Assembly (NCBI GenBank): GCA_013298995.1
Contig: JAAFJW010000006.1
Coordinates: forward strand, 1-43,533
Source of the DNA: Sphingobacteriales bacterium
GTDB taxonomy: Bacteria; Bacteroidota; Bacteroidia; Sphingobacteriales; Sphingobacteriaceae
Direction of reading: 5' to 3'
DNA: 43,533 nt
The first letter of the stretch is position 1. The number at the start of each line of letters is the position of its first letter. A program made the translations under genes and the position numbers. Shown one piece after another: positions 1-43,533 of this stretch. Below the pieces are notes generated by a model. It worked only from the letters and a program-made list of their open reading frames with translations. It did no database searches and was not told where the DNA came from.

Positions 1-765
1 GGTTTCTTGGCCATTGCTACAATTTATGGTAACCAGCTCGGTGTTATCTCTCCCTAGGTTAGATATAGCATAAAAACTGCTATTGTTTTTACAAAATTTT
101 ATAGGGCTTACCGTATGTGTAAAATCGCTACTGGCAATGGTTTTAAATATTTGCTTATTATTAGGCCTGTATAAAACAGCTTGAGATAAACCATAATTTG
201 CTACCGCTAGTTTAATGTTTCCATTGTTATCGGGCAGCCATTGGCTAATATATCCTGTGTTAAGTGCTGCAATTTCGGGCTTCCAAGTACTAATATTTAC
301 CTTATAAGCATGCTGTAAACCTGCTTCGTTTTGCTGTATGGCCAATAATATTAATTTATTGTACCATATTTTATTATCTATAAATGCTATTTTATTTGCT
401 TTTAATGTTTGATAATTGCCCCTACCACGGGTATTTACATAACATAACACTTCGCCACTGGCAGTACTTGCAATATAAAAAAGGGTATTTGCATTGGCCC
501 AAAAATACGCCTTTACATAACCGCTTTTTAGGTATGTAATTTGGGTTTTAAACCCTGTGGCTACATTGCGCACAAAAATATTGGGCACATTATTTTTAGT
601 TTTAATAAACGATACAAAAGCACCATCGGGCGATAAACGGTACGCATTAGTACTATTGGCCTCAAAAAAATAAGCTGTTGGGATACTATTATTCCCTGGC
701 ATTTGGCATCCCACAAAAAGCAATACAAAAAGCAATAACCTTATTGATTTTGTTACCTTAATCAT
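1..765 (-). CDS. S9-type (acylaminoacyl-peptidase-like) lipoprotein, N-terminal part, runs off the window
   Basis: The frame is open from an ATG at 765 leftward to base 1, giving 255 residues of a longer protein. It begins with a lipoprotein signal: basic start, leucine/phenylalanine-rich core, lipobox LFVGC with Cys20. After it come repeated propeller-blade-like stretches (YRLSPDGAFVSFIK, then NIFVRNVATG and QITYLKSG), the pattern of the beta-propeller half of S9 prolyl-oligopeptidase/acylaminoacyl-peptidase proteins. The catalytic alpha/beta-hydrolase half would lie beyond the left edge, so peptidase activity is inferred from the propeller. It is transcribed divergently from the TPR gene. 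A TolB-like propeller protein without a hydrolase domain is the alternative. Confidence 0.7.
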   Translation of the reverse strand, partial: MIKVTKSIRLLLFVLLFVGCQMPGNNSIPTAYFFEANSTNAYRLSPDGAFVSFIKTKNNVPNIFVRNVATGFKTQITYLKSGYVKAYFWANANTLFYIASTASGEVLCYVNTRGRGNYQTLKANKIAFIDNKIWYNKLILLAIQQNEAGLQHAYKVNISTWKPEIAALNTGYISQWLPDNNGNIKLAVANYGLSQAVLYRPNNKQIFKTIASSDFTHTVSPIKFCKNNSSFYAISNLGRDNTELVTINCSNGQET

Positions 766-896
766 AATTTTACTTATTTTAGATTTAATTTTAAAGCACA
801 AAATAATAGTATTACACCGTGTTTACACTATAATTTAGCTTAATTATATGTAACATATTTGTTATACATTACATCGGTTAAAAAAAATGTTAATAA

Positions 897-1110
897 AAAA
901 AATATTTATTGCTTATTATAAGGTTATTATGTTAAAAAAACATGCGTTACTACTGCTCGTAAATTTTATAAGTTTTGCACTATATGCGCAACAAAATATG
1001 ATTAAAAAATATTTATTGCTTATTATAAGGTTATTATGTTAAAAAAACATGCGTTACTACTGCTCGTAAATTTTATAAGTTTTGCACTATATGCGCAACA
1101 AAATATGATT
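897..1110. repeat. Perfect 107-bp tandem duplication over a gene start
   Basis: Bases 897-1003 are repeated without a mismatch at 1004-1110. The unit contains the 5' flank, the start codon and the first 25 codons of the TPR gene. Because 107 is not a multiple of three, the first copy reads out of frame into the second. It is either a recent slippage duplication or an assembly error. Confidence 0.95.
929..1042 (+). other. Out-of-frame duplicate start of the TPR gene (37-codon upstream ORF)
   Basis: The first copy of the 107-bp duplication carries its own ATG. It encodes the same signal peptide as the TPR protein for 25 residues, then runs into the second copy in another frame and stops at TAA 1040-1042. 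That stop overlaps the ATG of the main gene at 1036. If the duplication is real, this would act as an upstream ORF coupled to the main start. It has no independent function that I can see. Confidence 0.5.
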
Positions 1111-2907
1111 GAACAGGCCCAAAAATTTTATAATAATGGCGAGTACCAACAAGCCCTTAATATGTATAAAAAATTAAGTAACGAAAATATAAATGAGGCG
1201 GCTTTTTATTCCAACTATTTTAACAGCCTACTTAAAACCAAAAATTATAACGAAGCCGAAAAATTGGTAAAAAAAAATATCGAATCCGATGCCTCTTCGT
1301 CCTCAATTTACCTCATTGATTTGGGCTACATTTACGAGCAAAAAAACCAAGCCAACAAAGCCAATAAAATTTACGATAAAGCCATAAACAATTTAAAACC
1401 CAACGAAAACACCATTAGCGAAATGGCTGACCTTTTTTACGATAGGCAAAATTTTATATACGCTTTAAAAGTACTTAACCAAGGCCGCATAATTTTAAAC
1501 GATAAAGCCGCCTTTACCTCGCAAATTATAAATAACTTAATAGCCATAAACGATAAAGCTGCGGTAATAAACCAGCTTTTGGATTTGTTAGCTTCAAGCC
1601 CCGATTATTTGTTGTATGCCAAAAAAAATCTAGCAAAAGCCTTAAACAGCCCCCCCGATTTTACCCTGCTTAAAACAGAATTGCTAAAAAAATTGCAAAA
1701 ACAACCCGATAATATTGCTTTAGCACAACTACTTACATGGCAATTTTTACAACAAAAAGATTTTAAATCGGCCTTAGCCCAAACCATCGCTTTAGATAAA
1801 AGAACCCAGCAAGATGGAGCTTCGGTATTTGATATGGCCGAAATTTTTAGCCAAAATAAAGATTACGAAACCGCCAGCAAAGCCTATCAATACCTTATAC
1901 TAAAAGGAAAAAACAACCCCTATTACCTAACAGCCCTAGTACAAAACTTAAACAATAAAAAACAATTGCTTACCGAAGGTAGCTTTTTAATGCCCGATAT
2001 GCTAGCACTCGAAACCGATTATAAAACACTACTAACCGATTATGGCAGCAATTACCAAACCCTATTTGCCATTACAGGCCTCGCCCAGCTACAAGCCTAC
2101 TACCTGCACAGCAATTACCAAACCCTATTTGCCATTACAGGCCTCGCCCAGCTACAAGCCTACTACCTGCACAAACCCACCGAAGCACAAAATTTATTGC
2201 TTAACGCCTTACAACTACATAACCTAACGCAACAACAAATAGCCGAATTAAAATTACAACTAGCCGATATTTACCTTATAAACAACACTATATGGGAAGC
2301 CGCATTGCTATACAGCCAAGTAGAAAAAACATTTACCAACCAGCCCCTAGGCCAAGAAGCCAAACTACGAAACGCCAAACTATCGTTTTATAACGCCGAT
2401 TTTAAATGGGCACAAAGCCAGCTCGACGTTTTAAAAGCATCAACATCGCAATTAATAGCCAACGATGCCCTCGATTTAGGCTTATTAATTCAGGATAATT
2501 TAACTGCCGATAGCACAGGTAAAGCCTTAAAAATGTACGCTTCCGCAGATTTAAACCTATTAAAAAACAATTTAGCCCAAGCATTACTTAGCCTCGATAG
2601 CATTGCCACCTACTACCCCAATAGCCCACTGGCCGATGATATACTGCTTACCAAAGCCAAAATATTTATAAAACAAAACAATAACCAAGCCGCCGCTTTA
2701 CAATACCAAACCATTATTAGCCAGCACAGCCAAGGCATGTATATGGACGATGCCCTGTTTTTATTAGCCCAGCTACAAGAAGAAAAATTAGGTTTAACCA
2801 GCCAAGCCCAGCAAAATTACCAAACCCTACTAAACCAATACCCCGGTAGCCCTTATGCTAGCCAAGCCCGCGAAAGATTTAGGCTACTACGTGGCGATGC
2901 CTTATAA
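1036..2907 (+). CDS. Exported tetratricopeptide-repeat protein
   Basis: A 623-residue protein with an N-terminal signal peptide (about residues 1-20, cleavage after LYA before QQN). The rest is almost all helical TPR-type repeats: AQKFYNNGEYQQALNMYKKL near the start, then many A-x-x-Y/L repeats, ending in an outer-membrane-assembly-like TPR block (YYPNSPLADDILLTKAKIF, QYPGSPYASQARERFRLLRG) similar to YbgF/BamD tails. A periplasmic scaffold or adaptor role is inferred from the family; no partner can be named. Residues about 338-379 contain a perfect 21-residue duplication (SNYQTLFAITGLAQLQAYYLH twice). The start is the second-copy ATG, because only that frame continues. Confidence 0.8.
   Translation: MLKKHALLLLVNFISFALYAQQNMIEQAQKFYNNGEYQQALNMYKKLSNENINEAAFYSNYFNSLLKTKNYNEAEKLVKKNIESDASSSSIYLIDLGYIYEQKNQANKANKIYDKAINNLKPNENTISEMADLFYDRQNFIYALKVLNQGRIILNDKAAFTSQIINNLIAINDKAAVINQLLDLLASSPDYLLYAKKNLAKALNSPPDFTLLKTELLKKLQKQPDNIALAQLLTWQFLQQKDFKSALAQTIALDKRTQQDGASVFDMAEIFSQNKDYETASKAYQYLILKGKNNPYYLTALVQNLNNKKQLLTEGSFLMPDMLALETDYKTLLTDYGSNYQTLFAITGLAQLQAYYLHSNYQTLFAITGLAQLQAYYLHKPTEAQNLLLNALQLHNLTQQQIAELKLQLADIYLINNTIWEAALLYSQVEKTFTNQPLGQEAKLRNAKLSFYNADFKWAQSQLDVLKASTSQLIANDALDLGLLIQDNLTADSTGKALKMYASADLNLLKNNLAQALLSLDSIATYYPNSPLADDILLTKAKIFIKQNNNQAAALQYQTIISQHSQGMYMDDALFLLAQLQEEKLGLTSQAQQNYQTLLNQYPGSPYASQARERFRLLRGDAL
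2046..2173. repeat. Perfect 63-bp in-frame tandem duplication inside the TPR gene
   Basis: Bases 2046-2110 match 2109-2173 exactly with a period of 63 bp, adding 21 residues. The unit is not a whole 34-residue TPR motif, so it does not look like normal repeat expansion. It may be slippage or an assembly error, like the duplications at 897 and 9981. Confidence 0.95.
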
Positions 2908-3052
2908 TCATACATTTCACCTACTTCTAAATAAATGGTTAAAATAAGTGCCATAGTTTATTTATAATGATACATTTATAATAAAAAAAATCCCTCAATT
3001 GTTATAAAAAACATCTATAGCTGGTAAATATCTTTTTTACAGCACTAAATTT

Positions 3053-3060
3053 TATATTTG
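3053..3060 (+). promoter_or_regulatory. Bacteroidota -7 element for the DUF4286 gene
   Basis: TATATTTG matches the TAnnTTTG consensus and ends 4 nt before the ATG at 3065, which would give an almost leaderless mRNA. No convincing -33 TTG was found. Confidence 0.5.
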
Positions 3061-3064
3061 CCCC

Positions 3065-3373
3065 ATGATTATTTACAACGTAACCACCATTATCGAACCC
3101 AGCATACAAGCCCAATACCTTGCTTTTATGCAGCATGAACACATGCCACTAGTAATGGCAACAGGTGCTTTTACAAGCAGCAACCTATTTTTACTTACCG
3201 AACCCGAAAACGAAGGCATTACCTATTGCGCCCAATATATTGCCGATAACGAGCAAAAACTAATAGATTACCGAACCCAACATTCGCCCAGGCTTCAGGT
3301 GCATTTTCAAGAAAAATTTGAAGGTAAATATGTAGCTTTTAGGAGTGTGCTACAATTGGTAAAACCTATTTAA
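3065..3373 (+). CDS. DUF4286 family protein
   Basis: A 102-residue soluble protein matching, as I recall it, the small Bacteroidota family DUF4286: start MIIYNVTTIIE, a central HEHMPLVMATGAF stretch and the EKFEGKYVAF tail. It has no signal peptide or membrane segment. The fold is probably a ferredoxin-like dimeric alpha/beta barrel, judged from the beta-alpha-beta pattern and the H-x-H near residue 26; the biochemical role is unknown. It is a single gene with its own -7 element and is followed directly by a strong hairpin terminator shared with the convergent tRNA. Confidence 0.8.
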   Translation: MIIYNVTTIIEPSIQAQYLAFMQHEHMPLVMATGAFTSSNLFLLTEPENEGITYCAQYIADNEQKLIDYRTQHSPRLQVHFQEKFEGKYVAFRSVLQLVKPI

Positions 3374-3386
3374 AAAAACACTAAAA

Positions 3387-3421
3387 CAACAAAAGGAAAC
3401 CATTACAGTTTCCTTTTGTTG
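3387..3421. terminator. Bidirectional hairpin terminator between DUF4286 and tRNA-Ala
   Basis: A perfect 14-bp inverted repeat (arms 3387-3400 and 3408-3421) with a 7-nt loop. The A/T-rich arm ends give a U-tract in both directions. It sits between convergent genes. Confidence 0.75.
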
Positions 3422-3425
3422 CTTG

Positions 3426-3499
3426 TGGAGAATATCGGATTCGAACCGATCACCTCTTCACTGCCAGCGAAGCGCTCTAGCCGAATGAGCTAATCCCCC
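3426..3499 (-). tRNA. tRNA-Ala, anticodon GGC
   Basis: On the minus strand the sequence folds as a cloverleaf. The acceptor stem is GGGGGAT with ATTCTCC, the D arm is GCTC/GAGC, the anticodon arm has loop CTGGCAG and anticodon GGC, and the T arm has TTCGAAT. The discriminator base is A. CCA is not encoded. It decodes GCC/GCU alanine codons. Confidence 0.93.
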
Positions 3500-3739
3500 G
3501 TTTTTTTTATTGAGAGTGCAAATATTGAAAAAATAAACGATTGTGCAAAGCCATACAGCAAAATAAATTTAAAAGGTACAATAATTTAAAAACACGCACT
3601 ATCCAAAATTTTATTTTTTGGATAGTGGATAAATATTTTATACAACACAAATGAATAAAAAGCATTTTGGATTTTAAGATTTTAAAAGTATAATTGTTAA
3701 TTATATGAATTAAATATTGTAAAAGTTAAAATCTAAATC

Positions 3740-4096
3740 ATGAAAAAATTACTTTTTATTGCACTACTTTTTTGTTGCACAAAAATTAATGCACAAACTT
3801 ATAATTACCATTCGCTGGTAACAAACGCAGGGTACGATTATTTTACCATTATTAATGATGCCACATCGGTTACCATTATTAAAAACAAGCAAGGCAAACC
3901 CATGGAAATTTTAAAACCTTCGGATACGCAAATCCAAGGCGATAAAGTAATTTACTCGTTTGCAGGGAAAGAATACCAGCTTTCGTTTATGAAAAACAAC
4001 CTCAGTATTATGAATATCGACCAAGGCGAGTTTTCTAAAAGTTATTTTTTAGATTCGCATGTGTACAACCCTAAGCTAGTAAAGCCTTTAAAGTAA
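3740..4096 (+). CDS. Small exported protein of unknown function
   Basis: A 118-residue protein with a clear signal peptide (KK, then LLFIALLFCC, cleavage near NAQ at residue 19). The mature part alternates short beta strands (DYFTIINDATSVTIIKN, GDKVIYSFAGKEYQLSFM), suggesting a small beta-rich periplasmic or surface domain. I do not recognise the family. It stands alone between the tRNA and the helicase. The start is fixed by the signal peptide. Confidence 0.6.
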   Translation: MKKLLFIALLFCCTKINAQTYNYHSLVTNAGYDYFTIINDATSVTIIKNKQGKPMEILKPSDTQIQGDKVIYSFAGKEYQLSFMKNNLSIMNIDQGEFSKSYFLDSHVYNPKLVKPLK

Positions 4097-4331
4097 GTTA
4101 TTAAAAACTAAACTTTCGGGGGTTGAATATCGGTATTCTAAATGCTTGTTTTCTATCTAAAGCATTCTATTTAATATTGTATTTACAGATATTATTATAA
4201 ATCTATAAAATTTATACGCCCAAATTCGTGTATTCGTGGCTATTGCTATTGGAGGCAAAAAAAATTCTAAAACGCTATTTATCTGTTTGTTTAGGCCTTA
4301 TATCAAATTTTTATTTGTGCCGAAACTTTAG

Positions 4332-5447
4332 TTAGAAATCAACTTTTTCAAAGTTAATATGCAATTCGTTTTCGAGTTTAGTGATTTTAGCACCTTCGTG
4401 AGGCAAAATAAAGGTTAAGCTAATTCCTTTTTTACCTGCTCGGCCTGTTCGTCCGCTTCGGTGGGTATAATATTCTATTTGTTCGGGCAATTGATATTGT
4501 ACAATATAAGCCAAATCGTGTACATCAATACCTCGGGCGGCAACATCGGTGGCAATTAAAATTTTTAATTTTTCGTTTTTAAATGCCCGCATTACTTTTT
4601 CACGGTCTCGTTGTCCTAAATCACCATGCAGGGCATCAGCAGCTATGTTTTTAGCTATTAATTGTTGAGCTAAATTTTGTGCAGCGGCTTTGGTTTTACA
4701 AAAAATTATCCCCCTAGCCTCTTGTTGTGTTTTTAAAAATTTAAGCAATACGTTTAATTTTTGAGGAATATCGGCTACCAAATACTGATGCGCAATAGCT
4801 GTATTTACCACATCTTTTTTCTCCACCTTAATACATTGTACATCGGCTTGCATGTAAGTATCAATTATTTGCTGTATGCCATCAGATATAGTTGCCGTAA
4901 ACAGCCAAAGGTTTTTTCTGTTTACGGTATGCGATAGTATTTCGTCCATATCGGGCTTAAAACCCATACTTAACATTTCGTCGGCTTCATCCAATACAAC
5001 AGTTGTAACATGGCTTAAATCTATCATTTTGCGGTTTAATAAATCAATTAAGCGCCCTGGTGTGGCTACCAATATGTGTGTAGGACGCTTCAAAGCCGAA
5101 ATTTGTACCTCTATTTTTTCGCCACCATATACGGCTTCTACAAATATTTTTTTGCTGGCGTATTTGGTAAACTTAAATAACTGTTTGGCTATTTGTTGTG
5201 CCAGCTCGCGGGTGGGCGATAGTATAATGGCCTGTATTTTGGGATTTTCGGCTGCAATGTTTTCTAAAATAGGTAAGCCAAATGCGGCTGTTTTTCCTGT
5301 ACCAGTTTGCGCTTGCCCTACAAAATCGCCATCGTATTTTATTAAAACTGGTATTGCTTTTACCTGTATTTCGGTTGGTTTAATGATGTTTAATTCGTTT
5401 AAACCCTTTATTAATGAAGCCGATATGTTTAGCTGTTCAAAAGTCAT
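4332..5447 (-). CDS. DEAD-box ATP-dependent RNA helicase
   Basis: A 371-residue helicase with every core motif in order: Q motif (F3 and PTEIQ at 24-28), Walker A AQTGTGKT at 46-53, PTRELAQQ, TPGR, DEAD, TAT (a variant of SAT), then in the second RecA domain HGDLGQ, ATDVAARGID and HRSGRTGRAG. It ends soon after the second domain, so it is a minimal RhlE/DeaD-type helicase without the basic tail of RhlE or the RNA-binding domain of DbpA/CsdA. Likely roles are ribosome assembly or cold-time RNA unwinding. It is monocistronic. The ATG at 5447 begins exactly at the canonical N-terminus. Confidence 0.93.
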   Translation of the reverse strand: MTFEQLNISASLIKGLNELNIIKPTEIQVKAIPVLIKYDGDFVGQAQTGTGKTAAFGLPILENIAAENPKIQAIILSPTRELAQQIAKQLFKFTKYASKKIFVEAVYGGEKIEVQISALKRPTHILVATPGRLIDLLNRKMIDLSHVTTVVLDEADEMLSMGFKPDMDEILSHTVNRKNLWLFTATISDGIQQIIDTYMQADVQCIKVEKKDVVNTAIAHQYLVADIPQKLNVLLKFLKTQQEARGIIFCKTKAAAQNLAQQLIAKNIAADALHGDLGQRDREKVMRAFKNEKLKILIATDVAARGIDVHDLAYIVQYQLPEQIEYYTHRSGRTGRAGKKGISLTFILPHEGAKITKLENELHINFEKVDF

Positions 5448-5551
5448 CTATATATTTTTTTATAAAGGCACTAAGGTAGATAAAACCTTTTCTAATATTA
5501 TTTTAACTTAATTATTTATTTGTACATAAATTAGCTGATATTTTATTGCCA

Positions 5552-6193
5552 ATGTTTTCGTTTTTTAAACCTTTTAAATACTTTATTATACCCTACTGTG
5601 TAATTGTATTATTTGCCTTAATATGTTTGGTTGTAAGTAGCAAAGCGCAACTTTTTTTATGGATAAATAGTAAACATAGCACTTTTTTTGATTTTATATT
5701 TTCCAATACCACTTATATAGGCGATGGCTGGTGCTTTGGCATTTTTTTGATTGTTGTTTTTTTCTTCGTAAAGCGAAAAATATTTTATTTAGGCGTTGCC
5801 ATTTTTGCTACAACATCATTAGTTTCAACGATATTTAAAAGACTGATTTTTTATGATGCATTAAGGCCATTAAGCTGGTTTAAAAACCCCAAATTAATAC
5901 ATTTTGTAGATGGTGTAACGGTGTATAATAGCAACAGTTTCCCGTCGGGGCATACAATAACAGCTTTTGCACTAGCATTTTATATTACTTATTTAATCAA
6001 AAACAAAGGGTACGGCGTGTTATTCCTTTTTTTGGCTATAATGGTGGGATACTCGAGAATTTATCTTGGCCAGCATTTTTTTGCTGATGTTACTTTTGGT
6101 TCGATAATAAGTGTACTTACTTCGATAATTTGTGTATTCGTTTACGAGCGTTATTTTGGTAATAAATTGTTGTTTAACAATAAAGAAAACTAG
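5552..6193 (+). CDS. PAP2-family membrane phosphatase
   Basis: About 213 residues, multi-pass. The three PAP2 signature blocks are present: KRLIFYDALRP, PSGHT, and SRIYLGQHFFADV with the catalytic histidine and the aspartate. The first helices flank a hydrophobic stretch near LFALICLVV, and the last membrane helix is near ISVLTSIICVFVY. The family removes phosphate from lipid phosphates such as undecaprenyl pyrophosphate or phosphatidic acid at the periplasmic face; the substrate here cannot be read. ATG 5552 is chosen over an upstream TTG two codons earlier. Confidence 0.88.
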   Translation: MFSFFKPFKYFIIPYCVIVLFALICLVVSSKAQLFLWINSKHSTFFDFIFSNTTYIGDGWCFGIFLIVVFFFVKRKIFYLGVAIFATTSLVSTIFKRLIFYDALRPLSWFKNPKLIHFVDGVTVYNSNSFPSGHTITAFALAFYITYLIKNKGYGVLFLFLAIMVGYSRIYLGQHFFADVTFGSIISVLTSIICVFVYERYFGNKLLFNNKEN

Positions 6194-6302
6194 CAATTAA
6201 ATATATTTAGGCTCTAAGTGATTTTGAGTGGGTAGAAAAATTTCTACCTTAGCTTAATGGTAGCAAATAGTAAAGAAATATTCGAGATAGCCTAAAAAAA
6301 TG

Positions 6303-6353
6303 CCACAGATGCACAAATAAATATCAACCAATCAAGTATTTGTGCATCTGTGG
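6303..6353. terminator. Long inverted repeat between convergent genes
   Basis: Perfect 17-bp arms (6303-6319 and 6337-6353) around a 17-nt loop, between the PAP2 gene and the LapA-like gene. Placement suggests a bidirectional terminator. The arm sequence (CACAGATGCAC) resembles short dispersed repeats I associate with Bacteroidota intergenic regions. Confidence 0.55.
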
Positions 6354-6380
6354 TAACAAAATTATTTTATTTATAATCTT

Positions 6381-6698
6381 CTAATTAATATATTCCCTAT
6401 CCTCATCGCTCAACCCTTTTTTGGGCTCCATTGATATATATTCTTGGTCATCATAGCTATCGTTAATTTCTAAAGGAATGTTTTGATACCCCGATTTTGG
6501 TGTTTCTACTGATGTAGCTTGTTTACACACTAGCCAAGCGGCTATAAATCCCAACAAAAACATCACACTCATTAGCCAAGTTTTTGATATTGTAAAACTT
6601 ACAAATACAACTTTTATAGGTACAGTTCCCCCGTTTTGCATCAATAACATCGTTAACAAAACCGAAATCAAAATAACAAACAATGTTTTAAAACCCAT
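6381..6698 (-). CDS. Two-helix membrane protein, LapA-like
   Basis: About 105 residues. There are two hydrophobic helices (LFVILISVLLTMLLMQN and WLMSVMFLLGFIAAWLV) separated by a short strand-like segment with NGGTVPIKVVFVSF, the layout of the LapA/DUF1049 domain. A polar acidic tail (residues about 60-105) follows. I take the ATG at 6698 (MGFK), one base past the stop of the upstream gene, rather than an ATG at 6722 that would overlap it. Tight coupling suggests co-translation with the large surface protein. The role is unknown; LapA-domain proteins act in envelope assembly. Confidence 0.65.
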   Translation of the reverse strand: MGFKTLFVILISVLLTMLLMQNGGTVPIKVVFVSFTISKTWLMSVMFLLGFIAAWLVCKQATSVETPKSGYQNIPLEINDSYDDQEYISMEPKKGLSDEDREYIN

Positions 6699-6699
6699 T

Positions 6700-9513
6700 T
6701 TATAAATTATAATTAAAACCAAATTCGAATATAGGTTTTTTACTGCGGTTATTAACAGGAAATATCAGCTTCCCTCCTACATCAAAATTAGGTAAATAAA
6801 AACGTAATAAATTCATATCGGCCCGCAACTCTAAGCCGTAAGTGCGTAAGGCTTTGCCATTGCCTAGGTTTTCGAAATCTGTAAAAACACCGCCTTTTAC
6901 TTGTTTAATGTAAGCTAGTGGCCCCAGCTGCCAATCGGGGTAAGCAATTGGGAACCTGTAATCGAGCAGTAAAGTATTTTTTATTTTGCCTATCGCATCT
7001 ATATTGGCAAAGCCGCTTGCCCGTGGTATATCTATATTATTACGATAAATACCACTAGCATTTTGCATATTAAAACTGGCTTGCAAGCTATGGTTGGCCA
7101 ATAAACCAGGGAAATAAAATTGGCTACGCATAAATAATATGGCACCTTGCTGGCTATGAAATGGAAGATGGCTGTAGCCAACGCTAAAATTTTGGCCAAA
7201 CCGTGGTGCCAAATCCCTAGGGCTACGGCTTTGGTTTAATGCAAACGAGTACTGATAATCGAGCGGAAACTTAATATCGTTAGTAAAATTAGTAACCTTT
7301 AAGCTAGTTTGGTAGCGTTGCGTATAGCTGGTACCTGCTTCCAGTTTCATACTTAATTTTTGATTAAGCCAATTGCGGGTATATGGCAATTGGATGCTTA
7401 CTTGGCTATAATTTTCACGCCAGTAAAACGGTACCAAGCCATTATTACTTTTGGCATAAGCCATTTTGGGCCTGTTTTGATAATCAAACGAAATAATGGG
7501 GTAATATTTGGCATAGGTAAACGATACATTATACTGGCTTTTTTGCAATGCTTGATGGTATTGGTATCCCACCTTAAAAGCCATGGTACCTAGTTTATTG
7601 TTCGATAAAATATCAAAACCCAATACATTGCTATCAAAAAAATTATTATTTAGCGCAGGCCGTACGCTGTGAAAGTAAAACAAGTTATTTATTTCTGTAT
7701 ATGGTTTTGATGGATAAAACAGTTGTGGTAAGCTATCTAGCACATTGCTGCTGTTTTCTTGCGCAATAAGTGGTTTAAAATATGCTACAAAATTATTACT
7801 AAAAACAGTATCCGCCTTAGCGTAAATACTATCAATTGGCATAGCTACAATATTATATCCGTTATACTGATAATCGTTAAACAACAACTGTGCTTGGCTA
7901 ATACTGCCATTAAAAGCCCCAAATTGGGCATTGGTAAGCTGTTTTATTTTACGGGTAACTAAATTTACGCTGTACAAATTATCAATACCGTTGTAATGCG
8001 CTTTGTAAATAATTTCGTCTGCATAAAAAAATGGGCGAGCTATTAATGCCCTTGTCCAAGGTAAAATTTGCTGCATCGTTTTATCATTTCTGTTATACAA
8101 TAACAATGTTTTGCCTTTATCGCTTACTGCAGTTACCACTATTTGCTGGGTTAAATCATCAAACCTCGGGAATTGTAGCACCCAATTTTGTGGGTTGGGA
8201 TAGGCGTTTACTTGCTTTCCAGTTGTTGCATCCAGCTCTACCAACTCAAATTTATTTTGCGTACTTACCTTAACAGCTACTATTATTTTGGCATTGGCCG
8301 ATAAAGCTGGTGAAAACAAGCGGGTATTAAACGTAAGCTGTTTGTACTTTTTGGTATCTATATTGTAACTATTAATCACATTAAACGAGCGTTGGTGAAA
8401 ACGTTTATCGGTTCGGTACTCGTCCCATACCAAAAAATTATGGGCATAATGCAGGTTAGGTTCGGTTTGGTAGCCTATGCGTAAAAGGTTTTTTTGTTTC
8501 CCTTGCGGGGATATAAGCGTAATGGTGGGCGTTATACTTTTCGAATTTTTTAAACACACCATGTTTTGATTGGCCAATAAAAAGGGAAACAAATAATTGC
8601 TAGGCGAACGGGACAAAACAGGGTTAAGCGGCATATAGTTTACAGGCTTATTTTTTTGATATTGCTGTTGCCAAAGGCTATCCATTTCGGCCATTGTTTT
8701 GGCATATAATTGATGGGTATTATAGCCCGATATTTTTTTAAACGAGTTGGAAAAATTGTAAAACCGCAAAGGAAATTTTGCCATCCTACCTAAAGTTTTA
8801 TCTAAAACATGCGCACCAAAATCTCGCCTCATTTTGGTAACCATAAAATAACCCAAAGGGTAATAACCTGGCGTAAAATTTTTGATAGAGCCGAGGTAAT
8901 TTTTAGCGTAACTATACTTTTGGTTTGATAAAATATTGGTGCGTAAAACCATTTCGAAATCGGGCTGGCGGCCACGGCCTGCTTGCGTTAAAACGGTTTC
9001 GATGCCTACCGCATCGCCCTCAAAATACCATGGCGGTAAGCTGATGCCAAACAGGGCTAACTTTAATTCTTCAAACAATGGCTTGCCCAAATATCCTGCA
9101 ATTTTATCAAACTGTACCACGTGGCGAAGCTCGTGTACACAAAGGCTATTTACCCAATCTTGCATATCAAACTCCTGCCCAGGAATGGTGTAAAACTCCG
9201 ACCGCCGTGGTGCCATACTCACAAACGCATTTGAAATTACACCTTGATTTTGTAAAATAATAGAGATAGGGTGGGGCTGTTTATTTAGGCTTTTAGCCAC
9301 ATCGGCAATAATTGCATTTAAGGTATTGGCTACTTTTTGGGCTTCGTTTTCCAGCCCTTCGGGATATATAATTTGAAAATTTTGGGTATTAATTTGCTTA
9401 AATTTTATGCTTGGTGGGTTTTGTATTTCATCTAATATTTGCGCCTTACAACCTAGTGATGTAATTATTAAAATAAAAGCATACAATAAACTGTTTAACA
9501 ATATTTTATACAT
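6700..9513 (-). CDS. Exported HExxH metallopeptidase-like protein with propeller and outer-membrane C-terminus
   Basis: A 937-residue protein. Residues 1-22 form a lipoprotein-type signal ending LGC. Residues about 40-290 form a gluzincin-like domain: HELRH at 127-131 (two zinc histidines and the catalytic Glu) and WYFEGDA with Glu165 at the usual distance for the third ligand. Residues about 300-570 are propeller-like repeats (LLFNDYQYNGYNIVAM and others). Residues about 620-937 are long alternating strands ending GFNYNL, as in surface-antigen/BamA-like barrels. I infer an outer-membrane-anchored protein. The motif supports a working protease site, but activity is not shown. First gene of a two-gene unit with the LapA-like gene. 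Confidence 0.7.
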   Translation of the reverse strand: MYKILLNSLLYAFILIITSLGCKAQILDEIQNPPSIKFKQINTQNFQIIYPEGLENEAQKVANTLNAIIADVAKSLNKQPHPISIILQNQGVISNAFVSMAPRRSEFYTIPGQEFDMQDWVNSLCVHELRHVVQFDKIAGYLGKPLFEELKLALFGISLPPWYFEGDAVGIETVLTQAGRGRQPDFEMVLRTNILSNQKYSYAKNYLGSIKNFTPGYYPLGYFMVTKMRRDFGAHVLDKTLGRMAKFPLRFYNFSNSFKKISGYNTHQLYAKTMAEMDSLWQQQYQKNKPVNYMPLNPVLSRSPSNYLFPFLLANQNMVCLKNSKSITPTITLISPQGKQKNLLRIGYQTEPNLHYAHNFLVWDEYRTDKRFHQRSFNVINSYNIDTKKYKQLTFNTRLFSPALSANAKIIVAVKVSTQNKFELVELDATTGKQVNAYPNPQNWVLQFPRFDDLTQQIVVTAVSDKGKTLLLYNRNDKTMQQILPWTRALIARPFFYADEIIYKAHYNGIDNLYSVNLVTRKIKQLTNAQFGAFNGSISQAQLLFNDYQYNGYNIVAMPIDSIYAKADTVFSNNFVAYFKPLIAQENSSNVLDSLPQLFYPSKPYTEINNLFYFHSVRPALNNNFFDSNVLGFDILSNNKLGTMAFKVGYQYHQALQKSQYNVSFTYAKYYPIISFDYQNRPKMAYAKSNNGLVPFYWRENYSQVSIQLPYTRNWLNQKLSMKLEAGTSYTQRYQTSLKVTNFTNDIKFPLDYQYSFALNQSRSPRDLAPRFGQNFSVGYSHLPFHSQQGAILFMRSQFYFPGLLANHSLQASFNMQNASGIYRNNIDIPRASGFANIDAIGKIKNTLLLDYRFPIAYPDWQLGPLAYIKQVKGGVFTDFENLGNGKALRTYGLELRADMNLLRFYLPNFDVGGKLIFPVNNRSKKPIFEFGFNYNL

Positions 9514-9733
9514 ATAATTTTATAGATTTACCTATCTAAACTAATTTATTTAGCAATTGTTATACTTAAAATCGGATTTTATATAAAGTTATTGTTGATA
9601 TTAACTGCTTAAATAACTGGTTAATAATAGTTAATACTTATACATTAAATTCGTGTTAGGGTACGTTTTTTTGCAAAATTTTCTATTTAATAAGATATTT
9701 TTAAAAAAATATATGTTAACATATATTTTTGAT

Positions 9734-10236
9734 TTAAGCATCAGCAGTATTACATTTATTACACACGCCCGTTACCATTAAATCTATTTTTTTTGTTGTA
9801 AAGCCATCGGGAATTTGCAGTTGTGGAATTTGTAGTTTATCTAAACAGTACACGTTTAAACAAGTAGTACAATTAAAATGTATGTGTTGGTCGTGATGCT
9901 GATGCTGGGTACAAGCAGTACTACAAAGTGCATAGTTAGAAGTGCCATTTATACCCATCACTTTGTGTAAAATCCCTTTCTCTTCAAAGGTACTAAGAGT
10001 TCGGTACAAGGTAACTCTATCAATTTGAGTACCCAGTAACTGTTCTAATCTTCAAAGGTACTAAGAGTTCGGTACAAGGTAACTCTATCAATTTGAGTAC
10101 CCAGTAACTGTTCTAAATCGGGCTGCGAAGTGGCCATTGCCCTCGAGTGTAAAACAGCCAAAACACTCAAACGAGGCACTGTTATTTTAAGGCTGTGCTG
10201 TGTTAATAATTGTTTGTACTGTTGTGTAACATCCAT
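9734..10236 (-). pseudogene. Fur/Zur-family metalloregulator, frame broken by a tandem duplication
   Basis: As written the gene is split. The N-terminal part (start ATG 10236) stops after 63 residues, and the C-terminal part continues in another frame to 9734. Removing one copy of the 68-bp repeat restores a normal 144-residue Fur protein. Its features are a winged helix with recognition helix IDRVTLYRTLSTFE, a His-rich metal site (HQHHDQHIHFNC), and a structural-zinc pair CTTC...CNKC. The nearby COG0523 GTPase and ABC genes make a zinc regulator (Zur) plausible, but PerR or Fur cannot be excluded. A 14-bp palindrome lies just upstream of the start. Confidence 0.8.
9981..10116. repeat. Perfect 68-bp tandem duplication in the Fur-family gene
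   Basis: Bases 9981-10048 and 10049-10116 are identical and directly adjacent. The unit covers the recognition helix. Its length (not divisible by three) is the sole cause of the frameshift. Confidence 0.95.
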
Positions 10237-10250
10237 ATTGTAAAACTACA

Positions 10251-10264
10251 AATAATGCATTATT
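10251..10264. promoter_or_regulatory. Palindrome upstream of the Fur-family gene, candidate autoregulatory site
   Basis: AATAATGCATTATT is a perfect 14-bp palindrome 15 bp upstream of the regulator start (ATG 10236). On the minus strand it overlaps a -7-like ATTATTTG. Fur-family proteins bind A/T-rich palindromes. A related AATGCA half-site occurs at 12499-12517. Confidence 0.4.
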
Positions 10265-10375
10265 ATTTTTTATGAGGTTCACAATAAATTAAATTGTTTA
10301 AAGCTACAAAGTTTGAATTGTAGTGATAGCGTTTAAAGCTTAGTTTTTAATTAAAACTTTTGCTAAAAAAAACTG

Positions 10376-10383
10376 TATTTTTG
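10376..10383 (+). promoter_or_regulatory. -7 element for the Rpn-family gene
   Basis: TATTTTTG fits TAnnTTTG and lies 20 nt before the ATG at 10404. Confidence 0.45.
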
Positions 10384-10403
10384 ATGATTAATTTCGAAAA
10401 AAA

Positions 10404-11246
10404 ATGAAAGCAAAATATGTAAACCCGTTTACCGATTTCGGTTTCAAAAAAATATTTGGGGAAGAAGCAAGCAAACCGATGCTGATAGATTTTTTAAAAA
10501 ATTTATTACCCGAAACCAATATTATTAACTTAAGTTTTAAAGATAAAGATAAGCTAGGGCAAACAGAAAACGACCGTACGGCTATTTATGATATTTATTG
10601 TGAAAATAATGCAGGCGAAAAAATAATCGTAGAACTACAAAAAGCAAAACAAAACTATTTTAAAGACCGAACAGTTTACTATGCTACTTTTCCCATTCAA
10701 GAGCAAGCCGAAAAAGGCGAATGGAACTACGAACTAAAATTTGTGTATTGTGTGGGTATTTTAGATTTTAAATTTGAAGACGCATTAAAATCAGGTGAAG
10801 GAGAAGTGGTGCATACTGTACAATTAAAAGACCAAAACAATCAAATATTTTATGAAAAATTAAAATTTGTGTATTTAGAAATGCCTCATTTCATAAAACA
10901 AGAACACGAACTTAAAACTCGGTTAGACAAGTGGTTGTATTTTATTAAACATTTAGAGGATTTTCAAAGCATTCCAGAAATTTTTAAAGACGATGTTTTT
11001 ATTCAAGCATTTGAAAAAGCCGAAATAGCAAAATACAGCGAGGATGAACGCCACGATTATGAACAAAGTTTAAAAATTTACAGAGATTTAAAAGGTGTAA
11101 TTGATACCGCATTCTACGATGGAAAACTTGAAGGAAAACTTGAAGGAAAACTTGAAACCGCTAAACTAGCAAAACAAATGGGGCTAAAAACAGAAGATAT
11201 AATTATACTCACCAATTTATCAAAAGCAGAAATAGATAAACTTTAA
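10404..11246 (+). CDS. Rpn-family PD-(D/E)XK nuclease (transposase-like)
   Basis: A 280-residue protein starting with the typical YVNPFTDFGFKKIFGEE. The nuclease core follows: YDIYCEN with the metal-binding Asp, then IIVELQKAKQNYFKDRTVYY with the E-x-Q variant seen in this family. The C-terminal part has three 4-residue repeats (GKLE, 12-bp DNA units at about 11118-11154) leading to a helix ending LSKAEIDKL, as usual for these proteins. The family (PDDEXK_2, Rpn) is linked to recombination and is often duplicated in Bacteroidota genomes. It sits alone between the Fur-type gene and the GTPase and is probably unrelated to the metal genes. Confidence 0.88.
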   Translation: MKAKYVNPFTDFGFKKIFGEEASKPMLIDFLKNLLPETNIINLSFKDKDKLGQTENDRTAIYDIYCENNAGEKIIVELQKAKQNYFKDRTVYYATFPIQEQAEKGEWNYELKFVYCVGILDFKFEDALKSGEGEVVHTVQLKDQNNQIFYEKLKFVYLEMPHFIKQEHELKTRLDKWLYFIKHLEDFQSIPEIFKDDVFIQAFEKAEIAKYSEDERHDYEQSLKIYRDLKGVIDTAFYDGKLEGKLEGKLETAKLAKQMGLKTEDIIILTNLSKAEIDKL

Positions 11247-11281
11247 CCAAATGCACTAAACTGTTGGTAAATTTACACTTC

Positions 11282-12460
11282 TTAAAACTTTTGTCCACTT
11301 AAGTAAAGCAAAACTTCGTTATCAGTTACCAAGCAATTTTCTAATTGTTTTTGTAAATCTTTTTTATCCAAATCTTGTGCTATAAAAACCAATTCGTTTA
11401 AGCGGTCGCCAAAATCTTTCGACCATTTGCTTTCGATATAATCTTTATTCTCCACAAAATCTTGGTAAGTTATACGTTCTTCAAAAGGCATACTAGCCCA
11501 CCATACGCCAGCACTTTCCATTCGTAGCGAACCTCCAGCTTGAGAAAAATTTATGGCATTATCAGGTTCGTTTGCCATCCAAAATAACCCTTTACTGCGT
11601 ATAATATTGTTAGGAAAATCGTTGTTTAAAAATTTATTAAACCTAGCGGGATGAAAAGGGCGGTTGTTTCTAAACACCATTGAGGAAATGCCGTACTCTT
11701 CAGTTTCGGGCGTATGCTCTTCGTTTAACTCCTTTATCCACCCGGCCGAGTTTGATGCCGTTTCAAAATCGAACAAACCGGTATTAAGTATTTGAGTACA
11801 ATCTATTTTAGAAAACTGGCTTTCAATAATTTTTGCTTCGGGGTTTAGCTTATTAAATAAGGCTACCAACAGTTTTACATCGCCAGGTTTTACCAAATCT
11901 GTTTTGTTTAAAACAATAACGTTGGCAAACTCTATTTGGTCGGTAAGTAGGTTTACAATTGTACGTGTATCTTCTAAGGTTTCGGTAAGGTTTCGGTCTT
12001 GTAAGCGTTCATCAGTACCAAAATCCTTAAAAAAGTTTAAACAATCTACCACGGTAACCATCGTATCTACGTAGCTAAACCTAGATAAATCTATACCTTT
12101 TTCATCATCCACAAAAGTGAAAGTTTGGGCAACAGGTATAGGTTCCGATATGCCTGTACTTTCTATCAACAAATAATCAAATCGGTTTTCTTTTGCAAGT
12201 TTTTCAACCTCAATCATTAAATCTTCACGCAAGGTGCAACATATACAACCGTTGCTCATTTCTACCAGTTTTTCTTCGGTTCGAGACAATGTGCCTTCGT
12301 TTTTAACCAACTGAGCATCAATATTAACCTCGCTCATATCGTTTACAATTACTGCAACACGTAGGTTTTGTTTATTATGAAGTATGTGGTTTAAAAGTGT
12401 GGTTTTGCCTGTACCTAAAAAGCCACTTAGTACCGTTACTGGGAGTTTTTTAACTTGCAT
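11282..12460 (-). CDS. COG0523-family GTPase, putative zinc metallochaperone
   Basis: A 392-residue G3E GTPase. Walker A is GFLGTGKTT at 13-21. The family metal motif is C72-I-C74-C75 (in NGCICCTLREDL), followed by ESTGISEP (Walker B/switch) and NKTD for guanine recognition. The C-terminal half contains the CobW_C domain (YGISSMVFRNNRPFHPARF, then SKGLFWMA, GGSLRMESAGVWWAS). COG0523 proteins hydrolyse GTP to deliver metals; the CxCC zinc subgroup (ZNG1/ZigA/YeiR) is often under Zur. It faces away from the His-rich lipoprotein gene across a 137-bp shared upstream region containing a palindrome. Zinc is an inference from context. Confidence 0.88.
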   Translation of the reverse strand: MQVKKLPVTVLSGFLGTGKTTLLNHILHNKQNLRVAVIVNDMSEVNIDAQLVKNEGTLSRTEEKLVEMSNGCICCTLREDLMIEVEKLAKENRFDYLLIESTGISEPIPVAQTFTFVDDEKGIDLSRFSYVDTMVTVVDCLNFFKDFGTDERLQDRNLTETLEDTRTIVNLLTDQIEFANVIVLNKTDLVKPGDVKLLVALFNKLNPEAKIIESQFSKIDCTQILNTGLFDFETASNSAGWIKELNEEHTPETEEYGISSMVFRNNRPFHPARFNKFLNNDFPNNIIRSKGLFWMANEPDNAINFSQAGGSLRMESAGVWWASMPFEERITYQDFVENKDYIESKWSKDFGDRLNELVFIAQDLDKKDLQKQLENCLVTDNEVLLYLSGQKF

Positions 12461-12498
12461 TGTTTAATTTTTTGGTAAAAATAGATAAATATATTTCA

Positions 12499-12517
12499 AA
12501 TGCAATAAAGTTGCATT
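12499..12517. promoter_or_regulatory. Inverted repeat between the GTPase and His-rich lipoprotein genes, candidate Zur-type operator
   Basis: AATGCAA and TTGCATT are perfect 7-bp arms separated by 5 bp (TAAAG). The repeat lies in the divergent promoter region, 39 bp from the GTPase start and about 59 bp upstream of the lipoprotein -7 element. Layout and base composition fit a Fur-family operator. The factor is not proven. Confidence 0.45.
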
Positions 12518-12575
12518 ATAAAAATGTATTGAAATATTCCAGTTAAAAAAACAACTAAACTCAAATTTATTTACT

Positions 12576-12583
12576 TAGATTTG
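12576..12583 (+). promoter_or_regulatory. -7 element for the His-rich lipoprotein gene
   Basis: TAGATTTG fits TAnnTTTG and lies 14 nt before the ATG at 12598. Confidence 0.5.
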
Positions 12584-12597
12584 AAATAAAAAATGTT

Positions 12598-13092
12598 ATG
12601 AAAACTGAAATTTCAAAAACAATAGCGGTAATTGGTTTAACTACTACGGTATTATTTACGGCTTGTAACGCTAGAAATGAAGCATTAGAAAAAGAACTTA
12701 GTGCCCAACATAGCAAAATAGAAGCCGACCATAAAATATTGGAAGATGCGCATACGGCAATGGAAGCCGAACACGCAATGTTTACAAAAGCACATAACGC
12801 TTTAAATGAAGTAGATAGCAGCGCACATAATAAAATAGAAGCTTTACACGAAAAAATATTGCAATCGCATACATCATTAATTCAAAAACATACGGCTTTG
12901 GTAGTAGCTCACCAATTGCTAGAGAAAAAACACGCTGAAGGTAAAGCTAGCGACCAAGAAGTTATTGCCGAGCACAAAACAATGATTGAAGATGACGAAA
13001 CGCTAATGGCCGACCATAAAAAAATTGAAACCGACCATAAAACTATAATGGAGCAGGACAATAAAATTAAAGCCGAAGACAAAATAAAATAA
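12598..13092 (+). CDS. Lipoprotein with a heptad-spaced histidine coiled coil, putative metal binder
   Basis: A 164-residue protein with a lipoprotein signal (lipobox LFTAC, Cys23). The mature protein is one long predicted helix, rich in Ala/Glu/Lys and without Pro. Histidines fall at 38, 45, 52, 59, 66, then 77, 84, 91, 98, 105, 112, 126, 140 and 147: every seventh residue, with one 11-residue step at 66-77 and Asp at the vacant 119, 133 and 154. This puts 14 His on one stripe of a coiled coil, which suits Zn(II) or another soft metal at helix interfaces. I do not recognise a named family. Its neighbours are the COG0523 GTPase (divergent) and the ABC genes (convergent). The metal role is an inference. 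Confidence 0.75.
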   Translation: MKTEISKTIAVIGLTTTVLFTACNARNEALEKELSAQHSKIEADHKILEDAHTAMEAEHAMFTKAHNALNEVDSSAHNKIEALHEKILQSHTSLIQKHTALVVAHQLLEKKHAEGKASDQEVIAEHKTMIEDDETLMADHKKIETDHKTIMEQDNKIKAEDKIK

Positions 13093-13167
13093 CTGAAAAA
13101 CCAATTATAACGGGTTTTTCGGAAAATTTATTGATTCAATAAAAATCACAAATCTTAAAAAACAAAC

Positions 13168-14388
13168 TTAATTACCAGCTAATATTTTAGAAATGTGGTA
13201 CCTGTATGCTGCAGTTGCTGGCAGTAAGGCAGCAAATATACCTATGCTTAATCCTACCAAAATTAAATAACTTTCTGGTTGTAAAAATATTAAACCTGTA
13301 AGTTTTGCCTGCCCAGCATCTTGTAGGCTACCCATGTATTGCAAAAGTAAATGCCCAAATAACCAGCCTAAAATTGTACCAATAAGCGAAAGTATAAAAC
13401 CTTCTAACATTACTATTAAAAATATTTTGGTTTTAGATGCTCCCATTGTACGCATAATGGATAAATCGTATTTGCGTTGTTTAAGCGAGTTTAGCAAACT
13501 TACAAACACGCTTATTACCGAAATTGCCATAATTAAAACCGCAAAATACTGCAAAGTAACCACCCCTACCCCAATTAATGAAAACAAACGGGTAGTTTCT
13601 ATGGCAGGCGATGCGGCTTGTAAATTTGTGCTTTGGTTTACAAATTTTGGAAACAATATGGTTGATATTGGCGATTTGTATTGGATTAGTAATGATGTTA
13701 TTTCGGCTGTGGGCATTTGAGCAGCGGGCAGCGGGCTTTCGGGCAATGAGCTTTGGGTTGCGATTTCTTCTTCGTGTTGGTGCATATGCCAAACACTTTC
13801 TAAGTTGGTAAGCACCAATTGGTCGGTTACGTTGGCGTTTGGGGTTAAAATACCCGTTACAATATAGGCGTGGTTATTATGTATATCGCTATTATCGGCT
13901 AGGCCGTGTGCGCCAAAAAAAGTATCGCCTACTTTTAGTTTTTGTGTTTTGGCAACATCAGCGCCAAGCGTAACTTCAAAATTTTTATTAAAAAATTTAC
14001 CTTTTGCCAATTTTAAATGGTATAATTTTATAAAGTTGCTATTGGTGCCTACAATTCGGTATCCGTTAAAATTATCGCCAAGTGCCAAAGGTACAGCTAG
14101 TTTTACCATACGGTTTTTGGCCAAATCTTCGGCAGTTTTAAGGGGTATGTTTCCCGTGGGGAAATCAATATGGTAAACACTGCTTAAAATTAATTGTAGG
14201 GGGCTGCCTTTTGCACCCACAACGGCATCAATACCTTGGGCATTGTTTTCTAATTTGTTTTGTATTTGGTGGCTTGCCAAAAGCAAAACCGTAAGTATGC
14301 AAAGCCCAAAGGCTATTAACAATATATTTAAAAAAGCCGATAATTTATTGGCTTTTATACTTTTAAAACTTATACTTAAAATATTCAT
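13168..14388 (-). CDS. FtsX/MacB-type ABC transporter permease with His-rich periplasmic loop
   Basis: A 406-residue permease. It has an N-terminal helix (ILLIAFGLCILTVLLLA), a large periplasmic domain (residues about 40-270) and three C-terminal helices (near LFSLIGVGVVTLQYFAVLIMAISVI, IFLIVMLEGFILSL and LILVGLSIGIFAALLP), the MacB/LolCE/FtsX layout. The RKYDLSIMRTMGAS cytoplasmic segment is characteristic of FtsX-like coupling helices. The periplasmic domain carries H161, H170, H173 and a cluster HMHQHEEE at 201-208, unusual for a lipoprotein releasing LolC/E and suggestive of metal handling. Its ATG directly follows the stop of the ATPase gene, so the two form one unit. Confidence 0.82.
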   Translation of the reverse strand: MNILSISFKSIKANKLSAFLNILLIAFGLCILTVLLLASHQIQNKLENNAQGIDAVVGAKGSPLQLILSSVYHIDFPTGNIPLKTAEDLAKNRMVKLAVPLALGDNFNGYRIVGTNSNFIKLYHLKLAKGKFFNKNFEVTLGADVAKTQKLKVGDTFFGAHGLADNSDIHNNHAYIVTGILTPNANVTDQLVLTNLESVWHMHQHEEEIATQSSLPESPLPAAQMPTAEITSLLIQYKSPISTILFPKFVNQSTNLQAASPAIETTRLFSLIGVGVVTLQYFAVLIMAISVISVFVSLLNSLKQRKYDLSIMRTMGASKTKIFLIVMLEGFILSLIGTILGWLFGHLLLQYMGSLQDAGQAKLTGLIFLQPESYLILVGLSIGIFAALLPATAAYRYHISKILAGN

Positions 14389-15015
14389 TTACAGTATGTA
14401 TTGGTGGGTAAAGGCTGGTTTTAACCTAGCATCGTGGGTGGCAACTATTAAAGTGCTGCCATTTGTTTTTGATAAGCTAAGTAATAGTTCTAATACAATT
14501 TGGGCGTTTTCATCGTCAAGGCTGGCTGTTGGCTCATCGGCAACCAGCAATGCAGGCTTATTAATTACCGCCCTAGCTATGGCTACACGCTGCATTTGAC
14601 CTTGGCTTAATTGGTGTGGGTAATTTTTAATTTTATGCCCTATTTGCAGTTCGTTTAAAACTTGGGTTATGCGTTGTTTATTTGGCTTTAAGCCTGCAAA
14701 ACTTTGGGCTATACTTAGGTTTTGGTAAACATTTAAACTTTTTATAAGGTGCGCTTGCTGAAAAACAATACCTATATTTTTACCTCTAAAGCTATCTAAT
14801 TTTGATGGGCTTAAGCTGTAAATATCCGTATCGTTTATATATATTTTCCCTTTTTGGGGATTTAATAAACCTGTTAAAATATGAATTAGTGTTGTTTTAC
14901 CACTTCCCGATTTGCCTAACAAGAGCCACTGTTGGCCAGTTTTGACTTCCCAATCTTTAAAACTTAACTCGGTATTTTTACCAAAAATATGCGAAAGCGA
15001 ACTTACTTTTACCAT
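14389..15015 (-). CDS. LolD/MacB-type ABC transporter ATPase
   Basis: A 208-residue ATPase with Walker A GKSGSGKT, Q-loop in GIVFQQAHLI, signature LSQGQMQRVAIARA, Walker B LLVADEPTASLDD and switch histidine in VATHDA. Length and signature place it in the LolD/FtsE/MacB group that pairs with FtsX-like permeases. It is first in a two-gene unit; the permease starts immediately after its stop. With the neighbouring DUF3299 and His-rich genes it most resembles the ATPase of the proteobacterial zinc-related cluster, rather than lipoprotein export, but both remain possible. Confidence 0.9.
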   Translation of the reverse strand: MVKVSSLSHIFGKNTELSFKDWEVKTGQQWLLLGKSGSGKTTLIHILTGLLNPQKGKIYINDTDIYSLSPSKLDSFRGKNIGIVFQQAHLIKSLNVYQNLSIAQSFAGLKPNKQRITQVLNELQIGHKIKNYPHQLSQGQMQRVAIARAVINKPALLVADEPTASLDDENAQIVLELLLSLSKTNGSTLIVATHDARLKPAFTHQYIL

Positions 15016-15502
15016 AGCCGTAAATATATTGGTTTTACAGCGTTTTTATGTAAATGTTTTTGGTTGGTTAAGCGTAAACAATGCCAGTTTATAAAATGTG
15101 CTAGGGCAATGGTTAAGACTCCAAGGGGTACAAATAACTAAACTTTCGCAGTACAATATTAGAAATAGTCTCGAGTTTAGGTGTATATAAAGCGGTGTTA
15201 GAAGGTTTTTTTTTATAATTTGCTATTAGTGAAGTTATTTACGTTTTTAGAGCGTTAACAATTGCAATGGCCTGCCTGCGCAGGCAGGCATCCTTTTTAT
15301 CCATAGCCCCCATCTTGGGTCGTTTGCAAATGGGGGCTATGGATAAAAAGATACAATGTAAAGCGTGTTAAAACGCCCAAATAAATAGTTAAAGCAATTG
15401 AAAAACACTATTTTACACGTCATAATTGGGCTTATTGTCAAATATTTATCTGCTTCGAAACTTTAGTACAATTAATTAGTTTTATTTGTAAAAAATTTAA
15501 AA
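15016..15502. other. 487-bp intergenic region between divergent genes, repeat-rich
   Basis: No coding frame is convincing here. The region holds two hairpin-forming repeats (15270-15350). Near 15434-15474 there is a stretch resembling 4300-4335 (shared TCGAAACTTTAGT preceded by a TCAAAT-TTTAT segment), so it contains dispersed intergenic repeat material. Confidence 0.6.
15270..15350. repeat. Double hairpin: 20-bp palindrome followed by 21-bp inverted repeat
   Basis: 15270-15289 is a perfect GC-rich palindrome (GCCTGCCTGC and its complement), standing out from the AT-rich surroundings. Next come perfect 21-bp arms at 15293-15313 and 15330-15350 with a 16-nt loop. The pair looks like a REP/MITE-type element or a strong transcription barrier between divergent units. 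Confidence 0.8.
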
Positions 15503-15967
15503 ATGGGATATTTTAGTGTTGATGAGTTAAGTATATTGAATGATATAAAAGCCAATACAACAATTGTTGGCGTTAATTACTACCGCTGGCACAATTTAGC
15601 GGTTGCTAATGATGTTTACATATTTGTAGATAAAATAGAGTTTGAGTTTAACAATAGATTGCCAATTTTGTTAGAAATTAACGAAACAGACGATGGTATA
15701 ACCCTAAAAACCAATTACAACATTGCTTTAGAAATTAATGAAGTAGAAACAACTTTTAATAACCAAATAAAAATAACGCAAAAAAACGAAATTAATAATG
15801 CGTTTTGGAATATTGCTAAAAATAACCCTATAAAAAGCATTGATGCCCAGCAGTTTGAACAATTTTACGCTAACGAGGAGCTTATTTTTAATTTTGGCGA
15901 CCAAAAAATAGAAATAAAATTTAACCACGAAAAAGGGCTAATGGTTGATTTTTACGAAGAAGATTAA
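15503..15967 (+). CDS. Hypothetical protein, 154 residues
   Basis: A soluble, acidic, strand-rich protein with no signal peptide or membrane helix. Visible segments are LLEINETDDGITLKTNYNIALEINE, in which a motif with LEINE recurs, and a C-terminal LIFNFGDQKIEIKFNHEKGLMVDFYEED. I do not recognise the family. It is upstream of the DUF3299 gene on the same strand by 62 bp, but that gene has its own -7 element, so co-transcription is uncertain. A single-domain immunity- or chaperone-like protein is possible, but nothing in the sequence decides. Confidence 0.6.
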   Translation: MGYFSVDELSILNDIKANTTIVGVNYYRWHNLAVANDVYIFVDKIEFEFNNRLPILLEINETDDGITLKTNYNIALEINEVETTFNNQIKITQKNEINNAFWNIAKNNPIKSIDAQQFEQFYANEELIFNFGDQKIEIKFNHEKGLMVDFYEED

Positions 15968-16017
15968 GCCATTATAAATTTGAATAAACCGTGTTTTGTT
16001 TAGCTAATCGCATTTTG

Positions 16018-16025
16018 TAAATTTG
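16018..16025 (+). promoter_or_regulatory. -7 element for the DUF3299 gene
   Basis: TAAATTTG fits TAnnTTTG and ends 4 nt before ATG 16030, implying a nearly leaderless transcript. Confidence 0.5.
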
Positions 16026-16029
16026 CAAT

Positions 16030-16488
16030 ATGAAAAATAAAACTAAATGGCTTTGCTTATTTATATTTTTAAGCGTATTTTTTGTAACAAAAACATCCGC
16101 ACAAACGCCACACAAAACACTTAGTAATAAATATTGGGAAATTTTAAATACCCGTACCATCAAAAAAAATGCCGAGGGGCAGTATATGCCCTACTTTCCA
16201 CCAAGTTTAATGGCGTATAACAAAACCAAAATTGTGCTTAATGGCTATATGGTGCCCATAAATGTTGGTGCAACGCATAAAGTTTTTTTACTATCGGTAT
16301 TACCCGTTATGCAATGCCAGTTTTGCGGCACTGGCGATATACCCGAAATGGTAGAAATTTATATGAGTAACGCCATTAAGTTTTCTAACAAACCTATAGT
16401 TATTGAGGGGATGTTACTTATTAACGATTCGGATAACGATACTGCTACTTACCAATTGGCAAATGCTACGGTAAAAGAAACGCAGTAA
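16030..16488 (+). CDS. DUF3299 exported protein
   Basis: A 152-residue protein with a signal peptide (LCLFIFLSVFFVTKTSAQ). The mature domain matches DUF3299: KIVLNGYMVPI, then FLLSVLPVMQCQFCGTGDIPEMVEI with Cys96 and Cys99, then KFSNKPIVIEGMLLIND. In Proteobacteria I know this family chiefly as the last gene of clusters with a His-rich DUF2796 periplasmic protein, an ABC ATPase and an FtsX-like permease, e.g. the zinc-regulated zrgABCDE genes of Vibrio cholerae. The Cys pair may bind metal; the function is unproven. A 33-codon membrane peptide follows 11 bp later. Confidence 0.8.
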   Translation: MKNKTKWLCLFIFLSVFFVTKTSAQTPHKTLSNKYWEILNTRTIKKNAEGQYMPYFPPSLMAYNKTKIVLNGYMVPINVGATHKVFLLSVLPVMQCQFCGTGDIPEMVEIYMSNAIKFSNKPIVIEGMLLINDSDNDTATYQLANATVKETQ

Positions 16489-16499
16489 GTTAAATTTTA

Positions 16500-16601
16500 A
16501 TGCCTATATATGGGTTTTTTAAAAAATTTTACGCCTTTTTAGCTTTATTATTTTTGCCATTAATGATTATTACCCTTAGCAACATTCCCGAGTTTAAATA
16601 A
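16500..16601 (+). CDS. Possible 33-residue membrane peptide downstream of DUF3299
   Basis: The ATG lies 11 bp after the DUF3299 stop. The 33-residue product has a basic start (FFKKF) and a single hydrophobic helix (AFLALLFLPLMIITL), then IPEFK. Hydrophobicity, position and absence of overlap with other features make a small integral membrane component plausible, but a chance ORF cannot be excluded. Confidence 0.35.
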   Translation: MPIYGFFKKFYAFLALLFLPLMIITLSNIPEFK

Positions 16602-17058
16602 CAGGCCTTGCAATGAGACAACCAATTTAAGCGTTATTGCCTGCTTTGATAATAATAATTGTCCGCTAAAACCCGCTTTTTAGTAATTAACTACTTTCGC
16701 TCTCTTTTAAAAGGTTATTTTCCCTAATTTCCCAAAAGTAAGCCCTCATTTAAAATTTAAGGTGCTAAAAAAAAAGTGTTTGGGTACTTTAAATTTCTTT
16801 CGGTTATGAGCGTTATCCAGCTTTGTTGGGGATTTTCTAAGAATTTGCCTCCTTTTTTTTACTTTAGCGGACAACAATAGCTTAAATTATGACAGAGATT
16901 TGAATTTACGAATTTTTTTTTACCAAAATCCCTATATTCGTAGCAAGTAAACAAAAGCGAAATCTTAACATAACGTAATCGAATACACAAATAAGAGCGT
17001 AGCGTTTAAACGTAAATTAAGCCCTATAAATTATAAAAAAAGGGTTTCATATACCCAA
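16602..17058. other. 457-bp gene-free region containing a MITE-like element
   Basis: I find no gene here. About half is the element at 16659-16874. The rest is AT-rich sequence with a stretch around 16900-16950 resembling the 'ATTCGTG..ATTCGTGG' intergenic repeat also seen near 4213-4230. Confidence 0.5.
16659..16874. mobile_element. MITE-like 216-bp element with 12-bp terminal inverted repeats
   Basis: The ends TTGTCCGCTAAA (16659-16670) and its exact complement (16863-16874) bound 216 bp with no coding frame of note. Perfect terminal repeats around a non-coding core fit a miniature transposable element. No clear target-site duplication was found. A remnant of a larger IS with the same ends is the alternative. 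Confidence 0.55.
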
Positions 17059-18087
17059 CTAAAATTCTCCAGTTTTTAAATATTTTTCCCATTCCCAGGC
17101 CGATTGCATCATGGTTTCTAAGCCCAGCTCGGCTGTCCAGCCCAATACATCCGATGATTTTGTAGCATCACCCCATATTTGCTCTATATCCCCTGCCCTT
17201 TTATTGCCAATGGTATAATTAAGTTTTACCCCCGTTGATTTTTCAAAAGCCGCTATTACTTCTAGCACCGAGCTACCCCTACCTGTACCTATATTAAAAA
17301 CTTCGTAGTTACTTGCCGATAGCTTGCTTTCCATACGTTTAATAGCCGCCACATGGGCTTTTGCCAAATCAACCACGTGTATATAATCGCGTATGCAGCT
17401 ACCATCGGGCGTGTTGTAAGTATTGCCAAATACGGTTACTTTTTCTCTTTTTCCGATAGCGGTTTGGGTAATAAATGGTACTAAATTTTGTGGTACACCA
17501 ATAGGCAATTCGCCTATTAAAGCGGTATGGTGCGCACCTACGGGGTTAAAGTAACGTAAAGCTATAATCTTATAATTTTTAGCCGCTTGTGCAGTTTCGC
17601 TAAGTATTTCTTCGGCCACTTGCTTGGTATTGCCATACGGCGATTCGGCTTTTTGCACCTGTGCAGCCTCACTTACGGGTAGCACCTCGGGCTGCCCATA
17701 CACGGTACAGCTTGATGAAAAAACAAAATTTATAGGCTTCCCTTTATACGCATCGAGCAAATTAATCAACGAAAAAAAATTGTTTTTATAATAATCCAGC
17801 GGTTTTTCAACCGATTCGCCCACAGCTTTATAAGCCGCAAAATGTATAATACCTTCAATATCGCTATGCTGTGCAATAAAATCTTTTGTTTTTACATCAT
17901 CACATAAATCAAAATTATGAAACTCGGGGCGGTAGCCTACAATTTTTTCTATTTGGTCTAATATTTTGATGCTCGAATTTGATAAATTATCAACAATAAT
18001 AGGCATATAACCTGCATTATATAACTCTACCACAGTATGCGACCCTATAAAACCTGTGCCACCTGTTACCAATATTTTTTTAGCCAT
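17059..18087 (-). CDS. galE: UDP-glucose 4-epimerase
   Basis: A 342-residue short-chain dehydrogenase-type epimerase. The NAD-binding GGTGFIGSH is near residues 8-16, SSSCTVYG supplies the catalytic Ser/Thr region, and YGNTK holds the catalytic Tyr and Lys. GalE-typical blocks follow: LRYFNPVGAH, IGELPIGVPQNLVPF, DGSCIRDYIHVVDLAKAH, FNIGTGRGSSV and RAGDIEQIWGD. It interconverts UDP-glucose and UDP-galactose for surface polysaccharide and galactose metabolism. It is monocistronic and divergent from waaA across 79 bp. The start ATG 18087 precedes the nucleotide-binding strand by the normal distance. Confidence 0.95.
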   Translation of the reverse strand: MAKKILVTGGTGFIGSHTVVELYNAGYMPIIVDNLSNSSIKILDQIEKIVGYRPEFHNFDLCDDVKTKDFIAQHSDIEGIIHFAAYKAVGESVEKPLDYYKNNFFSLINLLDAYKGKPINFVFSSSCTVYGQPEVLPVSEAAQVQKAESPYGNTKQVAEEILSETAQAAKNYKIIALRYFNPVGAHHTALIGELPIGVPQNLVPFITQTAIGKREKVTVFGNTYNTPDGSCIRDYIHVVDLAKAHVAAIKRMESKLSASNYEVFNIGTGRGSSVLEVIAAFEKSTGVKLNYTIGNKRAGDIEQIWGDATKSSDVLGWTAELGLETMMQSAWEWEKYLKTGEF

Positions 18088-18166
18088 TTTATAATTTTTT
18101 ATTGCTTTTTAGCGAAATTAGATATTTTATTTAACTTCGGGAAAGATAATAATTTTAACTTTACAA

Positions 18167-19417
18167 ATGCTTTTTTTATACAATACAGGTGTTAGGATTT
18201 ATTTTTTATTGATTTGGATAGCTTCTTTTTTTAAACCTAAAGCACAAAAATGGATTGCAGGCAGGGCAAACTGGGAAAGTAAAATCCCACCAAACTTTAA
18301 AAAACATAAAAATGCTTGGTTTCATTTTGCCTCCTTGGGCGAGTACGAACAAGGAAAACCACTGCTCGAAAAATTTATTAGCCATTTTCCCGACCATAAA
18401 ATTGTAATATCTTTTTTTTCGCCATCGGGCTACGAAGTACGCAAAAATACGCCTTTAGCACACTTGGTTTTGTATTTACCTTTAGATACCCAAGTCAATG
18501 CCAAAAAATTTATTGCTTTAATAAAGCCCGAAATTGTTTTTATAACCAAATACGAATATTGGTACCATTTTTTTACCGAACTAAAAAAACAAGCCATTCC
18601 TTTATATATGGTATCAGCTATTTTTAGGTCACAGCAAATATTTTTTAGATTTTATGGTGGCTTGCACCGCCATATTTTAAAATGCGTTACACACTTTTTT
18701 GTGCAAAACCAAGCATCGCTTTCACTTTTAAAAACCATCAACATGTATAATGCTACCTGTGTAGGCGATACCCGTTTCGATACCGTTAGCAATACGCTTA
18801 ACCATGCAAAATCTTTTGCTATTATAGAAGATTTTATTGCAGATAAACCCGTTTTAATAGCTGGCAGTACTTGGCCTAAAGATGAAATTTTACTGGCCCA
18901 ACTTTTAAAAAACTACCCCAATTGGAAACTAATTATTGCCCCACACGAAATCGGCCTTAGCCGCATAAAAGAAATTGAAAATAGGTTTTTAAATGGTATA
19001 CAATATACCTCCATTGCCGCATCCCCCTTGCCCCACGAGGCATTAAAAAACCACCAAACCCTTATTATTGATACTATTGGGATGCTATCGTCACTATACA
19101 AATATGGGCATATTGCGTATATTGGCGGTGGTTTTGGTGCTGGTATTCACAATACTTTAGAGGCGGCAGCCTTTGGCTTGCCAGTACTATTTGGCCCTAA
19201 GTACCAAAAATTTACCGAAGCCAAAGATTTAATAAAAATTAAAGCAGCTTTTTCGGTAGCCAAGCAAGGCGATTTAAACAATACGTTTGCTAAGCTAAGT
19301 TCCGATAATCAGTTTTGTACACAAGCGGGTAAAAAAGCAGCAGTTTACGTACAAAGGAACATCGGCGCAAGCCAAAAAATAATTGATTTTGTGCTTTTGC
19401 ACCAGTTTGATAAATAA
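18167..19417 (+). CDS. waaA: 3-deoxy-D-manno-octulosonic acid (Kdo) transferase
   Basis: A 416-residue GT30-type enzyme. It has an N-terminal membrane anchor (VRIYFLLIWIASFF), then the conserved WFHFASLGEYEQGKPLL with the catalytic Glu. Further blocks are SFFSPSGYEVRK, YLPLD, FITKYEYWYHFF, FVQNQASLSLL, GDTRFDTV, AGSTWPKDE and GGGFGAGIHNTLEAAAFGLPVLFGP. It adds Kdo to lipid A precursor at the inner face of the cytoplasmic membrane. The start is the first ATG, only about 50 nt from the minus-strand galE upstream region. Confidence 0.95.
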   Translation: MLFLYNTGVRIYFLLIWIASFFKPKAQKWIAGRANWESKIPPNFKKHKNAWFHFASLGEYEQGKPLLEKFISHFPDHKIVISFFSPSGYEVRKNTPLAHLVLYLPLDTQVNAKKFIALIKPEIVFITKYEYWYHFFTELKKQAIPLYMVSAIFRSQQIFFRFYGGLHRHILKCVTHFFVQNQASLSLLKTINMYNATCVGDTRFDTVSNTLNHAKSFAIIEDFIADKPVLIAGSTWPKDEILLAQLLKNYPNWKLIIAPHEIGLSRIKEIENRFLNGIQYTSIAASPLPHEALKNHQTLIIDTIGMLSSLYKYGHIAYIGGGFGAGIHNTLEAAAFGLPVLFGPKYQKFTEAKDLIKIKAAFSVAKQGDLNNTFAKLSSDNQFCTQAGKKAAVYVQRNIGASQKIIDFVLLHQFDK

Positions 19418-19621
19418 CCAGGTTAAAAGTTTTTATAATTTCGATTAAGTTTATGGGCAACAAAACCTTTAAAACGGGGCATTTACCACCTAAATTAGGG
19501 CATTAATGGCAAATAAGGTGCTGGTTATTCAAAAAAAACAGCATTATTTTTACTACAAATACACCAACGCTCGTATTTTGTATTTTTTATTATTATATAA
19601 TAGTTTACAATCGTATTTTTT

Positions 19622-19629
19622 TACTTTTG
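19622..19629 (+). promoter_or_regulatory. -7 element for sucAB
   Basis: TACTTTTG fits TAnnTTTG and lies 29 nt before the sucA ATG. The 240 bp upstream (19418-19621) show no gene. Confidence 0.45.
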
Positions 19630-19658
19630 TAATCTCATAAAAAAAAGAATTAATTTTA

Positions 19659-22433
19659 ATGGATAATTTATCTTATCTCAGTAATGCCGACCCATCGTTT
19701 ATAGATTCGCTTTACCAACTGTACCAATCAAATCCCGAGTCGGTTGACTTTGGATGGCAAAAATTTTTTGAAGGTTTTGATTTAGGCCAAAATGGCGATC
19801 AAAAACCATATCAAAACGCCGAAACCTCATCGCCACATATTTTAAAGGAAATAAATGTACTAAACATGATAAAGGGCTACCGCGAGCGTGGCCATTTATT
19901 TACCAAAACCAACCCAGTAAGGGAACGTAGGCAGTATTTCCCCGGTAAAGAGCTTGAAACTTTTGGTTTATCCGATGCCGATTTAGAAACCTATTTTGAT
20001 GCAGGTGCACAAGTAGGGCTAGGTAAAGCCAAACTTAAAGATATTTTAAAACTTATAGAAGACACTTACTGCCAAGCAATTGGGGTAGAATATCGCTATT
20101 TGCGCAACCCAATAAAATTAGAATGGTTTGAGAAACAAATAGAACGTGTAGGCGGCATTCCCGAGTTTAGCGTTGCCAAAAAGAAACAAATACTAAATAA
20201 GCTAAACCAAGCCGTAGTTTTCGAAAACTTTTTAGGAACAAAATTTTTAGGCCAAAAACGTTTTTCGCTCGAAGGAGCCGAAAGCATGATACCTGCCCTA
20301 GATTATGTGATAGAAAAAGGTGCCGATTTAGGTATCGAAGAATTTGTAATAGGTATGGCACACCGTGGCCGCTTAAATGTGCTGGCCAATATTATGGGCA
20401 AAACGTACAAAGATATTTTCTCGGAATTTGATGGTAAATATAAAGACGAATTGCCTTTTGGCGGAGATGTAAAATACCATTTAGGTTTTTCGAGTGATAT
20501 TGTTACCGTAAACGATAAAAAAGTTCACCTAAGTTTATGCCCCAACCCATCGCACCTAGAAACCGTAAGTGCTGTGGTAGAAGGTATTACCCGCTCAAAA
20601 TCAGACATGAAATACGAAGGCGACTATAAAAGAATAGCGCCAATATTAATTCATGGCGATGCTTCGATAGCTGGACAAGGTTTGGTGTACGAGGTATTGC
20701 AAATGGCAAAACTTGATGCTTACACTACTGGCGGTACTATTCATCTCATTATCAATAACCAAATAGGTTTTACTACCAATTTTAAAGATGCCCGCTCATC
20801 AACCTACTGTACCGATATTGCAAAAATTACACTTTCGCCAGTTTTTCATGTAAACGGCGACGATGTTGAAGCCCTATTATACGCCATAAGTATAGCGATG
20901 GAATACCGCCAACGCTTTAGTAACGATGTGTTTATAGATATTTTATGCTACCGCAGATACGGCCACAACGAAGCCGACGAGCCTAGGTTTACCCAACCTT
21001 TGCTTTATAAAGCAATAGAAGCACACCCCAACCCTAGAGAAATTTATTTAGAAAAATTAATCTCGCAAGGCACTATAGATGAAGCCACCGCCAAACAAAT
21101 TGATAAAGAATTTAGAGGAATTTTACAAGACCGCTTAAACGAAGCCAAAGCGGGTAAAGGTGCGTTATCAAACCCTACTTTTTCGGGTGCTTGGTCTAAA
21201 ATTAGGTTCTCAACCCCTGCCGATTTTGATAAATCTCCGGCCACAGCCGTACACCAAGAAACATTTTTACCGCTTGCCAAAAACATTGCCACTTTACCAA
21301 CCGATAAAAAGTTTTTAAGCAAAATAGATAGGTTGTTTAAAGACCGTTTAGCAATGGTAGATAGCCAAACTTTTGATTGGGCAATGGGCGAAGCAATGGC
21401 CTATGCCACCCTTTTAGACGAAGGATACCGTGTACGCATGAGCGGGCAAGATGTTGAGCGTGGTACGTTTTCGCATCGCCACGCAGTGGTAAAGGTAGAA
21501 GACTCGGAAGAAGAATATACACCATTAGCCAATATCTCGCCAACCCAAGGTAGTTTTGATATTTTTAACTCGCACCTTAGCGAATATGGTGTTTTAGGTT
21601 TCGAGTACGGTTACGCAATGGCAAACCCCCATGCGCTAACGATATGGGAAGCCCAATTTGGCGACTTTTTTAATGGAGCACAAATCATTATCGACCAATA
21701 TATTGCCGCCGCCGAAACTAAATGGCAACGTGGCAATGGCTTGGTAATGTTGCTGCCTCACGGTTTTGAAGGGCAAGGGCCCGAGCATTCGTCCGCAAGG
21801 ATCGAACGTTTTTTAGAGCTTTGCGCCGAGTATAACATGTACGTTACCAATTGCACTACGCCAGCTAATTTTTTCCACGCTTTGCGCCGTCAGGTAAAAA
21901 GCGATATACGCAAACCGCTAATTGTTTTTAGTCCTAAAAGTTTGTTGCGTTACCCAAAATGTGTATCGCCCTTGGCAGATTTTACAAGCAAAAACTTTAG
22001 CGAAGTAATTGATGATGAAAACGTTAAAGCCACAAATGTAAAACGTGTATTGCTATGTAGCGGTAAAATATATTACGATTTGCTAGAAGAGCAAATTAAA
22101 ACCAGCAACCAAAATGTAGCCATTGTACGTTTAGAGCAAATGTACCCAACACCATTTAAACAGCTGGAGGCAATAAAAACAAAATACAACAAAGCCGAGT
22201 TTGTGTGGGTGCAAGAAGAACCCGAAAATATGGGTCCTTGGCCGTTTATTTGCCGCACATTCCGTAAATTATCGTTTAACTTTGAGGTAATATCGCGTAA
22301 AGCAAGCAGCAGCCCAGCAACTGGTTTTGCCAAGCAACACGCAGCCGAGCAATTGGCAATTATCAACAAAGCATTTGAGGGCTTAACCGCCGAAAAAATA
22401 AATACTAATAAAAAATCAGCTGTAAAAGCTTAA
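19659..22433 (+). CDS. sucA: 2-oxoglutarate dehydrogenase E1 component
   Basis: A 924-residue thiamine-diphosphate enzyme with the E1o order. The N-terminal helix ([29 protein letters not shown]) is typical of E1o/odhA N-termini. Further motifs are [27 protein letters not shown] and [14 protein letters not shown], and the ThDP block runs from [16 protein letters not shown] to [15 protein letters not shown]. The C-terminal half has [24 protein letters not shown] and [17 protein letters not shown]. It decarboxylates 2-oxoglutarate and reductively succinylates the lipoyl groups of SucB. It forms an operon with sucB, 13 bp downstream. Confidence 0.97.
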
Positions 22434-22446
22434 AACAATATTTGAT

Positions 22447-23964
22447 ATGAGTTTAGAAATAAAAGTGCCTACCGTGGGCGAATCTATCACCGAAGTAATT
22501 TTATCGAAATGGATAAAAAAAGATGGCGATGCTGTAGAAATGGACGAAGTTATTGCCGAACTAGAATCGGACAAAGCAACCTTTGAACTAACTGCCGAAG
22601 CCGCAGGTACTTTAAAAACCATTGCCAGCGAGGGTGATACCTTAGCAATTGGTGCTTTGGTGTGTACCATTGATGGCGCAACCACCATAAATGCAGCTAA
22701 CGAAGCCATTGTGCCTGTAAAAGCCGATGAAACGGTAGCCGTAAATGTAGTAGAAAAAGCAGCCACTATTTTAGAAGTTAAAATACCTGCCGTTGGCGAA
22801 TCAATCACCGAAGTTACCCTCACCCGTTGGATTAAAAAAGACGGCGAAGCGGTAGAAATGGATGAGGCTATTGCCGAGTTAGAATCGGATAAAGCAACTT
22901 TTGAGCTACCCGCCGAGCAAGCAGGCATATTAAAAACTTTAGCCAACGAAGGCGATACCATTGCCATTGGCACTATTGTAGCAAGCATTAGCGGTGGCGC
23001 ATCGGCGCAAAGCCCAGCAAAAGCCGAAACGGTAGCCGCACAAAATCCCGTGGCAACGGCAAATAATGTGGCTTACGCCGATAAAACACCATCGCCAGCG
23101 GCAGCAAAAATATTAGCTGAAAAAGGCATTGATGCCAGCACTGTAAGCAGCACAGGCATAGGCGGACGCATAACCAAAGAAGATGCCTTAAAAGCCGAAG
23201 CTACAAAATCAGTTGCAAAACCAGCAGTGGCACAGGTAGTTGCAGCAGCCGCCCCAACTGGCGACCGTGTAGAACGCCGTGAAAAAATGTCGCCTTTGCG
23301 TAAAACCATAGCCAAACGTTTGGTAGCCGTAAAAAACGAAACCGCCATGCTTACTACTTTTAACGAAGTAAATATGGCACCTGTAATGGAGTTGCGCAAA
23401 AAATATAAAGACCAATTTAAAGAAAAACACGGCGTAGGCTTAGGCTTTATGTCGTTTTTTACCAAAGCAGTAACCGAGGCATTAAAAGATTTCCCTGCCG
23501 TAGGTGCCCGTATAGAAGGCGATGAGTTTGTGTATAGCAACTTTGCCGATATTTCTATTGCGGTATCGGCCCCTAAAGGCTTGGTTGTGCCCGTAATACG
23601 CAATGCCGATAGCATGAGCTTGGCGCAAATAGAAAAAGCCGTAGTTGCATTAGCCACCAAAGCCCGTGATAGCAAATTAACTATTGAGGAAATGACAGGC
23701 GGAACTTTTACCATTACCAATGGTGGTGTTTTTGGTTCGATGATGAGTACGCCTATTATTAATGCGCCACAATCGGCCATATTAGGTATGCACAACATTG
23801 TAGAACGCCCAATGGCCGAAAACGGACAGGTAGTTATTCGCCCAATGATGTACTTGGCCTTATCATACGACCATAGAATTATTGATGGAAGGGAATCGGT
23901 AGGGTTTTTGGTTAGAGTTAAACAGTTGTTGGAAGATCCGAGTAGGTTGTTGTTGGGGGTGTAA
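22447..23964 (+). CDS. sucB: 2-oxoglutarate dehydrogenase E2 (dihydrolipoyl succinyltransferase) with two lipoyl domains
   Basis: A 505-residue E2. Two lipoyl domains (about 1-76 and 108-185) each carry ESDKATFEL with the lipoyl lysines at 43 and 149. A peripheral-subunit-binding domain ([22 protein letters not shown]) follows, then the catalytic domain ending [15 protein letters not shown] with the active-site His and Asp. SucB of E. coli has one lipoyl domain; two are an addition. The two copies differ at many positions, so the duplication is old. The ATG follows the sucA stop closely. Confidence 0.95.
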
Positions 23965-23983
23965 TTTCAAAACGTTTTAGCTG

Positions 23984-24445
23984 TTGAATAAGCCAAAGTA
24001 TCTATACCAGTCCGAAAAATCGTTTCTACTTTACGAGTTCGTAAGCATAGGCGTAAAGGGTAATATTAAAAAAATAGTTGAATACTCGGAAACAGGGATA
24101 GAGCATATTTATAACCTTGGATTTGGAGATTATGACGAGCTCACAGAAAGTTTAAATGATTTATCGATAACAAATAATGGCAATAGTTTAAAGGTTTTAG
24201 CAACAGTTGCTTCTACTGTATATGCTTTTACAAACCAATATCCAAATGCATGGATACTAGCAACAGGAAGTACTTTGGTAAGAACTCGACTTTACAGAAT
24301 GGGAATTACCAATAATTTAGCAGAAATATCAGAAGACTTTGTTATTTTTGGGTACGATTTAAAAGGTAATTGGGTAGAGTTTGTGATAGGGGAAGATTAC
24401 GAAGCATTTTTAATTTCAAAAAAAGAAAATAAATTTTTGTTATGA
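23984..24445 (+). CDS. DUF6934 family protein
   Basis: A 153-residue protein with the DUF6934 pattern as I recall it: YLYQSEKSFLLYEFVSIGVKGNIKKIVEY at the start, YNLGFGD, then NGNSLKVLATVASTVYAFTNQYPNAWILATGST and RTRLYRMGITNN. There is no signal or membrane helix. The first ATG candidate is a non-ATG codon at 23984 (TTG, read as Met). The stop overlaps the ATG of a 51-residue partner (ATGA), so translation is coupled, a layout like that of toxin-antitoxin pairs. No toxic activity can be claimed from sequence. Confidence 0.7.
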   Translation: MNKPKYLYQSEKSFLLYEFVSIGVKGNIKKIVEYSETGIEHIYNLGFGDYDELTESLNDLSITNNGNSLKVLATVASTVYAFTNQYPNAWILATGSTLVRTRLYRMGITNNLAEISEDFVIFGYDLKGNWVEFVIGEDYEAFLISKKENKFLL

Positions 24446-24597
24446 CAGTAATAGAAAAATTAAACGCATCAAAAGTACCTGTTATAGTTTTTAGTAAAAA
24501 ATTAGAACAACTGAAAGGTAAAGTTTTATTTCCCGAAAAATTGGCTAGAGCAAACGAAATATTAGCAAAATCGGTTTTGCCGAAATTTGTGAAATAG
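24442..24597 (+). CDS. 51-residue partner of DUF6934
   Basis: A short ORF whose ATG overlaps the DUF6934 stop by the ATGA arrangement. The product is basic and hydrophobic-patterned (VIEKLNASKVPVIVFSKKLEQLKGKVLFPEKLARANEILAKS). I recall similar small proteins next to other DUF6934 genes, which is why I call it real, but I cannot verify that here. It is too short for a DNA-binding domain; an antitoxin-like partner is a guess. From 24598 to about 24680 is a short stretch encoding EELHKSEVENKLVGMYQL, probably a gene fragment. Confidence 0.55.
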   Translation: MTVIEKLNASKVPVIVFSKKLEQLKGKVLFPEKLARANEILAKSVLPKFVK

Positions 24598-24716
24598 TTT
24601 TGGTGCGTGGGGTACGCAGCTAGACGAGGAATTGCACAAAAGCGAGGTCGAAAATAAATTAGTTGGTATGTATCAACTTTAAACGAAATATTATTTTAAA
24701 ACAATTACTATTTAAT

Positions 24717-27419
24717 ATGAACCCAACTTTACGAATTATTTTATTTATTACACTGCTAGGTTTTAACTTCGTATTGAAGGCTCAAACTTTAGCTCTTTCC
24801 AGTTGGTTACCAGATGGTTTTGTAAAAACCATTTCTCAAAAAGGAAACACTATTTATTTAGGAGGAGGTTTTTCGAATTTGTATCAAAATACGCCTAATG
24901 GTTTAGCCATTAGTTTATTAAATGGTGAATCAAACCTAAATTTTGCAAAACCAAATGGAGAAGTTGAAATATCTGTACCTGATAGCAATGGTGGTTGGTA
25001 TATTTCAGGATTTTTCAGTAAAGTAGGAAATAAAAATAGAAAAAATCTTGCAAGAATAAATGCTGATGGAACACTTAATAACTGGAATCCACCTGATTTA
25101 ACTACTGACAGTACATACGCTTATTACGAAGCCGTAAGTGTATATAAAAATAAAGTATATATTACTGGTAGGCACGAGACAAAACAAGGATTCACGGGCA
25201 ATGTCAAGCCTAGAAGTTTTATATTAGCCTTTGATGAAATTACAAATGATATCGTTTTTATAAAAAATTATGATGGCTATATTTGGGTAAAGTCTATGAT
25301 TATTGAGACAGATAAAATTTATTTGGGAGGAACTTTTAGAAATACCAATTTCGGGAGACTATATGAAATCTCTAGATTTAACTTAGACGGAACAACAGAT
25401 AACTGGAATAAACAAACTCGGCTAGGTCCAGTTTCTAAAATGGCAGTAAAAGGAGATACGCTTTATGTAGCATGTGGGCAAAATATTTTCGGAATAAATA
25501 CGCAAACAGGTCTACGCACAAATTTTGTTTTAAAACTAGAAAGTAATGTTAAATCAATGATTATCAATGGTAATACTATGTATTTAAGTGGTTATAATAT
25601 TACTTATTTAGATGGTAGAAATCATATTGTTGCTGTAGATATACCTAGCGTAACTATTAAAAATTGGAACGTATTTGCTGATAATAGTATTAATAACATA
25701 GCTATAAATGGCAATAAAATCTATTTATCTGGTAGATTTAGTAAAATCGGTAATGAAAATAGAGTTTCTTTGGCTGAGCTAGATATTAACACAGCTTTAC
25801 CAACTTCTTGGGATGCTAAATCGAACGATTATAATAATGATATTAGAACTCTATCTATTAATGGCGACAAAATTTATGTAGGTGGCCGATTTAAAGGTAT
25901 AAGAAGTGTTGCAAGAAAGAATTTAGCAGCAATTGATGCTTTAACAGGTTTCCCAACAGATTGGAATCCTAGTATCGAAGGAGAAGTAAATCGGTTGTAT
26001 GCAAATTCTCAATCCATCTTTGCTCTTACAAATATGTTTGATTACTATGGTAAATTGCTTTCGTCTAAAATAAGATCTATAGATGCAACAAGTGGTATTG
26101 ATAATTGGGTACTTAACCAAGATAGTATGATTTATAATATTGCCGTAGATGAAAGTAAAATATTTATGGTAGGTAATTTTACAAGCATTATAAATAAACC
26201 AAGAAAGGGTATTGCAGCATTGGATGCATTAACGGGTAATGTATTAGATTTTAATTTAAATAATACCGATGGTAACGTTGTAAATGAAATTGCCAAAAGT
26301 AATAATACAATATTTATTGCTGGTAATTTTAAAAATATAGGTGGTCAATCAAGAAATGGTTTAGCCTCATTTGATGTTATTACAAGTATGGTAAAACCTT
26401 GGAATCCAAATCCCAATTTTTTTGTAAGGAATATAAAAATTGGTGGTGACAAAGTTTTTGTTGTTGGTGGTTTTAGTGCTATTGGTGGTAATAACCGAAA
26501 TAACATAGCCGCATTAGATACCGTTTTAGGTAATGCAACAGACTGGGATGCAAATCCCTCTCTGCAAACCCCTGTACGTGATGATAAATATTTTTTAAGA
26601 GATATTGAAATTGATGGTAAGGATGTTTATGTGACGGGAAATTTCGATCATATTGGCGGTCAACCAAGGAGTAAAATCGCATCATTAGATATAAATACTG
26701 GAAATGCTACCCTTTGGAATCCAAAATACGATAATCAATATTGGCAATATAACAATATATACGATATTTTTATAAGTAACCGCAATTTGTATTTAGGAGG
26801 TTATTTCTATAGCATAGATGACCAACCTAGAGAAAATTTTGCTGTTTTTGATTTAAGTACTAGTCTTCCATTGCATTTCCTATCCTTTGTTGCAAAATCA
26901 ATCAACGATGATGCTATTTTAGATTGGAAAACCGAAAATGAAATTAATACTGCCGATTTTGACGTAGAAAAAAGCATAGATGGAGAAAATTTTATATCTA
27001 TTGGCAATGTAAAGGCGAACAATATAAGTGGTGTAAATACATATCGATACCGAGATGCCAACATTAACAATTTTGATGCACAAATATTATATTATCGTTT
27101 AAAACAAAAAGACAAGAATGGAGATTTTGAATATTCTACTATCGTATCACTAAGTAAAAAGGTTAATGCTAATGTAATTTCTTTATACCCTAATCCAGCC
27201 ATAAATCAAATAAATATGTTAGTTACTTCACCAAAATCCAATAAATTAAATATCAAATTTATTAGTGGTGAAGGTAAAATGGTAAAGCAAGCCCACGTAA
27301 ACTCACCTTCTGGTAATCACACTTTAACTTTTGATGTAAGTAGTTTAACGCCAGGCGTATATTATTTAGATGTAAAAGGGCAATTGGTTAATAGTGTTAT
27401 GAAATTTATTAAACAATAG
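24717..27419 (+). CDS. Type IX-secreted beta-propeller (Delta-60 repeat-like) protein
   Basis: About 900 residues from ATG 24717, chosen because the signal peptide (LRIILFITLLGFNFVLKAQ) begins there; 18 further codons upstream are in frame but lack a sensible start. The body has roughly ten blades of the pattern G-D/N-K-I/V-Y-L/V-G-G-x-F-x-x-I-G-G-x-x-R-x-x-L/I-A-A-L/F-D (e.g. GDKVFVVGGFSAIGGNNRNN), like DUF5122/Delta-60 propellers. A linker domain (LHFLSFVAKSINDDAILDWKT) precedes a type A sorting domain (SLYPNPAINQINMLV to the C-terminus with SLTPGVYYLDVKG). It is therefore exported across the outer membrane by the type IX system; the ligand is unknown. Confidence 0.82.
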   Translation: MNPTLRIILFITLLGFNFVLKAQTLALSSWLPDGFVKTISQKGNTIYLGGGFSNLYQNTPNGLAISLLNGESNLNFAKPNGEVEISVPDSNGGWYISGFFSKVGNKNRKNLARINADGTLNNWNPPDLTTDSTYAYYEAVSVYKNKVYITGRHETKQGFTGNVKPRSFILAFDEITNDIVFIKNYDGYIWVKSMIIETDKIYLGGTFRNTNFGRLYEISRFNLDGTTDNWNKQTRLGPVSKMAVKGDTLYVACGQNIFGINTQTGLRTNFVLKLESNVKSMIINGNTMYLSGYNITYLDGRNHIVAVDIPSVTIKNWNVFADNSINNIAINGNKIYLSGRFSKIGNENRVSLAELDINTALPTSWDAKSNDYNNDIRTLSINGDKIYVGGRFKGIRSVARKNLAAIDALTGFPTDWNPSIEGEVNRLYANSQSIFALTNMFDYYGKLLSSKIRSIDATSGIDNWVLNQDSMIYNIAVDESKIFMVGNFTSIINKPRKGIAALDALTGNVLDFNLNNTDGNVVNEIAKSNNTIFIAGNFKNIGGQSRNGLASFDVITSMVKPWNPNPNFFVRNIKIGGDKVFVVGGFSAIGGNNRNNIAALDTVLGNATDWDANPSLQTPVRDDKYFLRDIEIDGKDVYVTGNFDHIGGQPRSKIASLDINTGNATLWNPKYDNQYWQYNNIYDIFISNRNLYLGGYFYSIDDQPRENFAVFDLSTSLPLHFLSFVAKSINDDAILDWKTENEINTADFDVEKSIDGENFISIGNVKANNISGVNTYRYRDANINNFDAQILYYRLKQKDKNGDFEYSTIVSLSKKVNANVISLYPNPAINQINMLVTSPKSNKLNIKFISGEGKMVKQAHVNSPSGNHTLTFDVSSLTPGVYYLDVKGQLVNSVMKFIKQ

Positions 27420-27574
27420 AAAAGTTGCCCGCTCTTCCACTTTCCCCCAATAAGGCCGCATTTTCCCTATAAAATTTTTAGAACAGCAGCTTGTGCGAAT
27501 TTCTACAAGAAAAATTGCAACTGTAAATCAAACAGTTAAAATCTTCTGTATAGATTATTAAACAATAAACCACT

Positions 27575-27640
27575 TGTCACTCTGAACGATTGAAGAGTCT
27601 CATCAACGTATTTTAGACTCTTCAATCGTTCAGAGTGACA
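27575..27640. repeat. Perfect 26-bp inverted repeat (REP-like hairpin)
   Basis: Arms 27575-27600 and 27615-27640 are exactly complementary, with a 14-nt loop. The arm begins TGTCACTCTGAACG and belongs, by its look, to the short 'TCTGAGCGAAG...' palindromes dispersed in many Bacteroidota genomes. It could terminate transcription of the propeller gene. Confidence 0.8.
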
Positions 27641-27870
27641 GGGTTCTTCAGATTTTGCCCAATGGGGCTCAATTTTCCCTATAAAATTTTTATAGGAAAA
27701 TTATATCTGCAAATCAATTAGTTAAAAGCTGCTGTATAAAATATAACGCTCTTCGTGGTTTACAACCTCGAAGCCCAAATCGTAGGGTTTGTAACCCGCA
27801 AAACAGTGAGCTTTTTTGCATTAGGCGTGAAGGCTTAGAAATAATTAAAGCTAACACAACAAAATATATT

Positions 27871-27878
27871 TATATTTG
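27871..27878 (+). promoter_or_regulatory. -7 element for the 93-residue coiled-coil protein
   Basis: TATATTTG fits TAnnTTTG and lies 17 nt before ATG 27896. Confidence 0.5.
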
Positions 27879-27895
27879 AATTAAATCAACAAAAT

Positions 27896-28177
27896 ATGAA
27901 TGCTTCCATTAGTTTAAAATTATTTGATATTACCCAAGAGTTTATTCAAGATAAAGAAAAAGCTAGAGAATTTGTAGCTAAAATTGAAGAAACTATTGAT
28001 GATAAATTTAATACCGAAAAAAATAATTTAGTTACAAAAATAGATCTATCTGAAATGGAAACGAGGACTGAAAAAAGGTTTTCGGATACTAATAAAACCA
28101 TTTATATTGTTGGTTTGATACCGTTTTTAGCTATAGTAGGTAGCGTATTGGCTATTGTAAATTTTATGATAAAGTAG
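27896..28177 (+). CDS. Small coiled-coil, single-pass membrane protein (DUF1640-like)
   Basis: A 93-residue protein: a charged helical N-terminal part (FIQDKEKAREFVAKIEETI, then MSEMETRTEKRF-like coil) and a C-terminal membrane helix (YIVGLIPFLAIVGSVLAIVNFM). The layout recalls bacterial DUF1640/CCDC90-type proteins, with a coiled coil anchored at the C-terminus. Paralogues are at 34218-34394 (truncated) and 35980-36276. All three lie near DUF4143-type ATPase genes or fragments. The function is unknown. Confidence 0.65.
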   Translation: MNASISLKLFDITQEFIQDKEKAREFVAKIEETIDDKFNTEKNNLVTKIDLSEMETRTEKRFSDTNKTIYIVGLIPFLAIVGSVLAIVNFMIK

Positions 28178-28369
28178 GTTGCTAATAGTGCATTAACAAA
28201 AAATAAAAAAAAGTTTGAGATAGATGATTTGTTTGAGAAAATGTATGTGGTAGAAAAAATAGAGAATGGTTTAGCACAATCAAAAAACAACCAAACCATA
28301 TCAGAAACTGAACTAGATGAGGAGATTAAAAAATGGTTTGGGAGCGAATTTGATGCGGAAATTATTTAA
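28178..28369 (+). pseudogene. Antitoxin-like remnant without a start codon
   Basis: The frame continues directly from the stop of the preceding gene for 64 codons. It encodes FEIDDLFEKMYVVEKIENGL and ends SETELDEEIKKWFGSEFDAEII. The helical C-terminal 'IxxGLxxxxxxxxISExELxxEIKKW' pattern resembles small type II antitoxins of Bacteroidota. The first in-frame ATG is internal (28241). No toxin gene is beside it. I read it as gene debris; a functional short protein from 28241 is possible. Confidence 0.45.
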
Positions 28370-28545
28370 TTTAACTTAAATATAAATTTTATTTGGAACT
28401 ATGAACATACCATCAAAGATAAATGCAATTAAAAATGAGCAGAATGCCTAATAACACGCAACTTTATAAGGCATTTATTTTTACGGGTTACAACCCCTGC
28501 AATTTGTAGTTCGACTTTACAAAAGTCAAACAGCGTTATATTCAA

Positions 28546-28955
28546 CTATTCCGTGTTTGGTGGCGGCATACCAACCACATTCTTTTGGCGTTTGGTGGCA
28601 CACCAAACACGGGCAGAAAACATAAATTTTATAGCATAAGTATCGCACAAATATTTTATTAAACTGGGTAGGTTTTCTATCAGTTGTATTTCGTCTAGTG
28701 CAATAAGGCAAGGTTCGTTAAAGTTAAGCCCCATTAAAGCCAGCTCGTCTTTTATAGCTTCGTAATTATTGCCATTAAATAACATCCTAATTTCTATACG
28801 CTCACAATCTAAATAAATATAATTGCTGTGCCCAAGCTGCTGCAAAATATATTTTACAGCAGTGCTTTTACCCACACGACGCATGCCAGTAAGCACAGTA
28901 ACTTGCTTTTTTTAGCATGTTGAACCAACTCTGTATAAATATCTCTAAAAAACAT
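28546..28955 (-). pseudogene. DUF4143-type AAA ATPase, truncated and frameshifted
   Basis: From ATG 28955 the product starts MFFRDIYTELVQHAKK, then loses frame at a T7 run (28907-28913, A7 on the coding strand). The downstream frame holds VLTGMRRVGKST (Walker A), YIYLDCERIE and CLIALDEIQ (Walker B). It ends abruptly after KFMFS, where the sequence passes into a palindromic repeat (28551-28612). The C-terminal DUF4143 half is missing. A normal member is at 34600-35832. Confidence 0.75.
28551..28612. repeat. Palindromic repeat disrupting the ATPase fragment
   Basis: Arms CCGTGTTTGGTG (28551-28562) and CACCAAACACGG (28601-28612) are perfect complements. A related GTGTTTGGTG...CCACCAACCACG stretch lies at 36678-36700. 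Probably a small dispersed repeat that inserted into the ATPase gene. Confidence 0.6.
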
Positions 28956-29151
28956 AAAATAAATTTTATCAAATAGTATTACTTTTTGATTTTATTTTTA
29001 TCATAATTAATACTATTTGATTTGTACACAATGCTTAATCTCTTGTTAAAAAAAAATCTTAAAATAATAGCAAACAAAAAAATACCGCAAACCTTTTTTA
29101 ATTTTGATTTTGCTAATTTAGCAACGCAAGGCAAACCGCACAAAAGCATAC

Positions 29152-31884
29152 ATGGACGACCACAATTACCAAAACGAAGAAATTTTACACAACATTACGC
29201 CTATAAGTGGTTTATACGAAAACTGGTTTTTAGATTATGCCTCTTATGTAATATTAGACCGAGCCGTACCGCATATAAACGATGGTTTAAAGCCCGTACA
29301 ACGCCGTATTTTACATTCGTTAAAAGAAATGGACGATGGTAGGTTTAACAAAGCTGCCAACGTGATTGGTAATACAATGAAGTATCACCCCCATGGCGAT
29401 GCCTCTATTGGCGATGCCATGGTACAAATTGGGCAAAAAAACCTGCTTTTAGATATACAAGGAAACTGGGGCGACCCTATCACAGGCGATTCGGCCGCTG
29501 CACCCCGATATATTGAAGCCCGCCTATCAAAATTTGCCTTAGACGTAGTTTTTAATGCGGATACTACCGAGTGGCAAGCATCGTACGATGGCCGAAACAA
29601 AGAGCCCATTACGCTGCCCGTAAAGTTTCCGCTACTGCTGGCGCAAGGTGCCGAGGGTATAGCCGTGGGCCTAGCTACCAAGGTAATGCCGCATAATTTT
29701 ATAGAATTAATTGATGCCTCGATAGAAGTTTTAAAAGGAAACACGCCCAATATAATGCCCGATTTTTTAACAGGTGGCATGGCCGATTGCTCGAACTATA
29801 ACGAAGGCCAGCGTGGTGGGCGTATAAGGGTACGGGCAAAAATTGCCGAACTCGATAAAAAAACGCTGGTAATTACCGAAATTCCGTTTAGCACTACCAC
29901 CATTAATTTAATTGATAGCATTATTGCCGCCAACGATAAAGGCAAAATAAAAATCAAAAAAATAGAAGATAACACGGCCAAAGATGTAGAAATTGTGGTG
30001 CACCTTGCCCCCGGTATTTCGCCCGATGTTACCATTGATGCCTTGTATGCTTTTACGGCTTGCGAACTTTCGATATCGCCCAATACCTGCATTATAAAAG
30101 ACGATAAACCGCAATTTTTAAGCGTAAACGATATATTGGTGCAAAGCACTAATTATACCAAGCACCTTTTAAAGCGTGAGCTGGAAATAAAACTGAACGA
30201 TTTACAGGAGCGTATTTTTTTTAGCTCCTTACTTAAAATATTTATTGGCGAGGGAATGTACAAAAACCCTAGCTACGAAAATAGCAGCAATTTCGACGCG
30301 GTTTTAGTGGTTTTACACCAATTATTCGGCCCTTTTAAGCCCACACTTTACCGAGAAATTTTACCCGACGATTTTAAAAAGCTGATAGATAAACCTATGA
30401 GCAGCATTACCCGTTTTGATGTTAAAAAAGCCGACGAGCAAATGGCGGCCTTAGAAAAAGAAATTAAAACGGTAAAAAATCACCTGAAACATTTAACCGA
30501 TTTTGCCATCGATTATTTTTTGCGCCTAAAAGAAAAATACGGTAAAGGCCGAGAACGTAAAACCGAAATCAGGGCCTTTGATAAGGTAGAAGCCGCACAA
30601 GTAGCCTTGGCAAATACCAAATTTTATGTAAACCGCGAAGATGGTTTTATTGGGATGGGATTAAAAAAAGACGAATTTGTTTTCGATTGCTCGGATATGG
30701 ACGATATTATTGTGTTTAAAGAAGATGGCAATTGCCTGGTAACCAAAGTACAAGAAAAAACATTTGTAGGCAAAGGTATTTTACATGTAGGCGTTTTTAA
30801 AAAGAACGACGAACGTACTATTTACAACATGGTTTACCGCGATGGCGCATCGGGTACGGCATACATAAAACGCTTTGCGGCAGGTGGCGTTACCCGCGAT
30901 AAAGAATATTGCCTAACCAAAGCAACAAAGGGCAGTAAAGTGCTGTATTTTAGTGCCAACCCCAATGGCGAAGCCGAAGTTATCAACGTAAGTTTAAAAC
31001 CAATGGCCAAACTTAAAAAACTGTTTTTTGATACCGATTTCTCGGAAACGGTGATAAAAGGGCGGTCGTCGTTTGGGAATATTTTAACCAAATATCCTAT
31101 CAAAAAAATTGTTTTAAAAAGCAAAGGTATTTCTACTTTGGCAGGAAGAAAAATTTGGTTCGACGAAACCACCAAACGCTTAAACGAAAATACCCATGGC
31201 CGTTACCTAGGCGAGTTTAAGGCCGAAGATAAAATATTATGCGTTTTTAACGATGGAAGCTACCAACTTTGCAGCTTTGATTTAACCAACCATTTTGACG
31301 ATAAAATGGCGAGAATAGAAAAATATAATCCCGAAACGGTGTACAGCGTTGTACACTACGAAGGAAAACTTAAAAACTATTTTGTAAAACGATTTAAGTT
31401 CGACGACCTAGCCGTAGGCAAACGCAACGGTTTTATTAGCGAAGAAAACGGCTCGAAACTCATTATAATTACCAATGCCTTAACGGCGATTGTTAAAGTA
31501 GCCCAGCTAAAAGGGAAATCGCAAGTGTACGAAGAAACCGAACTAGATATTTCTACCTTAATAGATGTAAAAGGGCTAAAAGCCAATGGAAATAGATTAA
31601 GTATTCATGATGTGCAAGCGGTAGAATTGCTTAGTAATGAATTGGAAATGGAGATTGAAACGCCAGAAGTAGCGAGTGAGGAAATAGGAAATGAGGAAAA
31701 TGAAATGGCGAGCACAGAAGCAGAGGATGAAGATACTAGCGAAAAAAATTCAAATGAAGATGTGATATTACCAGAAAAAAAACCAACCGAATTTATTGCT
31801 AAACCCGCTAAAAAAATAGATTTCGAAATCACCAATTTAGATAAGTTGGATATTGACGATAAGGGGCAGTTGGGGTTGTTTTAA
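29152..31884 (+). CDS. DNA topoisomerase IV subunit A (GyrA/ParC family)
   Basis: A 910-residue type IIA topoisomerase A subunit. The N-terminal DNA-cleavage domain has DGLKPVQRRILHSLKEM, GNTMKYHPHGDASIGDAMVQ and the catalytic tyrosine in AAPRYIEARL (Tyr120). A tower/coiled-coil region (ERELEIKL-like) and a C-terminal propeller with weak repeats follow. The tail is long, acidic and low-complexity (EVASEEIGNEENEMASTEAEDED), ending KGQLGLF. I see no GyrA box (QRRGGKG), which favours topoisomerase IV over gyrase; the ParE partner is outside the window. It separates daughter chromosomes by double-strand passage. Confidence 0.93.
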   Translation: MDDHNYQNEEILHNITPISGLYENWFLDYASYVILDRAVPHINDGLKPVQRRILHSLKEMDDGRFNKAANVIGNTMKYHPHGDASIGDAMVQIGQKNLLLDIQGNWGDPITGDSAAAPRYIEARLSKFALDVVFNADTTEWQASYDGRNKEPITLPVKFPLLLAQGAEGIAVGLATKVMPHNFIELIDASIEVLKGNTPNIMPDFLTGGMADCSNYNEGQRGGRIRVRAKIAELDKKTLVITEIPFSTTTINLIDSIIAANDKGKIKIKKIEDNTAKDVEIVVHLAPGISPDVTIDALYAFTACELSISPNTCIIKDDKPQFLSVNDILVQSTNYTKHLLKRELEIKLNDLQERIFFSSLLKIFIGEGMYKNPSYENSSNFDAVLVVLHQLFGPFKPTLYREILPDDFKKLIDKPMSSITRFDVKKADEQMAALEKEIKTVKNHLKHLTDFAIDYFLRLKEKYGKGRERKTEIRAFDKVEAAQVALANTKFYVNREDGFIGMGLKKDEFVFDCSDMDDIIVFKEDGNCLVTKVQEKTFVGKGILHVGVFKKNDERTIYNMVYRDGASGTAYIKRFAAGGVTRDKEYCLTKATKGSKVLYFSANPNGEAEVINVSLKPMAKLKKLFFDTDFSETVIKGRSSFGNILTKYPIKKIVLKSKGISTLAGRKIWFDETTKRLNENTHGRYLGEFKAEDKILCVFNDGSYQLCSFDLTNHFDDKMARIEKYNPETVYSVVHYEGKLKNYFVKRFKFDDLAVGKRNGFISEENGSKLIIITNALTAIVKVAQLKGKSQVYEETELDISTLIDVKGLKANGNRLSIHDVQAVELLSNELEMEIETPEVASEEIGNEENEMASTEAEDEDTSEKNSNEDVILPEKKPTEFIAKPAKKIDFEITNLDKLDIDDKGQLGLF

Positions 31885-31901
31885 AAAAGACCTCGTAAAT
31901 T

Positions 31902-32084
31902 ATGAAAACGACTAATAAAGAATTTACTACCGAACAGGCAGTAAAACAGTTTGACGCTGTGAAAATGATGAGAGACATAAGAGATAAAATAAGTTCTGAA
32001 ACTCAAAATATGACTTTTGAAGAGTTGAAAGCATATATCAAACAACAACTTGCCGACAGTAAAACCAAACTCGTTGGCCAGTAG
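31902..32084 (+). CDS. Small antitoxin-like protein, no partner toxin adjacent
   Basis: A 60-residue helical protein beginning 17 bp after the topoisomerase stop. The FDAVKMMRDIRDKISSETQNMTFEELKAYI pattern matches small Bacteroidota proteins that usually stand before PIN or RelE-type toxins. No toxin frame follows (32085-32253 is empty apart from a C9 run at 32245-32253), so this is an orphan or solitary copy. Real or chance cannot be settled from the sequence alone, but the pattern is not random. Confidence 0.6.
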   Translation: MKTTNKEFTTEQAVKQFDAVKMMRDIRDKISSETQNMTFEELKAYIKQQLADSKTKLVGQ

Positions 32085-32253
32085 CAATAACGGGATAAAG
32101 CACCGCATATACTTACACATTTACAATAGCCGTGGTTTCGTTTTTAGTGGTAGCCGAAAGTTTTATTACGCACCAACATTAGTGCTAAAAAATCCACCCA
32201 ACATCATACTAACAACCGCATTATAATACGTTTAAAGCCGTCTTCCCCCCCCC

Positions 32254-34074
32254 TTAATCGTTAAAAGCCTGCATATCAATTAATCGTTTATACACGCCAT
32301 TATGGTTTAATAGTTCTAAATGATTGCCTTGCTCTACAATTTCACCAGCATCTAGCACCACAATGCTATCTGCACTTTGTATAGTGCTAAGCCTATGGGC
32401 GATAACCAAGGTAGTGCGGTTTTTCATTAAATTGTTTAAGGCTTCTTGTACCAATTTTTCTGATTCGGTATCCAAGGCCGATGTAGCTTCATCAAGCAAC
32501 ATAATAGGTGGGTTGGCCAATACGGCTCGGGCAATATTGATACGTTGTTTTTGCCCGCCCGATAGTTTTATACCACGGTCGCCAATGTTGGTTTGGTAGC
32601 CGTTTTCGGTTTGTAAAATAAAATTATGGGCATTGGCAATTTTTGCAGCAGCCTCTACCTCGGCCTGTGTGGCGGTAGGTTTGCTAAAAGCAATGTTATT
32701 AAAAATACTATCGTTAAACAAAATCGACTCTTGGTTTACCACACCCATTAATGCCCGCACCGAATCTGTTTTTAAGGTTTTAATATCTTGCCCATCAATA
32801 AGTATGGCACCCGATTGGGCTTCTATAAACCTAGGTATTAAATCCATTAAAGTTGATTTTCCGCCGCCCGAAGGGCCTACCAAGGCTATATTTTTACCTT
32901 TGGGGATGGTTAAATCAACCTTTTTAAGTATCTCTTTCTCCGCATAAGCGAAACAAACTTTTTCCAATTTTATTTCGGTTTTAAAATCGGCGATAGCAAC
33001 GGCATTGGGCGCATCAACAATGGCAGGTTTTTCGTCTATCAATTGTAGCACCCGTTCGCCAGCGGCAATACCCGAGTGTATATTGCTAAACGAATCGGAA
33101 ATTGCTTTTGCTGGGCGCATTACCTGCGAAAACAAGGCAATGTAAGATATAAAAGCCGCAGCATCTAAATCGGATTGCTTAGAAATAATAAGCGAGCCGC
33201 CATACAGCACAATGGCCGATACCATTGCCACGCCCATAAACTCGGATACTGGCGAAGCCAACTGCTGTCGCTTGGCCATTGATTTTGAGATTTTAGAATA
33301 GCGTACGTTTTCGTTATTAAACTTTTGTTTGATAAACTCAACTGCATTAAAGGCTTTAATAATTTTTATACCTGTAAGTGCTTCGTCAAGGTTACTAATC
33401 ATATTGCCATACGATTTTAGCGACTCTTGAGCCTGCTCTTTCAAGCGTTTCACTATCCTAGAAATAATAAAAGCCGAAATCGGGATAACCAAAATAGAAA
33501 ATAAGGTAAGCTTAACCGAAATCATAAAAAGCACTACTATGTAAGCAATTAGCTGCAAAGGCTCTTTAAATACTACCTGCAAGGTACTTGTTACCGAAAA
33601 CTGTACCACCTGTACATCGGCCGATATTTTAGCGATAATATCGCCTTTACGTTCGTTGCTAAAAAAGCCTAAATGCAAATCCATCACGTTATTAAAAACC
33701 GTTTTACGCAAATTTAACAAGGTATGTATCCGCAGGTTTTCCATTACCCGCTGCGATAGGTAACGGAAAATATTGCCCAACAAAACAGATATCACGATAG
33801 TTAAACAAACAAACTTTAAAGCCCCATAAGCCCCATAATGCGCATTGGCTTGGTATGCGTAATAATTAAACATTTTTATTACAGCAAACCAATGTTGAGG
33901 CTTGGCCACAGCCTCGGCGGTGGTACTATTATTAAAAAGCGTAGTTAATAAAGGCGCTAGTAATGTAAGGTTTAATGTACTAAATATTACCCCAAAAACG
34001 GTAAATATAATATACGGTATAGCAAATTTTTGGATGGGCTTGGCAAACGATAAAAGACGAAAATAGGTTTTCAT
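32254..34074 (-). CDS. MsbA-like lipid/ABC exporter
   Basis: A 606-residue half-transporter. The N-terminal six-helix domain (residues about 15-330) contains PYIIFTVFGVIFSTLNLTLLAPLL and LIAYIVVLFMISVKLTLFSILVIPISAFIIS. The ATPase domain has Walker A GPSGGGKST, Q-loop VNQESILFND, signature KLSGGQKQRINIARA, Walker B PPIMLLDEATSALD and switch His in VIAHRLSTI. Length and motif order fit MsbA-type exporters, which flip lipid A-core at the inner membrane. Other multidrug exporters have the same architecture, so the substrate is inferred. A C9 run follows its stop. Confidence 0.88.
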   Translation of the reverse strand: MKTYFRLLSFAKPIQKFAIPYIIFTVFGVIFSTLNLTLLAPLLTTLFNNSTTAEAVAKPQHWFAVIKMFNYYAYQANAHYGAYGALKFVCLTIVISVLLGNIFRYLSQRVMENLRIHTLLNLRKTVFNNVMDLHLGFFSNERKGDIIAKISADVQVVQFSVTSTLQVVFKEPLQLIAYIVVLFMISVKLTLFSILVIPISAFIISRIVKRLKEQAQESLKSYGNMISNLDEALTGIKIIKAFNAVEFIKQKFNNENVRYSKISKSMAKRQQLASPVSEFMGVAMVSAIVLYGGSLIISKQSDLDAAAFISYIALFSQVMRPAKAISDSFSNIHSGIAAGERVLQLIDEKPAIVDAPNAVAIADFKTEIKLEKVCFAYAEKEILKKVDLTIPKGKNIALVGPSGGGKSTLMDLIPRFIEAQSGAILIDGQDIKTLKTDSVRALMGVVNQESILFNDSIFNNIAFSKPTATQAEVEAAAKIANAHNFILQTENGYQTNIGDRGIKLSGGQKQRINIARAVLANPPIMLLDEATSALDTESEKLVQEALNNLMKNRTTLVIAHRLSTIQSADSIVVLDAGEIVEQGNHLELLNHNGVYKRLIDMQAFND

Positions 34075-34217
34075 TAAACGGGTTTAAAAAACAAATTTAT
34101 AAAATATAAAAGGATTTTTGATTTTTGATGTGTGATTTTTGATTTTTAGTGGATAGTAGCTAGTAGTTAGTAGTTAGTGGGTAGTTTTAGCAGTAAAATT
34201 TCAAAACGCAAAGCCCG

Positions 34218-34394
34218 ATGCCCGAAAGCCCGTTGCCTATTTTTACAGAAGTTATATTAAAGTTAGAAATGAAGCTAAAAGGCGAAATAAAAGATAGCAA
34301 GCTAGATGTGTATAAAGCCATTTTTATAACAGGCGTGGTGCAGTTGCTAGCTATTTTAAGCGGGGTATTAGCCATTGTAAAATTTGTAGGATAA
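34218..34394 (+). pseudogene. Truncated paralogue of the small coiled-coil membrane protein
   Basis: A 58-codon ORF. From about residue 15 (LKLEMKLKGEIKDSKLDVYKAIFITGVVQLLAILSGVLAIVKFVG) it is nearly identical to the C-terminal half of the protein at 35980-36276. The N-terminal half is replaced by unrelated sequence. A remnant of a duplicated [coiled-coil protein + ATPase] unit. Confidence 0.7.
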
Positions 34395-34463
34395 GATATT
34401 CTTTCATTCAATTAAAAAAATCGTTTCGGTAAGTATTTTTTATTGGTATCAAACCAAGCCAAT

Positions 34464-34552
34464 CTTAAAATTATCGGATAATTTTAGTTTACCATCTTAA
34501 AAATATCGGATAATTTTAGTTTACAATCTTAAAAATATCGGATAATTTTAAG
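34464..34552. repeat. Three tandem 32-bp palindromic repeats upstream of the ATPase gene
   Basis: Copies begin at 34464, 34496 and 34528. Each contains TATCGGATAATTTTA. The first has a perfect 9-1-9 palindrome (AAAATTATC G GATAATTTT); the third is a 25-bp near-palindrome bounded by CTTAAAA/TTTTAAG. The spacing of 32 bp is about three helical turns. They end 21 bp before the -7 element, so they look like operators or iterons. Confidence 0.8.
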
Positions 34553-34572
34553 ATGACATTAAAAAAATGTTG

Positions 34573-34580
34573 TATATTTG
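34573..34580 (+). promoter_or_regulatory. -7 element for the DUF4143-type ATPase
   Basis: TATATTTG fits TAnnTTTG and lies 19 nt before ATG 34600, just downstream of the palindromic repeats. Confidence 0.55.
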
Positions 34581-34599
34581 CGTACATAATTAGGTAGAT

Positions 34600-35832
34600 A
34601 TGGAACGCAAAAACGCCTTACAACAGCTAAAAAATCATTTAAAAAAACCGCAGCACAGCTTAATAATTGGGGCTAGGCAAATAGGCAAAACTACGCTTGT
34701 AAAACAGCTGGCACAACAGCTAAAACAAGAAAACGAAGTGCATTATTTTGTTACATTTGAAGACCCCAGCATATTAGAAGCCATAAACCAACACCCCGAA
34801 AACATATTTAATTTTACACAACTGCCAGCAAGCCTGCCCGCTGGTAAAACCATGTATTTAATTATAGATGAGGTACAATACGCCAAAGAGCCCAGCAATT
34901 TTTTAAAATTATTATACGATAAATACGCACCACAACTTAAAATTATAGCCACAGGTAGCAGTGCATTTTATATTGATAAAAGTTTTAAAGATAGCTTGGC
35001 TGGTCGAAAAAAAATATTTGAATTTTACCCCTTAGCCTTTGATGAGTTTTTGCATTTTAAGCAACAAGATGAACTTATTACCCATTGGCAACACATGCAA
35101 GAACGGCCAAATTACCAAGGCATAAATAAAAACAAAATAAATACACTGTTTGACGAATATTTAATTTACGGAGGCTACCCAGCAGTAGTGCTGGCCAATA
35201 CCCTACCCGAAAAACAAGATTTGTTGCAAGAACTGGTAAGCAGTTATATGAAAAAAGACGCTTTAGAAGCTGGCATAAAAGAAGAATTAAAGTTTTTTGA
35301 ACTGGCTAAAATAATGGCCGACCAAATAGGAAACTTGGTAAACCATAACGAGCTGGCCAATACCCTAAAAATGGCAAGCACCACCGTAGAAAACTATATT
35401 TACCTAATGCAAAAAACTTTTATAGTACAACTATTAAGCCCATTTTATGGTAACCTGCGCAAAGAATTAACCAAAATGCCCAAACTATATTTTAACGATA
35501 ACGGCTTGCGTAACGCTTTGCTCCACAATTTTAACACCTTAAACAACCGAGCCGATAAAGGTGCTTTGCTAGAAAACTACGTTTACAACCGCCTAAAAAT
35601 ACTATATGGCCAAAGCAACCTACATTTTTGGCGTACGGCCGATGGCAACGAAGTGGATTTTGTAGTAAAACAACCCGAAGGCAAAGGATTAGCCTATGAA
35701 GTTAAATACAACGATGCGCAGTTTAAACCCAACAAATACAAAAAATTTACCGAAGCCTACCCCGAGTTTGCGTTTGGGTGTATAAGTAAAGAGGTGGGTA
35801 CGGGAGACGGGAAAGAGGTGATAAGGGTGTGA
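34600..35832 (+). CDS. DUF4143-type AAA ATPase
   Basis: A 410-residue protein. An AAA_14 ATPase domain has Walker A IIGARQIGKTTL (about 22-33), Walker B YLIIDEVQYA and sensor ATGSSAFYI. The LAGRKKIFEFYPLAFDEFL segment follows. The C-terminal DUF4143 part includes GGYPAVVL, a winged-helix-like stretch (NHNELANTLKMASTTVENYI), LYFNDNGLRNAL, GALLENYVYNRL and nuclease-like FWRTADGNEVDFVVK...AYEVKY. The E-V-D-F...E-V-K pattern resembles a PD-(D/E)XK site. The function of the family is not established. Its 3' end is duplicated at 36342-36455. Confidence 0.88.
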   Translation: MERKNALQQLKNHLKKPQHSLIIGARQIGKTTLVKQLAQQLKQENEVHYFVTFEDPSILEAINQHPENIFNFTQLPASLPAGKTMYLIIDEVQYAKEPSNFLKLLYDKYAPQLKIIATGSSAFYIDKSFKDSLAGRKKIFEFYPLAFDEFLHFKQQDELITHWQHMQERPNYQGINKNKINTLFDEYLIYGGYPAVVLANTLPEKQDLLQELVSSYMKKDALEAGIKEELKFFELAKIMADQIGNLVNHNELANTLKMASTTVENYIYLMQKTFIVQLLSPFYGNLRKELTKMPKLYFNDNGLRNALLHNFNTLNNRADKGALLENYVYNRLKILYGQSNLHFWRTADGNEVDFVVKQPEGKGLAYEVKYNDAQFKPNKYKKFTEAYPEFAFGCISKEVGTGDGKEVIRV

Positions 35833-35968
35833 TTTTTTGTTTGTGAAAATAATGGCACAAGTACTCCCCTAAGCCTAAACGGTTTTAAAGCGATTATAGG
35901 TTTAACATATAAAATAGTAATTTTATGTATCAAATATTTATATAAGGTATTTTTTTTAATATTTTTTG

Positions 35969-35976
35969 TATTTTTG
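35969..35976 (+). promoter_or_regulatory. -7 element for the downstream coiled-coil protein
   Basis: TATTTTTG fits TAnnTTTG and ends 3 nt before ATG 35980, implying a leaderless transcript. Confidence 0.45.
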
Positions 35977-35979
35977 AAT

Positions 35980-36276
35980 ATGGCTACTTTAAACTTGAAA
36001 TTATACGACATTGCTAGGCTAAAACTTAACCCCACAGAAGCCGATGCTAAGGATTTTGCGTTGGCAATAGATGAGGAAGTTCAGAATCATATTAACCTTA
36101 TAACTAAAGATTATAACAGCAAATTTCGAGAAGATATGCTAAAGTTGGAAATGAACTTAAAAAGCGAAATTAAAGATAGCAAACTAGATGTGTATAAAGC
36201 TATTTTTATTACGGGTGTGGTGCAATTGTTAGCCATATTGGGTGGTGTGTTGGCTATTGTTAAGTTTATGGGGTAA
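35980..36276 (+). CDS. Small coiled-coil, single-pass membrane protein (paralogue)
   Basis: A 98-residue protein from ATG 35980 (MATLNLKLYDIARLKL). The helical N-terminal domain contains PTEADAKDFALAIDEEV, followed by a coiled coil (KFREDMLKLEMNLKSEIKDSKL) and a C-terminal membrane helix (AIFITGVVQLLAILGGVLAIVKFM). Same architecture as the protein at 27896-28177 and near-identical in its C-terminal half to 34218-34394. It follows the ATPase gene by 147 bp. The recurrence next to ATPase genes suggests a functional pair or a duplicating unit. No known function. Confidence 0.65.
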   Translation: MATLNLKLYDIARLKLNPTEADAKDFALAIDEEVQNHINLITKDYNSKFREDMLKLEMNLKSEIKDSKLDVYKAIFITGVVQLLAILGGVLAIVKFMG

Positions 36277-36341
36277 GCTATTTATTGAAAAAATTACATT
36301 TACAGCAAGCCCTTTTACACGTACCTATCAAGTTTTACTAC

Positions 36342-36455
36342 CATGCGCAGTTTAAACCTAACAAATACAAAAAATTTACCGAGACCTACCCCGAGTTTAC
36401 GTTTGGGTGTATAAGTAAAGAGGTGGGTACAGGGGAAGGGGTGATAAGGGTGTGA
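36342..36455 (+). pseudogene. 3' fragment of a second DUF4143-type ATPase gene
   Basis: Thirty-seven codons (AQFKPNKYKKFTETYPEFTFGCISKEVGTG...VIRV, stop 36453-36455) match the last codons of the ATPase gene at 34600-35832 with a few substitutions and a short deletion. The rest of that gene copy is absent. It shows that the ATPase plus coiled-coil unit was once duplicated in tandem and then decayed. Confidence 0.8.
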
Positions 36456-36763
36456 GGGTGCAAATTATAGGGGAGTTCTAAAAATCAATTTTCTGAAGTA
36501 AAAAACATTGTTTCTGTTGAACTGAAAGGGTATTATTTTTTAAAATTGAATTGCTAGAACCTTCCTGAAATGTATATTAAGTTTATTGAGAAATTTAAAA
36601 GAGCAGATATTTAATTCATTTGCAAGAAAAAGATATGTTTTTTCTTATTGCACCAAGAACGGAAAACAAAGTTTTAGTGTTTGGTGAGCCACCAACCACG
36701 GGTGGGATGTTTTCCCAAAGAATGTGTTTCGTTCATTTAAATTTTAAATAATCACAAAAAAGG
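36456..36763. other. 308-bp gene-free stretch
   Basis: No credible gene. It contains a copy of the GTGTTTGGTG palindromic repeat (36678-36700) and decayed sequence between the ATPase fragment and the polysaccharide cluster. Confidence 0.5.
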
Positions 36764-36781
36764 TTAGTTTTCTAACCTTTT
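36758..36781 (-). terminator. Rho-independent terminator of the polysaccharide cluster
   Basis: Perfect 10-bp stem (AAAAGGTTAG/CTAACCTTTT) with a 4-nt loop and a U-tract on the minus strand. It overlaps the last codons of the glycosyltransferase ending at 36764. Confidence 0.75.
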
Positions 36782-37726
36782 ACCAAAAATTTTTTTGATA
36801 AAACTCTTTTTTTTTTGTGGAATTACTTCGTTTACAAATCCAAATGCAGGTTGAATATCTTTATACTCTACATATTTGTTTGCTAATACTCTGTTTTTAT
36901 ATTCCTCAAAAAGTGGCAAGAATAAAGGCTTTGATTTGAAATTGAACCTGTTTTGGTATTTTGATATAAAATCAGGGTTATAAATCTCGTATCCGCTAAA
37001 ATGAAAAAACACCAATTTTGTGTGCTTGTTAATTAAGTATGTTGTAGAACCTGATAAATCTCTTTCGTGTAAGTTCCAGTAAGCTACATTATACCCTAGA
37101 TTTTTAAATACATGAGTTGATGGGAAAAATAAGGGAACATAACTAAGCCATAATTGATCTACAAAAAGGCCTTTTTGTTGGTTGTTGAAACATTTTACCA
37201 ATAATATTTCTTTCCACCAGGAAAGAAAATCAAGGGTATTTTGGCTATTATTAACGGCAATAAAACCTGCATTATACAAACCCGCTTTTAATATTATTTC
37301 CTCATTTGGAAGAAATCCATCCTCATTTAAAGGGGTATTGATATGAGGGGTAATTACAATACTGTGATTTTTTAATGCCTCTTCACAAGATGTTAATTTA
37401 TTGAATAGCAAAATATCTGAATCAAAGTAAATAACAACTTCAGCATTAGGATTTTTTTCAATGAAATATTCTAATGCGAATGGTTTAAGAGCGCAGCTAA
37501 GTTCAAAAATGTTGTACTTGCTATTCATTTCCTTAAATTGAGGAAGCTGAAGGTGTTGTACAGGGAGTATAGTATGCGATGCAAAAAAACTAAGGTCTGT
37601 TGATGGTAATTTATCCAATAATACAATTGAAAATGTATAATCATTATTATGCTTAATTAAGGTATCTCCTAATGCCTTTGCAAAAGGAAGGTAATTTGCC
37701 GAGCATATTGTAAAGGCGATTTTCAT
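36764..37726 (-). CDS. Glycosyltransferase, GT-A fold (GT8-like)
   Basis: A 320-residue protein starting MKIAFTICSANYLPFAKALGDTL, the usual start of nucleotide-sugar-binding GT-A enzymes. The DxD metal motif is in VVIYFDSDILLF. Further on are GLYNAGFIAVNN and a WNLHERDL...FFHFSGYE block containing the conserved H-F-S-G of GT8-like enzymes. The donor and acceptor are unknown. It is the last gene of a leftward cluster and overlaps a terminator. Spacing to the methyltransferase upstream is 9 bp. Confidence 0.75.
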   Translation of the reverse strand: MKIAFTICSANYLPFAKALGDTLIKHNNDYTFSIVLLDKLPSTDLSFFASHTILPVQHLQLPQFKEMNSKYNIFELSCALKPFALEYFIEKNPNAEVVIYFDSDILLFNKLTSCEEALKNHSIVITPHINTPLNEDGFLPNEEIILKAGLYNAGFIAVNNSQNTLDFLSWWKEILLVKCFNNQQKGLFVDQLWLSYVPLFFPSTHVFKNLGYNVAYWNLHERDLSGSTTYLINKHTKLVFFHFSGYEIYNPDFISKYQNRFNFKSKPLFLPLFEEYKNRVLANKYVEYKDIQPAFGFVNEVIPQKKKSFIKKIFGKRLEN

Positions 37727-37735
37727 AATTATGGG

Positions 37736-38458
37736 TTAAATTTTTTTTGAAGTGCCAAATAATCCTGTTATCATTGTATGATGCGAAAAATCATTTTGTT
37801 TATTATCCGCTTTAAGTAAATATGGGATTAATTTTTGCGCTGCATAAATAGCCAATTTCTTCTTAAATCCAGTTAGGCCACTCTCTTTGGACCATAAACC
37901 AAGCATTTGTGCAAATGAGGCATGCCATCCACCAAGAGATTTAATATTAATAGAACTAAAACCTGTATTTTCAAGATGCTTTTTAAAAGAAAACGGTGTA
38001 TATCTATAAGCATCGTACGGTACTTCGTGAAGTGGCCAAATGAACGGTACTGTAAAGAAAAACGTACCTCCTTTTTTCATTACTCTGTTTATCTCAGCTA
38101 AAGTTTTTTCTGGTTCAAAAGAGTGTTCTAATACTTCTGTTGCCATTGCACAATCTACAGATTCATTTTCTAAAGGAATTATTTTTCCATCCCAATGAAT
38201 ATCAGCAACACTCGTATCATGAATTGAACTACTTTCTAAATCTAACCCTATATATTTAGTAATGTTTGGGTTAGATTTTATTATCATATTTTTATACGGC
38301 ATTTGCCCACAACCTACATCTAATACTGTTCCTTCAATTTGATTAATACACTCTCTTACAGCCGACAAAATAGATCGCCTTGGTATATATGTATCAAGAG
38401 TTTCTTTATTTAACTGAATATTTAGAAAATGTTTTTCAATCCAATCTTGTTCTATCAT
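37736..38458 (-). CDS. SAM-dependent methyltransferase (class I)
   Basis: A 240-residue protein with a Rossmann SAM-binding loop VLDVGCGQMPYK (about 42-53) and IGLDLE at the end of the second strand. AMATEVLEHSFEPEKTLAEINRVMKKGGTFFFTVPF is typical of Methyltransf_11. The substrate is unknown; it lies among sugar-transferring genes and is separated from the TylF-like gene by 2 bp, so a methylated surface sugar is likely. The start at 38458 directly follows the neighbour's stop. Confidence 0.88.
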   Translation of the reverse strand: MIEQDWIEKHFLNIQLNKETLDTYIPRRSILSAVRECINQIEGTVLDVGCGQMPYKNMIIKSNPNITKYIGLDLESSSIHDTSVADIHWDGKIIPLENESVDCAMATEVLEHSFEPEKTLAEINRVMKKGGTFFFTVPFIWPLHEVPYDAYRYTPFSFKKHLENTGFSSINIKSLGGWHASFAQMLGLWSKESGLTGFKKKLAIYAAQKLIPYLLKADNKQNDFSHHTMITGLFGTSKKI

Positions 38459-38460
38459 AA

Positions 38461-39213
38461 TTAAACAATTAATTTTATTGCAAATCTGCCTGTTTCATCT
38501 ATTCGATTTAGTAATAACCGAATATTGTTTTTTTTAAAATATTCATCAACCGCTTTACGGCAACCCTCCCAATGACCATAATCATCTATAATCAGTATGC
38601 CTGGTATATTTAATAGCGGATACAGATGAAGCAATTCATGCGCTGTAGATTCGTACCAATCTGTATCTAATCTTAACAAAGCAATATTATTTGTTGGCAA
38701 TTGATTAGGAATGGTATCTTCCACTTTCCCTTTTATCAGTACTATTTGTGAAGCATCAAGCCCCGTACTTAACATATTATTTCTTACTTCATCATAAGAA
38801 GAATAACACCATACCGAAGATTGATTATCAATTGAAGATTCTTCTAACATTGATTTTGCTTTCCTGCCCGAATAATCTTTATCAAATGCTGTAGGCTCTG
38901 ACATTCCCTCATAGGTATCATACAAAATGATTTTTCTGTTTTTAATATTATGAAGTAAAAGAAGTTTAGCAATTAGCATAGCACTTCCTCCCTTCCAAAC
39001 GCCACACTCTACAAAATCGCCTTGAATATTATTAGCCAAAATATAATTCACACCATTGTACAACGCATACATTCTTTCTACAGAAGTCATTGTATATTCC
39101 TCGCAGAATTTAAAAATTTCAAGAAAGTCTATTTCTTTTATATCAACAGGAATTTGTTTTTCAACAACTTTTTTTTCTTTAATAGATTTTTGTTTTTTTT
39201 TAAAAAAGCTCAT
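38461..39213 (-). CDS. TylF-like (macrocin-O-methyltransferase family) methyltransferase
   Basis: A 250-residue protein. A basic lysine-rich start (FFKKKQKSIKEKKVVEKQ) is followed by a TylF/MycF core: NIQGDFVECGVWKGGSAMLIAKLL (SAM loop), ILYDTYEGMSEPT, then LLRLDTDWYESTAHELLHLYPLL with the metal-binding Asp residues and ILIIDDYGHWEGCRKAVDEYF. Such enzymes are Mg-dependent sugar O-methyltransferases in antibiotic and surface-polysaccharide pathways. It probably acts together with the other methyltransferase and the glycosyltransferases around it. Confidence 0.88.
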   Translation of the reverse strand: MSFFKKKQKSIKEKKVVEKQIPVDIKEIDFLEIFKFCEEYTMTSVERMYALYNGVNYILANNIQGDFVECGVWKGGSAMLIAKLLLLHNIKNRKIILYDTYEGMSEPTAFDKDYSGRKAKSMLEESSIDNQSSVWCYSSYDEVRNNMLSTGLDASQIVLIKGKVEDTIPNQLPTNNIALLRLDTDWYESTAHELLHLYPLLNIPGILIIDDYGHWEGCRKAVDEYFKKNNIRLLLNRIDETGRFAIKLIV

Positions 39214-39240
39214 AGCATTAATTTGTTTTATAAAAATAAT

Positions 39241-40170
39241 TTAGTTTGCTTTATTAAGCATTTTTACTGTCATTTCAAAATGTTGTTGAAAATAAATATC
39301 GTACCCGTTTTCTCCCTCGGGTATAACATTTGGGGCTTCGTAAAAAGTTTCTAAAATTCGTTCTTTTTTAAGGCCTTCGGCAATTGAAAAAGGGAAAGAT
39401 TGGTTGCCAATAAAAAATTTACATCCCTTAATAATTTTAGCTAACTCTAAAAAATCGCTCACTTCAATATGTTCGATGTTTTTAAGCACTTTCCTCATGT
39501 CTTCAAATTCTGATTTTACACCTACAAAACTTACTTTATCATACTGTTCTAAAAATTGATAGTTAATTATTGGATTTCTATAACGCGAACTTCGAGCTAC
39601 AACAATGTGTTCTTTAAAATCTTGATTTGCTTCAACGTCAATCCACGGTAAAGCTAAATTGGTATAAATACCTGTAACATAAAAATACCATCTGGCAATA
39701 TTTCCACGATCAAGCATTAGTGGCGAATCTCTAAAATTATCTAAATCTAAGTCGATATTTTGGTTATCGTATATTTCAACTTTATTTATATACGCTTGTT
39801 TTTGAAGTAGAACGCTAATGTTATTGGCCATTTCAATATTTAACATTACGTTACCTAAAGGGTGTTGATAACCACTCCCTAATATTAAAGGTTGGTTTAT
39901 TTTTAAATAGAAATTTACGGGCTTGCCAGTAATGTTAGCCAACTCCCTAACCGTAGGCAAGGCATATATTATATCGCCAGCATTACCACTATGTACAACA
40001 GATAGCGACTTGTCTTGATAACCAAATTGTTGGTAAAAAGGCGAAAATTCAGAAAATTTTTTAATTATTTTGTAATCTAAAACTTGTCTTTTATATGCCT
40101 TGTATTTAGTTTTGTTGGTTATTTTTAACCAAATTTTGATATAAGGGTTTGGGGTAAATTTTTTTTTCAT
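39241..40170 (-). CDS. GT9-like (GT-B) glycosyltransferase candidate
   Basis: A 309-residue protein. SVVHSGNAGDIIYALPTVREL resembles the N-terminal GDxxxxxPxxxxL loop of ADP-heptose-type GT9 enzymes. The C-terminal half has CKFFIGNQSFPFSIAEGL, like the acceptor/donor-binding GxDSGxxHxAxAxG block but with Gln-Ser-Phe instead of Asp-Ser-Gly. The middle has RSSRYRNP. The donor is unknown. The adjoining genes are an exostosin-like pseudogene (3 bp upstream) and the TylF-like gene (27 bp downstream). A non-catalytic GT9 relative is possible because of the altered motif. Confidence 0.6.
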   Translation of the reverse strand: MKKKFTPNPYIKIWLKITNKTKYKAYKRQVLDYKIIKKFSEFSPFYQQFGYQDKSLSVVHSGNAGDIIYALPTVRELANITGKPVNFYLKINQPLILGSGYQHPLGNVMLNIEMANNISVLLQKQAYINKVEIYDNQNIDLDLDNFRDSPLMLDRGNIARWYFYVTGIYTNLALPWIDVEANQDFKEHIVVARSSRYRNPIINYQFLEQYDKVSFVGVKSEFEDMRKVLKNIEHIEVSDFLELAKIIKGCKFFIGNQSFPFSIAEGLKKERILETFYEAPNVIPEGENGYDIYFQQHFEMTVKMLNKAN

Positions 40171-40173
40171 TAT

Positions 40174-40773
40174 TTATTGTTTTAAATTAAGTAATATTTT
40201 TTTTATTTTCCAGTAAAATAGGTTAGGTTTTGTATCAATAACCTCCAGTTTAAGCATTGCGTTTTCTCTGATTTGTTGAACAATATAATAAAAACAATTA
40301 TCTCCTGAAATGTAATTTTTAAAAACCTCACTACACATTTTTTGCATTTCAAGATACCTGCCTGTTTTATGAATTTCGATTGTTTTATACAAACATAATT
40401 GGGCAATTTTTTCTAAAATTATAAAATTTTTCCAATCAATTTTATCCTCAAAAGGCAGTTTAATATCTGTATCTATTAAAATTGGTATTCTACCAGCAGC
40501 TAATGTTTGATAAAAACGCATAGAATAATTACCAGCACCACGGTTAGCAAGTATATATTGGTTGACTTTTAAGTTATCGTTAAAATCCTTAATTACTTTA
40601 TCATTATTCGCCGCCCCCCCAGGAATTTTTCCTTATAATGAAATCACAATATATATCACTACTGTTACTAAAAACTCGTACTAGTTTTTTTCGGTGCTTT
40701 GAAACTAAACCGCAAAATCCGATTTTAGGTTTTAGTGTTTGGTCTGATGATATGTAAGGTTTAGCCATACATT
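40174..40773 (-). pseudogene. Exostosin-like (GT47-type) glycosyltransferase, truncated at 5' end and frameshifted
   Basis: The C-terminal part is open from 40521 down to 40174 and includes NYSMRFYQTLAAGRIPILIDTD and KIDWKNFIILEK, the exostosin signature. Upstream, in another frame, KIGFCGLVSKHRKKLVRVF and CDFIIRKNSWGG belong to the same protein. The frames are separated at a C7 run (40614-40620); removing one base restores WGAANNDKVIKDF. At about 40773 the homology ends and IS256-type sequence begins, so the N-terminal half is lost. The other possibility, two separate short genes, is unlikely. Confidence 0.75.
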
Positions 40774-40910
40774 CCCAAATAAACTTTTGCCCGAACGAAA
40801 TTGCTCTAGGGTCTTTTGCTTTAAGGCTTCGTAATCGAAGCTCACGTTTTTATTTATCATCGTTTAAACTGTGTTTCAAAGTTCTAAATTTTTAAACTTT
40901 GACACAGTTT
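40774..40910 (-). mobile_element. IS256-type element remnant (left end and transposase N-terminus)
   Basis: An ORF from ATG 40860 to a stop at 40732 begins NKNVSFDYEALKQKTLEQF and continues to GKSLFG, the N-terminus of IS256-family transposases; after about 40774 the frame reads through the exostosin gene and is unrelated. Upstream, two similar repeats face each other: 40866-40883 (AAACTGTGTTTCAAAGTT) and 40894-40910 (AAACTTTGACACAGTTT). The outer one matches the usual IS256-type end. Only this end of the element remains. Confidence 0.7.
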
Positions 40911-41020
40911 ATTTTACAACCTCAATTCCTTATAAAATATGGTGTTGTGAATTATTTTAATTGATATTGCAAATCTTACAGTTGTACTTATTAGGCTGCA
41001 TACCTATACTATCGGGCGTT

Positions 41021-41426
41021 TTATGTTCGAGTTACCCAATTTTCTATTTGTAACTCTTGCAGGTTTACGAAATCCTTTACGTTGTCGGTTACCAATATTA
41101 ACTTATTTGCAATTGCAGTTAAACCAATTAGCAAATCAAATTCATCATGCATTGGTCTTCCTATTTTTCGTAATCGTGTTTTCTCGATGCCGTAAATTTT
41201 AAAACAACTTGAAATAGGAATTATTGATAATCCGTTTATAAACAAATCTACTGCTTTGTTATTTTTTTTCGACATTTACGCTATTTTCTGCACCATATCG
41301 AAGTTCTAAAACAGTTATCTCAGAAATAAAACAGTTTTCTTTGCCTTTCTGTTTTACAATTTCGTCTAAGTTTAATTTTCCTCGTAAAAAAAATATGCAA
41401 ATATTTGTATCAAGTAAGTAACGCAT
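41021..41426 (-). pseudogene. VapC-type PIN-domain toxin, frameshifted
   Basis: The N-terminal part starts at ATG 41426 with MRYLLDTNICIFFLRGK (PIN Asp6) and ITVLELRYGAEN (Glu). It loses frame at a T8 run (41262-41269). The C-terminal part contains MHDEFDLLIGLTAIANKLILVTDNVKDF with the remaining acidic residues. Combined length would be about 134 residues, normal for VapC. The ATG overlaps the stop of the antitoxin gene by one base (TAATG). With one base less in the run the gene would be intact. Confidence 0.8.
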
Positions 41427-41665
41427 TAGAAACTTATTTCTTTATTCTTAAATTTTCGGCTCAATTTTATTTCATTGTTCATTTCTTCGACCGTTTTATC
41501 AGTTGTAAATGCGCCAAATGAATTATAGAAAACGTCAATTTTTTCTATTTTATCTTTCTTTAAGGATTTTGTTAAACTTTCAATAAGTTCAATTTTACTC
41601 AATGGACTCAAGCCGTTGAACATTGTTGTGTAGCTTTCAATGATATGTCTTTCTGTATATCTCAT
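41426..41665 (-). CDS. VapB-like antitoxin
   Basis: A 79-residue protein directly upstream of, and overlapping by one base, the PIN-domain gene, in the usual antitoxin-first order. The sequence is helical and charged (HIIESYTTMFNGLSPLSKIELIESLTKSLKK). The C-terminal part has VEEMNNEIKLSRKFKNKEISF, as in antitoxin tails that wrap the toxin. It is intact while the toxin is broken, which is the viable combination. Confidence 0.72.
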   Translation of the reverse strand: MRYTERHIIESYTTMFNGLSPLSKIELIESLTKSLKKDKIEKIDVFYNSFGAFTTDKTVEEMNNEIKLSRKFKNKEISF

Positions 41666-41765
41666 TTTTTGTTTAATTTAGATAATATTGTTTCGTCTAA
41701 GGTTTTTTAAGTATGGCCGTTAACGGTTAATTATCAAAACGCTGATGGTGGCTTCTCCTATTATT

Positions 41766-41882
41766 TCAAAATTTTGCTCCACGGCATCTTGCAATGTGTA
41801 TAATACGTTGCAAACCAAAGCTATCAACGGTTGATGGTAATGTCAAAATTATTTGATTTTGTGCGTTACGCTCTATTTTCAT
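41766..41882 (-). pseudogene. Antitoxin-like N-terminal fragment
   Basis: A 38-codon ORF starting MKIERNAQNQIILTLPSTVDSFGLQRII, a pattern I associate with short Phd-like antitoxins of Bacteroidota. It then loses similarity. A second frame of the same strand reads LQDAVEQNFEIIGEAT, like part of a HepT/DUF86 toxin. Together they look like decayed toxin-antitoxin material. Confidence 0.4.
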
Positions 41883-41951
41883 AGCATTACAAATATATAA
41901 AAATGTGCGTTTTAATTAGAAATCAATAAGTTTATAATTGAGCATATTTAT

Positions 41952-42944
41952 TTACCCCTTGCCATTTACAATTTTTTGCCCTTTCAGCATCGTATCCATC
42001 TTCATTTTAATATCATTTACGCTCATTGTGTTGTTGTATTTACACATTAGCGTGGCCATTTTTATTCTTGATGTATATACTGCCCCCAATTGTTTTAAAA
42101 ACATAAAAAAACTTTTATAAAAATAAAAATTTAAGTAAGTCCACCTTAGCAAAAAATCGGTTAACATTATCTGCATAAACCAAAAAAATAATTGCCCTCT
42201 CGATAAATGTATAGCGTGTACAAACATACGGTTTCTAAAAAAGATACTTTTTACCCAGTTTTTTGTTTTAATATTTTTAGTGGTTGATGATTGTTCGTGT
42301 AAGCAAACACTTTGGGCATGGTAATACGATGCCCAACCTAAACGCCAACTGCGTAAACCCAACTCAAAATCTTCGCAATAAAAAGGCGAAAATAACTCAT
42401 CAAACCCGCCTATTTCTTTTAGTTTTTTTGCATCTATTAGCGCATTTGCGCCTGATAGGTAAGCCGTTGGCGTCCAAAAACCTGGATTATTTATGTGATA
42501 AAAATTGTTAGCCTGTATTTTTAAGCCCTTTCGGGTAATGTACCTTGCGGTATCTTGTACTTCCTTATCTTTAAAACCAATAATTTTACCCATTACACCA
42601 AAGGTTTTTTTATCATCAAAATATTTTAGCTGTCCATCAAAATAATTGGGCGTAAGTTGTATATCGGTGTTTAACAAAAAAATCAAATCTTTTTTAGCCT
42701 CAAAAATTCCCTTATTACACGTTGCCGAAAAGCCTTGGTTTTTATCACAAATAATTAACTTAATATTTGGGTATTTTTTTTTTATAAACGAAACTGAATT
42801 ATCTTTTGAACAATCATCAACCAATATAATCTCGAAATCTAGCGCAATGTTTTGTAAAGCCACGTAAACAGAGGGTAGGTTTTGCTGCAATAAATGCTGG
42901 CCATTATAATTTGGTATAATTACCGATATACTTTTTACATCCAT
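41952..42944 (-). CDS. GT2-family glycosyltransferase
   Basis: A 330-residue GT-A enzyme: SVIIPNYNGQHLLQQNL, then FEIILVDDCSKDNSVSFI, NQGFSATCNKGI, LIFLLNTDIQL (the DxD region as N-T-D) and SGANALIDAKKLKEIGGFDELFSPFYCEDFELGLRSWRLGW (GFDE and ED acceptor motif). The last 90 residues include one or two hydrophobic segments (LFFWFMQIMLTDFLLRW) that may attach it to the membrane. It acts in surface polysaccharide assembly, substrate unknown. The preceding gene ends one base before the ATG. Confidence 0.93.
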   Translation of the reverse strand: MDVKSISVIIPNYNGQHLLQQNLPSVYVALQNIALDFEIILVDDCSKDNSVSFIKKKYPNIKLIICDKNQGFSATCNKGIFEAKKDLIFLLNTDIQLTPNYFDGQLKYFDDKKTFGVMGKIIGFKDKEVQDTARYITRKGLKIQANNFYHINNPGFWTPTAYLSGANALIDAKKLKEIGGFDELFSPFYCEDFELGLRSWRLGWASYYHAQSVCLHEQSSTTKNIKTKNWVKSIFFRNRMFVHAIHLSRGQLFFWFMQIMLTDFLLRWTYLNFYFYKSFFMFLKQLGAVYTSRIKMATLMCKYNNTMSVNDIKMKMDTMLKGQKIVNGKG

Positions 42945-43533
42945 CTACACCAACCTATAATTTCTATACTCGCTTACCCGCCAACCTGTTATATCTTCTA
43001 TTTTTTGCAATATTTTTCTGCGTAAGCTCATTTTGTTTTTTAATAAAAGCGGGTTGGTAGTAAATTTCCAGTTGCAGGTTTTTATTCGTTGTAGCATTAC
43101 CTGTGGATGCTCGCTGTCAAATTTTACCAATCTATCGGCATTGCTATAATCAAACTCGTAGGTTTCGGGTAGGTTGGTTGCTATCCACTCGGGGCTTTGG
43201 TAAAATTGGTTAAAGTTTAGTAATTTATTTTTTAGGCCTTCGGGTGGTTTTACCCAACCATAATGGTATATGTAGGCATCTATTAGTTTAACTTTTATTT
43301 TGCGCTTATCTATCCTAAACCCTTGTGCATCTCGGTACGATTGTATGTTTAGATTCCGTTTTACTATCCTTATTTCTCGCCTGTACCACCGCCTAGATTG
43401 CCCCACATAATCATACGAACCATAAAAGTGTAAATACTTAAACAATAAACCTTCGATATTTGGGTTATTGAGTGTGGCTTCCATTTCGGTTTTAATTAAA
43501 GGAAGGTATTTTTCGTGTACACACTCATCACCT
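42945..43533 (-). CDS. Glycosyltransferase (GT2-like), C-terminal part, runs off the window
   Basis: The frame is open to the right edge; an internal ATG at 43484 is not the true start because the codons before it (GDECVHEKYLPLIKTEM) continue the same protein. The D-E-x-x-x-H at the edge fits the end of the GT2 catalytic region, followed by LLFKYLHFYGSYDYVGQSRRWYRREIRIV, seen in GT2 enzymes of lipid-linked sugar pathways. The C-terminal half holds HYGWVKPPEGL. It is directly followed by another GT2 gene, so both belong to one operon. Confidence 0.7.
   Translation of the reverse strand, partial: GDECVHEKYLPLIKTEMEATLNNPNIEGLLFKYLHFYGSYDYVGQSRRWYRREIRIVKRNLNIQSYRDAQGFRIDKRKIKVKLIDAYIYHYGWVKPPEGLKNKLLNFNQFYQSPEWIATNLPETYEFDYSNADRLVKFDSEHPQVMLQRIKTCNWKFTTNPLLLKNKMSLRRKILQKIEDITGWRVSEYRNYRLV

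Follow-up and report, generated by a model that had tools for sequence, protein, structure and literature searches.

A candidate zinc-responsive locus of the Zrg type, with a histidine-heptad lipoprotein, in a Sphingobacteriales genome

Does a group of genes around a split ABC pair in a Sphingobacteriales bacterium make up a zinc-starvation locus, and which way would its pump move metal? Published work disagrees on Zrg/PA4065-type pumps, which are read either as zinc importers or as exporters of a metal complex. In Vibrio, zrgABCDE encodes a DUF2796 protein (zrgA), a permease (zrgB), an ATPase (zrgC), a DUF2607 protein (zrgD) and a DUF3299 protein (zrgE). As far as the accessible part of each report goes, zinc depletion induces all five genes 75- to 206-fold in V. 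parahaemolyticus (PMC9817125), ZrgABC of V. cholerae is modelled as an importer in a system that needs ZrgA (PMC9820375), and PA4063–PA4066 of P. aeruginosa is a Zur-controlled MacB-type exporter whose reported cargo is cobalt–pyochelin (PMC11481552). The Bacteroidota branch offers natural variants of these systems, which either have or lack DUF3299 and use a different His-rich partner, and supplies both a clade-wide histidine triad that is open to mutation and a candidate regulatory box.

We analysed a window of 43,533 nucleotides, the whole stretch of DNA under study, whose gene set, permease clade, conserved histidines, box and gene remnants are apparent in the DNA itself. All genes named in the original prediction lie in the locus: zigA, a His-heptad lipoprotein gene, an ABC pair, a DUF3299-like gene and fur, the last of these broken. 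On sequence evidence, there is good support for a zinc-responsive locus of the Zrg type, because the permease clade, its histidines, the linkage to DUF3299, the box and a full set of genes in another genus all point to it. We consider it likely that this is a zinc-starvation (Zur-type) locus of the Zrg/PA4063–PA4066 kind that works as proposed below.

A Zrg-type permease and its DUF3299 partner

The permease (positions 13168–14388, minus strand) belongs to the MacB/FtsX superfamily, with FtsX (61.9 bits) and MacB_PCD (41.5 bits) matches that both exceed the Pfam cut-off. Its gene directly adjoins that of its ATPase partner (14389–15015, minus strand; PF00005, 122.3 bits), which also adjoins the permease in relatives, so that the predicted FtsX-type ABC pair is present. 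As the best NCBIfam model for the permease is lolCE, although at 52 of 362 bits, one might read it as a LolC/E-like lipoprotein exporter in a chance neighbourhood of unrelated genes. The original prediction had named grouping with LolCE as one outcome that would speak against it. In a quick tree (for which the program flagged long branches, and from which an Aeromonas record was left out because its reading frame had been called on the wrong strand), the window permease shares one clade (SH-aLRT 96) with 44 further Bacteroidota rows and with two permeases of Proteobacteria that are linked to DUF3299, separate from E. coli LolC/E, with which 17 of the 19 control permeases cluster. The same clade holds a Phaeobacter permease from a Fur–DUF2796–ATPase–permease–DUF3299 cluster, as expected if the system is of the zrg type.

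LolC/LolE and MacB share the FtsX C-terminal domain with the window permease, but belong to a separate clade and lack histidines 170 and 203. The periplasmic residues His161, His170 and His203 occur in 45, 43 and 45 of the 45 clade rows, compared to 1, 0 and 0 of the 19 controls. The His-rich loop that had been noted in the permease is modest here, with 6 histidines in its richest 60 residues compared to a median of 9 in the clade and of 2 in the controls. A structure model of the permease from a three-row alignment has a pLDDT of 39.

The DUF3299-like secreted protein, of the ZrgE/PA4066 type (16030–16488, plus strand), lies 1 kb from the ABC pair on the opposite strand; its gene stands beside the permease in relatives. 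Its PF11736 score of 17.7 bits falls below the Pfam cut-off of 22, so the gene holds up as DUF3299-like and the formal family assignment does not. A profile built from Bacteroidota DUF3299 sequences alone finds the solved homologue 4hsp at just E = 0.003, and a PF11736 scan was silent in this genome and also in all 14 control genomes, and is hence uninformative. In the gene-neighbourhood comparison, permease matches with E values above 1e-60 did not count as orthologues, and 20 of them served as controls. DUF3299 lies inside the 20-kb stretch at 37 of the 50 target loci, compared to 0 of 20 controls, and at 20 of 32 once the 18 loci used to seed the profile are removed; two GC-rich loci (L124 and L129) are unreadable in both counts, and 11 of the 48 readable target loci have no match. 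The tree, the clade histidines, this linkage and the full gene set in a second genus make a chance neighbourhood very improbable.

The Zrg-type locus thus shares with ZrgABCDE the permease–ATPase–DUF3299 unit and a permease clade that includes a DUF2796-linked homologue. Pfam scans of the window genes gave no DUF2796 match, nor did a one-sequence profile near the 50 target loci, and a His-heptad lipoprotein and ZigA are found instead; the box also differs from that of Vibrio. Because it has no DUF2796 (ZrgA) protein, we class the locus as a variant and not as ZrgABCDE. With PA4063–PA4066 it has in common a split MacB-like pair with a DUF3299-type partner (in the accessible parts of PMC11481552 and PMC9820375), and differs in the cobalt–pyochelin export reported there. 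A likeness to a ZepA-type system was considered and dropped, as the text of its source paper contains none of FtsX, MacB, DUF3299 or Bacteroid.

A candidate Zur-type box and the linked metal genes

The predicted COG0523 GTPase is encoded at 11282–12460 (minus strand). NF038288, the model for ZigA, fits it best by far, but the score of 556.5 bits is under the curated cut-off of 600, and we call the protein ZigA-like. Between zigA and the divergent lipoprotein gene lies an exact match (12500–12516; ATGCAATAAAGTTGCAT) to the palindrome ATGCAAY-NNN-RTTGCAT, a candidate Zur-type box; the runner-up site within the window reaches 11 of 14. The 2.78-Mb genome holds two exact sites, both upstream of metal genes. 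The second, on contig C150, precedes genes for a His-rich protein, an AztD-like lipoprotein and a TonB receptor whose matches include ZnuD. Residues 72–392 of the AztD-like protein match the AztD metallochaperone model NF038015 (E = 2.2e-28), but it falls short of the cut-off of 400 with 99 bits, has a lipoprotein-like start and is encoded beside a TonB receptor. With one mismatch allowed, this genome has only 18 sites, compared to 9 for the control.

Across 60 genomes there are 20 exact copies, compared to one for the reversed pattern; by our own reading of the genes, 17 of the 20 adjoin metal genes (13 of 16 once the four sites that gave the motif are removed). In another class, the ATPase gene of L135 has an exact box 55 bp upstream. 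In the literature searched, which left most subscription journals outside its scope, we found no publication on a Bacteroidota Zur box.

ZigA, Fur and MerC occur within 20 kb at 8, 5 and 4 of the 48 readable target loci, against none of the 20 controls, and none is significant singly (Fisher p = 0.09, 0.31 and 0.31). The expected co-conservation is therefore strong for ATPase, permease and DUF3299, and this test alone does not extend it to the other genes. Their linkage is backed by the shared promoter box and by an independent genus in which every component occurs together: locus L191 unites the genes for the His-heptad lipoprotein, MerC, ZigA, Fur and the trio of ATPase, permease and DUF3299 with five boxes. 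The island of relative G016 also fits a zinc locus, with two additional COG0523 proteins alongside NicO, HisI, LGT and MerC; Haas et al. (PMC2770081) describe paralogues of HisI as members of Zur regulons, and COG0523 genes that adjoin WD40 proteins.

The metal itself could be another one: NicO, COG0523/CobW and MerC would suggest a locus mainly for cobalt or nickel, with cobalt substituting for zinc in starvation. A weaker relative of the lipoprotein (L193) lies near what we take to be hydrogenase-maturation-like genes. The island of G016 combines NicO and CobW-type genes, and PA4063–PA4066 is tied to cobalt–pyochelin in the report as far as it was available. We nevertheless regard a cobalt or nickel locus as unlikely: the window's genome yielded no NicO, and the box is common to the ZigA-type GTPase, the AztD-like protein and the TonB receptor with ZnuD among its matches.

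The His-heptad lipoprotein and a proposed route for zinc

The lipoprotein (12598–13092, plus strand) has 14 histidines and 10 H-x6-H pairs, a number that none of 20,000 shuffles of its mature part reaches. The His-heptad pattern is thus real. In the predicted three-helix bundle the histidines occupy heptad position a and hydrophobic residues position d. The protein has no Pfam or NCBIfam match, which agrees with the expectation of a His-rich component different from DUF2796; a fold search found no PDB structure with an E value of 0.001 or below, its profile matched none of the PDB sequences, and the literature searched (again with most subscription journals outside its scope) held no publication on it. 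We treat it as an unnamed family, from which we exclude matches in G603, G520 and G386 and a second site in G371, as these look like simple repeats or other proteins. Further matches in G142, G108 and G435 (43 to 86 bits) and G578 (106 bits) have no metal neighbours.

Tentatively, the lipoprotein could represent a zinc protein of a new kind, whose three-helix bundle alternates hydrophobic layers with layers of His (and some Asp) that hold stacked zinc ions. It would serve Bacteroidota as a periplasmic zinc store or relay, either supplying or unloading a MacB-type pump that has its own His site. A layer pairing with one His or Asp per helix was tried and rejected: among 15 sequences, concordance was 0.83 for sum 143 and 0.85 for sum 150 between helices 1 and 2, and 0.69 for sum 231 and 0.88 for sum 238 between helices 2 and 3. 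As the expected register is no better than its neighbours, we claim no exact His sites.

Zinc as the ligand, repression and every step of transport are what we infer. At low zinc, the Fur-family repressor would leave the box, and the derepressed products would comprise ZigA as a cytosolic zinc-delivery GTPase, the lipoprotein as a periplasmic zinc buffer or relay binding several metal ions in its His-lined helical bundle, and the MacB-type ABC pair with DUF3299. The pair probably sets its periplasmic domain in motion, with His161, His170 and His203 handling metal, and would thereby pass zinc or a metal complex from one periplasmic carrier to another or expel it from the periplasm. Zinc may cross the outer membrane via the TonB receptor operon on C150. 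For the inner membrane we propose a ZIP protein (encoded on contig C17) or the ABC pair, because neither ZnuB-type nor NicO permeases turned up. No ABC-3 (ZnuB-type) permease is encoded anywhere in the assembly (98.24% complete), whereas the same scan was positive in 13 of 14 control genomes; the locus is thus unlike ZnuABC, as anticipated.

Net zinc import by the ABC pair, the uptake role given in the original prediction, is possible. A true importer, as proposed for ZrgABC, with the lipoprotein replacing ZrgA as the binding protein, would suit the missing ABC-3 permease, the need for ZrgA in V. cholerae (in the part of PMC9820375 available) and the adjacency of lipoprotein gene and pair in this genome, G016 and G271. 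We find it doubtful, as known members of the FtsX/MacB_PCD fold class use mechanotransmission, PA4065 is described as an exporter in the accessible part of its report, a ZIP transporter is present, and the lipoprotein occurs at only 2 of the 50 target loci, and several genomes encode it away from any such pair.

An altered copy of the locus

In this genome the Fur-family regulator gene, a candidate Zur (9734–10236, minus strand), is split by a perfect 68-nt tandem repeat (9981–10048 and 10049–10116) into a 5' piece (ORF 10045–10236, 63 aa) and a 3' piece (9734–10009, 91 aa). The duplication may be a true mutation or an assembly error. Fur-family identity holds (PF01475, 23.5 bits on the 91-aa piece), and an intact gene does not. 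Full-length fur adjoins zigA in relatives G016 (L031:13143–13580) and G004 (L039:8883–9314), and the intact G016 copy matches PF01475. Against NCBIfam, the Zur (34.5 bits) and Fur (33.9 bits) models score alike, and we make no Zur call.

In G016 and G004, merC stands before the ATPase, where the window retains a 3' remnant (15016–15136, minus strand) that aligns with the end of the L031 merC at 75% identity. Seen against these relatives, the ancestral operon front of the window's ABC pair is gone together with its box. Since this front is lost and fur is broken, the locus in this genome may be unregulated or half dead. The original prediction had missed the merC remnant, the loss of the operon front and the break in fur. 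The window also has a conserved hypothetical gene (15503–15967, plus strand; 154 aa) that in G016 and G004 is found together with DUF3299, at the island's far end.

Between fur and zigA lies a PDDEXK_2/Rpn-type gene (10404–11246, plus strand; PF12784, 225.7 bits; TIGR01784, 110.5 bits), unmentioned in the prediction. No such gene separates fur from zigA in G016, and we place it outside the zinc system.

A conserved ATPase-permease-DUF3299 unit

Of 59 other genomes that we searched, 16 encode strong relatives of the window permease (13168-14388, minus strand; E < 1e-60), and 14 of the 16 have a DUF3299 relative adjoining the permease; in genomes G016 and G004 it is paired with a conserved hypothetical protein of 154 residues at the distal end of a larger island, the arrangement also seen in the window (154-residue protein at 15503-15967, plus strand). 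A profile search (E ≤ 1e-40) recovered the permease in 36 of 198 genomes sampled across the phylum. Comparing 20-kb stretches around such permeases (50 target loci from 49 genomes, two loci unreadable) with those around other FtsX-type permeases (20 control loci), we obtained matches to the ATPase in 42 and 8 loci, respectively (Fisher P = 1e-4), to DUF3299 in 37 and 0 (P = 1e-9), to ZigA/COG0523 in 8 and 0 (P = 0.09), to Fur in 5 and 0 and to MerC in 4 and 0 (P = 0.31 each). The profiles were seeded by 18 of the target loci, and DUF3299 is present in 20 of the 32 that are left without them. Because DUF3299 and the ATPase are enriched at target loci, the trio forms a unit. The co-conservation proposed in the original prediction thus holds for these three genes, but the 20-kb linkage of ZigA, Fur and MerC is not significant; their tie to the trio rests on the promoter box and on the lipoprotein and L191 loci described below. 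Three loci (L032, L042 and L045) carry a tandem of three or four DUF3299-type genes behind one permease, and in L032 a Fur gene is placed within this array.

We placed 70 permeases in a quick maximum-likelihood tree, with a program warning about the long branches of FtsX, MacB and LolC. In this tree the window permease groups (SH-aLRT 96) with 44 other Bacteroidota rows and with the permeases of Phaeobacter (context Fur-DUF2796-ATPase-permease-DUF3299) and Catenovulum (MerC, DUF3299, ATPase, permease). Clustering with LolCE, which would have spoken against the prediction, was not seen: Escherichia coli LolC and LolE form a separate group with 17 of the 19 control permeases (SH-aLRT 98), and the remaining two group with MacB (SH-aLRT 97). 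Three histidines of the window permease, His161, His170 and His203, are conserved across its clade (45, 43 and 45 of 45 rows, respectively), and both proteobacterial permeases have them too, compared to 1, 0 and 0 of the 19 controls; LolE has a histidine aligned at position 161. As they fall between the MacB_PCD and FtsX matches, these residues are predicted to be periplasmic. The His-rich loop ascribed to the permease is a tendency of the Bacteroidota members, where it is commonly long (median of 9 histidines in the richest 60 residues, 2 in controls), but it is short in the window permease itself.

A candidate zinc box and a His-heptad lipoprotein

Between zigA and the lipoprotein gene, which are divergent, lies a shared candidate Zur-type palindrome (ATGCAAY-NNN-RTTGCAT, 14 scored positions), ATGCAATAAAGTTGCAT (12500-12516); four genomes, G016, G004, G032 and that of the window, supplied the sites from which we derived the motif. 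Exact copies (ending in A or T) number two in the window's genome (G000), this one and one on contig C150; only exact copies are informative, since one-mismatch sites in this genome number 18 versus 9 for a reversed control. Sixty genomes contain 20 exact copies, in 16 genomes, and one copy of a control pattern. Their neighbours are zigA (7), a second Fur-family gene (4, at least two of them then followed by a zinc-exporter-like gene), a His-rich protein with a TonB receptor (2) or with an RND-type pump (2), NicO (1) and MerC plus Fur (1), while three copies lie within genes or next to an AraC-like gene; with the four motif-source copies removed, 13 of 16 adjoin metal genes. The RND, CDF, P-type and AraC labels used here are our presumption from sequence rather than the outcome of a family search. 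The target loci hold 11 matches at 13 or more positions in 0.97 Mb (reversed control, 0) and the control loci 1 in 0.40 Mb; in L135, a locus from another class, an exact copy lies 55 bp upstream of the ATPase. A literature search found no paper on such a box.

The predicted gene set recurs independently in L191 (Sphingobacteriaceae MAG Lichen_MAGs_lobaria3), where roughly 7 kb encode MerC, a reductase-like protein, Fur, a box, the lipoprotein, DUF3299, ZigA, two boxes, the ATPase, the permease and two DUF3299 genes. The motif is matched at 13 or more of its 14 positions five times in this locus, including three exact copies.

In other Sphingobacteriaceae-family genomes (L066, L068, L074 and L219), a second Fur-family paralogue has a very similar box (ATGCAAT-NNN-ATTGCAT or ATGCAAT-NNN-GTTGCAT) at its 3' end, followed directly in at least two cases by what we take to be a CDF-like or P-type-ATPase-like gene; it is possibly a regulator of zinc export. 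In two genera, a small conserved protein of 83-89 residues that has no family match is encoded upstream of zigA, near the box (L031:11192-11443 and L041:8336-8605).

The lipoprotein (12598-13092, plus strand) has no match in Pfam, NCBIfam or the PDB. Each of its three predicted helices carries its share of the 14 histidines in a single register, at heptad position a, and has hydrophobic residues at d, and AlphaFold2 (eight sequences) predicts three long helices (mean pLDDT 86, pTM 0.75); register pairing gave no distinct answer as to which histidines share a site. Relatives (at least 100 bits, or seeds) occur in ten genomes, five of which seeded the profile. Nine have a metal context and G578 has none: five (G000, G016, G271, G025 and G598) place the lipoprotein with ZigA, Fur, NicO or COG0523, and four (G329, G444, G371 and G453) in TonB-receptor operons of the box-bearing kind found on C150.

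Decay in the window's genome

The window lies on contig C168 of a 2.78-Mb assembly (211 contigs, 98.24% complete). The predicted genes are present in it, but fur is broken and the DUF3299-like match (16030-16488, plus strand) is below the Pfam cut-off. In the genus relative G016, a box-like site that matches the motif at 12 of 14 positions is followed by ten genes of one orientation: NicO, ferredoxin, COG0523, WD40, HisI, COG0523, LGT, MerC, ATPase and permease. Upstream of the window ATPase (14389-15015, minus strand) there is a merC 3' remnant (15016-15136) and, beyond it, unrelated DNA with an interspersed repeat-like element (15245-15380), found at a different place in another genome (L031:11508-11657) with the same ends, TTTTAGAGCGTTAAC and GTGTTAAAACGCCCAAA; the window copy coincides with the deletion junction upstream of the ATPase. 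A DNA-level search of G000 did not find the rest of the run, COG0523 matches excepted, NicO was not found there by profile search, and the best motif match upstream of the ATPase reaches 9 of 14 positions. The window fur is split by a 68-nt duplication, and the sole full-length Fur-family protein elsewhere in G000 (on contig C189) scores 78.7 bits with Fur models versus 31.2 with Zur. With fur split, the operon front and its box absent and the C189 protein Fur-like, zinc control may have been lost in this genome; alternatively, the fur duplication may be an assembly error. Decay is not confined to G000, as stops interrupt the permease gene of G013 (L016/L046).

Zinc routes and direction of transport

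We consider it quite probable that this is a locus of the zinc-starvation type, whose ABC pair would be a MacB-type machine working on periplasmic metal. The pair need not be the inner-membrane importer, because G000 has a ZIP permease on contig C17. The direction of transport is contested in print, as far as excerpts of two reports go: that on Vibrio cholerae favours import, with ZrgA as the binding protein, and reports that knocking out zrgE had no effect (PMC9820375), whereas that on Pseudomonas aeruginosa favours export of cobalt-pyochelin by PA4063-PA4066 (PMC11481552). The kind of system is already known; unlike the known zrg kind, the window lacks DUF2796 and has ZigA and a lipoprotein of a new family in its place, together with the box, on which the literature search found no paper.

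The second exact box in G000 heads an operon on C150 (L063:13362-18110) for a His-rich 125-residue protein, a lipoprotein resembling AztD (NF038015, E = 2.2e-28), a TonB receptor with ZnuD among its matches, heme receptor models scoring above, and a 184-residue protein. This is likely an outer-membrane zinc route, and by likeness to it the TonB-receptor operons of G329, G444, G371 and G453 may also serve zinc.
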